The notes beneath the pieces are model-generated. The model was given only the letters and a program-made list of their open reading frames with translations, did not search any database and was not told the DNA's origin. From Thalassotalea sp. PS06 (GTDB lineage: Bacteria > Pseudomonadota > Gammaproteobacteria > Enterobacterales > Alteromonadaceae): a DNA stretch of 64,000 nucleotides. Positions 1 through 64,000 of the stretch are shown piece by piece. The stretch is taken from NCBI RefSeq assembly GCF_007197775.1, contig NZ_CP041638.1:2170001-2234000 (forward strand). Reading direction: 5' to 3'. Both the position numbers and the translations under genes were made by a program. Position 1 is the stretch's first letter. Every line of letters starts with the position of its first letter.

Positions 1-404
1 ACTTCTTTGCCGATAAGGGCACGAGCGATTGGTGAACTTACGCTGATACGGTTTTGCTTGATATCTGCTTCATCATCGCCAACGATTTGGTAAGTCACCT
101 CTTCGTCGGTATCGATGTTTAACAAGGTTACCGTTACACCGAAAATTACTTTGTGAGTGTTTGGGATTTTGGTGATATCGATAATTTGCGCATTGCCCAG
201 CTTACCTTCGATTTCCTGAATACGGCCTTCACAAAAACCCTGCTCTTCGCGGGCTGCATGGTACTCGGCGTTCTCTTTCAAGTCACCGTGTTCACGAGCT
301 TCAGCAATGGCCGCCACGATTTCCGGGCGACGTACAGATTTCAAATGATTTAGCTCATCACGAAGCGCATCAGCCCCTTGAATCGTCATCGGATACGTAT
401 TCAT
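1..404 (-). CDS. greA: Transcription elongation factor GreA (3' end beyond window)
   Basis: GreA rescues backtracked RNA polymerase by stimulating cleavage of the extruded transcript end. The minus-strand frame starts at the ATG at 404-402 and runs off the left edge after about 134 codons; family members have about 158, so only the C-terminal end is missing. The N-terminal coiled coil is recognisable (residues about 10-75, with the acidic tip [15 protein letters not shown]), followed by the start of the FKBP-like C-terminal domain. A good ribosome site (AAAGGTG) lies about 6 bases upstream, inside the end of carB. The carB stop and greA start overlap as TAATG, so the two are probably translationally coupled in a carA-carB-greA operon. 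Confidence 0.97.
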
Positions 405-3400
405 TATTGACACCTTTTATGTAATTCTTGAATAGATGTTACTTTGTTGCGGTCGTCAGCCGAGTGCGCCATACAAGCGGCAAAGGCTGCGTTTAACGTC
501 GTAGTATAATTAACTTTATAACGTAATGCACCGCCACGAAGCTGTTTTGAATCTTCGATGGCTTTACGACCTTCAGTGGTGTTAATAATGTAGCTGTACT
601 CACCATTCTTGATTCTATCAAGAATGTGCGGACGACCTTCATGTACCTTGTTAACCAAACGAACTGGCACGTCAGCTTCGCCAAGAACAACGGCAGTACC
701 GTGAGTTGCATCCAGCTTGTAACCTAAGTCGATTAACTGTTTGGCAAGTTCTACAACACGAGTCTTGTCGCTGTCACGAACAGAAATCAATGCACGACCG
801 GTTTTTGGAACCGTTACACCAGCACCAAGGTTGGCTTTTGCGTACGCTTCTTCAAACGTATCACCAACACCCATTACCTCACCAGTAGAGCGCATTTCCG
901 GACCAACAAGCGGGTCAACACCGTGGAACTTGTTGAATGGAATAACCACTTCTTTCACTGAGAAGAATGGCGGAATCGTTTCTTTGGTAACGCCCTGCTC
1001 ATCTAACGTCTTACCAGACATTACCCGTGCAGCGATTTTCGCTAGAGGTACACCGGTAGCTTTTGATACAAATGGAACAGTACGTGCAGCACGCGGGTTT
1101 ACTTCAATTAGATAAACCTTGTTATCTTTAACCGCGAACTGAGTATTCATCAGACCGATTACACCAAGCTCAAAGGCAAGTTTCGTTACCTGCTCACGCA
1201 TCACGTCCTGAATTTCCTGGCTCAAGCTGTAAGCCGGTAATGAACAGGCAGAGTCACCTGAGTGAACACCGGCTTGTTCGATATGCTGCATGATACCGCC
1301 GATAACCACGTTCTTACCGTCACACATCGCATCGATATCCACTTCGATAGCATCATCAAGGAAACGGTCAAGAAGCACTGGCGCTTCGTTAGATACGCTT
1401 ACCGCGTCAGTCATATAACGACGTAAGTCCTGCTCGTCATATACGATTTCCATTGCACGACCACCGAGTACATAAGATGGGCGAACAACCATTGGGAAGC
1501 CGATGTCGTTAGCTTTCGCTACCGCTTCTTCTAACGAGGTTACCGTAGCGTTTTCTGGTTGTAGCAAATCGAGACGGTCAACCGCCTGCTGGAAACGTTC
1601 ACGGTCTTCAGCACGGTCGATGGCATCTGGAGAAGTACCGATAATTGGTACACCAGCCGCTTCAAGCGCACGTGCTAGTTTCAAAGGTGTTTGACCACCG
1701 TATTGAACGATAACGCCTTTCGGTTTTTCAACACGAACAATCTCTAACACGTCCTCGAACGTTACTGGTTCGAAGTACAGGCGATCTGAGGTGTCGTAGT
1801 CGGTAGATACCGTTTCTGGATTACAGTTAACCATAATGGTTTCATAACCATCTTCACGAAGCGCTAACGCTGCGTGTACACAACAGTAGTCGAATTCGAT
1901 ACCCTGACCGATACGGTTAGGACCACCACCTAAAATGATGATTTTGTCTTTATCTGACGGGTTAGCTTCACACTCCTCATCGTATGCAGAGTACATGTAA
2001 GCTGTATCAGAGCTAAATTCTGCCGCACAGGTATCAACACGCTTGTATACCGGGAAGATTTTCGCATTGTGACGCTTCTTACGGATTTCTGCTTCAGAAA
2101 CACCGATTAGCTCAGCCAGGCGAATATCAGCAAAACCTTTACGCTTCAATAGGCGCAGGTATTCGTCGTTAAGAGCAGTCATACCGCCATCAACAACTTT
2201 TTGCTCGTGTAAAACGATATCTTCAATCTGTACCAGGAACCAACGATCAATTTTCGTGGCTTTAAATACATCTTCAACGCTCAGACCTAATCGGAAGGCA
2301 TCAGCGATGTACCAGATACGTTCTGCACCGGCTTCCTGAAGCTCGTGCATGATTTTGGTTTTGGCACCCGGCTTAGTCACATCAACAATTGGATCAAAAC
2401 CGTGAGCGCCTACCTCAAGACCACGAAGTGCCTTTTGCATAGATTCTTGCTGGTTACGACCAATCGCCATTACCTCACCTACAGATTTCATCTGCGTAGT
2501 AAGGCGATCTTCAGCACCTACGAATTTCTCAAAGTTAAAGCGTGGGATCTTGGTCACAACGTAATCGATAGATGGTTCGAATGATGCTGGAGTTGCACCA
2601 CCGGTGATATCGTTACTTAATTCGTCAAGGGTGTAACCGATAGCAAGTTTGGCAGCAACTTTCGCAATTGGGAAACCTGTTGCTTTCGAAGCCAATGCTG
2701 AAGAGCGAGATACACGAGGGTTCATCTCGATGATAACCATACGGCCATCTTTCGGGTTAACACCAAACTGTACGTTTGAACCACCGGTTTCAACACCGAT
2801 TTCACGCAGTACTGCCAACGAGGCATTACGCATGATTTGATATTCTTTGTCAGTCAGAGTCTGTGCTGGTGCAACAGTGATTGAGTCACCCGTGTGAATA
2901 CCCATAGGGTCAAAGTTTTCAATGGAACAGATGATGATACAGTTGTCGTTTTTGTCACGAACAACTTCCATCTCGTATTCTTTCCAACCGATAAGCGATT
3001 CATCAATAAGTAGCTCGTTAGTCGGTGATAAATCTAAACCACGAGTACAGATTGTTTCGAATTCTTCCTGGTTGTATGCGATACCGCCACCAGTACCACC
3101 CATAGTAAACGAAGGGCGAATAATACAAGGGAAACCGATACGCTTAGCGGTTTCTTTCGCTTCTTCCATCGAGTGAACGATTTCAGCACGTGGACATTCT
3201 AAACCAATGTTTTTCATTGCCTGGTCGAAACGTTCACGGTTTTCCGCTTTATCAATGGCGTCAGCCGTTGCACCAATCATCTCAACATCAAACTCTTCAA
3301 GTACGCCGTTTGATTCAAGTTCTAGTGCACAGTTCAATGCAGTCTGACCACCCATAGTAGGTAGTACCGCATCTGGACGCTCTTTTTCGATAATACGACG

Positions 3401-3622
3401 AACCACTTCCCAGTGAATTGGCTCAATGTAAGTTGCATCGGCCATGTTCGGGTCGGTCATGATGGTCGCTGGGTTAGAGTTAACAAGAATAACTCGATAA
3501 CCCTCTTCTTTCAGCGCTTTACAAGCCTGAGCTCCCGAATAGTCAAATTCACAGGCTTGACCAATAACAATTGGACCTGCCCCTAAAATAAGAATACTTT
3601 TTATGTCAGTACGTTTTGGCAT
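404..3622 (-). CDS. carB: Carbamoyl-phosphate synthase large subunit
   Basis: CarB makes carbamoyl phosphate from bicarbonate, ATP and ammonia delivered by CarA, feeding arginine and pyrimidine synthesis in the cytoplasm. It has 1072 residues, the normal size. Two homologous ATP-grasp halves are visible, each opening with a dinucleotide-like loop ([10 protein letters not shown] near residue 13 and [10 protein letters not shown] near residue 560), and each carrying an NPR(V/A)SR/ARTV-type segment. The C-terminal 130 residues form the MGS-like allosteric domain. It lies 32 bases downstream of carA on the same strand and its TAA overlaps the greA ATG. Confidence 0.98.
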
Positions 3623-3654
3623 GTTTCTACTCTATCTATTCAGTTAGCTAGCGC

Positions 3655-4788
3655 TTATTTGGCTTTGTATTCGTTAATTAATTCGATGAAGTGATCGAAC
3701 AATGGTGCCGCATCATGTGGGCCCGGGCTTGCTTCAGGGTGACCCTGGAAGCTAAATGCCGGCTTATCAGTGCGGTGGATACCTTGCAATGAACCATCGA
3801 ATAGTGACTTGTGAGTCGCTTCAAGGTTTGCAGGTAATGTCTCTTCATCTACGGCGAAACCGTGGTTTTGCGAAGTGATCATAACCACGTCGCGGCCCAT
3901 GTCTTTAACCGGGTGGTTAGCACCATGGTGACCAAATTTCATTTTTACTGTGTTGGCGCCTGAAGCCAGACCTAAAAGCTGGTGACCAAGACAGATACCG
4001 AAAACCGGAATGTCGGTTTCCAGGAAAGATTTAATGGCTGAGATGGCGTAATCACATGGCTCTGGGTCACCCGGGCCATTAGAAAGGAAGATACCATCTG
4101 GGTTCATTGCTAATACTTCTGACGCTGGCGTTTGCGCTGGTACTACGGTTAATTTACAACCGCGGTCAACTAGCATACGCAGGATGTTGCGTTTAGCACC
4201 AAAGTCGTAGGCAACAACGTGGTGAGGAAACTCTTCAGGGCTTACATGGCCTTTGCCAAGCTGCCAGCTACCTTCAGACCAGGTGTATTGCTCTTTGGTT
4301 GATACAACTTTCGCCAGATCCATACCTTTCAGGCCTGGGAAGTCATTGGCAAGCGTTTGCGCTTTTTCCAAATCCAGGTCGTCGCCAGCCATAATACAGC
4401 CGTTTTGCGCGCCTTTTTCACGAAGGATTCGGGTAAGCTTACGAGTATCGATGTCGGCAATACCAAGAATGTTATTGGCAACCAGGTACTCAGATAAGGT
4501 TTGTTCGTTACGGAAATTGCTTGCTAGCAAAGGTAAGTCACGAATCACCAGACCTTTTGCCCATATATCGGCAGACTCTTCGTCTTCTTTATTCGTACCA
4601 GTGTTGCCAATATGTGGATAAGTCAAAGTGACTATTTGTTCAGCGTAGGATGGATCAGTAAGAATTTCTTGATAGCCTGTCATAGCCGTATTAAATACAA
4701 CCTCGCCAACGGCTGCCCCAGTCGCACCAATTGCAGTGCCCTTAAAAATAGTGCCGTCTTCCAGCACCAAGATGGCAGATTTAGTCAA
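3655..4788 (-). CDS. carA: Carbamoyl-phosphate synthase small (glutaminase) subunit, TTG start
   Basis: CarA hydrolyses glutamine and channels ammonia to CarB. An N-terminal CPSase small-subunit domain is followed by a class I glutamine amidotransferase domain with the nucleophile motif GICLGHQ and a late catalytic His-x-Glu (GHPEASPG). The frame is open further upstream (an ATG at 4800 and another farther out). I chose the TTG at 4788-4786 because a strong GGAGG lies 5 bases before it, and because the resulting N-terminus ([12 protein letters not shown]) aligns with the family, where E. coli carA also uses UUG. That gives 377 residues against about 382 usually. The ATG at 4800 overlaps the ribosome site itself and is unlikely to be used. 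Confidence 0.95.
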
Positions 4789-4906
4789 TTTAACCTCCAT
4801 AGTGAAGAAATAGTCTATAACTGTTAAATACTGTGCTTTCCCAAGCAGATTTAACAATTATTGAGCGGATTTAATGCCAAAAGCTAATTTTTGGCAAATT
4901 CCGCGC

Positions 4907-4935
4907 ATTTTACGCGTTACAGAGCAATCCGTCTA
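4907..4935 (-). promoter_or_regulatory. Candidate carAB promoter
   Basis: On the minus strand a TAGACG -35-like hexamer (4935-4930) is separated by 17 bases from TAAAAT (4912-4907), about 120 bases upstream of the carA TTG. An inverted repeat GCCAAAA-N6-TTTTGGC (4875-4894) lies in the leader. It matches no operator I recognise, so arginine or pyrimidine control is not shown. Confidence 0.4.
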
Positions 4936-5003
4936 TAACAAATTAAAACTAATTGGCAGTTTCAGCTGAAAAACTTATCTAAACCGTCAAAAACAACAAT
5001 TAT

Positions 5004-5807
5004 CTATTTCAATCCAAGTACATCTTGCATGTCATAAAAACCATTTTTAGCACTGCTTAACCAACGTGCAGCGCGCATCGCGCCTAATGCGAAAGTCATT
5101 CGCGACGTTGCTTTGTGAGAGATCTCTAATCGCTCTCCTAAATCTGCAAAAAATGCCGTATGCTCGCCGACGATATCGCCAGCTCTTACAGTTGCAAAGC
5201 CTATGGTATCGGCTTTTCGTTCTTCGCTGATACCTTCTCGTCCATATACCGCACATTCATTTAAATCACGACCTAAGGTATCGGCGATGACCTGCCCCAT
5301 CTTAACTGCGGTGCCTGATGGAGCATCTTTTTTGAAGCGATGATGAGCCTCAAAAATTTCTATATCAGTATAGTCGCCAATTGCCTGAGCGGTAATTTGC
5401 AATAACTTAAACAATAAATTCACACCAACGCTGGTATTTGGTGCCAGTACTACCGGGATCTTCTCGCCCCAGTTGCGAATACGCTGCTCTTCTTCAGCAT
5501 CAAATCCTGTGGTGCCAATTAGCAATGCTTTGCCATTACTGGCACACCAGTCGATATGGCTTAATGTTGCCCCTGGCGCGGTAAAATCAATAAACACATC
5601 GGCCGCTTTTAATTCATCCATGGAAGATACGATTGGCGCGCCGACTTTACTCATGCCACATAGTTCACCGGCATCGACACCAATCAGGCTGGAGTTTTGG
5701 CGAACCGTACCACCAATCAATGTAATATCTTCTGCTTCGATAGCAGCCCTTAACAGGTTCTGTCCCATGCGGCCAGCACAACCTAAAATCGCGACGTTAA
5801 TGGTCAT
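5004..5807 (-). CDS. dapB: 4-hydroxy-tetrahydrodipicolinate reductase
   Basis: DapB performs the NAD(P)H-dependent reduction in the diaminopimelate/lysine pathway, needed for peptidoglycan. The protein has 267 residues. The Rossmann nucleotide loop [10 protein letters not shown] is at residues 9-18. The catalytic/substrate segment [15 protein letters not shown], with the conserved His-His and Lys, lies near residue 155, and the TGFD and APNTSVG motifs are present. It is transcribed on the same strand as carA, but about 200 bases separate dapB from carA, so carAB probably has its own promoter. Confidence 0.97.
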
Positions 5808-5951
5808 TGATAATCCTTGTTTAAATCTGCGGCTTAACGTGCCGCTATCAAAATTCTATTTATTGCCGTAGTTACCGTAATCAGGCTCAAACTTATATCG
5901 CTCAAGCCGGGGCAAATAGTCTTCTGAATTTATTTGCCTTTCACTAAATAC

Positions 5952-5979
5952 AAAAAAGCCGGGAAAACCCGGCTTTTTC
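5952..5979 (-). terminator. Rho-independent terminator downstream of fklB
   Basis: Perfect stem AGCCGGG-AAAA-CCCGGCT flanked by A and T runs. It sits 5 bases after the fklB stop on the minus strand and, being symmetric, could work in both directions. Confidence 0.85.
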
Positions 5980-5983
5980 AATA

Positions 5984-6604
5984 TTAAAGGATATCCAGCA
6001 GTTCCACATCGAACACTAAGGTTGCATATGGAGGGATAGCACCTTGAGAACCACGCTCACCATAAGCTAGGTTGTATGGTACGTGTAAACGCCACTTTGA
6101 ACCAACAGGCATCATTTGTAGTGCTTCAGTCCAACCAGCGATTACGCCGTTAACTGGGAATTCTGCAGGTTGACCGCGATCGTAAGAGCTGTCGAATACT
6201 TTACCATCAGGGAAAGTACCGTGGTAATGGGTACGAACTGTGCTGTCAGCGCTTGGCTTGTCACCGTTACCTTCAACAAGGATTTCAAACTGAAGACCAG
6301 ACTCAGTTACGCTTACTTCGTCACGCTTAGCGTTTTCTGCAAGGTAAGCTTCACCAGCTGCAGCTGCTTCTTTGGCTGCCGCCGCTTCCTGCTCCTGAAG
6401 TTTCTGAGAAACAACAGTGAAAGCTTCTTGCAAATCTTCCTGGCTTACTGCACTCGCAGCACCGGCTAAAGCATCAGCAATACCCGCTTGTACTGCTGCT
6501 ACGTCAAATTCTTTAAACGGGTTGTTACGTAACTGATCACCAAGTTGACGACCAACACCGTAGCTAACACGTTGTTCAATAGACTCAAATTTATTTTCTG
6601 ACAT
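5984..6604 (-). CDS. fklB: FKBP-type peptidyl-prolyl cis-trans isomerase (FklB/FKBP22)
   Basis: A prolyl isomerase of the FKBP22 class, 206 residues. The N-terminal part (1-95) is the dimerisation region with the family signature YGVGRQLGDQL and an Ala-rich helix. The C-terminal FKBP domain (about 95-206) holds the active-site segments GTFPDGKVFDSSYDRG, VNGVIAGWTEALQMM and YGERG...IPPYATLVFDVELL. No signal peptide is seen, so it is probably cytoplasmic. It is a single-gene unit with its own terminator. Confidence 0.95.
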   Translation of the reverse strand: MSENKFESIEQRVSYGVGRQLGDQLRNNPFKEFDVAAVQAGIADALAGAASAVSQEDLQEAFTVVSQKLQEQEAAAAKEAAAAGEAYLAENAKRDEVSVTESGLQFEILVEGNGDKPSADSTVRTHYHGTFPDGKVFDSSYDRGQPAEFPVNGVIAGWTEALQMMPVGSKWRLHVPYNLAYGERGSQGAIPPYATLVFDVELLDIL

Positions 6605-6729
6605 GATAGGTTCTTCTATAAAAAATTCGCCGGCAAGCTTAGCATATCCTCACTTATCTCAACAGACCTTTTACTAAAGAAATATAAGGTAATATGGCAA
6701 AAGGTCAGATCAAAAGGTGATTAAATATA

Positions 6730-7566
6730 TTATTGTTTCGACTTCTTCGGTGTTGGGATTTTTGGCTTCGGACATTGCGGGCGAACCGATGCCGAGGCAT
6801 ACATAGGTTCTGACGTTTGCAGATGCTTGCTAAGATTGTCGATTCGAGTTTGATTCGATGGGTGAGTCGATAACCACTCTGGTGGTTCACCACCACCAGC
6901 TTTGGCCATATTGCGCCATAGTGCCACGGACTCTTTCGGATCGAAGCCAGATTTTGCCATTAAGTCCTGACCAATGATATCCGCTTCGGTTTCATGGGTA
7001 CGACCATAGGGCATTAAGATACCGTATTGCACGCCAATACCCATACCCGCCATGATCAGCGCTTTATTATCTACGTCACTAAGCGCCAACCCGGTACCTG
7101 CAACCGCCAGACCAATTTTACTGATTTGATCTGAACTTAATCGCTCGTTTGAGTGCTGGGCAATAACATGCCCTACTTCATGGCCAACAATCGCGGCCAG
7201 CTGACCGGCATTATCGGTAACTTGCAAAATACCGGTATAAACACCAATTTTGCCGCCAGGCAAGGCAAAGGCATTGACCATATCTGAGTCAAACACCACC
7301 ACTTCCCAGGTGCCCTGATGGACGCTGGAGTCAACATTTACGGTGATTGCATCGGCAACACACTGAACAAACTTGTTAACCGCAGGATCCGTTGAAATCG
7401 TCTCCTGTTTTTTCATTTCATCGAATGAGCGAGCGCCCATCTGATTTAATTCATCGGGAGAATGCATCAATAGCTGACGTCGGCCTGTAGGCGATGTGCT
7501 ACATGCCGTGATGAAAGCGGCAATAAACAAGGTTAGTGCAAGTGTTTTTTTGGATTGAAGTAACAT
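6730..7566 (-). CDS. M48 family metalloprotease, lipoprotein
   Basis: A zinc protease of the LoiP/BepA-like M48 group, probably tethered to the periplasmic face of the outer membrane. The signal peptide ends in a lipobox with Cys22 (ITAC). Zinc site HEVGH is at 129-133, with the third ligand in HETEAD (about 191-196). A basic, Pro/Lys-rich tail ends the 278-residue protein. Family members cut misfolded envelope proteins; that role is inferred here. It is monocistronic as far as can be seen. Confidence 0.92.
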   Translation of the reverse strand: MLLQSKKTLALTLFIAAFITACSTSPTGRRQLLMHSPDELNQMGARSFDEMKKQETISTDPAVNKFVQCVADAITVNVDSSVHQGTWEVVVFDSDMVNAFALPGGKIGVYTGILQVTDNAGQLAAIVGHEVGHVIAQHSNERLSSDQISKIGLAVAGTGLALSDVDNKALIMAGMGIGVQYGILMPYGRTHETEADIIGQDLMAKSGFDPKESVALWRNMAKAGGGEPPEWLSTHPSNQTRIDNLSKHLQTSEPMYASASVRPQCPKPKIPTPKKSKQ

Positions 7567-7903
7567 TCCGGTGTTTGTCCTTTGCTGGCCATGATGGTTG
7601 TTAAGTTATTGTAAAACTCTGATTTGGATTCGCCAAGCGATAAATCGCCTCTTTTATCATCTACTGCACTCTCGCGGTATTCACTACAAAACCCTGATGC
7701 CACAAATACCCAATGGAAACTGCACTGCTGTTAAAGGAGCTATACTGGTTAAAGCAGAGGGTGTTTTATGGAAGATTGCTGATCCTTGCCTATACTTGAA
7801 CACCCGAGCAAGAAAATTGTTTTCAATTATCAGAGCAAAGGATTCTCTAGGTATTGATATCCGATACCACTGAACGGCTCATTAAGGATAAAGGAATAAG
7901 AAT
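7567..7903. other. Intergenic region between divergent M48 protease and VOC genes
   Basis: This 337-bp stretch should hold the divergent promoters for both genes. A plus-strand open frame across it has no ribosome site and no recognisable content. The only clear element is an AAGGA ribosome site just before the VOC gene start. Confidence 0.5.
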
Positions 7904-8317
7904 ATGCTGACACCTCAACATATCGATCATATCGTCCTCAACGCCCAGCAATCACCGCAGGAAATGCTGAATTTTTATTGTCAGGTACTCGGTTGCGTGG
8001 TTGAACGCCAGGAACCAGAATTTCACTTAACCCAATTACGCGCGGGTTTTTCTATCATAGATCTACTCACCGGCCCAGACTCAAAAAATCAGGTGAAAGA
8101 GCCCAATGGCAACGCATCCCGAAATGTAGACCATTTTTGCCTGACCGTTAACGAAACCATCGATGACCAGTTGCTAACCTGGTTTGCCGACCATGGTGTT
8201 GAATGCTCCGACATTCACGATAACTACGGTGCGCAAGGGTTTGGCGAGTCGGTATATATCAAAGATCCGCTAGGTAACACTATTGAGATCAAAACCATGA
8301 AACCAGCACCACTTTAA
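7904..8317 (+). CDS. VOC (glyoxalase/bleomycin-resistance fold) family protein
   Basis: A 137-residue single-domain vicinal-oxygen-chelate protein. Metal-ligand-type positions are visible: His near the N-terminus (QHIDHIVLNA), a second His in the central half (RNVDHFCLTV) and the C-terminal DPLGNTIEIK motif. It resembles the small dioxygenase/lyase-like VOC proteins found in many proteobacteria; the substrate cannot be told. An AAGGA ribosome site precedes the ATG. Confidence 0.9.
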   Translation: MLTPQHIDHIVLNAQQSPQEMLNFYCQVLGCVVERQEPEFHLTQLRAGFSIIDLLTGPDSKNQVKEPNGNASRNVDHFCLTVNETIDDQLLTWFADHGVECSDIHDNYGAQGFGESVYIKDPLGNTIEIKTMKPAPL

Positions 8318-8340
8318 AATCCTATCATTATGGTTTTTCT

Positions 8341-8364
8341 GGCCGCGTTCAGGCGCGGCCTTGT
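8341..8364 (+). terminator. Hairpin after the VOC gene
   Basis: Perfect 7-bp stem GGCCGCG-TTCAGG-CGCGGCC, followed only by a short T-rich stretch (TTGTT). It is a plausible but weak terminator. Confidence 0.5.
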
Positions 8365-8406
8365 TACCTTAGCCCGAGACTATCCTTAACACCTTTGTTA
8401 ACGCCA

Positions 8407-8435
8407 TTCCTATATCAACGGCTTTGCTTTATAAT
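8407..8435 (+). promoter_or_regulatory. Candidate ybiT promoter
   Basis: A perfect TATAAT at 8430-8435 lies about 40 bases before the ybiT start. The -35 position (TTCCTA at 8407, 17-base spacing) is poor, matching three of six. Confidence 0.45.
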
Positions 8436-8473
8436 GCGCGCAATTTTTTGGCTCTAACCTCAGGATTCGTGCA

Positions 8474-10063
8474 TTGATCACCACAGCTAACATCACCATG
8501 CAATTTGGTGCGAAACCACTTTTTGAAAACATCTCCGTAAAATTTGGTGGCGGTAATCGCTACGGCCTTATCGGCGCTAACGGTTGCGGCAAATCAACAT
8601 TCATGAAGATACTTGGTGGTGATTTAGAACCCAGTGCCGGTAATGTCTCCGTTGATGTCAATGAGCGTGTCGGTAAACTTCGACAGGACCAGTTTGCGTT
8701 TGAAGAATATTCGGTAATCGATACCGTGATCATGGGTCATACTGAGCTTTGGGCGATAAAAGAAGAACGTGATCGTATCTATTCTTTACCGGAAATGAGT
8801 GAAGAGGATGGCATGAAGGTTGCCGATTTAGAAACCCAATTTGCGGAGATGGACGGTTATACCGCAGAAAGTCGTGCCGGTGAGTTATTAATGGGTGTAG
8901 GTATTCCAATTGACCAACACTTTGGCCCGATGAGCGAAATTGCTCCCGGTTGGAAACTTCGTGTGTTACTGGCACAGGCACTGTTCTCAGACCCAGATAT
9001 TCTGTTACTGGACGAGCCTACCAACAACCTGGACATTCATACTATCCAATGGTTAGAAGAGATTCTTAATGAAAGAAATTCAACCATGATTATTATTTCT
9101 CACGATCGTCACTTCTTAAACAGTGTTTGTACTCACATGGCGGACTTGGATTACGGCGAGTTGCGCGTTTATCCGGGTAATTACGATGAGTACATGCTTG
9201 CAGCGACTCAAGCACGAGCTCGTCTAATGGCGGATAATGCCAAGAAGAAAGCGCAAATTTCTGAACTTCAGGAATTCGTGCGTCGTTTCTCAGCCAATGC
9301 CTCGAAAGCAAAACAGGCAACCTCCCGTGCTAAGCAAATCGATAAGATTCAACTGGATGAAGTTAAGGCTTCATCTCGTGTGAATCCATTTATCCGCTTT
9401 GAGCAGGAAAAGAAACTATTCCGTAATGCCATTGAAATTGAAAACCTGAGTAAGTCTTTCGATGCAGACATTATTTTCAAAGACATTAACCTAATGGCAG
9501 AAGTTGGCGAAAAGATTGCGGTCATCGGCGAAAACGGCATTGGTAAAACCACCTTCCTGCGCACCCTAATGGATGAGCTGCAGCCAGAAGTAGGTGAAGT
9601 TAAATGGTCTGAAAATTCCAATATTGCTTATTATGCTCAGGATCACGCCGAGCTGTTCGAGCAGGATATGACGTTATTTGACTGGATGAGTCAATGGAAG
9701 AACCCAGGCGATGATGAACAGGTAGTGCGTGGATTCTTAGGTCGCCTATTATTCTCACAAGACGATATCAATAAGTCGGTAAAAGTACTTTCCGGTGGCG
9801 AACAAGGTCGTATGCTTTTCGGCAAAATGATGATGCAAAAACCAAACATTCTGGTAATGGACGAGCCGACCAACCATATGGATATGGAATCGATCGAATC
9901 GTTAAACATCGCTCTGGAAAAATACGAAGGCACATTAATTTTCGTCAGTCACGACCGTGAATTTGTATCTTCTCTGGCAACTCGCGTGCTTGAGCTTAAA
10001 GGCGATCACTATGTAGATTTTGCCGGTGGTTATGAAGAATATCTGGCCAGCCAGGATAACTAA
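8474..10063 (+). CDS. ybiT: ABC-F family ATPase YbiT
   Basis: A soluble ABC-F protein, with two nucleotide-binding domains and no membrane part; the family acts on the ribosome as translation factors. It has 529 residues. NBD1 has Walker A GANGCGKS (34-41) and Walker [13 protein letters not shown] (D180/E181). The Lys/Arg-rich inter-domain linker (about 240-310) is followed by NBD2 with [17 protein letters not shown] and [10 protein letters not shown]. The sequence matches E. coli YbiT along its full length. The start is TTG ([12 protein letters not shown]), preceded by AGGA 8 bases upstream; no in-frame ATG or GTG would restore the expected N-terminus. Confidence 0.95.
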
Positions 10064-10084
10064 TCAATAGCAATAATTGATAAT

Positions 10085-10112
10085 AAAAAGGAGTCGTAAA
10101 GACTCCTTTTTT
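10085..10112 (+). terminator. Rho-independent terminator of ybiT
   Basis: Stem AAAAGGAGTC-GTAAA-GACTCCTTTT followed by T residues, about 20 bases after the ybiT stop. Confidence 0.85.
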
Positions 10113-10234
10113 GTTTTAAATCAACATTTATAATTTAAATCAGAGGGTTAGAAAATATATTTCATAAACACTTGTCAACATATCTTAAATGGGAGTAAGC
10201 TGAAATTAACTCGAAAGAAACATTAAGGTGGTTG

Positions 10235-10654
10235 ATGAGCGAAAACAAAACCCAGTTAACAGACCTTAATCCCGATACCTTTATCGCTGCTATCGAACAT
10301 TCGGTAAAACGCCAGGACAGCGAGCAACTACTACAACTTTTTGCAGCCATCACCAAACAAAAACCTCAACTTTGGGGAACTTCCATCATAGGCTTCGGTC
10401 AATATCATTACCGCTATGATTCAGGACGTGAAGGAGACTTTCTAAGGACCGGCTTTTCGCCTCGAAAACAAAATATCGCGATTTATATTATTCTCGGCTT
10501 TCAACCTTACCAGGATTTACTGGCGAAATTAGGAAAGCACAAAACAGGAAAATCCTGTCTCTACATTAATAAATTAGCCGATATCGATATTGAGGTTTTA
10601 AAGCAGTTAATTGAAAAAAGTTATCAGGATATGGCAGAAAAATATCCTTTATAA
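10235..10654 (+). CDS. DUF1801 domain-containing protein
   Basis: A 139-residue cytoplasmic protein of the YdhG/DUF1801 fold, recognised by LWGTSIIGFGQYHYRYDSGREGD, the aromatic segment after it and KSCLYINKLADID. Its function is unknown. The start is the ATG at 10235, with AAGGTGG 4 bases before it; a TTG one codon upstream is disfavoured. Confidence 0.85.
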   Translation: MSENKTQLTDLNPDTFIAAIEHSVKRQDSEQLLQLFAAITKQKPQLWGTSIIGFGQYHYRYDSGREGDFLRTGFSPRKQNIAIYIILGFQPYQDLLAKLGKHKTGKSCLYINKLADIDIEVLKQLIEKSYQDMAEKYPL

Positions 10655-10780
10655 ATCAAAAGCTAACAAAGAGGAAAACCACTAACTCTCACTAATTATA
10701 AATTTTTACCCTATCTAAGCTTGTAAGGTCGAATCATCGTCCCCATGCTTATTATGAAGACTCGAAAAAAGGAGAGCTGT

Positions 10781-11119
10781 ATGAAAATAAATATTTCAGG
10801 CCATCATGTAGAAGTAACCGAGGCTATCGCCGATGTCATTCATAGCAAATACGCTAAAGTCGGTAACCACTTTCCCAGCCTTATGTCTCTGGATATCATT
10901 TTAAAGGTTGAAAAAAACATCCAAAAAATCGAAGTCACTACTCTGTACGAAAATGTGAAAGTTTCCATTACTGCCGTTGCCGATGATATGTATAAAGCAA
11001 TTGGCAATTCCGTCAAAAAGCTTGAATCTGCCCTTGCCCATCGCAAAGGGGTGATCAATGCGAATCTGCACGATAAGTTTGAGGTTCAGGAACAAGAACT
11101 CGTCGCGCAAACCCACTAA
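10781..11119 (+). CDS. hpf: Ribosome hibernation promoting factor (HPF/RaiA family)
   Basis: A 112-residue short-form hibernation factor that binds the 30S decoding region and stabilises idle ribosomes. The typical opening MKINISGHHVEVTEAI, the LKVEK strand and the DMYKAI-N-LESAL helix are clear; the C-terminus is short, without the long-HPF dimerisation domain. The frame is open upstream, but the ATG at 10781 has a very good AAAAGGAG site 6 bases away. A bidirectional terminator follows. Confidence 0.9.
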   Translation: MKINISGHHVEVTEAIADVIHSKYAKVGNHFPSLMSLDIILKVEKNIQKIEVTTLYENVKVSITAVADDMYKAIGNSVKKLESALAHRKGVINANLHDKFEVQEQELVAQTH

Positions 11120-11134
11120 CGCTTAATTTAACCA

Positions 11135-11170
11135 GAAAAAAAAGAGCATCACATTGATGCTCTTTTTTAT
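11135..11170. terminator. Bidirectional terminator between hpf and the DEAD-box helicase
   Basis: Long A run, stem AAGAGCATC-ACATT-GATGCTCTT, long T run. It lies between converging genes and has U-tracts on both strands. Confidence 0.85.
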
Positions 11171-11235
11171 TATCTGGAATAAAGCAATGCTCTTAACTCT
11201 GAATTCTGCTGTCTGCCGTCTGCAATCTTTCGTTT

Positions 11236-12564
11236 TTATTCCGAATCTTCCGTATACTCGCCAGGTTTGCGGCGCATAACCGGCATATCGCCAATATCTT
11301 CGGCTTCATGGAATATCCGTTTCTTCGGTTTCGCCTTAGGCTTCGCTGCCTTTTTCTGCACAGGTTTGGCGTCATGACCTTTCTGATCCGGTTTGCGTTT
11401 TGGTTTTGGCTTCACGCCTTTAAACTTTGCTTCAAAACCTTCGATAACGCTAAATTCAATCGTCTGTTGTAAAAACGCCTGAATATTTAAGTAACTCTGC
11501 CAATCTTTAGGGCCGATAAACGAGATAGCATCACCCTTCTCGCCCGCACGACCGGTACGGCCGATACGATGTACGTATTCTTCCGGATGCTTGGGTAAAT
11601 CAAAATTGATGACATGGGAAACATTAACCAAATCCAGACCGCGAGAAGCCAGATCCGTGGTTACCAGAACCTTCGCCTGCCCTTTCGCAAACTGCTCCAT
11701 AATGCGATTGCGATCCGCTTGTTTTAAATCACCACTTAAGGCCAATGATTCAATACCTTGTTCCTGCAAAAATACCGCCAGACGCTCGGTATCCGCGCGG
11801 GTTGCAGTGAAGATAATCATCTGCTGGAAGGATTCATTGGCAAGCAAATGGTTTAGCAGTGCTTCTTTATGATCAAGATGATCACTTAACACAAAGCGCT
11901 GATGGATGTCTTTGTGCTCAGAGGTGATTTCGCCAACGGCAATTCGCTTCGGTTTATTTAGCAAATCCAGAGCAAAGTCTTCAACTTGTTGGTGATCCAT
12001 GGTTGCCGAGAACATCAATGTTTGACGTTTGCGGTGATCAGCTGCCTGATGAATGCGTTTTAGTTGGTCGGCAAAGCCTAAATCCAGCATACGGTCTGCT
12101 TCATCAAGAATAAGCAGTTCTAAGCCGTGTAAGTAAAAATGCCCCTGATCGAGGTGGTCGGCTAAGCGACCTGGCGTTGCCACAATAATATGCGGTTCAC
12201 GGGATAAGACTTTCACTTGATCATTAAAATTCTCGCCGCCAAGAATTAATACCGATTTAAACTGAGTGCCGGAGCTAACCAAACGCAGTTGGCTAAATAC
12301 CTGCTTTGCTAATTCCCGGGTTGGCGTCAGGATGACCACGCGCGGATCACGTTTTGCCAACGCTCTTTGGCGAATTAAACGGTGTAACGCTGGCAACAAG
12401 AACGCCAGGGTTTTACCAGAACCGGTTTTTGAGGAAGCGATAAGGTCATTACCTGCCATTGCCGCAGGTATCGCCTGTTGTTGAATGTCCGATGCCTTTT
12501 CAAAGCCCAAATGGTCAATGGCTTTGACTAATCGGTTATCCAGATTAAATTGATCAAATTGCAA
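11236..12564 (-). CDS. DEAD-box ATP-dependent RNA helicase (SrmB-like)
   Basis: A 442-residue RNA helicase. The Q motif (LGFEKASDIQQQAIP) and motif I SSKTGSGKT are at about 20-52; PTRELA, the TPGR motif, DEAD, SAT, the ARGLD-type SRGLD and HRIGRTGRAG follow in the right order. The C-terminal 70 residues are a Lys/Pro-rich basic tail expected to bind RNA. Family members remodel rRNA during ribosome assembly or mRNA during decay. Overall layout and the basic tail resemble SrmB, but RhlE cannot be excluded. It lies 102 bases downstream of gltX on the same strand. Confidence 0.92.
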   Translation of the reverse strand: MQFDQFNLDNRLVKAIDHLGFEKASDIQQQAIPAAMAGNDLIASSKTGSGKTLAFLLPALHRLIRQRALAKRDPRVVILTPTRELAKQVFSQLRLVSSGTQFKSVLILGGENFNDQVKVLSREPHIIVATPGRLADHLDQGHFYLHGLELLILDEADRMLDLGFADQLKRIHQAADHRKRQTLMFSATMDHQQVEDFALDLLNKPKRIAVGEITSEHKDIHQRFVLSDHLDHKEALLNHLLANESFQQMIIFTATRADTERLAVFLQEQGIESLALSGDLKQADRNRIMEQFAKGQAKVLVTTDLASRGLDLVNVSHVINFDLPKHPEEYVHRIGRTGRAGEKGDAISFIGPKDWQSYLNIQAFLQQTIEFSVIEGFEAKFKGVKPKPKRKPDQKGHDAKPVQKKAAKPKAKPKKRIFHEAEDIGDMPVMRRKPGEYTEDSE

Positions 12565-12604
12565 AAATCTATATTCCTTACACTAAGAGTGTTTTCATTA
12601 AAAC

Positions 12605-12637
12605 TAACGCACGAGGCATGAAACAGGTCGTGCGTTA
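12605..12637 (-). terminator. Stem-loop downstream of gltX
   Basis: A 10-bp perfect stem TAACGCACGA/TCGTGCGTTA with a 13-base loop, 30 bases after the gltX stop. The minus-strand tail (GTTTTAATG) is only moderately U-rich. Confidence 0.5.
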
Positions 12638-12666
12638 TCATTATTATACTATTTAAGAGTGTAGGC

Positions 12667-14076
12667 TTACTGCTGAGCTCTTGCATCAATAAAGGCAATC
12701 GCCTTTTCAATGCGAGTTTGCACTTGTGCAGGCTCAAGCAATGCCAGGGTTACATCCAATGATGGAGAATTACCACCACCAGTAGAAGCTACACGCAATG
12801 GCATACCCACTTTACCCATGCCCACTTCAAGCTCTTCTGCTGTGCCATTAATTGCCGCCTGAATATTCTCAGGTGTCCAATCACTAATGGCTGCAAGCTT
12901 GGCCTTAACAAGCTCAAGTGGCTCTTTAGCCACACCGCGAAGGTGCTTCTTCGCCGCTTTCTCGTCAAATTCCTGATACTCTTCATAGAAATAACGGCTG
13001 ATTTGCGCCATTTCTTTCAGAGTTTTCACACGATCTGCCTGAACCTTAACAACGTCCGAAAGAGCCGGACCATTGTCGGTGTTAATGCCCTGCTCGTTCA
13101 TGTGCCATTGTAGGTGGCTGGCAACGTATTCTGGATCCAACGACTTCATGTAGTGCTGGTTTACCCAAATCAGCTTTTCGGTATTGAACGCAGACGGCGC
13201 TCGGTTACAACCTGATAAGTCAAACAGCTCAATCATCTCTTCACGAGAGAAGATTTCCTGATCGCCATGGGACCAGCCAAGGCGTACTAAATAGTTAAGC
13301 AGGGCTTCTGGCAGGTAACCGTCATCACGATACTGCATTACCCCAACGGCGCCGTGACGCTTGGATAAACGCTTACCATCATCACCCAGAATCATCGGGA
13401 TATGAGCGTATTTCGGCAGTGGCGCGCCAAGGGCATTTAGAATGTTAATTTGACGAGGCGTGTTGTTAACGTGGTCATCACCGCGGATAACATGGGTAAT
13501 TTTCATATCCCAGTCGTCAACCACAACCGTTAGGTTATAGGTTGGAGAACCATCAGAACGGGCAATGATCAAATCATCCAGCTCCTGGTTAGAGATTTCG
13601 ATATTACCTTTTACCAGGTCTTCAATGATAACCGAGCCATCTAATGGGTTTTTAAAACGGATTACGTAAGGCTTGTCTTCAGGGTAATCGGTGCGATCAC
13701 GCCACATGCCGTTATAACGCGGCTTTTCACCTTTAGCGCGCTGTTCTTCACGCATGGCTTCAACTTCTTCCGGGGTACAGTAACAACGATAGGCCTGGCC
13801 GTTATCGATTAACTGTTGAATCACTTCTTTGTAGCGATCAAAGCGCTTAGTTTGAAAATATGGACCTAAGTTCCAGTCAAGGTTCAACCAGTTCATACCG
13901 TCCATAATCGCATCAACCGATGCCTGAGTTGAACGTTCTAAATCCGTATCTTCAATCCTAAGCACAAAATCACCGCCATTCTTTTTGGCAAATAACCAGC
14001 TATATAGGGCTGTACGGGCACCACCAACGTGCAAGTAACCAGTTGGGCTTGGTGCAAAACGGGTTGTTAAAGTCAT
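12667..14076 (-). CDS. gltX: Glutamate--tRNA ligase
   Basis: GluRS charges tRNA-Glu. The protein has 469 residues, normal length. The class I HIGH-like motif is [11 protein letters not shown] (9-19) and the KMSKS-like motif is KRLSKRHG (about 238-245). A CYC cluster ([11 protein letters not shown]), zinc-region like, is present near residue 98. The C-terminal anticodon-binding helical domain is complete. The upstream 600 bases on this strand carry hairpin arrays rather than another gene. Confidence 0.97.
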
Positions 14077-14177
14077 ATTTATCTCACTAACAAAGTCTCT
14101 GCCCCTAACATATTGCTGCGGCAGAAAAACACGGAAAAATTTGCGGCATATTTTAGCAGAGGAAGTGAGTAGTTAAA

Positions 14178-14210
14178 ATGTGAAATTTGCCAGGGAGTTA
14201 AATTTCACAT
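14178..14210. repeat. Stem-loop upstream of gltX
   Basis: An 11-bp perfect inverted repeat ATGTGAAATTT/AAATTTCACAT around an 11-base loop, about 100 bases upstream of the gltX start. It opens the hairpin-array region and might lie in the gltX leader. Confidence 0.6.
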
Positions 14211-14215
14211 TAACG

Positions 14216-14680
14216 CAACTGCAAGCGTTGCTGCGGGTACACAATCAGAGATTGTTCCATGTACGTGTCAGAAAACGTCACTTCGAGTACACAATCGAAG
14301 ATTGTTCCGGGTTACCGACATGGACGTTGGTATGCAGAATTTGTCTGGAACCGAAATTCTGTACCCGCGACTCAAAACGTCGCTTCGAGTAAAAAGCAAA
14401 AACCCTCGAGTCATTCCCTGATACTACAGGGAATCTTAGCTAGGGCCGAATGTCTCTGAAGTGCCACAAGCGGGAGTTAAAACTCCCTGAGTACGTATCG
14501 TAAACGATACTCCGAGTATGTGACGTAAAGCGTCACTTCGGGTACACAATCAAAGATTGTTCCGGGTACGCGACAAAAAACGTCGCTTCGAGTAAAAAGC
14601 AAAAACCCAAGTGTCATTCCCAGATACTACAGGGAATCTTGGCTAGAGCCGAATGTCTCTAGTGTGCCAATAGCTGCCGT
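14216..14680. repeat. Array of short hairpins joined by constant linkers
   Basis: About a dozen small perfect or near-perfect palindromes follow one another, separated by linkers of the form TTC(C)G(A/G)GTAC. Examples are ACAATC-GAA-GATTGT, GCGAC-N7-GTCGC, GTATCG-TAAA-CGATAC, GTGACG-TAAAG-CGTCAC, GGGAGT-TAAA-ACTCCC, CAGAATTT-N11-AAATTCTG and ATTCCCTG-ATACTA-CAGGGAAT. Stem sequences differ between units but stay self-complementary. Within it, a unit of about 65 bp starting AAAAAGCAAAAACC and ending GAATGTCTCT occurs twice (14391-14456 and 14595-14661) and once more near 27333. No gene is supported here. Confidence 0.85.
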
Positions 14681-14685
14681 ACACT

Positions 14686-14961
14686 TTAATTAAAAAATAA
14701 GAGTAATATTACAAATGAATATGCAGCAATGCAGTTAATAAGGAGCATTGCTTTTATGCGCGGAGTGTTAACATCTAGCCAGCTTTTCGGGTAATAATAG
14801 AAAAGCAAAACTTTCTTTGTATGTCCTTCTTTTACTTTGAAAAACACTCCTTCAAAAATATTCTCTGAAATATGCTTTTCGTATTTGCTCACATCAAAAA
14901 AAATAACAAGCTGTAAAACTAAGGATGTTAGTCCAGTCACTATTGCTAAATATTGATACAT
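14686..14961 (-). CDS. Small membrane protein of unknown function
   Basis: A 91-residue frame with two strong hydrophobic segments (about 5-23 and 72-90) separated by a charged loop (SKYEKHISEN, KVKEGHTKK). It looks like a two-helix inner-membrane protein with both ends on the same side. The ribosome site is poor (AAGGA about 12 bases before the ATG). I do not recognise a family. It lies isolated between hairpin arrays and the decayed tRNA units, so it may be a recently acquired or relic gene. Confidence 0.5.
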   Translation of the reverse strand: MYQYLAIVTGLTSLVLQLVIFFDVSKYEKHISENIFEGVFFKVKEGHTKKVLLFYYYPKSWLDVNTPRIKAMLLINCIAAYSFVILLLFFN

Positions 14962-15157
14962 TGCTTATTCAAATCCTTCCTTGATTGCGGCTGATTATCG
15001 CTCTCAGCGGACATCAGTGACCGCCATGTTACCTATCTAATTTACTGGCTAGTAATCGAAAGTCAATCTAACTACGTCAATTAACAATTAACGAGAATAA
15101 TGCAAAAAGAGCATAGGAGCTGGTGACTTGTGGCTCTTGTCTTCGATGATCTATGTA

Positions 15158-15229
15158 TGGTGAACGGTACTGGGCTCGAACCAGTGATTCGGCGCGGGTT
15201 GTTAATTGCGGGCGGTGCTCTTCCAATTG
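15158..15229 (-). pseudogene. Decayed tRNA-Val copy 1
   Basis: The 3' half of tRNA-Val (CCA end, acceptor 3' strand with one change, full T arm) is kept. The anticodon arm is replaced by an unrelated, longer stretch of about 28 bases, and the 5' acceptor strand is lost. No tRNA fold is possible. It opens a unit of about 289 bp that is repeated next to it. Confidence 0.75.
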
Positions 15230-15248
15230 ATTTTCTTAATAAGGGTAC

Positions 15249-15349
15249 ACAACCGAAGGTTGTTCCGAGAACGTGACAAAAAACGTCACTTCGGGTACAT
15301 AATCAAAGATTATTTCGAGTACGCGATAGAAAACATCGCTTCGAGTGAA
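15249..15349. repeat. Short hairpin array attached to decayed tRNA-Val copy 1
   Basis: Four hairpins with the same linkers as the array at 14216: ACAACC-GAA-GGTTGT, GTGAC-N7-GTCAC, ATAATC-AAA-GATTAT and GCGAT-N7-ATCGC. Compared with the other array, both arms of each stem have changed together. Confidence 0.85.
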
Positions 15350-15446
15350 AATTTTGGACTTAATATACTGGAGGATGGAACTGGGCGCGGATCAACTTTC
15401 TGAATACTGTTGTCTGCCATCTGAATTCTCTCATTAAAAATGAGAA

Positions 15447-15518
15447 TGGTGGACGGTACTGGGCTCGAACCAGTGATTCGGCGTGGGTTGTTAAGTGCGG
15501 GCGGTGCTCTCCCTACTA
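15447..15518 (-). pseudogene. Decayed tRNA-Val copy 2
   Basis: Same architecture as copy 1: intact 3' acceptor strand and T arm, the same foreign anticodon-arm replacement (with two changes), lost 5' acceptor strand. Copies 1 and 2 therefore arose by duplication after the first tRNA was damaged. Confidence 0.75.
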
Positions 15519-15538
15519 ACTTTTCTTATTGAAAGTAC

Positions 15539-15639
15539 ACAACCAGAGGTTGTTTCGAGAACGTGACAAAAAACGTCACTTCGGGTACATAATCAAAGAT
15601 TATTTCGAGGACGCGATAGAAAACATCGCTTCGAGTGAA
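15539..15639. repeat. Short hairpin array attached to decayed tRNA-Val copy 2
   Basis: Almost the same as the 15249 array: ACAACC-AGA-GGTTGT, GTGAC-N7-GTCAC, ATAATC-AAA-GATTAT, GCGAT-N7-ATCGC. Loops and linkers vary slightly while stems stay paired. Confidence 0.85.
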
Positions 15640-15736
15640 AGTATTGGACTTACAATAATGATGGACTGTACTGAACTCGGATCGGCTTTCTGAATACTGT
15701 TGTCTGCTATCTGAATTCTCTCATTAAAAATGAGAA

Positions 15737-15812
15737 TGGTGGACGGTACTGGGCTCGAACCAGTGACCCCCGCCTTGTAAGGGCGGTGCTCTCCCAACTG
15801 AGCTAACCGTCC
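15737..15812 (-). tRNA. tRNA-Val(UAC)
   Basis: A 76-base cloverleaf on the minus strand: acceptor GGACGGT/ACCGTCC, anticodon loop CTTACAA with anticodon TAC, T arm CTGGTTCGAGCCCAG, encoded CCA. It is the last of four identical copies in transcription order. Confidence 0.97.
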
Positions 15813-15919
15813 AGGGAGAAACGCATAAAATTTAGAAAATCCAAATTTTATAAGACTGCAGAGTACAGGTTTCTGAATGCTGTTGTCTGCCATCTGAATA
15901 CTCTCATTAGAAATGAGAA

Positions 15920-15995
15920 TGGTGGACGGTACTGGGCTCGAACCAGTGACCCCCGCCTTGTAAGGGCGGTGCTCTCCCAACTGAGCTAACCGTCC
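15920..15995 (-). tRNA. tRNA-Val(UAC)
   Basis: Identical to the copy at 15737. The spacer between them contains a TCTCATT-N3-AATGAGA hairpin and a CTGTTGTCTGCCATCTGAAT segment that also separates the decayed copies. Confidence 0.97.
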
Positions 15996-16038
15996 AGGGA
16001 GAATACCTTAAGAAGACTCTTAAGATTGAATGCTTAAA

Positions 16039-16114
16039 TGGTGGACGGTACTGGGCTCGAACCAGTGACCCCCGCCTTGTAAGGGCGGTGCTCTCCCAAC
16101 TGAGCTAACCGTCC
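16039..16114 (-). tRNA. tRNA-Val(UAC)
   Basis: Third identical copy, anticodon TAC, CCA encoded. Short spacers of 33 and 43 bases to its neighbours suggest one polycistronic transcript. Confidence 0.97.
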
Positions 16115-16147
16115 ATTTAAGACATTCACAAACAGACCATGAAATCA

Positions 16148-16223
16148 TGGTGGACGGTACTGGGCTCGAACCAGTGACCCCCGCCTTGTAAGGGCGGTGC
16201 TCTCCCAACTGAGCTAACCGTCC
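16148..16223 (-). tRNA. tRNA-Val(UAC)
   Basis: First copy in transcription order, directly behind the promoter at 16240-16267. Its 5' end lies 16 bases downstream of the -10 box, so the primary transcript must have a very short leader. Confidence 0.97.
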
Positions 16224-16239
16224 GTCTGTGTGGTTGCGT

Positions 16240-16267
16240 ATTATAGGGATCGGCAAAAAGCTGTCAA
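16240..16267 (-). promoter_or_regulatory. Promoter of the tRNA-Val operon
   Basis: Perfect consensus hexamers on the minus strand: TTGACA (16267-16262), 16-base spacer, TATAAT (16245-16240), as expected for a strong stable-RNA promoter. Confidence 0.9.
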
Positions 16268-16736
16268 CACAAAGTTTAAATAATTTCGGAAAATGCGTTT
16301 GTTTGCCGAAATTTACAGCAATTCGATTTTCTATTGTTCGAATAAGTGCAAAGTATGCCGAATTCGTTCAAAACCCGACCTCAGATTAGCCGATGAATAT
16401 CGAAATACCACGCCTTTGTTAACGGAATACCTGCACTTAAATGCCAATTTATTTAGCCTGCAAACGAAAAAAGTCGTAATTAAGTATGGGTGAATGTAAA
16501 AGAGTATTTATATTCCCCCCTATACCCCACCAACCGTATTGGTCAAAAAACCAGCAGTTACAGCATGTTGCGCCAATTTACAATTTAGAGCACGAGATAT
16601 TTCATTGTAATAACTTGTTACATCCAGTCAAAAACCATTAGCAACTAATTTACGTTCTTGTGCCATCTATATAGGTGTTACCAATTAACAAATTCTTTAC
16701 AACGTGATGTGTGTAAAGCAACTAAGGAAGAGAACC
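16268..16736. other. Intergenic region between the tRNA-Val promoter and the DUF3718 gene
   Basis: About 470 bases without a convincing gene. One inverted repeat ATTTCGG/CCGAAAT (16283-16312) is visible. The plus-strand frame at 16293-16493 has no ribosome site. The DUF3718 promoter should lie here, but I cannot place it with confidence. Confidence 0.5.
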
Positions 16737-17099
16737 ATGAAAACTTTAAAAGTAATCGCAACAACTGGTCTTATCGCTTCGCTAACTGCTTTTGGCGTAA
16801 ATGCACAAGGTGCTTACAACACTTACATGGAAACTGCATTGGTTGATACCTGTAAAGCAGCTATGTCTAACAGCACTATGAAATTGCGTTCAACGCTGAA
16901 AAGCTATCGCCTGGACGCCAAAACAGCTGCTCTGGGTTTGGTATGTAATGGCGAAGACGTAATTACATTTGCGTCTAATCGCGGTGCGATGAAAACTGCC
17001 GATTATATGAATGAAAAACTTGACGGTGCCAGTATCATAGATTTGGCAGCCAATGACCGCGTTATTTATGAAGTAACCTTCGACGACGCTCCTGAATAA
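16737..17099 (+). CDS. Exported DUF3718 domain protein
   Basis: A 120-residue small secreted protein. A Sec signal peptide covers residues 1-23 (MKTLKVIATTG...GVNAQ), and the mature part has two cysteines (DTCKAAM and LVCNGED) likely to form a disulfide. It fits DUF3718, a family of small periplasmic proteins of marine gammaproteobacteria with no known role. The start is the ATG at 16737 with AAGGAAG 6 bases before it; the frame is open 11 codons upstream but lacks a site. Confidence 0.85.
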   Translation: MKTLKVIATTGLIASLTAFGVNAQGAYNTYMETALVDTCKAAMSNSTMKLRSTLKSYRLDAKTAALGLVCNGEDVITFASNRGAMKTADYMNEKLDGASIIDLAANDRVIYEVTFDDAPE

Positions 17100-17132
17100 G
17101 CTAACAAGTTCATAGCAGACACGACACTGAAT

Positions 17133-17190
17133 TATTATCGATTATACTCCCCCGGTATTCGATAATAGCACCCCTACTCCCAAGGGGTGC
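17133..17190. other. Two consecutive stem-loops after the DUF3718 gene
   Basis: TATTATCGA-N17-TCGATAATA (17133-17167) and GCACCCC-N8-GGGGTGC (17168-17190) follow each other. They may end DUF3718 transcription, but neither has a clear T tract. Confidence 0.4.
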
Positions 17191-17326
17191 GCCCTCTTTA
17201 GCTTCTAGGTTCATTAAGACGTTTTCGATTTCTGTTGGCAGAATGCCATTACTTCGATTGCCTTCGATTACTAGGGTCGCTGTGATAAACTTGAGGTTTA
17301 CTACACTATGTATGCAAGGAATCAAG

Positions 17327-17758
17327 TTGTCAGACTTTATCGAACTGGACGAGAGCGATATCACTACCATTGATGTATATGCTGAGCCACTAGAGCTATA
17401 CAAGCTGCTGAAAATTGCCAACCTGGTTGGTGGAGGCGGTGAAGCCAAAATGCTTATTGCTGATGGATATGTCGGTGTAAACGGTGAGCTTTGTCAACAA
17501 AAGCGCAAGAAGATCTATCAAGGCGATTTGGTTGAATTTAATGGCGAATTTATGCAGATTCGTTTGGTCGATGCACCACCTCAGTTAAAGCCGAAACCTA
17601 AACCGGTTGAGGCACGCCCGTCCGCTACAGGCGAAAAGTCGCAGAAAAACAAAGGCATAAACAATAAAGCAAAGAGCAAGCGTTCTTCGTCTAAAGGTAA
17701 ATCCGACAAACCGTCGGATAAAGGTTCACGCTCAGGTCGACGTTCTATATCTTTTTAG
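17327..17758 (+). CDS. S4-domain RNA-binding protein (YbcJ-like) with basic tail
   Basis: An RNA-binding S4 domain at residues about 20-75 (LYKLLKIANLVGGGGEAKMLIADGYVGVNGELCQQKRKKIYQGD) is followed by a Lys/Pro/Ser-rich basic tail of about 65 residues. The S4 core resembles YbcJ/RlbA. I prefer the TTG at 17327 because AAGGA ends 6 bases upstream of it; the in-frame ATG at 17312 has no site. The target RNA is unknown, and the tail is longer than in YbcJ. Confidence 0.8.
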   Translation: MSDFIELDESDITTIDVYAEPLELYKLLKIANLVGGGGEAKMLIADGYVGVNGELCQQKRKKIYQGDLVEFNGEFMQIRLVDAPPQLKPKPKPVEARPSATGEKSQKNKGINNKAKSKRSSSKGKSDKPSDKGSRSGRRSISF

Positions 17759-17814
17759 CAAATTGGGGTAGATTGTTCAGTAACCACTTCAAGTAAGCCA
17801 TCAGGTGTGAAATC

Positions 17815-18276
17815 ATGCTAGAAATGAAAACCGAGTGCGAATCCTGCCAGGCTAAAACCGAACCCACTGCGGTGGCTTATACCAACCCCATCAAATTATT
17901 GCTCACTCAGTGAGAATTTAAAGGCTTTTAGACAAGGCTTTGATTGCAGAGAATGGTTATTCCGCTCTCAAAATGAGCCAAAATAAGTAACGTAGTCCAA
18001 ACGCCTTTAAAACTCACCCGTAGGGAGTTAGTGAGAGGCCCATTTCCTGCCCTATATTTCATTAATATAGAATGGCTATATCAATAAAATCTATGTTGCA
18101 AATGAACCTCGGCCCTAACTCTGAGTTGTGCACAAACTTAATGTGATTGGTATTACATTTGCTCGTATGAATGCACATTCTGTAAGGAATGCTCGGCGAC
18201 AATGAATTTTATCTGTCCAAACTGTAACGGCGAACTGGTTCTTCGCCCTACCCGTCAAACCAACGCCAGCCAGTAA
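17815..18276 (+). pseudogene. DUF1272 zinc-ribbon protein gene split by a MITE
   Basis: The 5' part (17815-17879) encodes MLEMKTECESCQAKTEPTAVA and the 3' part (18156-18276) continues ICSYECTFCKECSATMNF then CPNCNGELVLRP. Together they form the four CxxC-type pairs of DUF1272. Removing the element at 17880-18152 and one TTA duplication joins the parts into one in-frame 61-codon gene. As it stands, translation enters the element and stops after about 32 codons. Confidence 0.9.
17880..18152. mobile_element. MITE copy 1, inserted in the DUF1272 gene
   Basis: A 273-bp non-coding element bounded by inverted ends TACCAACCCCATCAAA and its counterpart ...TGATTGGTA, flanked by TTA direct repeats (17877-17879, 18153-18155). 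It has internal palindromes (CTCACTCAGTGAG, GCCTTTAAAACTCAC...). It is about 90% identical by eye to the copy at 37984. The 3-bp TTA/TAA duplications fit mobilisation by an IS5-type (TNA-target) transposase, which is inferred; none is in the window. Confidence 0.9.
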
Positions 18277-18374
18277 TCTTTTGCGATAACTAAAGATATA
18301 AAGTTAATCAATTTTAGAGATGGCCAAACAACTCAGGTTCTTTGGCCAGATTGCTGCTAAAACGGGTTAGAGTG

Positions 18375-18857
18375 TTAAAGCGCTTTTTCCCAAAACTCCG
18401 CGCAACCAAGTTGCGGGTTTAGCTCATATCCGGCAAAGCCAAATTTCAAATAACTTTGTTTAGCCACTTCATTACCCTGCAATACTTCCAGCGTCAATTT
18501 ACAGCAGCCTTTATCTTTGGCGATGCGTTCCGCTTCGGTTAATAACAAATGACTAATTTTACGCCCACGAAACTCAGGCAACACCGCCATGTCGTGGACA
18601 TTTAATAACGGCTTGGCTTTGAAGGTAGAAAATCCAAACATACAATTAGCAATGCCGGCCGGTTGACCGTCCACATAGGCAAGCAAGGTTAATGCCGAAG
18701 CTTGTTCAGCAAGCTTGGCACAAAGGTTTTCGCGAACATAATCTGAAATTGGTTCGTTACCGCCCATCGGATCTTCTGCATATGCGTTGAGCAACATGAT
18801 CAGATCCTGTCCATGTTTCGGGTTGGTATAATCAGCAACGATAATCTCTACGGACAT
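18375..18857 (-). CDS. GNAT family N-acetyltransferase
   Basis: A 160-residue acetyltransferase with the acetyl-CoA-binding segment VLPEFRGRKISHLLL near 93-107 and the C-terminal EVAKQSYLKFGF helix-strand. The substrate cannot be read from the sequence. It begins 24 bases after the stop of the acyl-CoA dehydrogenase gene on the same strand, so the two are probably co-transcribed. Confidence 0.9.
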   Translation of the reverse strand: MSVEIIVADYTNPKHGQDLIMLLNAYAEDPMGGNEPISDYVRENLCAKLAEQASALTLLAYVDGQPAGIANCMFGFSTFKAKPLLNVHDMAVLPEFRGRKISHLLLTEAERIAKDKGCCKLTLEVLQGNEVAKQSYLKFGFAGYELNPQLGCAEFWEKAL

Positions 18858-18881
18858 GGTAATTCCTTTTCTGATGTTGAA

Positions 18882-20030
18882 TTAACTTAACAGGTCACGG
18901 GCAATGATCAGCCTTTGAATTTCGCTGGTACCTTCATAAATTGAGGTAATGCGAACATCCCTTGCCATGCGCTCTAATGGATATTCTTTGATGTAGCCAG
19001 CGCCACCTAACATTTGCAGGGCATCATAACAGGCTTTATTGGCTTTTTCGCTAGCAAATAACTTTGCCATAGACGCTTGTGTGGCAAAGCTTTTGCCCTG
19101 CTCTTTTAAACTTGCCGCCTGCATCAACAACATTTTCGCCGCTTCCATCTCGGTATATCGGTCCGCCAGCATCCATTGTAATCCCTGGAATTTAGCAAGC
19201 GGTTGATCAAACTGTTTGCGCTCCTGAATGAAATCTTTGGCGTAATCCAGTGCTGCTAATCCAACACCTAATGCCAAAGAACCGATGCCGATGCGGCCAC
19301 CGGCAAGTTCTGATACTGCAATCGCATAGCCTTTGTTTTCTTTACCCAACATATTGGCTGCCGGAACCCGACAGTTTTCGAAATGAACCTCATTCGTTGG
19401 CGAGGCTTTTTGCCCCATTTTTTCTTCGGCTTTGCTGATGTTAAGGCCTGGTGTATTGGTGTCTACCAAAAAGCAGGAAATGCCCTTGCCTTTTGCTGCT
19501 GAGGTATCGGTTACCGCCCACACTACAAAAACACCGGCAATAGAACCACTGGTGATATAAATCTTACTGCCATTTAGCACATAATCATCACCGTCTTTTA
19601 CGGCTGTGGTTTTCATGCCTGCCGGATCAGACCCCGCCGACGGCTCAGTTAAACAAAAACCGCCTGCCAGAAATTCACCTGAACAGATCTTCGGCAGGTA
19701 GGTTTGCTTTTGCTCTTCATTGCCTACGGCCTGAATCACTTCCGCGACCATATTGGTTACCGAGGTAGTAACGGCAGTGGAAGCACAGGCTTTTGCCAGC
19801 TCTGTAATGGCCAAAGAAAATGCTACGGTTCCGGCTTCAACGCCACCATATTGACCATCGATATTCAGGCCCATAAAACCAAGCTCTGCTAATTTCGCAA
19901 GATTGCTGTTAAATAAAGCTTCATCCGATTTGGCGTCAAGCTGCGCCGCCACCGGCGCGAGTTCAGATTCCGCGAACTTTTTCGCCATATCCTGGATCAT
20001 TTGTTGTTCTTCAGTCAGGCAAATATTCAT
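18882..20030 (-). CDS. Acyl-CoA dehydrogenase
   Basis: A 382-residue FAD flavoprotein that oxidises acyl-CoA to 2-enoyl-CoA. The FAD/substrate signature FCLTEPSAGSDPAGMKTTA lies near 125-143, the RKQFDQPLAKFQ segment near 270 and QMLGGAGYIKEYPLER near 335. The catalytic base is the Glu in IYEGTSEIQ (about 366). The length and Glu position fit short-chain (butyryl-type) enzymes. The divergent scoAB operon across the repeat region suggests a shared role in short-chain acyl-CoA or ketone-body metabolism, which is inference. Confidence 0.93.
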   Translation of the reverse strand: MNICLTEEQQMIQDMAKKFAESELAPVAAQLDAKSDEALFNSNLAKLAELGFMGLNIDGQYGGVEAGTVAFSLAITELAKACASTAVTTSVTNMVAEVIQAVGNEEQKQTYLPKICSGEFLAGGFCLTEPSAGSDPAGMKTTAVKDGDDYVLNGSKIYITSGSIAGVFVVWAVTDTSAAKGKGISCFLVDTNTPGLNISKAEEKMGQKASPTNEVHFENCRVPAANMLGKENKGYAIAVSELAGGRIGIGSLALGVGLAALDYAKDFIQERKQFDQPLAKFQGLQWMLADRYTEMEAAKMLLMQAASLKEQGKSFATQASMAKLFASEKANKACYDALQMLGGAGYIKEYPLERMARDVRITSIYEGTSEIQRLIIARDLLS

Positions 20031-20149
20031 AACCTACTACCTTCTCTCATAATTTTGATGGCCAAACCTTACACCTGATTAATCATAGACTCCATTAAGC
20101 CGCGGACACGAAGTTGTGTGTAGTGTATTTAAAACTGAACAAACGATGT

Positions 20150-20190
20150 GCTGATGCGGAGAAGCTAATGCGAGAGCTTTGCGCATCAGC
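20150..20190. repeat. Large stem-loop
   Basis: GCTGATGCG pairs with CGCATCAGC, and inside it AAGCT pairs with AGCTT around an 8-base loop. It lies between the acyl-CoA dehydrogenase start and the 32-bp array. Confidence 0.7.
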
Positions 20191-20242
20191 AGGGTTTTGG
20201 CCATGGAAGGCCTATATGCCGAAAATGCAGGAGCAATTTTCG

Positions 20243-20402
20243 GTGACAAACGATGCAAACAACGCGGCGCTAGGGTGACAAACGATGCAAACAGCACATC
20301 GTTAGGCTGACAATCGCCGCAAACAACGCGGCGCTAGGGTGACAAACGATGCAGAAAGCGCATCTTTAGGGTGACAGACATCGCGACAACCGATGTCAGG
20401 TA
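20243..20402. repeat. Tandem array of five 32-bp hairpin units
   Basis: Five units start exactly 32 bases apart (20243, 20275, 20307, 20339, 20371), each opening with GTGACA or CTGACA and, except the last, closing with TAGG. Each holds an inverted pair, but the arms differ: ACGATG/CATCGT, CGCCGC/GCGGCG, GATGC/GCATC, GACATCG/CGATGTC. Unit 1 has unlike arms, as if a hybrid. Constant linkers with covarying stems copy the plan of the 14216 array using a different linker. Confidence 0.85.
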
Positions 20403-20431
20403 AGATCGAAGCCGATATTCAAGATGTCGCG

Positions 20432-20566
20432 CCACTTCCACCTCCCACCCTCCACCTTCCACCTCAAATAATCTCTCGGCAATTGCTCCATGCATTGCTC
20501 TAATAAGTTACTTCCCTGTAACGACATGCATTTTCGGCATACCGTTCATCCATGAACATAACCTCC
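20432..20566 (-). repeat. Composite repeat, copy 1
   Basis: On the minus strand: left module GTTATGTTCATGGATGAAC...GGTATGCCGAAAATGCA (20566-20527), a cargo of about 40 bases, then a right module GGAGCAATT... ending in GGTGGAAGGTGG-type repeats. Four further copies occur at 27254-27335, 27429-27592, 29525-29640 and 29630-29722 with different cargo. The rest of 20403-20795 (a second CCTCCC/CCACC tract near 20565-20600 and the scoA promoter zone) shows no gene. Confidence 0.75.
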
Positions 20567-20795
20567 CTCTTCCACCCCCCACCTCCCACCTTCTTTCCTT
20601 GTAAACAAACTTTTCCGGGAAACCAGGCAACGATTGAGCGGTCGCCAAGCTTTTCATTGAGTTCCCCTGGCCTTTGCTCCATTATCGACAGCAAATCTTC
20701 GGGATCGTTGAACCAATAAAGAAAATTACATTAACATCCCAAATAACTACACCCAAATAATGACACCCAAATCATTGGGGGAAACAGGAGTTCTT

Positions 20796-21518
20796 ATGGC
20801 AGGTTTTAATAAGGTCGTGAATTCTTACCAGGAAGCGCTTGCTGGCCTGGAAGATAACATGACGCTAATCGTTGGTGGCTTTGGTCTGTGTGGCAATCCG
20901 GAAAATCTTATCAAAGAAATTAAGCGCATGGGCACCACAGGCTTAACCGTTGTATCCAATAACTGTGGTACCACAGAGCACGGCTTAGGCATTTTGTTGT
21001 TTGACAAGCAAATTAAGAAAATGGTCGCTTCTTATGTTGGTGAGAACGATAACTTTGAACAACAAATGATGAGTGGCGAGCTGGAAGTCGAACTTACTCC
21101 ACAAGGCACATTAGCAGAAAAAATGCGCGCTGGTGGCGCTGGTATCCCAGCGTTTTATACCGCTACAGGTTATGGAACGCCGGTTGCAGAAGGCAAAGAA
21201 GTTCGTGAATTCAATGGCAAGCAGTACATCCTAGAAGAGTCGGTAACTGGCGACTTCGCACTGGTTAAAGCCTACAAAGCCGACACTTACGGCAATCTGG
21301 TATTCCGTAAAACCGCCCGTAACTTTAACCCATTGGCAGCTACAGCCGGAAAAATTACCGTGGTTGAAGTGGAAGAAATCGTCGAGCCAGGAGAGCTGGA
21401 TCCCGATGAAATCCATTTAAGCGGTATTTACGTTGATCGTTTGATCAAAGGTGACTTTGAGAAAATCATTGAGCAACGCACGGTTCGTGCAAGTCAAACC
21501 AACGAGCAAGGAGCATAA
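20796..21518 (+). CDS. scoA: 3-oxoacid CoA-transferase subunit A
   Basis: The A subunit of succinyl-CoA:3-ketoacid CoA-transferase, which activates acetoacetate with CoA from succinyl-CoA. The 240-residue chain has the glycine-rich CoA-transferase signature [13 protein letters not shown] near 26-38, [25 protein letters not shown] and the KTARNFNP segment. The ATG at 20796 has CAGGAG 5 bases upstream; the longer frame upstream has no site. The stop is 2 bases before scoB, so both subunits are made together. Confidence 0.95.
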
Positions 21519-21520
21519 TC

Positions 21521-22177
21521 ATGGCCTTATCCAGAGAACAAATTGCACAGCGTGTCGCTCAGGAATTAAAAGACGGTTACTACGTTAACTTAGGTATTGG
21601 TATTCCAACTTTGGTTGCAAACTATGTGCCTGAGGGTATCGAAGTGATGTTGCAATCAGAAAATGGTTTGTTAGGTATGGGCCGATTTCCGACCGAAGAC
21701 GAAGTTGATGCCGACCTTATCAATGCCGGTAAGCAAACCGTCACCATGACCGCAGGTGCCTCCCTTTTTGACAGCGCCGAATCCTTTGCCATGATCCGCG
21801 GTGGTCACGTTGATTTAACGGTTCTAGGTGCATTCGAAGTGGATGTAGAAGGTAATATCGCCTCTTACATGATCCCAGGAAAACTAATCAAAGGCATGGG
21901 CGGTGCCATGGATTTGGTAGCCGGTGCAGACAATATCATTGTGACTATGACCCATGCCTCTAAGCACGGTGTATCCAAGCTATTGAACAAGTGTTCCCTG
22001 CCGTTAACCGGCAAAGGCTGTATCAAAAAAGTGCTGACGGATTTGGCCTTCATCGAAATTAAAGAAGGTAAATTTCACCTGCTAGAGCGAGCACCAGGTG
22101 TTAGCGTTGAAGAGATCATTAAGCTAACCGAAGGTGAGCTAGTGGTGGAAGGCGACATTCCGGAAATGCAGTTTTAA
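21521..22177 (+). CDS. scoB: 3-oxoacid CoA-transferase subunit B
   Basis: The catalytic subunit, 218 residues. The active-site glutamate, which forms the CoA thioester, is Glu47 in LQSENGLLGMG. The N-terminal GYYVNLGIGIPTL and the MTHASKHG and ERAPGVSVEEI segments fit the family. It is co-transcribed with scoA and ends in a terminator. Confidence 0.96.
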   Translation: MALSREQIAQRVAQELKDGYYVNLGIGIPTLVANYVPEGIEVMLQSENGLLGMGRFPTEDEVDADLINAGKQTVTMTAGASLFDSAESFAMIRGGHVDLTVLGAFEVDVEGNIASYMIPGKLIKGMGGAMDLVAGADNIIVTMTHASKHGVSKLLNKCSLPLTGKGCIKKVLTDLAFIEIKEGKFHLLERAPGVSVEEIIKLTEGELVVEGDIPEMQF

Positions 22178-22210
22178 TACCGAAATATTAATACTAGAAA
22201 ACTTAAAAAA

Positions 22211-22248
22211 GAAAACGGCTAAGGATAATCCCTAAGCCGTTTTTTATT
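22211..22248. terminator. Terminator after scoAB
   Basis: AAAACGGCTAAGG-ATAATC-CCTAAGCCGTTTTTT, with one mismatch in the stem. It lies between convergent scoB and the DUF3604 gene and has A and T runs on both sides. Confidence 0.8.
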
Positions 22249-22270
22249 TCAAATAAAATGGATTGATAGC

Positions 22271-24157
22271 TTACTCGGCGCTATACCAGATTGGACTGCT
22301 CCAGGCTCTTTCCTGTATGGTCGCTGGTAAATCGTCTCTGATTTCCTGCCCTAGTGCGATGGCATCAAGCGTTGACCAACGCGGTGTTGGGATCTCAAGC
22401 ACTCGCACGTAATAAAATGCATGTTGTGCCGGGTCAAATTCCGGGTCTTTCCAGGTCACAAGGAAAGAGCTGGCACCAATATCATTGGTATATTTGCCGG
22501 TTTTTAAATCAACCGTTGACTCCAGCATTTCAGAACCGTCGGTGCGATCATCAGATAATGCCACATCAAAGATTTTTTCCTGGGCATTGCCTTCGCTATC
22601 CACCCAGCCCTTGATCACCTGGGCTCTGTCCAGATTAGCACCATCCGCTTCTTTCATCGCCTGAATAATCAGCACCGGTGAATTGTCTGACGCACCTGAG
22701 AGTTCGCTGCCCATCGGGACGCCCTTATCATAGGCCATGTTTACCCAGTCTTCGCTATCGAGGATATTGTCGTCGTATTCAAAGGATGCGAACACACGTA
22801 CCTGCATTCGGGTACCTGAGGTACCGAAGGTTTCCTTACGCGCCATGGCATTAAAAATGGCATCCCGAGTATTTTCTTCGGCCCAGACACCAGCCAGACC
22901 ACCAGAGCTAAATTCACGAATTTGCTGTTTCGAGGCTTCCTCGTAACCCGGGATCCCTTTGAGTCTGTGCTCTTTATTAAACTCGCCGGCAAATTTACCG
23001 GTATAGTTATCTTCTTCCACCGATGCCGCCGAGTTATGGGTGTCTGAATCACCAATTACGCCATATTTAAATGGGTTACCCTGGTCGTTCATTTCCATGC
23101 GGATACCGTCTAAATAGGCCTGCCTCAAATAGCTGCCCTGACGTTTTGTCGGACGTTCAGTAATTGCCGACAAGGTGTAATCCCAAAGCTCGAAGTCCGC
23201 GAATTCATCATTGGGCGACAAATCTGGGTGGGTTTCTGAGGTACCTTTTATCTGCGAAATCTCATAGACCGGCTCATTCTTGATTCGGTTTTCAGAATAT
23301 TCTTTAGTGATTTCATTACCATAAGAGTCGGTTAACTCAAACATCATGCCGTCACTGGCGTTACCATTATGGGGCACAGCCAGCAATTCAGCGCCACTGT
23401 CTCTGGCGGTATTCATGTATTTCCATAGATCCTCAGGTTTGTTGGAATCCAGCGTTGAAAAAGGCATTTCCGGAATGCCCTCGCTGCCATTGAAGATCAC
23501 CACCCGATGCAGGTTGCGGTTATTCGGCGCAGACGTCCATTCAAATGCGGCAAATGTGGTGAAACTTCCGGGTTCGTTGTGTTGCTCGGCAATATCGATG
23601 ATTTCCTGCCACATAGATTTCGCCATTTCCGGGTCGCTTAGCTGCGGATCGGACTTGCCTTTATTCATATCATCAAGAATTTTCGCAAAGGCTTTAAATG
23701 CTACCGCTGAATCTTCTGAGGTGATTTCTTTGGCAATATCCAACTTACTGAAAGGGCTATCGGGATCTTCCATGTTCTTAAATACCCCCATGTACTCGGC
23801 ATGATCAGACACCGCATACCAATCCAGAGGCTTTTTAATTTTCATCATCCCACCTTCTTTGGTGGCAGGAATCGCCTCTCCTTTTGCCCAGCGATAAGCA
23901 TCCTCCGGAGACGTAGGACTACCGTTGGTATAACCATCAAATGACCAGGAGGTATGAATATGCAAATTGCCGAAGTAGGCTTGCTTATCAGACGATGCCA
24001 TTGAGCTGTCATCGCTGGTACTGCTGGCAACTGGCGCTGCCGCGGTTTCAGTGGTGGAATTATCGGTTGCGGATGGCTCTGGTTCAGACTTTTGACCACA
24101 TGCCGTTATCGCTAATGCGGCAGCAATGGCCAAGGAAATGGGGGCTAATTTACTCAT
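22271..24157 (-). CDS. DUF3604 domain lipoprotein (PHP-like metal hydrolase fold)
   Basis: A 628-residue exported lipoprotein. The lipobox Cys is residue 20 (AITACGQ), followed by an acidic/Ser/Thr linker to about 58. The DUF3604 domain starts at FGNLHIHTSWSFDG and holds further His/Asp clusters (VSDHAEYMG, VPHNGN, IGDSDTHN) typical of a PHP-like metal site. The catalytic substrate is unknown; these proteins are common in marine bacteria. Confidence 0.88.
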   Translation of the reverse strand: MSKLAPISLAIAAALAITACGQKSEPEPSATDNSTTETAAAPVASSTSDDSSMASSDKQAYFGNLHIHTSWSFDGYTNGSPTSPEDAYRWAKGEAIPATKEGGMMKIKKPLDWYAVSDHAEYMGVFKNMEDPDSPFSKLDIAKEITSEDSAVAFKAFAKILDDMNKGKSDPQLSDPEMAKSMWQEIIDIAEQHNEPGSFTTFAAFEWTSAPNNRNLHRVVIFNGSEGIPEMPFSTLDSNKPEDLWKYMNTARDSGAELLAVPHNGNASDGMMFELTDSYGNEITKEYSENRIKNEPVYEISQIKGTSETHPDLSPNDEFADFELWDYTLSAITERPTKRQGSYLRQAYLDGIRMEMNDQGNPFKYGVIGDSDTHNSAASVEEDNYTGKFAGEFNKEHRLKGIPGYEEASKQQIREFSSGGLAGVWAEENTRDAIFNAMARKETFGTSGTRMQVRVFASFEYDDNILDSEDWVNMAYDKGVPMGSELSGASDNSPVLIIQAMKEADGANLDRAQVIKGWVDSEGNAQEKIFDVALSDDRTDGSEMLESTVDLKTGKYTNDIGASSFLVTWKDPEFDPAQHAFYYVRVLEIPTPRWSTLDAIALGQEIRDDLPATIQERAWSSPIWYSAE

Positions 24158-24238
24158 CGAAGCTCCGGAATGTCAGCGGTAGATTCAACTAGTATAGAAG
24201 ACCCCTACAAAATGGCGTAATTCAACACCTTAGGTAAA

Positions 24239-25231
24239 CTAGCCGCGATTATGGGGACTCGTAAAATCCAGTATTGGCCCTTTAGGTACCACACCAGTTG
24301 GGTTAATCATATCGTGACTCTCGTAATAATGGTGCTTGATATGGGTCATGTTTACTGTCTCAGCGACACCGGGTACTTGATACAGTTCTCGCAAATAACC
24401 TGAAATATTTGGGTAATCGGCAATTCGGTGCAAATTGCATTTAAAATGGCCCACGTAAACCGCGTCAAAACGCACTAAGGTGGTAAATAAACGCCAATCC
24501 GCTTCGGTTATCGAATCTCCGACCAGATAGCGCTGCTTGGCAAGTCGCTTTTCCAGACTATCCAGGGCGCTAAACAATTCCACAACTGCTTCTTCATAGG
24601 CTTGTTGAGTCGTGGCAAATCCAGCGCGATATACGCCATTGTTAATGTTCGGATAAACAAAATCATTAATGGTATCGATTTCTTCTCGCAATGATTCAGG
24701 ATAAAAATCCCAGGGTTTAGCTCCCAAGTGATCAAACGAGCTATTTAACATACGGATAATTTCAGAAGACTCATTGGAAACGATGGTATTGGTCTTCTTA
24801 TCCCATAGCACTGGCACAGTTACCCGGCCGGTGTAGTTTGAATCTGCCTGGGTATAAACCTGATGTAAAAAAGAATTTTCGAAAAGATCGTCGTTTGCAG
24901 ATACCCAGTCCGGATTATCTTTATCTTCCTGAGGCGCAAAGGTCCAGCCATTCTCTTTCATCAGATAATGCACTACTGACACTGAAATCATCTCTTCAAG
25001 GCCCTTTAGCTTTCGGAAAATCAGGGTCCTATGGGCCCAGGGGCAAGCAAGCGATACATAAAGATGATAGCGATTCGCTTCTGCCTTAAAGCCCTTTTCG
25101 CCATTTGGGCCTGCTTCACCATCGGCGGTGATCCAACTTCGAAACGACGATTCTTTGCGTTCAAATTTACCGCCAGTGGCCTTGGTGTCGTACCATTGAT
25201 CATGCCATTGGCCATCTACTAATAATCCCAT
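24239..25231 (-). CDS. Glutathionyl-hydroquinone reductase (YqjG/PcpF-type)
   Basis: A Xi-class glutathione transferase that removes glutathione from glutathionylated hydroquinones. It has 330 residues, an N-terminal thioredoxin-like half with catalytic Cys63 in ACPWAHR, and a C-terminal helical half containing the GDSITEADWRLFTTLVRFD segment and a GHFKCNL segment. It lies 47 bases downstream of a DoxX-family gene, and this pairing resembles the yqjG/yqjF pairing in E. coli. Confidence 0.93.
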   Translation of the reverse strand: MGLLVDGQWHDQWYDTKATGGKFERKESSFRSWITADGEAGPNGEKGFKAEANRYHLYVSLACPWAHRTLIFRKLKGLEEMISVSVVHYLMKENGWTFAPQEDKDNPDWVSANDDLFENSFLHQVYTQADSNYTGRVTVPVLWDKKTNTIVSNESSEIIRMLNSSFDHLGAKPWDFYPESLREEIDTINDFVYPNINNGVYRAGFATTQQAYEEAVVELFSALDSLEKRLAKQRYLVGDSITEADWRLFTTLVRFDAVYVGHFKCNLHRIADYPNISGYLRELYQVPGVAETVNMTHIKHHYYESHDMINPTGVVPKGPILDFTSPHNRG

Positions 25232-25278
25232 GTTAAACTCCTTTGAAAATGATATCTATCGTTAAGAATAATTCGCGA

Positions 25279-25710
25279 TTACTGCTTATTACGGTTATCC
25301 AGAGAATAAGCGCCAGCCCCTAAGGCAAATACCATCAACAGTCCGCCCATTACCGATGTATTTTTCATAAACATTAGCATTTGCATTTGATCTGCAAAGT
25401 TTGCGTGAAATAAAACATTTGCAACCAGCGTAAACCCGAAAAGCGCCAAAGCGGCAATTCTGGTTTTAAAACCGACTATCAGCATTAATGCCCCAATCAC
25501 CTCTACGGCGATAACGATAGGTAAGATTAATCCGGGCACACCTGCGCTTTCCATATAGGCTTGAGTTCCCTGATACTGACCAATTTTATTCAGGCCCGCC
25601 ATTAAAAACATCAGAGCAAGCAGCACACGCCCGGCAGGTGCGGCAATGTTGAATATAGTGGCGTCAGGTTTAGATGAAACAGTGTGATTTTCGATGGTGG
25701 TGGTATTCAT
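25279..25710 (-). CDS. DoxX family membrane protein
   Basis: A 143-residue inner-membrane protein with four hydrophobic helices (about 25-43, 60-80, 85-103, 112-132) and the family motifs RVLLALMFLMAGLNKI and MESAGVPGL. It is probably co-transcribed with the glutathionyl-hydroquinone reductase and so linked to quinone or oxidative-stress handling (inference). Confidence 0.9.
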   Translation of the reverse strand: MNTTTIENHTVSSKPDATIFNIAAPAGRVLLALMFLMAGLNKIGQYQGTQAYMESAGVPGLILPIVIAVEVIGALMLIVGFKTRIAALALFGFTLVANVLFHANFADQMQMLMFMKNTSVMGGLLMVFALGAGAYSLDNRNKQ

Positions 25711-25843
25711 AAAAGTTCTCCTTAAAATTTATCTTCAATTCATTTCGAATCGTTAGAAGTAACTTTATATGAAATAATTAGAACTTAAATTAGATATATT
25801 CGGCCCTTAAATTCTATAAAGTAGAATATAAAGACCATTTTTC

Positions 25844-26827
25844 TTATCTGCCTACCTGGGCAATCACAAATGCAACTGGCATATTTGCCAAATACGCATT
25901 ATCGAAATAGTGCAGTTCATTGTAGGAAATCAAACCACGGATACTGCGCGTGTAAGCTTCACCGCGCTCTGAATACTCAGTCAATGTATCCACCAACTCA
26001 AGACCTGTTATGGCTTGATCGGTATCTCTTAATTGACGGCGCAGCGCACGAAATTCGTTATAAGCAGAGACCGTATTGAGATTCAACATATAGCCCTGCA
26101 CAGATTCCAGCGGTGACGAGAAGCGCGCCAGGCCATAGTTGCCAAGCTCTTTGCGTTGCTGTTTGGGCACCATGCCATTACCGGAATAGTCCCATTGCCC
26201 AAAGTACGCATGTCCTTCCAGGGTGAATCGTGAGGTAGCCCAGCCACTCTCCTCAGCCGCTTGCGCCAGTGCTAATGAAGGAGGAATAATATCAACACGG
26301 GATAGAAGCCGTTGTCGTTGTGCTTCGGTAATTTCAGCACGGGACGAGCCAATTACCTCATATTTCAATGCCATTTCGACTAATTTAGGGTCGTTGAGTG
26401 AGCGAGACTCAGCCTGTTGTCGTTCCTGCAAAATTGCTTCATTAGACATCAGGATAAGTGGCATCATTAATTTAAAGAACAATGACTTTTTGACACTAAC
26501 TGGAAGTTTTCGGGTATCACTAACCCAGGATGGGGATAGTTTCGCAAAGGTAATTCTTGGTACCGCCTGCTCGTTTCTGTGCCAGTCTACCGGGTGATAG
26601 TTAAGTAATTCGTAAAGGGCAAACAACTCGTCGAGACTCGCCGCTTCGATACTAACAGCATTTGGGGAGGCAATACGCTCAGAAATGGCGTCTGCACGTT
26701 GTTGTAAAGGAGTTAATTGAGCACTAGCCTGCGCTTTCGCTGCACAAAAAGTAAATACTACAAGCAGAGAAATGAAAGAAGACGTAAAGCGCCCTAATAA
26801 AGGGGAGAAATAGCGTGATCCATGCAT
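25844..26827 (-). CDS. Bax-like glucosaminidase-domain protein
   Basis: A 327-residue exported protein with a hydrophobic signal segment (about 12-35). The C-terminal half is a glucosaminidase domain: the catalytic glutamate lies in AQAAEESGWATSRF (about Glu192) and is followed by GHAYFGQWDYSG, YMLNLNT and YSERGEAYTRSIRGLI. This matches E. coli Bax in arrangement. It probably trims peptidoglycan in the periplasm. Confidence 0.9.
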   Translation of the reverse strand: MHGSRYFSPLLGRFTSSFISLLVVFTFCAAKAQASAQLTPLQQRADAISERIASPNAVSIEAASLDELFALYELLNYHPVDWHRNEQAVPRITFAKLSPSWVSDTRKLPVSVKKSLFFKLMMPLILMSNEAILQERQQAESRSLNDPKLVEMALKYEVIGSSRAEITEAQRQRLLSRVDIIPPSLALAQAAEESGWATSRFTLEGHAYFGQWDYSGNGMVPKQQRKELGNYGLARFSSPLESVQGYMLNLNTVSAYNEFRALRRQLRDTDQAITGLELVDTLTEYSERGEAYTRSIRGLISYNELHYFDNAYLANMPVAFVIAQVGR

Positions 26828-26941
26828 TTGTTATTATCTCAATAAAACGTTAGTTTTTTATTGAGTATAGACGCTATTTTAAATTCTACTTTTCGCAGTC
26901 GAAATTGATCGCCCCCTTCCACTTCCACCTTCAATAAGACA

Positions 26942-27154
26942 TCACTCCAGATTAAAGTACTGATATCCCTGCCGATATAGCTGGCACGCCATCATCAAAT
27001 CCCCTTCAAACTCTAATCGCCTGGCTCTTTTAAACAGCTCTTCGATAAACAGCAAATTCCCGGCTTTTGCTTGTTGGATCACCTGGCTGTCATCGTATTT
27101 TTCCAGCCAGTGGCGACGTTCCTGATTGGGAATATAAGACGTCCTGATTGCCAT
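26942..27154 (-). CDS. Small hypothetical protein
   Basis: A 70-residue soluble, highly charged protein (WLEKYDDSQVIQQAKAGNLLFIEELFKRARRLE...) that looks mostly helical. A GGGAGAG site lies just before the ATG, which supports translation. I do not recognise the family. It stands alone next to the repeat-rich zone. Confidence 0.6.
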   Translation of the reverse strand: MAIRTSYIPNQERRHWLEKYDDSQVIQQAKAGNLLFIEELFKRARRLEFEGDLMMACQLYRQGYQYFNLE

Positions 27155-27253
27155 TAACTCTCCCTACATTTAGCAATTGCAATAGCCCTAACGTAGCGAA
27201 TTTACCGCCAGGGATCCTGACCATCTGCAGACCAAATATGATTAATTGGGGCA

Positions 27254-27335
27254 GGAGGAAGTTATGATCATGGACGATCGGTATGCCCAAAATGCAGGGA
27301 GCATATTTTCGGTGGAAGGTGGAAGGTGGGAGAAA
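27254..27335 (+). repeat. Composite repeat, copy 2 (almost no cargo)
   Basis: Left module GTTATGATCATGGACGATCGG...AAAATGCA (27261-27296) runs straight into the right module GGGAGCATATTTTCGGTGG and two GGTGGAA repeats. Confidence 0.75.
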
Positions 27336-27402
27336 AAGCAAAAACACTTGAGTCATTCCCTGATACTACAGGGAATCTTTGTCAGAAGCTGAAGTTATCT
27401 CT
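27333..27402 (+). repeat. Third copy of the ATTCCCTG hairpin unit
   Basis: AAAAAGCAAAAACAC, then GAGTCATTCCCTGATACT and CAGGGAAT, the same unit found at 14391 and 14595. It is placed right after a composite repeat. Confidence 0.8.
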
Positions 27403-27428
27403 TTTGAGGTGAGGTATGCTTCGCAGGT

Positions 27429-27592
27429 GGGAGGTTATGATCATGGATGAACGGTATGCCGAAAATGCACTAATTCAGGGATGTATGTGGGTAGAATAAC
27501 GCACTAATACAGGGATGTATGTGGGTAGAATAACGCAGGAGCAGTTATCGAGGAGCAGTTATCGAGGAGCAATTTTCGGCGGAAGTATAAGC
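27429..27592 (+). repeat. Composite repeat, copy 3 with tandem cargo
   Basis: Between the left module (27434-27469) and the right module AGGAGCAATTTTCGGCGG, the cargo consists of a 37-bp sequence (CTAAT(T/A)CAGGGATGTATG...GAATAACGCA) twice and AGGAGCAGTTATCG twice. Confidence 0.75.
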
Positions 27593-27595
27593 CCG

Positions 27596-28822
27596 CTAGG
27601 GTGTTTGAAAGTAAGGATTATCTAACGCTTGCTGTAACGGGATATCAGTTAGGCCATGATCCCGAACGGCATGAATAAACTTTAATGTTTTAAACGCATC
27701 GAACCAGACGAGAAGTTGTTTACGGCTTTGCTCCATGGACACCGATTGAAGCTGTTGTTTTTCGATAAAGCTGATAAAACCGATATCGTTCAGTGCACTT
27801 CGGCACTCTGTGCTCAGGTTTTCAATCGCGACGGTTAATGCCGTTAAGTCACCTTCACTGCCAGCTAGGGCCTCTAAGACTTGTTTCAATTCAACAAACA
27901 CTTGCGGTCGATAATATTGGTAGTCTTGTTTCTGCGCGCTAAGCTCGATGATTTTTTGTACCGCGGGACCGGTTCCAAAAGGCACTCTATCTGATACTCG
28001 GGCATCGATTTTTATTTGCACACTTTGCTCATTTTTTATCTTTCCAAGCTTGGCCAATTTATTAAGAAGATAAAAGTCCTCCCCCGCCGAGCGCTTGGGA
28101 AAACCTCTGGCTTTAACATAATCATCCCCGGAGAACGCGAGAATGCTACCAATGGTAAAGAAGTTATAAGGACTGCCAGCATAGGTTAAACCTGCTACGT
28201 AATAACGCATCGATTTTTCATATAATCGACTGGCAGCATCTTCCGCAACATTCGCATCCGATTCCGCACTTTGATGATAAAAATCAAATACTAAAGCGCT
28301 AATACCCTTGCGTGATTGTGGCAAAGCAGAAAAGTAATTGTCGGGTAAATGGGCATCGGCATCGGTGCTGCAGATCCAAGGCGATTTAATTTGCCCTGCT
28401 GCCATTAACTGACAAGCTAAATCGGCACCAATTTTGCGAGCTAAACCTACCCCCTGCTTTGCTGGAATCGGTGTTGTGAATCTATCGACAACTAATACGT
28501 AGCCGCCAGCATCCAACATGAACAAGGTCAGATTGTCACACTGCCAAAGCATTTCAGCCGCCGATTCTAGCTCGGAAAACAATGCCTGTTGCGGCTTGAT
28601 CTTGGTGTCAGTATCGGGTTGATTGATAATCGAGATCAATAATGAACTTGATGTTTGTTCTGCAAGAGCGCAAAAGCGATGGAAAAAGTCCGCTCGCTCT
28701 TTGTAGGCGGGAAGCACCACCACATGAGAGAATTGCAGATGCGTGGGGAAACTTTTAAGCGATGTAACTTCTACTTCCGCAAAATTATCCAGATATTTGC
28801 GAAACGATTTGTTCTCACCCAA
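27596..28822 (-). CDS. Family-2-like glycosyltransferase, GT-A fold
   Basis: A 408-residue cytoplasmic protein. The nucleotide-sugar region starts at HVVVLPAYKERADF (33-46), and the metal-binding DxD is Asp154-Ala-Asp156 in CSTDADAHLP. The acceptor part contains GSILAFSGDDYVKARGFPKRSAGEDFYLLNKLAKLG, including a typical ED acidic pair. No membrane segment is seen. The product is unknown. The start is TTG at 28822, with GGGGA 5 bases upstream. It follows miaE by 23 bases on the same strand. Confidence 0.85.
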   Translation of the reverse strand: MGENKSFRKYLDNFAEVEVTSLKSFPTHLQFSHVVVLPAYKERADFFHRFCALAEQTSSSLLISIINQPDTDTKIKPQQALFSELESAAEMLWQCDNLTLFMLDAGGYVLVVDRFTTPIPAKQGVGLARKIGADLACQLMAAGQIKSPWICSTDADAHLPDNYFSALPQSRKGISALVFDFYHQSAESDANVAEDAASRLYEKSMRYYVAGLTYAGSPYNFFTIGSILAFSGDDYVKARGFPKRSAGEDFYLLNKLAKLGKIKNEQSVQIKIDARVSDRVPFGTGPAVQKIIELSAQKQDYQYYRPQVFVELKQVLEALAGSEGDLTALTVAIENLSTECRSALNDIGFISFIEKQQLQSVSMEQSRKQLLVWFDAFKTLKFIHAVRDHGLTDIPLQQALDNPYFQTP

Positions 28823-28845
28823 TAGAATCCCCTGCCTCGATTAAT

Positions 28846-29418
28846 TTAGTGCAATGCTGCTCTAAATGGCAATTTAGCACAAATTTCCGCTTCAAAATCC
28901 AACACCTCTTCAAGGCGGGTATAAACGGTTTGTTCATCAAAGTACTCAAGCGCTAATTCGACAAATAGATTTTTATGCTTTTCTTCAGATTTTGCGATAG
29001 CTACGTAAAAATCCTTTTCCTTACCCGCAGGTAACGCTTCAGCAATTAATGAAAAACGTTCATGACCTCGAGCCTCGATAACGCCAGCTACCAGCAACCT
29101 GTCCAGGAAAAACACATCGGAGCCACGGCGGAACAAGGTACGGATTTCATTAATATAAGGGTCTTTTTGATCATTACCCAGAATCACATCGCGTTTCTGT
29201 AATAGCTTTAATACTTGCTTGAAGTGGATCATCTCTTCAATCGCCAGATCCGTCATCGCCCGGACCAGATTCTTGCGATCTGGATAATGTGACAACATGG
29301 ACATAGCCATGCCAGATGCTTTTTTCTCAGCAGCAGCGTGGTCCTGCAAAAACGCGTCAAAATCTTCCAGGGCTACCCGCGCCCATTCTGGTGGAGTCTG
29401 GTATTTTAATTCAAACAT
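28846..29418 (-). CDS. miaE: tRNA-(ms2io6A)-hydroxylase MiaE
   Basis: A ferritin-like di-iron oxygenase that hydroxylates the isopentenyl group of ms2i6A37 in tRNA. The 190-residue helical protein has the iron-ligand motifs AEKKASGMAM, LAIEEMIHFKQV, EARGHERF and SEEKHKNLF. The ATG at 29418 was chosen because the family begins with FELKYQTPPEW; the upstream in-frame extension is not conserved-looking. Confidence 0.9.
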   Translation of the reverse strand: MFELKYQTPPEWARVALEDFDAFLQDHAAAEKKASGMAMSMLSHYPDRKNLVRAMTDLAIEEMIHFKQVLKLLQKRDVILGNDQKDPYINEIRTLFRRGSDVFFLDRLLVAGVIEARGHERFSLIAEALPAGKEKDFYVAIAKSEEKHKNLFVELALEYFDEQTVYTRLEEVLDFEAEICAKLPFRAALH

Positions 29419-29524
29419 GGATTGCTTTATTACTATTAAAAATGGAGATTCAAAAATTTCGCCTATTCTATAGTGTCTGCACTGCATGCGCCATAGGCCG
29501 TAACAGAAAAGACAGATCAGGAGA

Positions 29525-29722
29525 AGAAGGTTATGTTCAGGGATGATCGGTATGCCGAAAATGCACTAATACAGGGATGTATGTGGGTAGAATAACGCAG
29601 GAGCAGTTATCGAGGAGCTTATTTTCGGTGGAAGGTTATGTTCATGGATGAACGGTATACCGAAAATGCATGGAGCTTATTTGAGGTGGAAGGTGGAAGG
29701 TGGAAGGTGGAAAGTGGAAGAT
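29525..29722 (+). repeat. Composite repeats, copies 4 and 5, back to back
   Basis: Copy 4 has left module 29530-29565, one 37-bp CTAATACAGGG... cargo, one AGGAGCAGTTATCG, then AGGAGCTTATTTTCGGTGG. Copy 5 has left module 29635-29670 and a decayed right module ending in four GGTGGAA repeats (to about 29722). No gene lies in 29419-29849; the sir2-type gene's promoter is expected after 29722. Confidence 0.75.
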
Positions 29723-29849
29723 TATCCCGCCCATGTTCAATTCAACAATCAAAAGTTTCGTTCCTATTGACCTCTAACCATTTACCGATTTGCCAAAGCT
29801 TGATTTTTTGGGTAGTTTTCCCGTTATCAACCGTTAATTGAAGTTAAAG

Positions 29850-30575
29850 ATGGATAATACCTTATACATCACCGGCGCTGGTGTCAGCAGTGAAAGTGGC
29901 ATTCCGACGTTTCGCGGCGAAGATGGTTTCTGGACCATAGGTAGCGAAAACTACACGCCCCAAGAGATGGCAACCCGTGCCATGTATCACGCAAATCCAG
30001 TGGAATTTCTATCCTGGTATTATCACCGCTTTGCAACCTACCGCCACCACGGTCCCAACGACGTGCATCACTGGTTGGCCGATAAAAATCTGATCACCCA
30101 AAATATTGACGGTCTCGATGGTAAAGCTGGCAACAAGGATTACATCGCTATTCATGGTCGCTTAGATCAAATGACCTTATTTCATGAGCAAGGCCCGGTC
30201 GTAGATAAATTTATGACCCCCTGGGAGGATGTCGATGCCGATAACCTGCAGGAATCCTTGCTTGATATATTTAACATCAATCCATTGAGTAAAACACCAG
30301 AGCTGGACCATTCCTTTAAACCCTTTGTATTGCTATTTGATGAGTTTTACACGGATTTGTATCGCATAGGCGAGGCGCAACAACGAATGCAGGATGCCGA
30401 ACGTATGGTGTTTATGGGAACCTCATTTAGCGTCAATATTACCCAGATGGCATTGCGCGCTGCAGTTCATAATCGCATCCCTATTGAAATTGTCGATCCC
30501 AACCCGGTGGAGATCCCTTACCAGCATGTTTCCTATTTCAAAATGAAGGCCAGCGATTACATAAAACAAAGATAA
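29850..30575 (+). CDS. Sir2 family NAD-dependent deacylase lacking the zinc cysteines
   Basis: A 241-residue sirtuin. The NAD motif TGAGVSSESGIPTFRG is at 8-23, TQNIDGL at 83-89, and the catalytic base is His102 in AIHG. Family sirtuins carry a four-Cys zinc module right after this His, but here the segment RLDQMTLFHEQGPVVDKFM has no cysteine, and none exists in the whole protein. The NAD-binding end (MGTSFSVNI...IVDPNP) is kept. The ATG at 29850 fits the family; the ribosome site is weak. Confidence 0.88.
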   Translation: MDNTLYITGAGVSSESGIPTFRGEDGFWTIGSENYTPQEMATRAMYHANPVEFLSWYYHRFATYRHHGPNDVHHWLADKNLITQNIDGLDGKAGNKDYIAIHGRLDQMTLFHEQGPVVDKFMTPWEDVDADNLQESLLDIFNINPLSKTPELDHSFKPFVLLFDEFYTDLYRIGEAQQRMQDAERMVFMGTSFSVNITQMALRAAVHNRIPIEIVDPNPVEIPYQHVSYFKMKASDYIKQR

Positions 30576-30696
30576 TTACAGTTAATTATCAGCCATTACA
30601 TTTTGTCGCAATCAATGACAAGCCATTGCCAGTTAATACACTTTTGGTGGCAAGTTTTACAGGGTGAAAACAGCTTTTATTTAACCCCAAAGGTAT

Positions 30697-30776
30697 GATT
30701 ATCACCGTTAACTTTTCATAAGTTTTCTCCCTAAAATACTAGATTTTAACCCTGCGCCATGCGGGGTTTGTTTTTT
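30697..30776 (+). ncRNA. Candidate small RNA or attenuator: conserved block plus terminator (copy 1)
   Basis: A block of about 38 bases (GATTATCACCGTTAACTTTT ... TTTTCTCCCTAAA) is followed by a hairpin AACCCTGC-GCCAT-GCGGGGTT and T6. The same block, followed by a different terminator hairpin, occurs at 45607. This layout fits a small RNA pair, or a shared promoter/attenuator. Nothing else is visible in the 306-base gap. Confidence 0.35.
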
Positions 30777-30881
30777 CTAACACCTGCGTTTCTCTCAATC
30801 CCGCAATTATCCTGGTTGCGTAGCAAATCCCCGAGCCTTTGCTATGCTCAATTTAGCCCAAAGTAAAAATAACAAGAGCCT

Positions 30882-32609
30882 ATGAAACTGTTCACAAAGC
30901 TAGTTGCAACCGCAGGTATCGGCTGTATTGCCATTACCCTGTTCACTTTTTCCGATCGATTGTATTCGAAAGCCTATCCGATAATGGCGGCATTGAATGT
31001 GAATCAATCTGGCAATCTACGCTTTGAGCTCGCCGACGACCAAGCCAATCAAACCCGGGCAATCATTCAAAACTGGCACGACAGTGAAAAACAACGTCAA
31101 GGTGGCGAGTTTCAATCCCACGGTTGGTGGCCCTGGGGTGTGAATGGTTTTGATTATGACAATGACGGCGATATCGACCTATATTTATCGCACCACGGTA
31201 AACCAGGCGGTAAGATCCTGGTGAACCAATTACAGGAAACCAATAAGCTCACCTTCATCGATTTAAAACAACTATCCAAAAACTTACCGTTTCTTCCCGG
31301 TGCCGATGACAAACCTAAGTTTTTTGATTTTGACGGCGATGGCTGGCTGGATATCGCCGGTCTGTCCGACGAAAGCAAACCCGAATACCTGTTCAATCAA
31401 CAAGGCGAAGGATTTCTCTCCCGAGGACAGGGTTTCACTCTACGACCTTTGTCTAAACCCATTGATATTGTCGATATTAACTTTGATGGTTATCTGGATC
31501 TCGATGGCGGCTTAAAAGGCGTGTGGTTCTACCATCCCCAGACAAAGTCGTTTAGCCGTGATCAGCCAATTAGCATCACCGAACCTCCCGGACTAGAAGA
31601 GAAATACCAAAACCTTACCGAGAAACATAAAGCGATGCGCAAGAAGAATCGCTTTTTCCGCGCCAAATATTATCAATATTTCCCAACCCACCAGGAAGGA
31701 CAGAGTCCGAGTCTGATTGATCTTAACTTCGACGGCTTGGGCGATTTGATCATCGCTGGCTCTGCGAGCTATGGCGGAGACAAAATTGGGCATTATCTGC
31801 TGCAAAACGATAAAGGCCAATACGTTGGCGCCAACGATAAATTAGGGTTACCAGAAGATGCGGTGCCCATTTATTACGGTGATATTAACGGCGACAACCT
31901 CCCTGATTTATTGGTTATTGGCAACAGTAAAAGTGGCTGGTATCTCAACTCATTGACGGGTTTTAAATATCAGGCGACTGCCATGGATGCGTTTTTCAAG
32001 AAGCGCGCCCCTTACCTTCTCAGAGCCTACCCAGTGGATTTTGATGGCGACTCCGATCCCGATTTTGTAATGAACAACCCGAGATTAAAAATTACCGAAG
32101 TTTATGAAAATCTCGGCAACGGCGAATTCACCCGGGTACTATTTAGCAAATCCTGGAGCGCAAATCCGGTATACATTACCGATATCGATAATGACGGCGA
32201 CAGCGACTTAGTTCTCGGCGGTAACAATACCGAGAGCAAAACCCGGTTATCGATATTCATTAACGAAAGTAAAATGTCCGGTAATCGTCTGACTATTTAC
32301 CCCAGATACAAAATTCCCAATATCTATGCCGCGGGCTCTATCATCAAACTGTATTTGAGTGACGCCGAGGAAAATAAGAAAACAACCCTGCTAGCCAAAG
32401 CCCGTTGGAATGGTGAGCCGATCACCTTTCATATCGGCAGCGCCGAGCAGGTAAACATTGAAATCAGCTATCCGGATAACAAACGCACCCGCTTTGATGG
32501 CCTGGGAGCAAACCAAACCTATACCCTACACTACGATGGCCAAATAGAAGGCGGTTATCAGGCCGCTACCTTTAAAGCCGGCGCTAAATCTCAACAGGCG
32601 CGTCCTTAA
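30882..32609 (+). CDS. Exported FG-GAP/VCBS repeat protein with UnbV-like C-terminus
   Basis: A 575-residue protein with an N-terminal signal/anchor (about 5-25). At least six calcium-loop-type repeats of the form DxDxDGxxD are visible (DYDNDGDIDLYLSHHG, FDFDGDGWLDIAGL, DINFDGYLDLDGG, DLNFDGLGDLIIAG, DINGDNLPDLLVIG, DFDGDSDPDFVM, DIDNDGDSDLVLGG), giving an integrin-like beta propeller. The last 100 residues resemble the ASPIC/UnbV domain (GSIIKLYLSD...GLGANQTYTL). It is likely a periplasmic or surface protein with unknown partners. Confidence 0.87.
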   Translation: MKLFTKLVATAGIGCIAITLFTFSDRLYSKAYPIMAALNVNQSGNLRFELADDQANQTRAIIQNWHDSEKQRQGGEFQSHGWWPWGVNGFDYDNDGDIDLYLSHHGKPGGKILVNQLQETNKLTFIDLKQLSKNLPFLPGADDKPKFFDFDGDGWLDIAGLSDESKPEYLFNQQGEGFLSRGQGFTLRPLSKPIDIVDINFDGYLDLDGGLKGVWFYHPQTKSFSRDQPISITEPPGLEEKYQNLTEKHKAMRKKNRFFRAKYYQYFPTHQEGQSPSLIDLNFDGLGDLIIAGSASYGGDKIGHYLLQNDKGQYVGANDKLGLPEDAVPIYYGDINGDNLPDLLVIGNSKSGWYLNSLTGFKYQATAMDAFFKKRAPYLLRAYPVDFDGDSDPDFVMNNPRLKITEVYENLGNGEFTRVLFSKSWSANPVYITDIDNDGDSDLVLGGNNTESKTRLSIFINESKMSGNRLTIYPRYKIPNIYAAGSIIKLYLSDAEENKKTTLLAKARWNGEPITFHIGSAEQVNIEISYPDNKRTRFDGLGANQTYTLHYDGQIEGGYQAATFKAGAKSQQARP

Positions 32610-32785
32610 TCCGTTAAGCAAATACCCGGTCTAAAAACTTTTTATTTGCACAAATCTTTACACCGGGTCCTCACGTATGAAAAACCAATCTTTTACGGTG
32701 GACTGTACACGATTCCCAATGAAGGATATTCTAAAGCGATAATAACTAAGGGCGGATTTCACCCGCAGTAAAACGAGAACAAATC

Positions 32786-34870
32786 ATGAGAAAGACGTTA
32801 ATTGCATCGGCTTTGGCCGCAGTGTTTTTAGCAGGTTGTGGTCAGCCCGCTGAAAAAGAACAACAAACACAAGAGAAACCGGAAGCGCAGGAAGTAACTG
32901 CACAGCAAGGGAAAGCCGAACTAGGCAATTTTGGTATCGACCTTAGCGCTCGTAACGAGAGCGTTAAACCAGGTGATGATTTCTTTATGTATGCCAGCGG
33001 TACCTGGTACGACAATTTTGAAATGCCAGCGGATAAAACCCGTTACGGCGCATTCTCTCTGTTAGCAGAGCGCAGTGACGATCAGGTAAAAGCCATGATC
33101 GATGATATCGCCGCTCGCGAAGACCTGAACGCTGAAGAACAGTTAATTGCTGATTTCTACAACTCGTTCATGGATGTCGAAACCCTTAATGCTCTGGGTA
33201 TCAAGCCTATCGAGCCTCTGCTTAACGATATCTCTGCTATTGAGAATACCGACCAACTTACCAAAGTGTTTGGTAAGTCCTGGCTAAATGGCGTAAGCGC
33301 ACCTATCGGTGGTGGTATGTGGTTTAATCGCCTTGATCCAAATGAGTATCAAATGTCTGTAGGCGCCAGTGGTTTAGGCCTACCGGATCGTTCTTACTAT
33401 CTGGAAGAATCTGAGCGTTTCGAAAAAACTCGTCAGGCTTATGTCGCGCACATTGCTGAAATGCTTGCGTTTGCCGGCACAGACAACGCAGCGGAGCGCG
33501 CTGAAGCGATTCTTGCTCTGGAAACGAAGATTGCCGAAGGCCACTGGCCACGAGAAAAACGTCGTAACCGCGACTTAACCCTAAACCAAATCGAACGTTC
33601 AGAATTAGCCAAAGAGTATCCTGGCTTTAACTGGGATGTTTACTTTGCTGAAACGGGTTATCAGGTTCCACACCTAAACGTAAGCCAACCTGAGCCTATC
33701 AAGGCGATGATTGAGCTAATTAACAATGAAGATTTAGCGGTATGGAAAGATTATCTGACTTACCACGCCATTAGCGGCAATGCCTCACTATTATCTGAAG
33801 ACATTTATAACACTAACTTTGCGTTTTATGGAACCCATTTGAGTGGTCAGCAACAGCCTCGCGATCGCTGGAAGCGTGCTATCAGCCAAATGTCTGGTAC
33901 AACATCCCTTGGCTTTGCGATTGGTAAAGTTTACGTAGACCGTCATTTCCCAGAATCTTCCAAAGAGCAGATGTCTGAGCTGGTTGAAAATCTTCGCACC
34001 GCCCTTGGTCAACGCATCGACAACCTGGATTGGATGGGAGACGAAACCAAAGTTAATGCCCGTGCAAAACTCGCAGCATTCGTTCCTAAAATCGGTTATC
34101 CGGATGTATGGCAGTCTTTTGACGGCGTTGAGCTGAGCAATAACGATTTAATGGGTAATGTGACAAACCTGCGTGAATTCTTCCGTGCAGACAGTGCATC
34201 TAAAGAATTACAGAAGACTGACCGCAATCGTTGGGGCATGACGCCACAACGCGTTAACGCCTACTACAATGCGTCCTTCAATGAGATTGTGTTCCCTGCG
34301 GCAATTTTACAACCACCATTTTTCGATCCAAATGCCGATCCAGCCGTTAACTATGGTGGTATTGGTGCCGTAATTGGTCACGAGATGGGTCATGGTTTTG
34401 ACGATCAGGGTTCAAAATCTGATGCTAACGGTATCCAGCGTAACTGGTGGACCGAATCGGATCGCGCCGCATTTGAAGCCAAAGCCGATAAACTGGCTGA
34501 GCAATATAGCCAGTACGAGCCAATTGAAGGTAACTTTGTAAATGGCCGTAACAGCTTAGGCGAAAACATCGGTGATGTTGGTGGCCTGGCAATGGCTTAC
34601 CATGCATATAAACTAAGCCTGAATGGTGAAGAAGCGCCAATTATCGACGGTCTTACAGGTGATCAACGTTTCTTCCTGGCCTGGGCTCAGGTTTGGAAAG
34701 AAAAGCGCACCGAGCAAAGCATGCTGAACCAGCTTCGTGCCGGTACTCACGCGCCGGGTCGCTACCGTTCACTAGCACCTAGAAACCACGATGCCTGGTA
34801 TGAAGCGTTTAATGTTCAGGAAGGTGACAAGCTTTACCTTAAGCCTGAAGAGCGTGTTCGTATCTGGTAA
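32786..34870 (+). CDS. M13 family (neprilysin/PepO-like) metallopeptidase, lipoprotein
   Basis: A 694-residue zinc endopeptidase on the periplasmic side. The lipobox Cys is residue 18 (LAGCGQ), followed by a Glu/Gln-rich linker. The M13 N-domain starts at about 48 (NFGIDLSARNESVKPGDDFFMYASGTW). The zinc motif HEMGH is at about 532-536 with the third ligand in GENIGDVGG (about 593). The ending YRSLAPRNHDAWYEAFNV...RVRIW is the family C-terminus. Confidence 0.95.
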   Translation: MRKTLIASALAAVFLAGCGQPAEKEQQTQEKPEAQEVTAQQGKAELGNFGIDLSARNESVKPGDDFFMYASGTWYDNFEMPADKTRYGAFSLLAERSDDQVKAMIDDIAAREDLNAEEQLIADFYNSFMDVETLNALGIKPIEPLLNDISAIENTDQLTKVFGKSWLNGVSAPIGGGMWFNRLDPNEYQMSVGASGLGLPDRSYYLEESERFEKTRQAYVAHIAEMLAFAGTDNAAERAEAILALETKIAEGHWPREKRRNRDLTLNQIERSELAKEYPGFNWDVYFAETGYQVPHLNVSQPEPIKAMIELINNEDLAVWKDYLTYHAISGNASLLSEDIYNTNFAFYGTHLSGQQQPRDRWKRAISQMSGTTSLGFAIGKVYVDRHFPESSKEQMSELVENLRTALGQRIDNLDWMGDETKVNARAKLAAFVPKIGYPDVWQSFDGVELSNNDLMGNVTNLREFFRADSASKELQKTDRNRWGMTPQRVNAYYNASFNEIVFPAAILQPPFFDPNADPAVNYGGIGAVIGHEMGHGFDDQGSKSDANGIQRNWWTESDRAAFEAKADKLAEQYSQYEPIEGNFVNGRNSLGENIGDVGGLAMAYHAYKLSLNGEEAPIIDGLTGDQRFFLAWAQVWKEKRTEQSMLNQLRAGTHAPGRYRSLAPRNHDAWYEAFNVQEGDKLYLKPEERVRIW

Positions 34871-34880
34871 TTGAAAAACT

Positions 34881-34934
34881 TGGGGTCAGATCTTGAGTCA
34901 TGCAGTTTCCTGCAACATTCATGCTCTGCCCCCA
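34881..34934. repeat. REP-like inverted repeat (GGGGTCAGATCTTGA type), imperfect
   Basis: TGGGGTCAGATCTTGA and a degenerate partner (GCTCTGCCCCCA) flank a short centre, right after the M13 peptidase stop. Better-preserved copies occur at 55808 and 61829. Confidence 0.6.
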
Positions 34935-34943
34935 TTTTCGGAC

Positions 34944-34976
34944 AAAAAAAGGGTCAGCTTAGCGCTGACCCTTTTT
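34944..34976. terminator. Bidirectional terminator between M13 and S9 peptidase genes
   Basis: Perfect 8-bp stem GGGTCAGC-TTAGC-GCTGACCC with A and T runs on either side, between convergent genes. Confidence 0.9.
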
Positions 34977-34992
34977 ATTCAAAGTCTAAAAA

Positions 34993-36930
34993 TTAAAGCT
35001 GGTTTGCTGAATTTTTCAGATATCGGTCAAGGAATCTTACGTACGCATTAGATGCCGTAATACGATTCGCTTTCTTTCTAAATCCATGGCCTTCATCTTC
35101 AAACAGAACGTATTCCACTGGTACGTTGTTAGCTTCAATTGCAGCAACCATTTCATCACTTTCTACCTGAAGCACACGAGGATCATTTGCTCCCTGTACA
35201 ACTAACACTGGCTTTTTAATGTTCTCTGCGTGGAATAACGGTGAGATACGACGATGACGCTCGGCATCGGTCGCCGGATCGCCCATTTCATCATAAAGGG
35301 CTTTTTTAAACGCTTCCCACCAAGGGGGAATGCTATTTAACGTGCGCACCCAGTTAGTAACACCAAAGATATTAATGCCAACTTCAAACTCATCGGTAAA
35401 CGCCATACCTGCCATGGTCATATAGCCGCCATAGCTACCGCCGATAATACCAATACGAGTACCATCGACCCAATCCAGAGTCTGCAGGTGCTTTTTACCG
35501 TATACGATATCCTGCAAATCCCCTTCCCCATGTTGCTTGTCATCGAGATGATAAAAGGTTTTACCATAACCGGAAGAGCCACGATTATTTACCGCAAAAA
35601 TGGCATAACCGTTATTAACTAGATGCTGGATCGCGGCGCGATAGCCTTTACGTGACTGACCACCAGGACCACCGTGAACCCAAACCAGAGCGGGTACCTT
35701 GTTATCGGCACTCGCCTGCAGCGGTTTGTATAAAAGACCGGGGATTTCTAGACCATCAAAGCTGCTAAACCGCACCACTTCACTCATCACCAAATCTTCC
35801 GGCGTCATCGCCGGGTTTAAGGTATCGGTGAGTTTGACGATTTTGTCGCTACCTAAGGTATGGGTATATAGGTTTGATGGCGAGTTATCAGCATTGATAT
35901 AAAACACCATTTTGATGGAATCGTTAGAGAAGTTAACGCCCGCTAAATCACCCGGCGGTAGCTCAGGCAATTGCACGCTTTCTTTGGTCTTACTATCTAA
36001 GATAGTTAACTTGGTTTGGGCATCATCGTTAACCCCAATTACGGTGTATTTGCCGTCTTTGGAGAAGTAAACAAAGCTCACATCCCAGTTGGTCTCATAG
36101 AAGAGTTCCGACTCGCCAGATTCAAGGTCATACGCCCAGGCCTGGCTAAATTCACTGTGCTCATCAGTGCCAAAAATCAGTTTGCTAGAATCCGGTGTAA
36201 AACCGTAGCTGAAGTATTCGATGTTGCCTTCATGCGGCGTGATGTGAATCGGTGATGCTTCTTCAGCACTCAGATCAATCAGATACAAATCTGAATCTGC
36301 CCCAGAAACGGCTTTAGTCAGGCTTAACCAGCGACCATCGCGAGATACATCGCCTACAGACAGTAAATCATCATTCTGAAATACCAATTCACGCTGGTAA
36401 TCTTTTGAAGAATAACGATATACGTCGAAGGCTTTCGGATCACGCTCATTACTAAACGCGTAGAAATCGCCATTGTCATTCCAACCTAAAAACCCAGCTT
36501 TTAAGTTATCACCAGGCGTTAAATCCTTAACACTGCCATCTAACTCGCGAACGTATAAGTGATTTAATTCGTTGCCGCCCTGGTCAGCGGTATAGATAAA
36601 ACGGTTATCTTCTGGAAACCAGCTAATACCATAAACCGTATCTTTATCAGATTTGGTTAACTGCTCTGGTTCTGAGCCATCCAGCGGATAGCGATAAGCG
36701 TTGAAAACACCCGTGGCATCGTTAGAAACCAGCACAGCCGTGCCGTCATGGTTGATTGAAGAGCCAAAGACTGTGGTGGTTGCAAAGAATTCTTCAGCGG
36801 TGAAGATTTTGACTTCAGCCTTTGTTTCCGCCCCTGCCGGGGCATCGGTTTCTGATGTTTCAGGAGCCTTGCCACATGCGGCCAGCATTAGCATCGCAGC
36901 TACGCTGAGTACACCGGTTTTGATAGACAT
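34993..36930 (-). CDS. S9 family (prolyl-oligopeptidase type) serine peptidase, lipoprotein
   Basis: A 645-residue exported peptidase. The lipobox is MLAACGK (Cys about 19). A WD40/TolB-like beta-propeller occupies about 45-370, followed by an alpha/beta-hydrolase domain with Ser about 499 (GIIGGSYGGYMT), Asp in QGANDPRV and His in EDEGHGF. The start is the ATG at 36930 with AGGGA 5 bases before it; the frame is open 38 codons further, but that extension lacks a signal peptide. Its role is probably uptake-related breakdown of short peptides. Confidence 0.93.
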   Translation of the reverse strand: MSIKTGVLSVAAMLMLAACGKAPETSETDAPAGAETKAEVKIFTAEEFFATTTVFGSSINHDGTAVLVSNDATGVFNAYRYPLDGSEPEQLTKSDKDTVYGISWFPEDNRFIYTADQGGNELNHLYVRELDGSVKDLTPGDNLKAGFLGWNDNGDFYAFSNERDPKAFDVYRYSSKDYQRELVFQNDDLLSVGDVSRDGRWLSLTKAVSGADSDLYLIDLSAEEASPIHITPHEGNIEYFSYGFTPDSSKLIFGTDEHSEFSQAWAYDLESGESELFYETNWDVSFVYFSKDGKYTVIGVNDDAQTKLTILDSKTKESVQLPELPPGDLAGVNFSNDSIKMVFYINADNSPSNLYTHTLGSDKIVKLTDTLNPAMTPEDLVMSEVVRFSSFDGLEIPGLLYKPLQASADNKVPALVWVHGGPGGQSRKGYRAAIQHLVNNGYAIFAVNNRGSSGYGKTFYHLDDKQHGEGDLQDIVYGKKHLQTLDWVDGTRIGIIGGSYGGYMTMAGMAFTDEFEVGINIFGVTNWVRTLNSIPPWWEAFKKALYDEMGDPATDAERHRRISPLFHAENIKKPVLVVQGANDPRVLQVESDEMVAAIEANNVPVEYVLFEDEGHGFRKKANRITASNAYVRFLDRYLKNSANQL

Positions 36931-37248
36931 ATCATTCCCTTTAATAATTGGTTTATCGTCAGTTTTTCTACTGCTGAGCCTGAAAAACTCGGTGAAATTT
37001 TGCTCAATAGCACTAACATAGCGCGAAAACTTGTTGGAAAACAAGGGGCAGGCATTTGCGCAATTAACGAGGGATCAAATCTTGGCAATAATCGTGTTTC
37101 CCTTTTAAACCTTCACGAAAATAGGATAGAATTCAGTTCCTGCCAGAAGGAAAGTCACTTCGTTGATTTGGGCAAGTCTCCAAGGAACCGCGCCAGTTTT
37201 ATTTAACTAACTCCTAGGGTTAACTATTTAACTTATAACGGTAACTTT
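36931..37248. other. Intergenic region between divergent S9 peptidase and CBU_0592-like genes
   Basis: 318 bases that should hold both promoters. I see no RNA gene, repeat or convincing open frame here. Confidence 0.5.
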
Positions 37249-37518
37249 ATGTCTATATCTCTTATTGCCGACATTATCGGTATGCTTGGCACGGCCTCTG
37301 TGGTTTTAGCTTTTTTCCTGATCCAACTAGAAAAGATTAACCCTAAAGGGTTGAAGTACAATTTACTGAATCTGGTCGGCGCAATACTATTGCTGATAAG
37401 CCTTTCTATTAATTTCAACTTGGCTAGCTTTGTCATTGAAATATTCTGGATCATGGCGTCATTAGTCGGGATATATAAATATCATCAGAGACAACGTTTA
37501 GTTGTGGCTGAACAATAA
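37249..37518 (+). CDS. CBU_0592-like small membrane protein
   Basis: An 89-residue protein with three hydrophobic helices (about 5-25, 37-56, 60-77) and the family feel of IADIIGMLGTASVVLAFFLIQ and LVGAILLLISLSINFNLASFVIEIFWI. It is an inner-membrane protein of unknown function. The ribosome site is weak. Confidence 0.8.
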   Translation: MSISLIADIIGMLGTASVVLAFFLIQLEKINPKGLKYNLLNLVGAILLLISLSINFNLASFVIEIFWIMASLVGIYKYHQRQRLVVAEQ

Positions 37519-37615
37519 GCGCTGGGGGTATAAGCTCCTAATCGCTATATTGAGTTATTCAGAGAGTGGATTGGGTGCACACTTTTCAGGTTTATATGCG
37601 AGTCTGTATTTCCAA

Positions 37616-38283
37616 TCAGGGCAGCTTTTCCAAGTTACAGGCTACCCGTTCTTGCTCATCAAGACGGCTACATTTTTCATCGGGATATTGATCGAGAAAA
37701 TCCACAACAACAGCATTGGTTTTAGGGCTTTCAGTATCAAAGTTGAATTGATCACAGTATTCGCCAATACACCTTTGACCCGATTCATAGTTTAATAAGA
37801 TTAGCCATTTTAGGGTCTTAGGGAGCTGTTTGGGTTCATCAACAGACAATTTATACAAGGCAACTAAATTTCGTGTTTCAGACTCTCTGTCTAACGCTAG
37901 TTCGGTTAATTTATTGAAATGAGCGATGGTTTTATTGCCGATATCGATAGAATTAAATGCGGTACCAAACAAAAAGCTGATAATACCAATCCCATTAAAT
38001 TATTGCTCACTCAGTGAGAATTTAAAGGCTTTTAGACAAGACTTTGATTGCAGAGAATGGTTATTCCATTGTCAAAATCAGTAACGCAGGATAAATGCCT
38101 TTAAAACTCACCCGGAGGGAGTTAGTGAGAGGCCCATTTACTGCCCTATATTTCATTAATATAGAATGACTATATCAACGAAATCTATGTTGTAACTGAA
38201 CCTCTGCTCTAACTCTGAGTTGTGCACAAACTTAATGGGATTGGTATAATACACATTACTGTAACGGCCAACACTAAAACCAT
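37616..38283 (-). pseudogene. Unknown membrane-anchored protein gene split by a MITE
   Basis: The C-terminal part (37983-37616) reads ...FLFGTAFNSIDIG and then about 110 soluble residues with two CxxxxC-type pairs. Deleting the element at 37984-38246 and one TAA joins it in frame to MVLVLAVTVMCIIS (start ATG 38283, or TTG 38292 with a GAGGG site), restoring an N-terminal hydrophobic anchor. As it stands, the anchor and domain are separated. I recognise no family. Confidence 0.75.
37984..38246. mobile_element. MITE copy 2, inserted in an unknown gene
   Basis: A 263-bp non-coding element with perfect 15-bp inverted ends TACCAATCCCATTAA, flanked by TAA direct repeats (37981-37983, 38247-38249). 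It is colinear with copy 1 at 17880 apart from small internal differences. Confidence 0.92.
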
Positions 38284-38429
38284 TTTTCCCAAAATTCCCT
38301 CTATGCTTCGCTAAAGATTTATTGATAAAGAATCCTAACCGATTGATTTAATGAATTAAATTCTTTCTAGAGGTGCATAGTATTTTCTTTGAGTTATTGC
38401 TTGGCAAACATACGTAATACATAACAGCC

Positions 38430-38900
38430 TTAGTCAGGCGAATTACGACTCGTGTTTTGTTTGATTGTCTCATCCAAGTGGCACAAATCACATAGCGTTT
38501 CTAAATTACTCGGTGCATAAAGTAAATAAGTTAATTCAACGGAGCGGTTAATTTCTTCAACGCTTATTTTATGATGAACTTCAACAGCGCGCTTTGAATT
38601 TTTTTGAGGTCCATTGCCGCACCTGACACACAGATAATTATCTCTTTTTAATACTTCTGCCCGAACCTTTACCCACATACCGTGATTCAGCTTACGGGTT
38701 TTGACCTTTGGCTTATATGGCACTTCATGTTGAGCCCGATAAGTTTCAGTTCCTATCTCTGGACCACTAAGCAATACATGTGCCGAGCGGTCCTTACCAT
38801 GGTTTCCAAACCACTCAAAAATAGCTTTATAAGCTCGATTTAGGCTTTTATAGTTTTTAACTTTGTTGCCATCAATTGAGTGAAAAACCGTTCGAAACAT
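38430..38900 (-). CDS. HNH endonuclease, last gene of an SMC-MukEF-like operon
   Basis: A 156-residue protein. The C-terminal half is an HNH nuclease: CVRCG (zinc pair 1), EVHHKISVEEI (catalytic His-His), APSNLETLC (Asn) and CDLCH (zinc pair 2), in the canonical order. The first 70 residues are basic and unfamiliar (SLNRAYKAIFEWFGNHGKDRSAHVLL). Its ATG is 2 bases after the stop of the kleisin-like gene, so it is almost certainly co-expressed with the SMC complex. In Wadjet/MksBEF systems the corresponding nuclease is a TOPRIM protein (JetD/MksG). Plasmid or phage cleavage is inferred, not shown. Confidence 0.9.
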   Translation of the reverse strand: MFRTVFHSIDGNKVKNYKSLNRAYKAIFEWFGNHGKDRSAHVLLSGPEIGTETYRAQHEVPYKPKVKTRKLNHGMWVKVRAEVLKRDNYLCVRCGNGPQKNSKRAVEVHHKISVEEINRSVELTYLLYAPSNLETLCDLCHLDETIKQNTSRNSPD

Positions 38901-38902
38901 AG

Positions 38903-40123
38903 TTAACGCAACCCCAACTCAACGTCTTCAATAATAAAGTTACCGTCAAACTTAGGGTGAGCATGACCGATAGGGTCGAGTTCAAAAAACTCTTGCTCAT
39001 CCTGGTTTAAACCACCAAAGCCGTTAATCACGCCGTAAACCCATACCTCAGGATCATATTCAAGCGATTGTTGTTGATGATATTCCAATGCAGACAGTAA
39101 CTGGCCAGAGTCGATAACCTGACAAAAGTAACTTTCTACGGCTTCCTTCAAACCATCGGATTCAATATCGATAGATTCGATATCTTCTAGCGAAAATTCC
39201 TGCCCTTTACGCAGTTTTTCATTCAATGATTGATTATGTCGAATTTGTTTTAATTGAGAAACGAGCTCCACGTAAACCAGTTCATGCTCGAGATTATTCA
39301 CATCAATACTGGCCGGTTTAATGATCGCTTTCGCCTGATTAAACAGTACAGGAATTTTCGCCTGTTCACTGTAGTCTTTAACCCTATAGTCAGGCTTTTG
39401 TTGCTGATACAGAACAAAACCTTTAAGCAGTTGTGAGCGATGTAGGTACTCTCTGAATTTGCCAAGTAGGTCAATCAGTTTTGCCTGAGCCAGGCTTAAT
39501 TCCTGACTTATTTCGCTATGGCTGCGTTGCAATTGCACAACCAGCAACCGCCTCAATTCCCGAGAATTGCCGGCAAGGTGGGTTAACTCGTCAAACTGAA
39601 ACATTTCCAGTTGTTGACGCATTTGCGTAAGCTGACTTTGAGCGAGTTCATTCTCACGAATTTTGGCACTGATTGAGGCGACATAGCCGAACTCGTTGTG
39701 AATGCGACGCCACAGATTACGGACGCTGGATTTTAAACTATCCACCAGTGTATAAACCTGCTCTGACAAATCCTCCAGGTAAACCTCTGCATCGCCGTAG
39801 GCCTTGTGATGCATACTTTCCTTAAAATGGTTTGTCACCGTTTTGATCGCCGCCAGCTTTGAGCCAATATTGGTATCCAGCTGACGATTTCTCTCATCCC
39901 TTAAGCTGTTCTCCAATAATGCACGAACGGTGGAACGCAGCCTAAGGTCTTCCCCGGGTTCCGGGCGCCATAACACACCCAGTTCAATGAGCTTTTCGAT
40001 AATATTGGGGTCATATTCAAGATCATTAACATGCCCAGATAAATAGGCCTGCATAATAATGTCAGCGTGCTTTGATAGTGCCCGAAGCAGATTAAAACCA
40101 GCGCGTTCTAACTGACTACTCAA
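38903..40123 (-). CDS. MukF/JetA-like kleisin subunit
   Basis: A 406-residue protein with no enzyme motif. The N-terminal part (about 1-75) looks like a winged-helix domain, the middle (75-250) is helical/coiled coil (VYTLVDSLKSSVRNLWRRI, LAQSQLTQMRQQLEMF), and the C-terminal 90 residues are acidic and may form the second winged helix that caps the ATPase head. This is the MukF/MksF/JetA layout, by structure and context rather than close sequence match. The start is TTG at 40123 with AAGGAG 7 bases upstream, overlapping the upstream stop as TTGA. Confidence 0.75.
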   Translation of the reverse strand: MSSQLERAGFNLLRALSKHADIIMQAYLSGHVNDLEYDPNIIEKLIELGVLWRPEPGEDLRLRSTVRALLENSLRDERNRQLDTNIGSKLAAIKTVTNHFKESMHHKAYGDAEVYLEDLSEQVYTLVDSLKSSVRNLWRRIHNEFGYVASISAKIRENELAQSQLTQMRQQLEMFQFDELTHLAGNSRELRRLLVVQLQRSHSEISQELSLAQAKLIDLLGKFREYLHRSQLLKGFVLYQQQKPDYRVKDYSEQAKIPVLFNQAKAIIKPASIDVNNLEHELVYVELVSQLKQIRHNQSLNEKLRKGQEFSLEDIESIDIESDGLKEAVESYFCQVIDSGQLLSALEYHQQQSLEYDPEVWVYGVINGFGGLNQDEQEFFELDPIGHAHPKFDGNFIIEDVELGLR

Positions 40124-40755
40124 AGCAGATCTCCTTGCTTGATGGCCAGCTCTGCCTGTTGCTCAAGTCCAAGCTTTTCCGATTCATCAATAAATCGGAT
40201 CACGTCAAACAAATAATCAATTTTTCCCGTTGCTAAATAGATTTGGTTTTCCGGGTTGGGGCGTAACAGATACCCCGTTTCCACCAATCGTTTAAAAATT
40301 TGTTTCAGTTGCGAGTCAACCGCGGAGCTTGTTGAGTTAAACAGGCTGTATCGGGCAATTTTTGCCAGTTGTTCAACAAATGCCGGTGTATCTTCGATAA
40401 CGGTCTGTAATTCGGTGACACGAATCACCGAACCTTCGGTTAAAGGCGCATTATCTCCTCTTGCTTCCTGAACCAGCACTAGCCATTCAGCCAAGGGCAA
40501 TAACGAATTAGCAATATCTCGAAATTGTGTCGACAACTGCTTACGCTCTTCAGTATCGATAACTTGGTAAGCACTAAAGTACAAGTTACCATCATTGGCC
40601 GTCGCTAGAGTACGATTCATGGTATTGAGCTGACGCTCAATTTCCGCAAAATGTTCGTGGTTTTTCAGATACTGAAATGCAAGTTCGTCACTGGTTTTAC
40701 AGATGAAACCGCCGCTTAGCAGAACTTCCAGCACTCTTCCTTTTAAAGACATCAT
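40120..40755 (-). CDS. MukE/JetB-like subunit
   Basis: A 211-residue acidic, helical protein. The two winged-helix-like segments (about 1-60 with GRVLEVLLSGGFI, and 135-185 with LKQIFKRLVETGYLLRPNPENQIYLATG) fit MukE/MksE/JetB, which bridges the kleisin dimer. The identification rests mainly on size, fold impression and its place between SMC and kleisin genes. Its ATG overlaps the SMC stop as ATGA. Confidence 0.72.
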   Translation of the reverse strand: MMSLKGRVLEVLLSGGFICKTSDELAFQYLKNHEHFAEIERQLNTMNRTLATANDGNLYFSAYQVIDTEERKQLSTQFRDIANSLLPLAEWLVLVQEARGDNAPLTEGSVIRVTELQTVIEDTPAFVEQLAKIARYSLFNSTSSAVDSQLKQIFKRLVETGYLLRPNPENQIYLATGKIDYLFDVIRFIDESEKLGLEQQAELAIKQGDLL

Positions 40756-43700
40756 GCACTCATCTCCTGCTGTTGTTTTTGCTTAAGGCGTGCTGAGATG
40801 GAGTTCACTTTTGGCTGTACCATGCGAAGTTTCTGCTTGCTGGCATTTTTATCAATCAGATAGCGATTTTCAAAAAAGTGCAGCACATCCGACTCGGGGT
40901 TTGGAAACGCCCCTAAAACCGAAATATTGTTGGCCTTACAGGCATCAAATATTTTCTTGACGTTTTTATTCGCCAGAGTACCAATTTCGTCAATCGGCCA
41001 ATGGATGGTGGCCTTAGAATGACCTCGTAGTAATCGGGTAAATGCCAACAGGAACTTACAAAGGATCAGGTAGGCCATACCGTGACTGGACGACTCGTTT
41101 AATTGTCTATCGGTACGGATCACAAGGTTTGAACTTCCTTCTTTAAGATGTAGTTCAATATCCAGTAAATGTCCTACACCACTGCTCATTGTTCCTCGGC
41201 CAAGGACATCTAATACTTCGCGAATGGTTAGCATATATTCTTCATTCGGTAACGATTCATTGTCATCGTTTAGCCAGTCTTTATGCAGTTTATTAAAACG
41301 CAATAACGTAGGCCAGAAGTCAAACTCACTCACTTTAGAGCGGATTTTAACGCTAGAATCACTCACCCCATCAAGAAATAGTTCTTGATCGACTTCTCTG
41401 GAAATTCGCTTCGATTGCGATGAAATGCGCTTGTCGATATCAGCAAGAATATTGTAATACTGAGTCAAATCATTGCCGAAGTTCAGACCATTATTGCGAA
41501 CCCCTTCCAGGTGCTGAGGCACCATCACATTGAGCAGAATATCCAGTTCTTTAACCATTTTCCGACAGTCTAATTTCGACAATCCCTGCTCATTTTCAAC
41601 CTGACAATCGTTACGAGCCCGCTCCCAGGCTTCCGTCAGACTAATCCCCGACTTTTGTGCAATGGCATTATCAAAGTAGTGCACATATTCATCGACATCG
41701 GCTACCGCCTTGCGATGGCGTACGAGTAGATCCTGACCTTCACTGACTCTGGCATTCGCGCTTGCAGTATCAGCAACGTCCACTGCTGTTGGAAGTTTCA
41801 GCAAAGCAAACTGCTGTTTCAGGCTATTAATATTGGTTACCAATTCACGCTGTTCATTAAGCGCCTTTTCTAGCTGTTGCAGTTGTTCATTCAGTTGCCC
41901 TTTTTGTTGCTTATAGGCCGACTGGCTGTTCTCCAAATTGCGTTGCGCCGCGGCAAGCAGTTCCTTAGCTTTTGACAGCTGTTGTAAATGCGTACTCTTT
42001 TTCTTGGTAAATACAACATCGTACCATCGGTCATATTCCCGTACACTGTCACGATGTTTATTGGTTAACTCAATATCATCTTTCAATTGCGCAATGTCCT
42101 GTTTGAGCTTGGCAATCAAATCAACATCAACGTCACGCTTTTCAAGCTCATTCTGATACCAGGCTTTTACCGATTTAAGGCCTTCTTTTAACTGCTGGTT
42201 GCACAGACCGATTTGCTCGTTGATGCTGTTCAGTTGTTGTTCACTATCACCAATCAATTGCTGCCAATGTAGCTCGTGCTCCATTTTTTCTTGATGGCAG
42301 ACATCCTTGTGTTCTTCAAGGGCGTTTTGCTTGTTTAGCTCAAGTTTTTCTAACGCTGTTTGCTCGGATTTTAGCGCCTTTTGAATATGTTGTTTGCGTT
42401 CCTGCAACGCTTGTTTTTGTTCACTTTTCAGTTGTTGTTTATCTTCCTGAGCGCGAATTCTGTCCTGCTGGATAAACTGGCATTTCGATTGTAAGGTAAT
42501 AACATCCTGTTCTCTGGCTTTTGTGCTCTCATTGAGCCCTTGCAATTCTGCAGCTATGGCTAAGCGCTGTTGTTGATATTGTTGCAATTCTTCATTAGCT
42601 GCTTGTAACTGTTTTTCCAAAGCCGCTTGAGATTGCGCAATATCACTTTCCGCGATGACACTGGTATCTAACAACACCCCGAACATCGAATTTTGAGTTG
42701 CAACGCTATCCGCTATTACCGGCGACAAATCCGACCGTGACAACAATTCAGGCGCCAGCAACTTACCAATGTGTTGCTCCCAGCCAGGATGTTCATTTCG
42801 CAAAAACTGTAAAAGGGTATTGTCCTGAGGATTTAACCAGGCGTCGATTTGAGCCACGGTCTGCTCAGCGAGTTTTTCTTTTGCTCGGGCTTTATTTAAC
42901 TTCTCATTCAACGCAATTTGTTGATATTTACATTGCTGCAGTTCTTCCTGAGCCTGCTGCATCTTAGCTCGCAAACTGTCCTCTTCAAGTTGAGCCTGCT
43001 CTATAGCCGCTTCTGCCAGCGCCATTTGTTGTTGTTCTTCAGCCGTTGGCCCACTGTGCTCGATTTGCGTTTTCAGGGTTTGCAGCGTTAATCGCCCCTT
43101 TTGGATCTGGGTATCAAAATCTTCTAACAGAAGCTTTAAGCGCTGTTCCTGCTGACTAAGCAGAGCCTGTAACGCCGCAGATTCTTGCTTTTGCTTTTCC
43201 CGCAATTCAGCCACAACCGCATCTTTTTGTTGTCCTAACTGGTTCAGCTCTCTGCCCTGTTTCTTTTCCAGTTCTGCCAGGCGTTTGTGATAAGCAGCTT
43301 CAATATCCTGATGCTCTTCAGTTAACAAAGCATGCTGTTCGCTCATCGACTGCAATTGAGACTGCCAGGCACTGACCTTATCAAGGTTTAATTTATACCG
43401 TTCGATATCTTTGTCTTGCCAGGTATTGAATTCATCTTCGATGTTATCAAGATGCTTTTCATTGGTATCGATTTCCGCTTTTGCTTGGGAAATATCGCGA
43501 TTCAGGTTGTCACGTTGCTGCTCAAAATCCTGTTTGAGTTCGGTTATTTTCGATTTGTATATTTGTTGATCATTTTCCGCCTTGACAACAGACTCTGCCA
43601 ACATCGAATAGTCATTAGACAGCGATAGTTTCAGTTGCGCTAATCGTTGTTCGGTTTGCTCTAACTGAGAATTAATCTTTTGCAGCTTTTCATATTGCGG

Positions 43701-44435
43701 CATAAGTTCGTCAAATTGCTGAATCAACGAACATTCTTTAATCCAATCTTCTACCTGAGTTTTAGAAATTTTGCTGGTTGGAGTTTGTACACCATCTTCT
43801 TCTAAAATGGCGGCGATCATCGCCTTAATGGTTTCCATTTTCCCTTCTTTAGAGTGGACGGCTTTTATTAACTTTTCGATATGGCGTAGCTTCGCATCGC
43901 TTTCACACAAGCTAAATAACCTGGCCGCATTGACGAGATCACGTTTTGAAGCGGTCGCGTTCATCATCGCTCGATCATTTTGAATTACCGCACGAAACTC
44001 TTTGGTATTTAGTCCTTTGGTCACGTTGTTACCCTGACGCTTAGCGGCCTTAACAACTTCATTGATTGCAATAGAGCGTTTGCCAGCCATGTCATCGGCG
44101 ATAAAGTCGTCAACTACAAACTCTTTGTCGATAAATCGATAAACCACACCAGTAACTGACGAGGTAAGTACCGCCATACAGGTGGTGCCATCAACCCGCT
44201 GGTATTCGTATATGATAAAACTGGACTCGCGCGGCAGGTACCAGGTCTGGAAATTATCCCGGGTTGCAGGTACCACTTTATTTGGCGACTCACCAAAGAA
44301 AACCGGTAAAAGCCTTTGTAATGTTGTTTTACCGGAGGCGTTGGTACCACAAATATTAGTGTGGCCATCGACTTTAAGCTCGACCATACCCGGAAGGTGA
44401 GTATCGATCAGAATGATTCGTTGTAATCCAGACAT
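40752..44435 (-). CDS. SMC/MukB-like coiled-coil ATPase (DUF3584-like)
   Basis: A 1227-residue SMC-type motor. The head's Walker A is GTNASGKTT (30-38), followed by WYLPRESS (65-72); the GKT and YLP pair is the mark of the DUF3584 family. Long Gln/Glu/Lys-rich coiled coils run about 230-530 and 605-930, separated by a globular hinge-like segment (about 532-600, AWLNPQDNTLLQFLRNEHPGW). The C-terminal head has a signature-like ESSSHGMAYL (about 1095) instead of LSGGE, and Walker B HWPIDEIG with Asp1149-Glu1150. It is the first gene of the four-gene operon, which should act on DNA as a loop-extruding or entrapping complex (inference). Confidence 0.88.
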   Translation of the reverse strand: MSGLQRIILIDTHLPGMVELKVDGHTNICGTNASGKTTLQRLLPVFFGESPNKVVPATRDNFQTWYLPRESSFIIYEYQRVDGTTCMAVLTSSVTGVVYRFIDKEFVVDDFIADDMAGKRSIAINEVVKAAKRQGNNVTKGLNTKEFRAVIQNDRAMMNATASKRDLVNAARLFSLCESDAKLRHIEKLIKAVHSKEGKMETIKAMIAAILEEDGVQTPTSKISKTQVEDWIKECSLIQQFDELMPQYEKLQKINSQLEQTEQRLAQLKLSLSNDYSMLAESVVKAENDQQIYKSKITELKQDFEQQRDNLNRDISQAKAEIDTNEKHLDNIEDEFNTWQDKDIERYKLNLDKVSAWQSQLQSMSEQHALLTEEHQDIEAAYHKRLAELEKKQGRELNQLGQQKDAVVAELREKQKQESAALQALLSQQEQRLKLLLEDFDTQIQKGRLTLQTLKTQIEHSGPTAEEQQQMALAEAAIEQAQLEEDSLRAKMQQAQEELQQCKYQQIALNEKLNKARAKEKLAEQTVAQIDAWLNPQDNTLLQFLRNEHPGWEQHIGKLLAPELLSRSDLSPVIADSVATQNSMFGVLLDTSVIAESDIAQSQAALEKQLQAANEELQQYQQQRLAIAAELQGLNESTKAREQDVITLQSKCQFIQQDRIRAQEDKQQLKSEQKQALQERKQHIQKALKSEQTALEKLELNKQNALEEHKDVCHQEKMEHELHWQQLIGDSEQQLNSINEQIGLCNQQLKEGLKSVKAWYQNELEKRDVDVDLIAKLKQDIAQLKDDIELTNKHRDSVREYDRWYDVVFTKKKSTHLQQLSKAKELLAAAQRNLENSQSAYKQQKGQLNEQLQQLEKALNEQRELVTNINSLKQQFALLKLPTAVDVADTASANARVSEGQDLLVRHRKAVADVDEYVHYFDNAIAQKSGISLTEAWERARNDCQVENEQGLSKLDCRKMVKELDILLNVMVPQHLEGVRNNGLNFGNDLTQYYNILADIDKRISSQSKRISREVDQELFLDGVSDSSVKIRSKVSEFDFWPTLLRFNKLHKDWLNDDNESLPNEEYMLTIREVLDVLGRGTMSSGVGHLLDIELHLKEGSSNLVIRTDRQLNESSSHGMAYLILCKFLLAFTRLLRGHSKATIHWPIDEIGTLANKNVKKIFDACKANNISVLGAFPNPESDVLHFFENRYLIDKNASKQKLRMVQPKVNSISARLKQKQQQEMSA

Positions 44436-44544
44436 ACGAATGAAAGGTCCCTGTTATTAGCTGTCAGTTTTGAGGGAAAACTGCAGTGAAATTATTCCAA
44501 AACCGGCAGTTTCGCAAACGGTGTTGAATTTAGCGCTAACAGCT

Positions 44545-44573
44545 AGTGTATCGGTTGTTTACGTGGGATTCAA
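44545..44573 (-). promoter_or_regulatory. Candidate promoter of the SMC-HNH operon
   Basis: TTGAAT (44573-44568), 17-base spacer, TACACT (44550-44545), about 110 bases before the SMC start. Upstream lies a near-palindrome TTGTTCGAAGCTTGAACAA (44611-44629) that could be an operator; this is not testable from the sequence alone. Confidence 0.35.
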
Positions 44574-44656
44574 CGCTATTTGTCGGGCCATTATCATCGA
44601 TTGAGTTTGATTGTTCGAAGCTTGAACAAACTTGTTTTTATCAAGTTTCAACCTTG

Positions 44657-45460
44657 TTAAATAATCCCTAACTCTTTCAATTCAGTGCGAACCGTTTCCA
44701 CTCTCACCTTTTGCACATCGGCGAAGGTTTTCGCATCCATATTAAAAGCAAAGTAAAAAACCTTATTCCCTTTTACCACATAACCCACATACCATCCCAA
44801 AGCTTTGCCTTTCTCAAGCTGACCACCACCAGTTTTGGCATAAAGCTGATATTCAGGTGTTTGTTCTACCAACATGATGTCCTTGAATTTCTTGTAGGTA
44901 TCATCCGCTAGTCCAAGCTTCTGGCGTTGTAACTTTTGCAAAAACTCGATTTGTTCTTTGGCGCTAATGGTAATGCTTTCGTTTAACCAAAAGGTATCAA
45001 TACCTGAGGATATATCTTGATTACCATAAGCAAACTGCTGCAAATAATTTTTCATTACTGGCGCCGATATTTTGGTGGCAATTTCCTGATAAATGGGCAC
45101 CGCAGAATTTTGGAAGGCATCACGGATAACCAAGGGTTCTTTGTACCAGGTTTCCGGCCACCAGCTTTGAATTGGATAGTCTTTTTGATCAAAGGTAAGC
45201 TTTTGTTGCAGGCTGCTAACCACGCCAGTATCTAAGGCAATTAAGGTATTCGGAATTTTAAACGTGGAGAATGGTGTTAATCGCTTCTCTGCCCGCTCAG
45301 GATTGTGCTCGAGAATCGATTGGTTGTCGTCGGTAACGACCAACATAGTGCAGGATTGCCCGCAAGTATCTATCGATGTGGCAAACGCGGATTGGGAAAT
45401 AGCAAAGCTGATAATTATTGTGCTGGCTAGGGTAAAGCTAAGAGAAATAAATTTGCGCAT
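44657..45460 (-). CDS. Class D (OXA-type) beta-lactamase
   Basis: A periplasmic serine beta-lactamase, 267 residues. A Sec signal peptide ends near residue 28 (SAFA). The active site is Ser65-Thr-Phe-Lys68 (STFK), with SAV (119-121), YGN (145-147) and Lys209-Thr-Gly (KTG), all canonical for class D; WYVGYV follows. The overall pattern (STFKIPN, DTFWLN, ISAKEQIEFL) resembles OXA-48-like enzymes of marine gammaproteobacteria. The start was taken at the Met before the signal peptide; the spectrum cannot be told. No transposon or integron structure surrounds it. Confidence 0.93.
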   Translation of the reverse strand: MRKFISLSFTLASTIIISFAISQSAFATSIDTCGQSCTMLVVTDDNQSILEHNPERAEKRLTPFSTFKIPNTLIALDTGVVSSLQQKLTFDQKDYPIQSWWPETWYKEPLVIRDAFQNSAVPIYQEIATKISAPVMKNYLQQFAYGNQDISSGIDTFWLNESITISAKEQIEFLQKLQRQKLGLADDTYKKFKDIMLVEQTPEYQLYAKTGGGQLEKGKALGWYVGYVVKGNKVFYFAFNMDAKTFADVQKVRVETVRTELKELGII

Positions 45461-45606
45461 AGATGATTTGTATCGTTTTTTACAACAAGTTAACATCAAA
45501 ACTCGCGCCGATAAATGGTTATAAACGCCTGTAACCAGCCGAACTGTACAATTTTTAAGCGAAAATTACATTTGGTTAACGGCAATGCAACGCCAATTTG
45601 ATTATT

Positions 45607-45677
45607 ATTATCACCGTTAACTTTTCATAGTTTTCTTCCTTAAAGTTTATAGCGCCCATTGGGCGCTTATTTTTTAT
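45607..45677 (+). ncRNA. Candidate small RNA or attenuator: conserved block plus terminator (copy 2)
   Basis: The same ~38-base block as at 30697 (ATTATCACCGTTAACTTTTC ... TTTTCTTCCTTAAA) is followed here by a different perfect hairpin AGCGCCC-ATT-GGGCGCT and a T tract. Immediately after it (45681-45749) is an 18-22 codon open frame with GGAGG before an ATG, noted under findings. Nothing else is evident in the 45461-46018 gap except a half REP (45928-45943, TTAATTGACTCTGACC). Confidence 0.35.
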
Positions 45678-45960
45678 TACATGGAGGTACGTATGCCCGG
45701 AGAGCAGGACGCGGTACGGGTATATTTGATAGAACATTTCATCGAATAAGAGTCAACTTCCAAAACTTCAACCCCATAAAAATCAATGCGTTAACCACTT
45801 TAAGTCGTTGACTATGTACCCATATAATCGACACTACTCCTTATCAACAGCAACCATTAAAGTTCCCATGATCAAATTTGATGTATTTGGCACCTAACCA
45901 TATAAAACCATTAGCAATTTATTTTTCTTAATTGACTCTGACCTTCATTAAATTTGGCCA

Positions 45961-46001
45961 TAAAAAAAAGGCCGTGAGGGTGTACCTCGCGGCCTTTAAA
46001 A
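45961..46001. terminator. Terminator downstream of the DUF4382 gene
   Basis: Stem AAAGGCCGTGAGG-GTGTA-CCTCGCGGCCTTT with one G-U pair and flanking A/T runs, 18 bases after the DUF4382 stop on the minus strand. Confidence 0.85.
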
Positions 46002-46018
46002 GATATCGCTAAGGGAGA

Positions 46019-46999
46019 TTAGTTGCCGGCAAAATCCGCAACCGTTGTTTCATCAACCATAATTGATACGTTTCGCTGTTCAACAAACGTTAGCTCGTCA
46101 TCCATCTCTGGATCGTCTACAGTGTCACAACTTAACGCTAAGGTGTAATCGCCAGCTAATAAGAAACCAATCTCGTATTCATACATGCTAGTGTCTTCAT
46201 TGTAAAATACGCCTGCACTGGCAAGTGGCTGAGTTTCACCTTCAACATCGTTTGCGGTGTTGTCGCCCAATTCAGTTTGGTCTGCGCCGTTATAAATATA
46301 AACACTTGCCGCTGGCAGTGATGTGTCTTCAGGTGGCGTTTGCGTACAATCGTAACCAAGCTCTGCAACCGTACCTTCTAAGTGACCAATTTCATTGTTA
46401 TCAACTAAACGAACACCACGAGGTTTAACAAAGTAGTTATCCTGGCCAACAGGATCTGTCATGCCTTTACGAAGATCAAATTCTAACGTGAAGCTTACAT
46501 TACCGCCCTGCGCTACGGTAAAACCATCTAGTTTTAACTCGTTAGATGGAACAACAACATCAATTTTCTGCTCTGGAGAGATTTCATTGCCAACTTCATC
46601 GTACACGGCATCTTTAATTGCAAACGAGCCTTCACTTAAAACAAAGCGCATTTGATTATACTTGCCCGCTTCGATTTCAATGTTATTAATCAAAGTAAGC
46701 GCATCATCACCGGTGTAATCGAGTAAATTGATACCAACGCTATTCACCGCATCTGGACAAACGCTGTTAGCGTTAATCATTTCCGGATGTTCACCAACGA
46801 TAAATTCTGTTTTGCCACCTTCACCGTTTAACTCTACGCGGTTAAAACACAAGGTAACATTGCTAACACCATTTACCGGTGCATCACTGATCGCTAGAGA
46901 AAACGTAGCAGGGTCATCAGAGTCGCTGCCACAACCAGCTAAAGATAAAGAAGCCGAAAGTGCTACGGCCAGGGCGATTTTGGTTTTAGAGAAAAACAT
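46019..46999 (-). CDS. DUF4382 domain lipoprotein
   Basis: A 326-residue exported protein. The lipobox is SLAGCGSD (Cys about 23). The DUF4382 domain follows at once: FSLAISDAPVNGVSNVTLCFNRVELNG, then VGINLLDYTG and AGKYNQMRFVLSEGSF, typical of this Ig-like family. A second Cys-containing beta-rich part (about 210-326) looks like a carboxypeptidase-regulatory-type fold. The function is unknown, probably cell-surface. The ATG at 46999 was chosen for the signal peptide. Confidence 0.87.
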   Translation of the reverse strand: MFFSKTKIALAVALSASLSLAGCGSDSDDPATFSLAISDAPVNGVSNVTLCFNRVELNGEGGKTEFIVGEHPEMINANSVCPDAVNSVGINLLDYTGDDALTLINNIEIEAGKYNQMRFVLSEGSFAIKDAVYDEVGNEISPEQKIDVVVPSNELKLDGFTVAQGGNVSFTLEFDLRKGMTDPVGQDNYFVKPRGVRLVDNNEIGHLEGTVAELGYDCTQTPPEDTSLPAASVYIYNGADQTELGDNTANDVEGETQPLASAGVFYNEDTSMYEYEIGFLLAGDYTLALSCDTVDDPEMDDELTFVEQRNVSIMVDETTVADFAGN

Positions 47000-47282
47000 A
47001 GTTTTGCCTTTTATTATTCTACCGTTACCGCAAGTTGATTGGTTTAGCTCGGGTAACGTAATTGCACATCTTCTGTTCACCAGTATGGTATCTTGAGCGA
47101 TAACAAACCATGCAAGCAGAGAAACTTTCGGGGCAAGATTAGTTCACTTTAAATGACATCTTCTGTTGATGTCAAAAACTTTTATGTGACTATTTGTACG
47201 TTGATTCTAAGTCGAACAGTCTGCTTAAATAACCAGCAAACGAATTGCATTTGTTAAGTTATTTATAATATTTCAGCATCGG

Positions 47283-47906
47283 TTACGAGAGGAATCTTCT
47301 CGCTTTGAGTTGCCAGTCGCGTTTTGAAGCCTTGCTGATGCATTGCATTAAATCAAAGTCGATATCATCAATGGCAAGGTTGGTCCTGACTTCCTCTAAC
47401 AATGAAACCCAAAGCTTGGCGGTCATTTGTGCATCGAATAACGCACGGTGAAAATCGCCAGATTCATTGAGGTTTTTGTAGGAAACTAAAGTGCCAAGGC
47501 GGTGATTTGGGGCTTCACTAAATACCCGTCTTGAGGTTAACAGGCTGCAGGCAAACTGCCCACGGTAGTCTCGATTGATTAGTGAGAATTCACTGTCGAG
47601 AAACTTTTTATCAAACGATGCATTGTGAGCCAGCAGATTATCATCCCCGAGGAATTGCCAGAACGCTTCCATCACTTCGCCGTTCGGTGCCGCATCAGCG
47701 AGCATGGTATTGGTGATACCTGTGTATTGCTCGATAAAACTATTTACCCGACGCCCAGGGTTCATTAGCGCCTGAAAGGTTTCTACAGGCTGGCCTTTTC
47801 TCAGTCGCACCGCACCGATTTCGATGGCTCTGTCGCCATTATCGGGCGACAATCCTGTGGTCTCGAAATCCAGTACAACCAGATCATCGGCAAAAATATC
47901 CGTCAT
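47283..47906 (-). CDS. DnaQ-like 3'-5' exonuclease (DEDDh)
   Basis: A 207-residue exonuclease of the DNA polymerase III epsilon superfamily. ExoI is VLDFETTGLS (Asp13, Glu15), ExoII is LLAHNASFDKKFL and ExoIII is HRALFDAQMT, giving the full DEDDh set. It is a stand-alone domain, shorter than DnaQ and without the polymerase-binding tail. The start is ATG 47906; a GTG at 47915 is possible. It lies 50 bases after the histidine kinase gene, same strand. Confidence 0.9.
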   Translation of the reverse strand: MTDIFADDLVVLDFETTGLSPDNGDRAIEIGAVRLRKGQPVETFQALMNPGRRVNSFIEQYTGITNTMLADAAPNGEVMEAFWQFLGDDNLLAHNASFDKKFLDSEFSLINRDYRGQFACSLLTSRRVFSEAPNHRLGTLVSYKNLNESGDFHRALFDAQMTAKLWVSLLEEVRTNLAIDDIDFDLMQCISKASKRDWQLKARRFLS

Positions 47907-47956
47907 TAATTCCACTTCTTTTCAATACTGACTACACGCTCAGGACTACAGCTTAC

Positions 47957-49429
47957 CTAAGCTCGGCGTAAATTGAAAAAGAAACGTGTTCCTTGCCCTA
48001 ATTCACTGGAGACGCGAATATCGGTTTTGAGGATTTCCAGCAGTCGTTTGCATATTGTTAAGCCCAAACCATTGTGCTTTTTACAATCTTCCGATGCATT
48101 GCTAGCCCGGTATCTGGCATCAAAAATATAAGACAGTTCTTCCTGGCGAATACCTGTGCCATTATCGGATACCGATAGCTGCAGGTGCTGAGCGTCAATT
48201 TCTTCAATGCCAAGCTGAATTTCTCCACCTTCAGCAGTATGGCGCAGCGCATTCTCGATGAGATTACTGAGCACCCGTTCGATTTTGGCAATGTCGCAAT
48301 GTACAGGGAAATGCCCCTGCTCTGGCGCGACAACAATATCTACACCATGTTTTTTTGCTGACAAACGGAATTTCTCCGCCACATCGTATAGCAATTCGGT
48401 AAGGTTAAAATATTCAAGAGTTACCGACACCTGACCGGCTTCTAAATGCGCCAGCTCAAATAATTGATCCACCAGGCAATTAAGCTGGCGAGCGTTCGTT
48501 AATGCGGTATTTAAAAAGCTCTTTTGCTGTTCCTCCGACAATGAATCTCGCAAACTCAAAGTCTCAATATAGCCCTGCATATTCGCCAACGGGGTTCGTA
48601 AATCATGGGAGATATGGGTAATCAGCTCTCTGCGCGTTTTATCATTTTCATTCAAGGCTTCAAATTGACGATTTATCTTGGCAACCATCTGGTTAAACAA
48701 AAAGCCCAGTTGATTAACTTCGTTGTTATCATTTTCAGGCCAGGGGTACATCGATTGTTTGTCCAGTTCGAAACCAGAATCGCGAAACGATTTCATTTCC
48801 CGGGCAAGGCGACGCATGGGATAGGTAAAGTAGCGGAATAATCCCAGCATCAGTAGTAACAGCATTGTCAAAGCAATGCCAAGAAATACCAGATACACCA
48901 GCATTTCCCGACTAGTATGGGTTTGATTCAATATGGTTTCATAACGCTCGCCAGCGACAATCACGTACAGGTATCCTTGCAAATCAGCGCCCCTGAATAC
49001 CGGTGCGGCGGAGAAGATTTTTTGGCGATTCGGATGCCGGGGATCGTCACCGAAAATTGGCAACGCTGCCTGATTGCGGGTTAAAAGGTTAATCGGTAAA
49101 ACATCAATGCTTTTGCGGCGAATGCGCGACTCATCAGCAGAGTGAGTCAGAATATTGCCGTCAGGATCCACAAAGTAAAATTCAAATGCTGGCCCCAATA
49201 CCATTAGGGTATGAAACAGGTTTTGCAGGGCTTTATAGTCATATTCGCCTTGTTGCAAGAGTGGATTATCTCTGGCCAAATTAGCCGCTAAAGACAAATG
49301 TAATCGTTGTTGCGCTTCAAATCGCATCTGCGTTTGTAACTTATCGCTCCAGACGTAAAAGCCGAGGGCGATTACCACAAACAATGCAATCAAACTAAAA
49401 GACAGACGCTGATATAACGATAGTTTCAT
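47957..49429 (-). CDS. Sensor histidine kinase
   Basis: A 490-residue inner-membrane sensor: TM1 at about 10-27, a periplasmic domain (28-178) resembling a PAS/Cache sensor (FEFYFVDPDGNILTHS), TM2 at about 178-200, HAMP-like linker, HisKA with phospho-acceptor His275 in LITHISHDLRTPLANM, then HATPase_c with NLIENALRHTAEGG (N box), DNGTGIR (G1) and GLGLTICKRLLE (G2). The gene lies 39 bases after the response regulator gene, so the two form a cognate pair. Confidence 0.93.
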   Translation of the reverse strand: MKLSLYQRLSFSLIALFVVIALGFYVWSDKLQTQMRFEAQQRLHLSLAANLARDNPLLQQGEYDYKALQNLFHTLMVLGPAFEFYFVDPDGNILTHSADESRIRRKSIDVLPINLLTRNQAALPIFGDDPRHPNRQKIFSAAPVFRGADLQGYLYVIVAGERYETILNQTHTSREMLVYLVFLGIALTMLLLLMLGLFRYFTYPMRRLAREMKSFRDSGFELDKQSMYPWPENDNNEVNQLGFLFNQMVAKINRQFEALNENDKTRRELITHISHDLRTPLANMQGYIETLSLRDSLSEEQQKSFLNTALTNARQLNCLVDQLFELAHLEAGQVSVTLEYFNLTELLYDVAEKFRLSAKKHGVDIVVAPEQGHFPVHCDIAKIERVLSNLIENALRHTAEGGEIQLGIEEIDAQHLQLSVSDNGTGIRQEELSYIFDARYRASNASEDCKKHNGLGLTICKRLLEILKTDIRVSSELGQGTRFFFNLRRA

Positions 49430-49468
49430 TAGCGATCCCGCATTACCCAAAGTCCATTTGCTAAATGA

Positions 49469-50218
49469 TTAATGAACACCGAGTTCGTTAAATTTGTATC
49501 CCACGCCCCAGACGGTCTGGACGATTTTCGGTTGCGAGACATCCGCCTCAAGCTTGTTGCGTAATCGGTTAATATGGGAGTTAACCGTGTGTTCGTAACC
49601 ACTGTGGTGATAACCCCAAACTGAGCTCAATAACTCGGAGCGGGAAAACACCTGTCCTGGGTGAGACGCGAGGAAACGCAATAAATCGTATTCCGTCGAT
49701 GTCAGTTGCAAAGTTTGACCATGGATGCGAATTTGATGACTATTCTGATCAATTTCCAAGTGGCCGATAATAATCACAGGCTGAGTGGATTGTTGCGTCG
49801 ACTCTTGCTGAGTTGCACTTGCCATCGCCTTGGCCTGATGGGCGGCTTTAATCAGATTCACCCGTCGAAGTAAGCTTCTTACCCTCGCCTGTAGCTCTCT
49901 CACACTAAACGGTTTGGTCATGTAGTCATCGGCGCCGAGCTCTAACCCCAATACCCGGTCCGTTTCCGAGCTGCGTGAGGTTAACATCAAAATAGCCTGT
50001 TCAGGCCTTTGTTCCCGAATCTGACGACAGATGTCCAGCCCGGATACCTCGCCAAGCATGACATCAAGAATGATTAAATCAAAAGATTGAGACTGGGCTA
50101 TTTGTAATCCGGATTTGCCATCGAAGCCCAGATATACCTCAAAGGCGAGTTCCTGCAACTGCACTTTTATCAATCGGGCAATATCCCGATCGTCTTCCAC
50201 CACCAGTATTTTTGTCAT
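49469..50218 (-). CDS. OmpR-family response regulator
   Basis: A 249-residue regulator. The receiver domain has acidic pair Asp9-Asp10, phospho-acceptor Asp52 (LIILDVMLG), Thr/Ser in MLTSRSS and Lys in TKPF (about 102). A Gln/Ser/Thr-rich linker (about 130-148) leads to the trans_reg_C winged helix (LTSTEYDLLRFLASHPGQVFSR ... VNSHINRLRNKL ... VWGVGYKF). It lies between the spondin genes and its histidine kinase on the same strand. Confidence 0.94.
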   Translation of the reverse strand: MTKILVVEDDRDIARLIKVQLQELAFEVYLGFDGKSGLQIAQSQSFDLIILDVMLGEVSGLDICRQIREQRPEQAILMLTSRSSETDRVLGLELGADDYMTKPFSVRELQARVRSLLRRVNLIKAAHQAKAMASATQQESTQQSTQPVIIIGHLEIDQNSHQIRIHGQTLQLTSTEYDLLRFLASHPGQVFSRSELLSSVWGYHHSGYEHTVNSHINRLRNKLEADVSQPKIVQTVWGVGYKFNELGVH

Positions 50219-50295
50219 TGGCTTCCCCTTTACATCGAAAAGCCAAACAAAACGAACGGCTGGCCAAAACCAGTCCGCTCGTTATCCGTCGGCTA

Positions 50296-51021
50296 TCACT
50301 CGATGCGAGTAATGGTTACGCGAATGGTCGGATTGTCAAAGCGATGTGCCTGCGTTAATACCGACTGCGTCAAGCCATCGTCCATGGATACCACGCCAGG
50401 ATGAGCACTGACAAAGTCGACATCATCTCGCTCGGCATTGTAACCTTCCCCACCTGCTGCAGGGCCTGGAATTGTTTCAGCGAGTTCACTGTTTTTTTCC
50501 GTCCCCGCATCATAAGAACCCATAACCATGGAAATACTTTCGTTGGCAGCCAACTGACTGATATCCAGCGCATTAATTCCAGTAAATGCGTCATTGGTAT
50601 TAACCAGCATGGTCGCCGCACTCAGGTACATTGGTGCAGTATCTGTGATCATAACTTCAATACTTTCGCTAGTACCTGGCATCAGGATGTCTGCGCCTGA
50701 ATTACCTGCCAGCACCACACTTAAATCAAGAACCTGAGAGTTGTCACCACTCTCTGCGAGGTTCTCAATCGCGTCATTTGCGCTCTCACCGATATTCCAG
50801 AGCATGCCTTCATTGTGAAGCACCACCGCAAATGGTGACATCGGCTGAGCATTGGTTAGATTAGTTACATCAACCTGATAGCGATATTGCATCGGTTCAG
50901 GTGGTGGCATTAAGCTATTATCATCATCGTCATCATGACAGGCACTTACCAGAATCAGTAAGCAGGATGCTGCAATGGCTTTGCCAAACCCTTTAAGGGT
51001 AAGGTTTTGATAAGTTTTCAT
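50296..51021 (-). CDS. Spondin-domain lipoprotein
   Basis: A 241-residue exported protein with lipobox LVSACHD (Cys about 28), an Asp run, then a spondin_N domain: YQVDVTNLTNAQPMSPFAVVLHNEGMLWNIGESA ... GSYDAGTEKNSE ... RVTITRIE. The domain is metal- and adhesion-related in eukaryotic F-spondin; its bacterial role is unknown. It starts 9 bases after the stop of the other spondin gene and is probably paired with it. Confidence 0.88.
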   Translation of the reverse strand: MKTYQNLTLKGFGKAIAASCLLILVSACHDDDDDNSLMPPPEPMQYRYQVDVTNLTNAQPMSPFAVVLHNEGMLWNIGESANDAIENLAESGDNSQVLDLSVVLAGNSGADILMPGTSESIEVMITDTAPMYLSAATMLVNTNDAFTGINALDISQLAANESISMVMGSYDAGTEKNSELAETIPGPAAGGEGYNAERDDVDFVSAHPGVVSMDDGLTQSVLTQAHRFDNPTIRVTITRIE

Positions 51022-51030
51022 GCTAGCCTC

Positions 51031-51729
51031 CTAGTTTACAACGATGGTTACTCGGGCTACTGGATTTAACCAGCGATGTACGGTGTTATCTAAATCACTC
51101 TTACCACCCGATAAATCATCATCACCCAGGTTGCCACGGTGAACGTGAATCATGGTGTTATCTTCGGTAGAAGTTACACCTGTACCACCAATGCCCGCGT
51201 CCATACCAGGAGCTGCAGGGATACCTGGTTCACCCGGAGCGCCTGCGCCATTAACGATTTCATCGTTGGCCTCAGTACCTGCATCGTATGCATTTAGGTT
51301 GAAGGTATAAGTACCTGGTTCGGTTGGGATCATCCAGCTGTCTAAACCAACAAAACCATCATTGGTTGGTAACACCATGGAAGCGAATGAAAGGTAATCA
51401 TTACCCTCCAAATTGGTAAGTGTGGTTTCAAAATACGCGCCTGGTGCCAATAAACCACCTGCAGGGTTTTCTACTAAATCGGCACTCACGCTGGTTAGTA
51501 GTGTGCCCATCGCCGAAATGTCGCCACCTTCAGCGATTGCCTGTAGTTCAGGAGATGCTGATTGACCAACGCGAAACATCACTGCATCGGATGTATGAGC
51601 AGCAATAATAAAAGGGGTGAAATAGGTACCTTGCGTTAGGTTAGTGATTTTGATTTGTAAATCTTGTGACCAGGCATTGCCAGTTACCGCAAGGGATGCC
51701 ACAGCCGCCATTAATTTCATTTTCATCAT
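51031..51729 (-). CDS. Secreted spondin-domain protein
   Basis: A 232-residue protein with a cleavable Sec signal peptide (ending NAWSQ, no lipobox) and one spondin_N domain (IKITNLTQGTYFTPFIIAAHTSDAVMFRVGQSAS ... NLNAYDAGTEANDE ... VARVTIVVN). The start at 51729 has GAGGA just upstream, better than the Met four codons earlier. It is the first gene of the operon spondin, spondin, response regulator, kinase. Confidence 0.88.
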   Translation of the reverse strand: MMKMKLMAAVASLAVTGNAWSQDLQIKITNLTQGTYFTPFIIAAHTSDAVMFRVGQSASPELQAIAEGGDISAMGTLLTSVSADLVENPAGGLLAPGAYFETTLTNLEGNDYLSFASMVLPTNDGFVGLDSWMIPTEPGTYTFNLNAYDAGTEANDEIVNGAGAPGEPGIPAAPGMDAGIGGTGVTSTEDNTMIHVHRGNLGDDDLSGGKSDLDNTVHRWLNPVARVTIVVN

Positions 51730-51999
51730 TATTTTCCTCATCAGGTCGGGGTATCCCCGTAAAAATATTCAAACCAAGTATGGTGAAAAAAGTAGCCAGA
51801 TCCCTCACGATTCAATAACAAAATTATCACAATTTAACGGTTGCAAATGTTATGAAATTAAACCTCAAATACGCCGTTCTTTTTAGAGTTAATAACTTTT
51901 CTTTAGACATTTTTTCACCACGCCTCGCCACTCTTGTACCGCCTTTAACGTTTAATTAAGATAGGCCTTTATGACTTTATTATTGATTGAACCAAAACA

Positions 52000-52434
52000 A
52001 TGAAAAAAATATTACTGCTGGTATTAATGTCTACTTTTCTAGCCCCGTCTTTTGCCAATACTCAATCCGATCAGCTTGCAAGCTGCATGGTTGACTCGCT
52101 AAATGGCAAGGAGCGTAAAAAACTTGCCCAATGGATATTCTTCGCAATGTCCGCGCACCCTGAAATCGAAGTTTACTCCAGAGTTACTCAAGAAAATCGT
52201 GATGAAACGGATCAATATATCGGTAACCTATTAACCCGACTGCTCACCAAAGATTGCCCTGAACAAGCGAGCGCCGTGTTGAAAAGCTCAAACAGCACTG
52301 GCATGGGAAATGCGTTTCGATTAGTCGGCCAGGTAGCGATGCGAGAGTTGATGACAAATAGCAACGTCTCCAATGCTATTGCTAACTTTGAACAGCACAT
52401 GGATAGCGCCAAAATCAGTCAACTGTCACAGTAA
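52000..52434 (+). CDS. Small periplasmic protein of unknown function
   Basis: A 144-residue protein with a clear Sec signal peptide (MKKILLLVLMSTFLAPSFA). The helical mature part has two cysteines (LASCMVD, KDCPEQ) likely joined. I do not recognise a named family. It is transcribed convergently to the patatin gene and divergently from the spondin operon. Confidence 0.75.
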   Translation: MKKILLLVLMSTFLAPSFANTQSDQLASCMVDSLNGKERKKLAQWIFFAMSAHPEIEVYSRVTQENRDETDQYIGNLLTRLLTKDCPEQASAVLKSSNSTGMGNAFRLVGQVAMRELMTNSNVSNAIANFEQHMDSAKISQLSQ

Positions 52435-52494
52435 CTCATATCGGTTGTGCGGCTTGCGTTGACAAAATACTGTCGACGCCAACCGCGCAGCTTA

Positions 52495-54900
52495 CTAAAA
52501 AATCATTTCAATCAATTGCATAAGATCAAACTGCGCCTGGATCTGCACTTTATCCCGAGTCTGTATTTCACCAAAGTCTTCGATTTCATCGAGTCTGACT
52601 ACGGCACGCATAGTGATTAATTCGTTTATTAGCCCCGTTGAAACATACAAAGCATTGAGAGGATCTTTATAAACGCTGCGGCCAGGAAAGGAGTACTCAT
52701 ACCCGGTTGAGACTACAGGCACAAATAGCGAACCGGTGTGATAACTGCCGCCCACCGCGACGCTAAAATAGTCATCATGTTCAAAATCAGCTTCGAGATA
52801 ATTAAAAGTTAGGGCGCCATCGAAGGTTATTTTTTCAAATGGACTATCGATCCTGCCCACCGCCGACAGCAGCAAGCTCTTCTCCAAAGCTCCAAAGCCA
52901 AACCGCAGCGTTCCTGAACAACAATCCCAAAGGCCATTATTCAACGGCCAGGTACCGGTTTTCGAATAATCTATCCAGGAATCTTTAATCGGCTCAGAAA
53001 TACGCAATATGGTAAGCAATGTTTTGTTTTCAATCCGGAACTCACAGTTATAACAATCTGAGGCTTGTTCCTGCATGGCGATCAAATTGTCATAACTCAC
53101 TTTAAAGTGCTCTGCCGCCCACCTTGGATAGTCGATAAACAGCTCTTCCTGCAACGATTTTGATTTAAACTGCTTTGTCGCCAGACCTTTAAGGTTGTTC
53201 ATGTAATTATTAAAGGTAAGAGGTTCGGAATCTCTTCCCGAGAAGGTATAAAACGCCTGGGACAAGGCGATATAGGTATTTTGATAGTAGTCGTTAGTTA
53301 AAGGCATCGACGCCTGAAACTCGGTGTTATAGAGATACTTAAGAAAGTCCAGCTCATAGATTTGGTTATCAAGATCTTTCAATTCATCAGTGGTTAATTC
53401 ATCACGGGATACATTATGGTGCTTATCTTTGGTAAGCGTCTTAACCCGGTCAATCATTTGCTGCTGGATACAAGCCTGATTGTTATCACCACTGAGATTT
53501 TCACAGGCATAGGCACTCATCATGTAGGCACCGTCATATACGCCGGTGAGGTAATCATGAACCCGAAAGTGGGCAGAATAAAAAGCGCCAAAGTGCGCGT
53601 GGAAATCTGCAAGTAAATTGTGATAACGACTACTGATTCGAAAATGGTATTTATCTTCGTCACCATGGATCTTTTCTAGGGTCTTTCGATAGTTTGCGCT
53701 GGTTGCAGTATCGAAAGAATTGCCAAGATATAACAGGTAATCCCAAAGCCCTACCCGGTCCGGCTGTTGAATATTGCCGGTGGATGACATTGAGAATGCC
53801 TCTTCTGTCATGGGATGTTCATTACGAAGATTGTCAGGATGAATAAATATGATGCGCCGCTGGGCAACAAGCGGCGGCTTTATGTCTGCAGATTGCTTTT
53901 GTCCGAGGTACATTTCATGAATATCAACCGAAACGCCAATCGGCGCATTATCGAACAAGCCACCATCACTAAACAGTGAGGTGGTTGCGTAATCAGATGT
54001 ACAGGTCTGGTTGTCGAGTTTCTTGCTAATACAAAACGGCAGTTCAACCGGCGCAAATGCTACCGGAAATGAGCTTGATGCTTTTAACGCTTCAAAAACG
54101 ATATCCGGATTGATAAAGCCTGATGGCGTTTCTGGTAAAGAAATAAAGTAATCAGGCAATAGTTCAGGTAATGCTGCTTCAAATTGATTCAAATAAACAT
54201 TTTTAAAGGCAATCTTGCCATTCACTGTGATCACTTTGACAGGGATCACAAAACGTTGATAACCGGTGGTCTGATCGGAATTTTTAATCTTTTCCTGATA
54301 TGGGTACATCAAAGTAACCGACATGGTGGTGATAATGCTGCAATCCCCATCACCTTCATCGCTGTCGGGATTCACAGCAAGGTCGTCCGGATACTGGCGC
54401 GATAATTGACTGCGGCTGATATCAAATTCAGAAGGATCGAGAATGTATTTCGACAGGTCTTCCACCACTTTTAAAAAGATACTCTCGCGATTAAACAAAG
54501 AACCTTCGTTGTTGCGCCGGTTGAGATTGCTGATATCAATGTTCCAGCTGGAGCGCAGTAGATTTGAGTGCAGTTCTTCGTTGATATTGGAGCAGATCTT
54601 TATTGCCGACAACACACTGTTGATACTACCGGCGGAGGCTCCGGAAAAGGACACCAGAGTTTCATTAGGCTGACTGTTAATATGTTCAACCAAATACCAA
54701 TTCAGCCCGGATTCATAACTACCAAGGCTGACGCCGCCTTTTACCGCCACAAAATATTCTTGCGATGGGCGATTTGGTGAATTCGAAGGTTCAAGCAATT
54801 CTACCTTTGGCACCTGCGCAAAAATGCCGCCGCTGAAAAAACTCAGAAGCAAAAAAAACTTAGTTAAATACAACGACACTTTTCGAAAGTTAATGGTCAT
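52495..54900 (-). CDS. Patatin-like phospholipase, exported
   Basis: An 801-residue protein with an N-terminal signal peptide (ending GGIFA). The patatin domain has the oxyanion loop KGGVSLGSYESG (54-65), nucleophile Ser89 in GASAG, and Asp312 in SDGGLFDNAP, a full Ser-Asp dyad. After a long helical middle, the last 160 residues are beta-rich with alternating hydrophobic residues and end in Phe, as outer-membrane proteins do. Lipid hydrolysis at the cell surface is inferred. Residue 801 is within the usual range of large patatins. Confidence 0.88.
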   Translation of the reverse strand: MTINFRKVSLYLTKFFLLLSFFSGGIFAQVPKVELLEPSNSPNRPSQEYFVAVKGGVSLGSYESGLNWYLVEHINSQPNETLVSFSGASAGSINSVLSAIKICSNINEELHSNLLRSSWNIDISNLNRRNNEGSLFNRESIFLKVVEDLSKYILDPSEFDISRSQLSRQYPDDLAVNPDSDEGDGDCSIITTMSVTLMYPYQEKIKNSDQTTGYQRFVIPVKVITVNGKIAFKNVYLNQFEAALPELLPDYFISLPETPSGFINPDIVFEALKASSSFPVAFAPVELPFCISKKLDNQTCTSDYATTSLFSDGGLFDNAPIGVSVDIHEMYLGQKQSADIKPPLVAQRRIIFIHPDNLRNEHPMTEEAFSMSSTGNIQQPDRVGLWDYLLYLGNSFDTATSANYRKTLEKIHGDEDKYHFRISSRYHNLLADFHAHFGAFYSAHFRVHDYLTGVYDGAYMMSAYACENLSGDNNQACIQQQMIDRVKTLTKDKHHNVSRDELTTDELKDLDNQIYELDFLKYLYNTEFQASMPLTNDYYQNTYIALSQAFYTFSGRDSEPLTFNNYMNNLKGLATKQFKSKSLQEELFIDYPRWAAEHFKVSYDNLIAMQEQASDCYNCEFRIENKTLLTILRISEPIKDSWIDYSKTGTWPLNNGLWDCCSGTLRFGFGALEKSLLLSAVGRIDSPFEKITFDGALTFNYLEADFEHDDYFSVAVGGSYHTGSLFVPVVSTGYEYSFPGRSVYKDPLNALYVSTGLINELITMRAVVRLDEIEDFGEIQTRDKVQIQAQFDLMQLIEMIF

Positions 54901-54954
54901 TGGCCTGTCATTTATTATTGTTCAGGCACTGTTGGTAAGGCTGGATCCGACAGG

Positions 54955-55410
54955 CTACTGGCGTTGCATTTCCTGCTGTCTCATCGGCATAGCATCAACC
55001 GTTTCATAGAGCTGCTTTAAATCCAACTCACTGGTGAATAATTTCGGAAGACCATCCTTACCAATTAAAATGATCACATCCCCTTCGCCAGTATTGCCAA
55101 AATATTCAGCTTTGATTGAATTTCGGAAATTGTCGGATATTTCTCCGGGATAATTGCTTTCGACTTCCTCGTCCTGAAAAATAAACCAGTAGATATGACG
55201 CTCACTCAACTGTTTTGCGTCACTTTCTAATTTTTCGGCAAAGGATTGTTTGGCTTTATCAGAGCCTTGCATTAGCAAGATTCTCGATTGCCATTGCAGC
55301 TCAGAGATATCGTTAAGTTCTTCGGCTTTTAAAATTGCAATCGGCATCAATGACAGAACCAGTAAGGCACTGATTAGCGGTATGGATACAACGAGGTTTA
55401 TTGTTTTCAT
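54955..55410 (-). CDS. DUF4174 domain protein, exported
   Basis: A 151-residue protein with an N-terminal signal segment (VVSIPLISALLVLSLMPIAIL), then a thioredoxin-like fold as in DUF4174: LQWQSRILLMQGS, the IGKDGLPKLFTS segment and the near-invariant ending VDAMPMRQQEMQ. The function is unknown. The ATG at 55410 has AGGA 8 bases upstream; the longer frame begins outside any site. It lies close to the patatin gene on the same strand. Confidence 0.85.
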   Translation of the reverse strand: MKTINLVVSIPLISALLVLSLMPIAILKAEELNDISELQWQSRILLMQGSDKAKQSFAEKLESDAKQLSERHIYWFIFQDEEVESNYPGEISDNFRNSIKAEYFGNTGEGDVIILIGKDGLPKLFTSELDLKQLYETVDAMPMRQQEMQRQ

Positions 55411-55509
55411 CGAACTATCCTGAAAAGTGGTTAACGTCCATGAAAACCTGTGTATTTGATACCTAAAGCATAGGCCAGAGCTCAATAAATTGTGAAATAA
55501 ATTAAATAA

Positions 55510-55776
55510 TTAGGTGCGAGATATCTCTTGTTCGGATTTGCAGTTTTTACAATGCCACAAATGGATTTTTCTGAACATCATCAACTGACCAACAAAAGCC
55601 AACACGATACCAGACGTGATTAGCAAAAATTGTATTGGCATTGCTGGTTGGTACACCATGGCATAGCCTGCGCACAACACAGCAATTAGCTCCAGCATCG
55701 AGGCAAAACCGAATAGGCCGGATTTTACCTTACGCTTTTTCTTTTTTAATGGGCTACCACAATTGCCACAGGTCAT
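55510..55776 (-). CDS. Small zinc-ribbon membrane protein
   Basis: An 88-residue protein. A CGNC pair near the N-terminus and a CKNC pair near the C-terminus flank two hydrophobic helices (about 25-45 and 48-66), so both cysteine pairs lie on the same side and can form one zinc ribbon. Its function is unknown. Confidence 0.75.
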   Translation of the reverse strand: MTCGNCGSPLKKKKRKVKSGLFGFASMLELIAVLCAGYAMVYQPAMPIQFLLITSGIVLAFVGQLMMFRKIHLWHCKNCKSEQEISRT

Positions 55777-55807
55777 AACTGCTCCAATGAAAAACTAGTT
55801 AATGAAC

Positions 55808-55860
55808 GCGGTCAGATCTTGAATTTTGCACCGAGTACGAAATTCAAGATCTGACCCCGC
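55808..55860. repeat. REP-like palindrome (GGTCAGATCTTGAATTT type)
   Basis: GGTCAGATCTTGAATTT and its exact complement flank a 12-base centre (TGCACCGAGTACG region). It touches the stop codon of the SDR gene and may act as its transcript end. Confidence 0.85.
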
Positions 55861-56658
55861 TTATTTTGGATATGAGTTAAATTCGTCCTTGGCGCCTTTG
55901 GTCATGATTTTTAAATAGGTTGCCGGTACCAAGGCAAACAACCATCGAGCAACATTCGCAACCTTGCCTAGATACAGGGTGCGTTTGCCGTTATGGCCGG
56001 CCGCTAAGATTCTGCTTGCGGCAACCTGAGGCGATATCTGTTCGCCATTGGTGTTTTTCTTCAATGCACCAGGCGATGAAACACCCGCATTAACCTGGGC
56101 TTTGAGTTCAGGGCGAGAGCGCACAAACGACGGACAAATCACACTAACGCTGACACCTTTATCTTTCAATTCGCTACCGAGAGAATAGAAAAAACCTTCC
56201 ATTGCGTGTTTACTGCCAGCATATAACGACCGACCATATAAAGGCGCAAATCCAGCAACACTGGACATAGCAATAATCTGGCCTTTATTGGTAATAAGTT
56301 GCTCTAAACATAGTCGGGTAATATCAACCGCCGCCGTGTAATTTACCGCCATGATTTTATCGGCGAGTTCCTTACTGGAATCGGTAAACCGGCTCATATG
56401 AGTGATGCCAGCGTTGTTGATCAGCACATCGATACGTTGGAAACGTTCGATAATCTGCTCAATCGCGTTTTCTAACTGGCTATAATCGGTAATATCGACG
56501 GCAATATTTAAGGCATTTTCATGCTGCAACGCATTGTCGGTTGTCAAATCCAGACATGCTACCTGAGCGCCCTGCCCGATAAGCTGCTTACAAAGCTCCT
56601 GGCCAATCCCGCCACTGCCACCAGTGATCACAACGACCTTATTTTGATAGGGATGCAT
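55861..56658 (-). CDS. Short-chain dehydrogenase/reductase
   Basis: A 265-residue NAD(P) oxidoreductase. It has the cofactor loop TGGSGGIGQ, NNAG motif, Ser in MSSVAGF and YAGSKHA (the YxxxK pair). A C-terminal helix is typical of SDRs close to membranes. Steroid or alcohol substrates are possible but not shown. The start at 56658 overlaps the end of the MFS gene by 20 bases, so the two are coupled. Confidence 0.92.
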   Translation of the reverse strand: MHPYQNKVVVITGGSGGIGQELCKQLIGQGAQVACLDLTTDNALQHENALNIAVDITDYSQLENAIEQIIERFQRIDVLINNAGITHMSRFTDSSKELADKIMAVNYTAAVDITRLCLEQLITNKGQIIAMSSVAGFAPLYGRSLYAGSKHAMEGFFYSLGSELKDKGVSVSVICPSFVRSRPELKAQVNAGVSSPGALKKNTNGEQISPQVAASRILAAGHNGKRTLYLGKVANVARWLFALVPATYLKIMTKGAKDEFNSYPK

Positions 56659-57931
56659 GCTCAAAACCCTCTTTTTGTGCATCTTGTTGCTCGAAGCTCT
56701 CAAGCTTGATCACATCTTTTAATCGCAACAAGGCGATGACAATTAAACTAACGATTAATCCACCAGCAAGCATTAATGACAATTTGGCATCAAAAGCCTG
56801 AGCTAGCGCGCCAAATACGACGCCGCTGAGTGCCGGAATTACTTGACCAATAATGGTGTAACAGGCCATGACTCTGCCGCGATAAGCAGGTTCACACATC
56901 TGATTAAGGCCAGCGACAATCAAACTAATGGCAATACCCCCAGCGATGCCCGATGTTAAAAGAACTATCACCGATAATGCCAGATTGGTGACAATTGCCA
57001 GCGAACCTAAACCGGCTGCCGCTATCAGGATACAAAGGTTTAGTTGTAACCCCAGCTTGCCGGCATTTCGGGTCACTAAACTTATCAGGCCACCGATAAT
57101 GAGTGAAAATGCCACTAGAGATAAGTAAGTCCCCTGTGCTTTTTCACTTAAAAACAGCTGTTTTTCGGCAATTACCGGCAATAACACCTGCATCGGTCCC
57201 ATTAGCAAATAGGTGATCATCGACAACAATAATAACGGCTTAACTATGCCGGGGCGGAAAATGACCTGCCAGCCTTCAACAACCTGCTGCCAAATCGACG
57301 TTTGTTGCTCAGCATTTCGCGCCTGCTGAGGTTTGGTGTCTGCTTCCATTCTCTGTTTGATAACACTCGATTCTGGATGGTATCTCAGCAATGCCAACAA
57401 TAATGACGAGACGACAAACATAATGGCGCCGGCAACAAATACGCCTTCATAACCAAAAGAAACCTGCAGGTTTTTCACTACCATAGGCGCGATACCAAAT
57501 CCGCTCATGACCATCAGGTTTAAGGCTATAGTACCACCCGTTAATTTGTCTTCCGCGATAAAACCAGGCAAAGCGGCAAATCTGGCGGGAGAGACAAACG
57601 ACCAGCCAACCCCGGCAAAAAACGCCGCACTCAGCAACAGGCCAATTTGCATAGTTGGCGTGCTATCAAGGGCAACATAAAGCAATGCAAGGCTGATCAG
57701 AAATGAATTTTGAGCAATAAGAATCACCCGGCGAGGCGAATACCTATCGCAATACACCCCTGCAAACCAGCCTAATATCACCGGTGGGCCAAAGCATAAA
57801 CCGTAGCCAATGCCCGCGAGCATTGGCGAGTCAAACCAGTCAATGGCGAGAAAAATAATGCTGTAATTAACCACGTGTCCGGCAATAAATGCCAGCAAGC
57901 ACGATAGTAGAAATCCTGGTAGCTTATTCAT
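56639..57931 (-). CDS. MFS transporter (EntS/MFS_3-like)
   Basis: A 430-residue permease with about 12 hydrophobic helices. The loop 2-3 motif A is GVYCDRYSPRRV (58-69). It resembles the MFS_3 exporter group. The start overlaps the end of the Vgb-like gene by 8 bases. Substrate unknown; the neighbours suggest transport of a steroid- or aromatic-like compound (inference). Confidence 0.9.
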   Translation of the reverse strand: MNKLPGFLLSCLLAFIAGHVVNYSIIFLAIDWFDSPMLAGIGYGLCFGPPVILGWFAGVYCDRYSPRRVILIAQNSFLISLALLYVALDSTPTMQIGLLLSAAFFAGVGWSFVSPARFAALPGFIAEDKLTGGTIALNLMVMSGFGIAPMVVKNLQVSFGYEGVFVAGAIMFVVSSLLLALLRYHPESSVIKQRMEADTKPQQARNAEQQTSIWQQVVEGWQVIFRPGIVKPLLLLSMITYLLMGPMQVLLPVIAEKQLFLSEKAQGTYLSLVAFSLIIGGLISLVTRNAGKLGLQLNLCILIAAAGLGSLAIVTNLALSVIVLLTSGIAGGIAISLIVAGLNQMCEPAYRGRVMACYTIIGQVIPALSGVVFGALAQAFDAKLSLMLAGGLIVSLIVIALLRLKDVIKLESFEQQDAQKEGFEHASLSK

Positions 57932-59795
57932 GGCGATCGGCTTCTAAGCCTTCGCTGGACTCAGTATCATCAGCCTCGATAGATTCACTCTGACCTTCAA
58001 TATCCTGATACTGAGGTTGCAGACGAATCAGGGTTGGCTGACCATCTTCGATATGCCAGCTTGGAAAGCTAGAGTTGGTGGTAAACACATCGCCATTCGG
58101 AGCAATCTCGACATCACGGGTAAAAGTGACGCGTTTTGGCATCGGATAATGATGCCATTGCTGAGAATCGATATCATATCGATACAGTGCATCCGAGGTA
58201 TTACCGTTGATCCAGACGATATCACGACTGCGATCGACGTTTAATGAATAAGGCGTCTCACTGCCAAGTGGATACACTGGAATTTCAACGTTTTCGAAGG
58301 TCTCGGTAATCGGGTCGAATTTCACGATCATCGATTCTGGGAATGCGGCAATCCACAGGTTGCCTTTCGAGTCACTACGCAAACGACGCGGTCCGGTAAA
58401 CGGCGTATCGTAAACCGTGACTTCTAATGTCTCACCGTCTATCTTACCGATAGAATCCGCGTGCAAACGGGCGAACCAGACATCGCCATTAGGGGTAATA
58501 TCAATACCATAAGGCAGAGGTACGCCCGATGATTGTTCATCAATGGAGAACCAGTTCGCTAACGGTAATCCCCAATCCATGAGCTTTAGGATTGCTCCCA
58601 TAAAGCTTACGGTCAGGCCTTCACCAAAGTTACGGGCCGGCAAATCGAACATCTGGAACTCTTTGCTCTTTCTGTCAAACATGGCAATTTGATTTGATAA
58701 CGCCATGGTAAACCAGACTCTGTCCTGGGCATCGATACGCACCGTATGCGGATAATAGCCATCATCCATTTCATGGATGATAAATTCTTTACTGGTTACA
58801 TCAAATTCCACCAGGCGCTGCTGATAGGAAGTAGTGATAAAGATATTGCCGTCTTGCTTTGATTCCGCAAAGGAATGGATACCGGCAAAGGTTTCATGTT
58901 TCGGGAACGAGCTTAACCGATTGCCCATCAGGCCGCCGTGCTTATCTCCTTCAGCGCGTTTCATCTTGTAAACCGTATATTCGCCATTTTCCGGATTTAT
59001 CTCGTATAAACGATCCTGCAGATTATCACCGACATAGACGTAACCATTTGAGTGATATAACAAATCGTGCATTTGCGAGAAGGCATCGCCAATCGGCCAT
59101 TCGGTGATTTTATCCTCGGTTAAGGATTTCGCCCATGGCGTGCCATCAGGGATCAGCTCTGGGTTTTCAAACAAGCGCTTATATTCGGCGCTTAAAATTG
59201 GTGGTAACTGTTCTTGTGCTTCATCGTGAACCCGGGCGCCATAGCCGACCATACGGTAAATAATTTCATTCCAGCTTTCTTCATCGCGAGGGCGTCTGAA
59301 AAAATGAGAACCCTGTTGATGACAAAAACCGCATTGCATCACGTAATGCTTTTTCAAATCTTCGTCACCTAAATCCAGGGCTGATAACCAGGTATTGGCG
59401 GGTTTTGATTCAGCAAGCTGCAATGGATCGGTGATCGGCTTCATCGTTAACTGCAGATCTTCATTACCATTGGCTTCAATCGTTACATCATGATAGTTGG
59501 GGCGACGGATACGAATACGGACTTTTTCATCTTCGTATGTAGAAAATTCCACCTTGCCGTTATCGTCAGTAAATCGGGTATGAACCGTGTTCGAACGATT
59601 CAGGCGACGCTCTGGCGGATAACCCATATCCGATTTATCCAGTACAAAGCCCTCAACCGGTGTCTGCATTACCATAACCTGCGGCATCGGCTGCTTGTTC
59701 TCATCTGTAACAACAACAGTTGCCGCTTGTGCGGTCGACGTCACAACTAACGCAGCTATTACCTGACTCGCGGCGGTTTTTAGTGAAAACTTCAT
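57924..59795 (-). CDS. Exported Vgb-like beta-propeller with a c-type haem motif
   Basis: A 623-residue periplasmic protein. Signal peptide ends at TAQA (24). Residues 25-120 form a carboxypeptidase-regulatory-like beta sandwich, followed by a short region with CGFCH (155-159), one CxxCH c-haem site. The rest (about 230-600) is a six- to seven-bladed propeller like virginiamycin B lyase (repeats VYVGDNLQDRLYEINPENGEYTVY, VWFTMALSNQIAMFD, DVWFARLHADSIGKID, LWIAAFPESMIVKFD). A dehydrogenase or lyase role in the periplasm is inferred. The MFS gene follows with overlap. Confidence 0.85.
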   Translation of the reverse strand: MKFSLKTAASQVIAALVVTSTAQAATVVVTDENKQPMPQVMVMQTPVEGFVLDKSDMGYPPERRLNRSNTVHTRFTDDNGKVEFSTYEDEKVRIRIRRPNYHDVTIEANGNEDLQLTMKPITDPLQLAESKPANTWLSALDLGDEDLKKHYVMQCGFCHQQGSHFFRRPRDEESWNEIIYRMVGYGARVHDEAQEQLPPILSAEYKRLFENPELIPDGTPWAKSLTEDKITEWPIGDAFSQMHDLLYHSNGYVYVGDNLQDRLYEINPENGEYTVYKMKRAEGDKHGGLMGNRLSSFPKHETFAGIHSFAESKQDGNIFITTSYQQRLVEFDVTSKEFIIHEMDDGYYPHTVRIDAQDRVWFTMALSNQIAMFDRKSKEFQMFDLPARNFGEGLTVSFMGAILKLMDWGLPLANWFSIDEQSSGVPLPYGIDITPNGDVWFARLHADSIGKIDGETLEVTVYDTPFTGPRRLRSDSKGNLWIAAFPESMIVKFDPITETFENVEIPVYPLGSETPYSLNVDRSRDIVWINGNTSDALYRYDIDSQQWHHYPMPKRVTFTRDVEIAPNGDVFTTNSSFPSWHIEDGQPTLIRLQPQYQDIEGQSESIEADDTESSEGLEADRHE

Positions 59796-59798
59796 AAC

Positions 59799-60758
59799 TT
59801 AAACGTCCTTTTGTAATGCAAGAAACTGCTCCAGCGCTTGCTGGGAGGTATAACTAGGTTGATGGGTGAAGGTTCTTTTTAATTTATCGTTGGCCAGTAC
59901 CGGACGATATTTAACAAACTTCACCTGCTCAGGCCCATATTGAGTAAGGCCCAGAGGTTTTAAAATGCTCAATGCCCCTTCGATTAACCAGGAAGGCAGA
60001 GGCAGATAAGGTTTTTTCAGAGTTTTCGCTATTTGCGCCATCGAAACGGCGCCATCTCCGGCTAGATTGTAGTCGCCTTCCACATCGGTAAACATGGCTT
60101 CGTGAATATAGGCCACGACATCTTCCGACCAGATAAATACAAAGGGTCCAGGGTAGCCGGCAACACCGGTGATCATTTTCTGCTGAAACAAGTTCACAAT
60201 CGGACCATCGAAATTCGGCCCTAAAATTGTGCCCGGGCGCAGAATTACCTGTTTCAGATTTGGGTAAGTCTTATTGGCATCTTCCATGATTCCTTCAATT
60301 TCCGCCTTATGGGCGCTGTAGAAATAATCCTGATTACCTTTTTTCGGGTGGTCTTCACTCAGCCAGCCGGTGTTCTCTGGCCAGTAGCCGAATGAGGCGC
60401 CGGAGGTAGTAACGATGAATTTTTTACAATCAATTTGCGCTGCTAAATCGACGAGTTTTTTGGTTGCCAGCACATCGATTTCATAGGCCTTTTCCCGAGG
60501 CATGGCTTTCGATATTTGCAAAATAGACGCAAGATGGACAATGACATCTGGCTTTACTTCTTCTACCCATTGGTAAAATTCAGGCTTGCAGACATCCAGG
60601 GCTTTGTAGTGAAGTGACGAGTATTTTTCGCTATCAATGTCGATGCCGAGTTCAGGTTTAATGTCAGTCGCAAACACTTGTGTGTTTTCGCAATCCTGTA
60701 AAGACTGAACCAAACGTCGGCCCAGGCAACCCGCGGCACCGGTAATCAGTATTTTCAT
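59799..60758 (-). CDS. NAD-dependent epimerase/dehydratase family protein
   Basis: A 319-residue extended SDR. The Rossmann loop is GAAGCLGRR (7-15), the catalytic pair YxxxK is YSAHK (about 149-153), and Ser-Gly lies in TTSGASFGYW. It resembles 3-beta-hydroxysteroid dehydrogenase/epimerase-like proteins as well as sugar epimerases. The ATG overlaps the stop of the symporter gene (TAATG) and the gene lies 3 bases before the Vgb-like one. Confidence 0.88.
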   Translation of the reverse strand: MKILITGAAGCLGRRLVQSLQDCENTQVFATDIKPELGIDIDSEKYSSLHYKALDVCKPEFYQWVEEVKPDVIVHLASILQISKAMPREKAYEIDVLATKKLVDLAAQIDCKKFIVTTSGASFGYWPENTGWLSEDHPKKGNQDYFYSAHKAEIEGIMEDANKTYPNLKQVILRPGTILGPNFDGPIVNLFQQKMITGVAGYPGPFVFIWSEDVVAYIHEAMFTDVEGDYNLAGDGAVSMAQIAKTLKKPYLPLPSWLIEGALSILKPLGLTQYGPEQVKFVKYRPVLANDKLKRTFTHQPSYTSQQALEQFLALQKDV

Positions 60759-61675
60759 TATTGTTCTCCCCTGATCGGCAATGCCTGATCCGATTTTTGT
60801 TGTTTAAATATCAAGGCAACGATTAAACCGGCAACGATATGCCAGGTTCCCCAAAAGGCACAAATTAGCGCCATGCCTGGCTGACCGCCAAACTGTGTAA
60901 ACACAATGGCAATAGCCAGTGACGCATTTTGCATGCCGACTTCTATGGTCACGGCTTTTTGATCGCGAACCTCAAGGCCCGCGCTTCTGGCACTTAAATA
61001 GCCAATGAAAAATGCCATGCCATTATGAACAAAAACGATTAACAATAAGAACCAAAGGTGCTGTAAGAAGGCTTCGTGGTTCTTGCTAACCGCAATCAAG
61101 ATAAAAGCGATTAATGCCAATAAGCTGGTGTTCTTTAATATTTTATGAAGGGTTTTAGCTACATTTTCGAACTTCGCGCGAACTAATAAACCGGCGGTAA
61201 GTGGTATGGCTAAAATCAGCACCAGAGTTTTAAATAGCTGCTCAGAGTCGACATCGATGGCCTGCATAATGGTCATCGCCGGTTCGTTAAATTGCGACCA
61301 AAACATAAAGTTGAGTGGCATCATCACAACCGCAGTGGCACTTGCGGCCGCGGTGAGTGAAATGGACAACGCGGTATTACCGCCACTTAAATGAGTGACA
61401 AAATTGGAAATAGCGCCTCCTGGACAGGAGGCGACAAGCATCATGCCTAATTCAATGCCGGGTGGTAAATCCACCAGCAAGGTGAATGCGCAAGTCAGAG
61501 CTGGCAAGAGAAGGAACTGGGCGCCCAGGCCAGAAATAACGGCCTTGGGCATGGTTATTACCCGTTTAAAGTCTCGCCAGTGTATATCAAGCGCCAGGCC
61601 AAATATCATACTGGCCAGCACCAGGTTCAATATCCATTGCGCACTGGAGTCGTAAAATACAGGACCTATTTCCAT
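60758..61675 (-). CDS. Bile acid:sodium symporter family protein
   Basis: A 305-residue BASS-family permease with nine or ten helices. The sodium-site crossing segments are visible: VASCPGGAISNFVTHLSGGN (about 82-101) and EVGMQNASLAIAIVFTQFGG (about 244-263). Family members carry bile acids, steroids or organic anions with sodium. First enzyme/transport gene of the locus. Confidence 0.9.
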   Translation of the reverse strand: MEIGPVFYDSSAQWILNLVLASMIFGLALDIHWRDFKRVITMPKAVISGLGAQFLLLPALTCAFTLLVDLPPGIELGMMLVASCPGGAISNFVTHLSGGNTALSISLTAAASATAVVMMPLNFMFWSQFNEPAMTIMQAIDVDSEQLFKTLVLILAIPLTAGLLVRAKFENVAKTLHKILKNTSLLALIAFILIAVSKNHEAFLQHLWFLLLIVFVHNGMAFFIGYLSARSAGLEVRDQKAVTIEVGMQNASLAIAIVFTQFGGQPGMALICAFWGTWHIVAGLIVALIFKQQKSDQALPIRGEQ

Positions 61676-61828
61676 ATTATTATTCTTGTCGTTTTTTTTA
61701 TTGTTTGCCTAGTCTACCTTTTTGAATTTTAAAAATAATGACTTTTTACGCCATCAAAAAAGCCTCGGTGGCGTGTTGGGTACAAACCGTGTTGAAGAAA
61801 TAATCGATTGGATAAAATAGCGTCAATT

Positions 61829-61878
61829 GGGGTCAGATCTTGAATTACGCACTTGCTGCGAAATTCAAGATCTGACCT
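61829..61878. repeat. REP-like palindrome (GGTCAGATCTTGAATT type) overlapping the AraC gene end
   Basis: GAGGTCAGATCTTGAATTTC on the minus strand and its complement flank an 11-14 base centre. The TGA inside GATCTTGA is the stop codon of the AraC-type gene. Confidence 0.85.
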
Positions 61879-62863
61879 CTTTGGATTTTCGATATTGCAA
61901 CGGTGTCATCCCGGTCCAGCGTTTAAACGCCCGTTGAAACGCACTTTGCTCGGAAAAACCTGTCATTTCGGCAATATACATTAGCGAATAGTGCTCCATT
62001 TGCAGGTAATCCATGGCCATCTTTTTACGCAGATTATCCAGCAATTGACTGTAGCTGGTACCGGCATCGGAGAGTTTTCGTTGCAGGGTACGCACACTTA
62101 AATTCATCAGCTCGGCAATTTCTTCGATATCCGGCACCTCAACCGATAAGCGATTGATCATATATTGACTCATCACTTCAATCGGCACCGCTTCGGTAAA
62201 GCTAGCCAGCTGTTGCTCCGCATGCTGACACAACAGCTCATGCAATTGCGGTTCATGCTTAATTAAAGGCACATCCAGCAATTCAGCATCAACCAGAACA
62301 CCGTTAACATCCTGAGAAAACAATACCGGACACTGGAAATATTGCTCATAAACCCGCTCATCACCGGTGCAGGCATGGGCAAAGAACACTTTAGTGGGCA
62401 TTACTGGCGCCGCAGATAACTTACGCGATAATGCCACCCAGCCAGTGATAATTTCTTCAACCGTATGGTGAGAGCAGGCATATGCTGGCACCCAATTAAT
62501 GAGAATTTGTTCGCCCTGCTCTTTTATCATTGGCGAGCCTAAGTTTCCAACCAATGACTGAAACTTATATTGCTGCTCCAATGCGCGCTTTAGCGTTGGT
62601 GCCGTGTAAGCAATGTAACCGAGAGTACTCCAGCGATCCGGCTCTATGGTTTGGCCAAAATTAAAACCCAAGTCCTTGATACCCAGCGTCTTTTCCGCGT
62701 GCTCATACAAAGACTCTAATACGTCCGTTGATAACAATGAATGTTCATTAAAAAGCGAGGCTTTATCCAAACCAACCAGGTCCAGACTCTGGCGCAGTGG
62801 CACACCAAGATGAGATAAATACACCACCAGAGCTCTGATGGAATGGGATGATACTTTAATCAT
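61865..62863 (-). CDS. AraC-family transcriptional regulator
   Basis: A 332-residue regulator: an N-terminal Arabinose_bd-like sensor domain (about 15-190) and a C-terminal AraC HTH domain (MNLSVRTLQRKLSDAGTSYSQLL and IAEMTGFSEQSAFQRAFKRWTGMTPLQYR). It likely controls the symporter-SDR locus that follows on the same strand. The last codons (KEVRS, stop) come from the repeat at 61829, so the original gene end may have been different. Confidence 0.92.
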   Translation of the reverse strand: MIKVSSHSIRALVVYLSHLGVPLRQSLDLVGLDKASLFNEHSLLSTDVLESLYEHAEKTLGIKDLGFNFGQTIEPDRWSTLGYIAYTAPTLKRALEQQYKFQSLVGNLGSPMIKEQGEQILINWVPAYACSHHTVEEIITGWVALSRKLSAAPVMPTKVFFAHACTGDERVYEQYFQCPVLFSQDVNGVLVDAELLDVPLIKHEPQLHELLCQHAEQQLASFTEAVPIEVMSQYMINRLSVEVPDIEEIAELMNLSVRTLQRKLSDAGTSYSQLLDNLRKKMAMDYLQMEHYSLMYIAEMTGFSEQSAFQRAFKRWTGMTPLQYRKSKEVRS

Positions 62864-63369
62864 AAACAGGGGTATTATAATTCGTTGCTTTTACAACACT
62901 AATCGCTATTTTCATGGAACTCACTCGCTAACTATATATGAATCCGACATATAAACTAATCGTTACCACCGATATTATCCGCAAATAGTGTAACCCCTAT
63001 TAATTACAACGAGATAACCTGATTCGCACAACCGATTAATATCGTCTGCACATTGTCACCATTACTTCGGTTACTTCCGTGGAGTCAGAGACAATTACAA
63101 AATACACAATAACGGATTTTTAATAAGTTAATGAACATAAACTAACAACTCTGCCCCTCACAATTGATAATTTAATGGTCTAGTACGATCGAGTAAAAAG
63201 CCAAAGAAAGGCTAACAATGTCGATATCTTTTCATGTGATTAGGTTGCTACAAGACTATCCCTTTAAGCTATCAAAATTGGGGACACAGTCATTAGCCAA
63301 TTCAATATAACGCCCTAATATTATTAGTATTGATAAAGTGGTAATTGACTCTGACCCCGTAGGAATTAA
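62864..63369. other. Intergenic region before the AraC gene, after pbpC
   Basis: 506 bases with no gene I can support. A half REP (TAATTGACTCTGACCCC, 63342-63358) lies near the pbpC stop. The AraC promoter should lie close to 62864-62960. Confidence 0.5.
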
Positions 63370-64000
63370 TTACATAATAAACACAGAAACGGAATCGCAT
63401 TTCTGATTCAAGCATGCAGTTATCATGTTCTTGCCCTGCGGCAGTTTGTCTTTGCTAATTCTGGAACCCGCAACTGGTTTATCATTCAAATACCAAGTTA
63501 CATCCTGCAAATTCGCCTTCGGTAACAAGGTTTGGCCATTGGCTAAGAACAAATGGGCGTTGTCTTTAGGGAAGATAATTTTTAGAGGCGTAGCCTGGTT
63601 GTCGCTTTGCTCACGTTGCAGGCTCATCCAGTGTTGTAAAACCTCTGGCCATTGGTGCAGGTTCTGTAGATTTTGCTGTTTTTTGATGGTTACCGGCGTC
63701 AAGCCATTGATGGTATAGGCATTGTGTAATGACTTGCAATGCTCATCTGTTACCAAGGATGCAGCCAAGCCGCTTGGCCAACAAATGGATTGCTGCTGAA
63801 CCTTATCTGGCTGTTGCCATTGCTCTTGCTCTTTGCCAAGCTGATCAAAAACATCAAACAACAAAGGGGCAGCCTGATTAGCACCAGTCTGGCCGACAAA
63901 AGGTGAGCCATCAGGCCGCCCTACCCAAACGGCAACCGTATATTCAAAGCTGGTACCTATTGCCCAGGCATCACGAAAGCCGTAACTGGTGCCTGTTTTC
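63370..64000 (-). CDS. pbpC: Penicillin-binding protein 1C, C-terminal part (start beyond window)
   Basis: Class A penicillin-binding protein, murein glycosyltransferase and transpeptidase. The visible 210 residues start at the transpeptidase KTG motif (KTGTSYGFRDAWAIG), go on with VWVGRPDG, and end in the C-terminal BiPBP_C domain (KIIFPKDNAHLF...SVFIM). The gene continues past the right edge. The stop lies next to a half REP. Confidence 0.9.
   Translation of the reverse strand, partial: KTGTSYGFRDAWAIGTSFEYTVAVWVGRPDGSPFVGQTGANQAAPLLFDVFDQLGKEQEQWQQPDKVQQQSICWPSGLAASLVTDEHCKSLHNAYTINGLTPVTIKKQQNLQNLHQWPEVLQHWMSLQREQSDNQATPLKIIFPKDNAHLFLANGQTLLPKANLQDVTWYLNDKPVAGSRISKDKLPQGKNMITACLNQKCDSVSVFIM

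Follow-up and report, generated by a model that had tools for sequence, protein, structure and literature searches.

An operon of four genes in Thalassotalea sp. PS06 quite probably encodes an SMC complex of the MukBEF/MksBEF type that cuts by means of a small HNH endonuclease, a nuclease that has replaced a TOPRIM protein in several lineages, whether its gene lies inside the operon or at another locus. The operon is located on the minus strand (44435-38430) of the window, the 64,000-nucleotide stretch of DNA analyzed here, and comprises genes for a DUF3584 SMC ATPase (B), an MksE-like protein (E), a MukF-like protein (F), and a 156-aa HNH nuclease (Table 1). The operon is one of a group that have the order B-E-F-nuclease and in which the fourth subunit is usually a JetD/MksG-like TOPRIM protein (DUF7281). 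Judged from sequence comparisons, the HNH protein is best read as an alternative nuclease subunit, acting in cis or in trans, of an MksBEFG/Wadjet-like system.

Gene organization and the B-E-F core

A first, sequence-only reading had described four genes on the same strand with short overlaps and a 2-base gap. All of these junctions are present: the SMC and E genes overlap by ATGA, the E and F genes by TTGA, and the gap separates F from HNH. The same reading had proposed a MukBEF-like core, which is backed for E by Pfam (PF21980, MksE; 33.1 bits at a cut-off of 27 bits) and for F by a moderate match of the predicted fold to MukF; no Pfam family scored above cut-off for F. Many F homologues are labelled 'phosphoenolpyruvate carboxylase' in databases. 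Alignment of 13 homologues of B revealed invariant Walker A (G30, T31, N32, G35, K36, and T37) and Walker B residues (D1149-E1150). Comparison of homologous operons showed that the B-E-F order is kept in relatives, and the proposed order B-E-F-nuclease, unlike F-E-B-nuclease, was seen both in the window and in these relatives.

Table 1 Features of the operon in the window
Feature	Position	Strand	Evidence
B, SMC-type ATPase, DUF3584, 1227 aa	40752..44435	-	PF12128, 971 bits, full length
Walker A region of B, GTNASGKTT, residues 30-38	44322..44348	-	sequence and invariant residues
Walker B end of B, residues 1145-1150, ending in D1149-E1150	40986..41003	-	alignment
E subunit, MksE/KITE-like, 211 aa	40120..40755	-	PF21980, 33.1 bits; ATGA overlap with B
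F subunit, MukF/kleisin-like, 406 aa, TTG start	38903..40123	-	moderate predicted-fold match to MukF
HNH nuclease, 156 aa	38430..38900	-	PF01844; occupies the slot of DUF7281 (TOPRIM) in relatives
N-terminal domain of HNH protein, residues 1-56, strand-strand-helix-strand-strand, proposed docking module	38733..38900	-	AlphaFold pLDDT 89-96
HNH (zinc, beta-beta-alpha metal) domain, residues 91-145	38466..38630	-	PF01844 match

Exchange of the nuclease gene

F is present in all 15 Thalassotalea genomes. The gene behind it is an intact HNH gene in five, a broken HNH gene in two (a frameshifted copy or a remnant), DUF7281 in six, and neither in two, while both were found in none. Since the B-E-F order is conserved, F is universal in the genus, and HNH follows F in seven of 15 genomes, the arrangement is more than chance. 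The loci L041, with HNH, and L042, with DUF7281, share 90.2% DNA identity over 5.7 kb ending at the stop codon of F; their nucleases are unrelated, and the alignment resumes at 86.7% in the next gene. The difference between these loci is a swap of the nuclease in place. DUF7281 resembles JetD (PADLOC JetD2, 25.7 bits, and JetD1, 25.0 bits, in different members) and also the TOPRIM of TopoVI-A/Spo11. It is located just behind F in 47 of 49 genomes, a count that took in 49 of the 81 genomes with DUF7281. The suggestion that HNH stands in place of a JetD-like nuclease was thus borne out, close relatives having the JetD-like DUF7281 in the very same slot. No match to DUF7281 was obtained in the genome of the window.

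Trees were calculated with FastTree for SMC+E+F and for HNH. In the former, read without support values, L041/L042, L145/L055, and L148/L054 are sister pairs of one HNH and one DUF7281 locus, and in the latter L041, L145, L148, and L096 are placed apart from the main Thalassotalea group. In L148 and L096/L324, HNH is found directly upstream of the SMC gene. On these trees, HNH has joined the B-E-F core at least four times, at either end. Repeated exchange of the enzyme in the marine genus Thalassotalea and its relatives points to a cutter that can be swapped like a module.

Occurrence of HNH proteins outside the operon

The operon had also been taken for a distinct system defined by its HNH nuclease. 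This view was given up, since most homologous operons carry DUF7281 or no fourth gene, and no HNH. In the HNH-less operons the gap may be filled by DUF7281 or, in a number of genomes, by an HNH protein of this family encoded elsewhere; unexpectedly, members of the family, which have an N-terminal domain of their own, often lie elsewhere in genomes whose B-E-F is without TOPRIM. As HNH and DUF7281 also exclude each other, HNH looks like an exchangeable subunit of a broader B-E-F-nuclease system.

In the family sample, all 18 genomes carrying the HNH family with this N-terminal domain have F and none has DUF7281, F being present in 196 of 395 genomes overall; these statistics are uncorrected for kinship. 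Carriers were defined as genomes whose HNH matches, whole or in pieces, begin within the first 12 positions of the model, 56 genomes having any HNH match. G177 (model positions 10-137, within a 387-aa frame), which has no F, was excluded as a different protein, and its inclusion changes the count to 18 of 19. Intact HNH genes inside the operon number six among the 196 genomes with F. For other carriers, F was found in 12 of 12 genomes; where the HNH-domain protein was another relative, it was found in 0 of 27. This comparison is confounded by kinship, five or more of the 12 carriers recur in the family sample, and the copy of L163 is broken. L155 (match from query residue 27) was counted among the 27 without F, L152 was left out, and so were 20 of 61 loci, including 18 from Shewanella, L181, L186, and L187. 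Co-occurrence of a solitary HNH gene with F does not prove joint action.

In most carriers HNH is solitary, with no B-E-F in the flank examined for 27 of the 31 named loci (match starting at query residue 21 or before). Together with frequent decay of HNH and the many operons without nuclease, this could indicate a gene that is selfish or in transit, such as a free-standing homing-type endonuclease, and that lies beside B-E-F without taking part, B-E-F then working alone as an accessory condensin. Such a gene is improbable, because HNH occupies the exact DUF7281 position, has been added to this operon on either side in separate lineages, avoids genomes with DUF7281, and is accompanied by F in every family-sample carrier. 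The solitary copies also have the same neighbours across related Shewanella species, unlike a mobile gene.

HNH and DUF7281 in Shewanella

F was detected in all 129 Shewanella genomes, so only the exclusion of the two nucleases is informative in this genus. DUF7281 is present in four of 38 genomes with HNH versus 58 of 91 others (Fisher p 1.2e-8). A dependent model of evolution was preferred to an independent one (LRT 37.6, p 1.3e-7; calculated for 127 of the 129 genomes after removal of two partial F proteins), the p-values being approximate, since the tree was of F alone and midpoint-rooted and some rates were at bound. Neither nuclease was found in 33 of the 129 genomes, and B-E-F is therefore kept without either. 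A stop codon interrupts the HNH gene in five of the 38 genomes, and one of the 129 has an intact HNH gene inside the operon.

The universal presence of F in both genera raises the possibility that B-E-F is mainly a chromosome-organizing, MksBEF-like condensin with the nuclease as an optional add-on, HNH or TOPRIM processing chromosomal structures and not foreign DNA. In 51 of the 67 Shewanella genomes without DUF7281, moreover, F is followed directly by a gene of one single family, a setting more like that of a core gene than of a defence island. This explanation is considered the less likely one: the genome of the window encodes ScpA of Smc-ScpAB, so that B-E-F is not its only condensin, and two relatives of the operon with DUF7281 are on conjugative plasmids, one beside a CBASS-like cluster. 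Furthermore, the evolutionary rates of HNH and DUF7281 are far above that of F, and the two are exchanged for each other, which would be expected of components of defence systems. A role in anti-plasmid or anti-phage defence is inferred.

Features of the HNH protein

The HNH protein of the window matches PF01844 with 24.9 bits (cut-off 21.4), and four Cys, N132, and H141 are present. The assignment of H110 follows the V-H-H of L044 and departs from the automatic alignment. The N-terminal domain (residues 1-56) is common to members of the HNH family occurring in genomes with F. In its family tree (FastTree) the protein forms the longest branch, and it has an insertion in the HNH motif, which is why this most divergent copy may be decaying. 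Its PF01844 score is the weakest of the five intact copies in the genus, the others reaching 37-48.5 bits. These features, and the broken copies in two other genomes of the genus, would fit a pseudogene in the making and an operon that is now B-E-F without nuclease, which is regarded as unlikely.

Possible mode of action and relation to known systems

If the HNH protein is the cutting subunit, the complex could operate by analogy to JetABCD. The ATP-driven BEF motor would load on DNA and extrude loops, and a circular or otherwise recognized foreign molecule would bring BEF into a state that recruits or activates the nuclease. The nuclease may be bound to BEF through the N-terminal domain of the HNH protein, and HNH would then nick or cut its presumed DNA target. 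In a wider version, which is somewhat favoured, B-E-F is a fixed DNA-recognizing motor with a nuclease socket, for which JetD-like TOPRIM proteins and HNH proteins with their own docking domain compete; HNH can act in trans, and many seemingly nuclease-free MksBEF-type operons are complete defence systems. An unrelated nuclease in the same role, if true, would suggest that the SMC motor and not the nuclease carries target recognition. The exchange of HNH and TOPRIM would then offer a natural experiment on the way in which loop extruders set off cutting. Surveys of defence systems that demand TOPRIM next to the SMC genes would also overlook complete systems whose cutter acts in trans.

MksBEFG and Wadjet (JetABCD) share with the operon an SMC ATPase, a MukE-like and a putative MukF-like partner, and a nuclease gene, and with its relatives a JetD-like TOPRIM (DUF7281) as fourth gene. 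In the accounts of Wadjet and MksBEFG considered here, the cutting subunit is a TOPRIM protein, whereas the operon in the window has HNH and no TOPRIM, and its order is B-E-F-nuclease and not F-E-B-G, as given for mksFEBG (PMC10123090). PADLOC gave no match for E or F, and the match of SMC to JetC1 spans just 40 residues. Lamassu likewise combines an SMC-like protein with exchangeable effectors, but the operon has a separate small HNH protein as well as MukE- and MukF-like partners; Lamassu is not known to have such partners. In PADLOC searches with the four operon genes, LmuB models reached at most 10.1 bits and LmuA gave no match. The effectors listed for Lamassu include an HNH domain (PMC10586767). 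In PADLOC the HNH protein scores best against ZorE (HNH) of Zorya type II (18.8 bits), but the match is confined to the HNH region, and ZorA and ZorB matched none of the four genes (E up to 1). E. coli MukBEF is similar in the predicted fold of F; it differs in that PF04310 (MukB family) gave no match in the genome of the window, the E. coli control being matched, and in that a nuclease gene is attached to the operon described here.

The operon and known SMC systems

The four same-strand genes described in the sequence-only reading, with their overlaps and the 2-base gap, are all present on the minus strand of the window. They specify an SMC ATPase (B), an MksE-like subunit (E), a MukF/kleisin-like subunit (F) and an HNH nuclease. 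Identities to the nearest named relative, T. mangrovi ZS-4 (locus L152), are 86% for SMC and 91% for both E and F. Since the window's own genome encodes ScpA of Smc-ScpAB and yielded no match to MukB, B-E-F is an additional SMC complex.

Features in the window
Feature	Position	Strand
SMC (B)	44435-40752	minus
E	40755-40120	minus
F	40123-38903	minus
HNH	38900-38430	minus
Transpeptidase-domain gene	44657-45499	minus
Row of four tRNA-Val genes (anticodon tac)	15737-16223	minus

The NCBI and UniRef entries of many F homologues (among proteins P0006-P0121) bear the name 'phosphoenolpyruvate carboxylase'. No family backing this name was found for F in a Pfam search, and the label is apparently a propagated misannotation. 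The product of the gene upstream of the operon matches the penicillin-binding transpeptidase family PF00905, contains an STFK motif and resembles a class D beta-lactamase.

In the known system the gene order is mksFEBG, and MksG is a TOPRIM nuclease (Weiss et al. 2023, PMC10123090), whereas the window operon ends in HNH behind B-E-F. Because TOPRIM nuclease and gene order were both tested and are not those of MksBEFG/Wadjet, membership is not claimed, and the operon is regarded as a new variant working like these systems. The word HNH does not occur in the available part of Weiss et al., and the available part of a 2023 review (PMC10586767) mentions it once, among Lamassu effectors. No paper on HNH in this role or on DUF7281 was found in the literature searched, mostly articles outside subscription. 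One preprint from these searches (PMC12458937) is, in its available part, unrelated.

The fourth gene in Thalassotalea

F was found in all 15 Thalassotalea genomes searched. It is followed by an intact HNH gene in five (G000, G004, G006, G008, G010), by a broken one in two (G014, frameshift; G005, remnant), by a gene for a DUF7281 protein of 284-297 residues in six (Pfam assignment run on three of these proteins) and by neither in two. HNH and DUF7281 never occur together in the 15 genomes (Fisher test, 0.0056). The TOPRIM pattern E-N ... D-x-D is present in DUF7281. Weak similarity to Spo11/TopoVI-A was detected, and three of the five members compared with PADLOC also matched its JetD models weakly, the best scores being 25.7 and 25.0 bits.

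Comparisons of closely related loci revealed exchanges in place. L041 (Thalassotalea sp. ND16A) has HNH and L042 has DUF7281. Across 5.7 kb running to the stop codon of F, their DNA identity is 90.2%; beyond it the nucleases are unrelated, and the next gene aligns again at 86.7%. In the pairs L036/L037 and L033/L035, one locus has a remnant or frameshifted HNH where the other has none. Window and T. mangrovi DNA are 77% identical up to the F stop, and the alignment returns past the nuclease; the HNH proteins are only 40% identical, F 91%. Likewise, DUF7281 of L038 and L040 is 59% identical where F is 91%. Judged from these identities, DUF7281, like HNH, evolves fast.

In a tree of SMC+E+F (36 taxa), operons with HNH branch from within those with DUF7281, and L041/L042, L145 (Neiella marina)/L055 and L148 (Shewanella sp. 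AS1)/L054 are HNH/DUF7281 sister pairs. Since L041, L145, L148 and L096 are separated from the main Thalassotalea group in the HNH tree (0.985 support), the two trees together give a minimum of four recruitments of HNH beside B-E-F. HNH is the gene immediately upstream of SMC, in the same orientation, in L148 (same region as L259 of genome G521) and L096 (L324 of genome G097); neither G521 nor G097 is among the genomes bearing DUF7281.

Exclusion of the two nucleases in Shewanella

All 129 Shewanella genomes contain F. Co-occurrence of HNH and F is therefore uninformative there; exclusion between HNH and DUF7281 is informative. Full-length HNH was detected in 38 genomes (five with an internal stop), an HNH-domain-only match in 11 more, and DUF7281 in 62. 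Both nucleases occur in four and neither in 33 (Fisher p 1.2e-8); in one of the four, G436, DUF7281 adjoins a second, divergent F. On an F tree of 127 genomes, interdependent gain and loss was superior to the independent model (LRT 37.6, 4 df, p 1.3e-7), also with intact HNH only (LRT 34.3, p 6e-7).

Of the 62 genomes with DUF7281, 58 showed it immediately behind F. HNH was not found in the stretches behind F in any Shewanella genome; only in G521 does it adjoin the operon, upstream of SMC by coordinates. Where DUF7281 is absent, one gene family is first behind F in 23/34 HNH genomes and 28/33 genomes with neither nuclease, indicating that the operon site is stable while the nuclease comes and goes. 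The latter 33 genomes keep B-E-F without HNH or DUF7281, and the DNA close behind F revealed no third family in them.

HNH genes away from the operon

A scan of species genomes gave 61 loci with HNH relatives, 31 of which match from query residue 21 or before and thus include most of the N-terminal domain. B-E-F adjoins HNH in four of these and was not found in the flanking DNA examined of the remaining 27. Neighbours of solitary HNH genes are often conserved among related Shewanella.

Solitary HNH genes are not independent of B-E-F, as judged from the family sample and the named carriers. HNH with the N-terminal domain was present in 18 of 395 family genomes (four broken), leaving out a match in G177, which has no F. 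All 18 contain F, versus 196/395 overall (p 2e-6), and none DUF7281, versus 78/196 F-bearing genomes (p 6e-5); outside the genus, F is present in 11/11 (p 2e-4) and DUF7281 in 0/11 (p 0.003), all four values ignoring kinship. Among named carriers outside Shewanella, F was detected in 12/12 searched versus 0/27 genomes with other HNH-domain relatives, a contrast confounded by the mostly distant groups of the 27.

In six Shewanella loci (L140, L141, L143, L144, L146, L150) with conserved neighbours, solitary HNH lies near SbcC-/SbcD-like genes, so labelled from their first residues, on the opposite strand. L133 (recorded as Marinobacter nauticus DP3N21-5) and L147 (Ferrimonas balearica) have neighbouring gene families of HNH in common; one of these names may be wrong.

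Defence or chromosomal role

A defence system would not usually occur in every genome examined from two genera, as B-E-F does, and B-E-F may have a chromosomal role. Plasmid contexts, the rapid evolution of the nuclease and its swapping favour a defence role. Relatives of F with 20-24% identity were detected in nine plasmid records; in both plasmids where the fourth gene was tested it is DUF7281, and both were typed conjugative. On one of these two, the IncC plasmid pVIM-Exn692 of Enterobacter hormaechei (L190, 1-14239), the operon reads WYL - SMC - E - F - DUF7281, with SMC split by an IS256-like element. Genes annotated as nucleotidyltransferase, ThiF, Mov34 and SAVED are nearby, a set that looks like the make-up of a CBASS cluster, the label being ours. 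DNA methyltransferase genes are found near two of five other plasmid regions examined.
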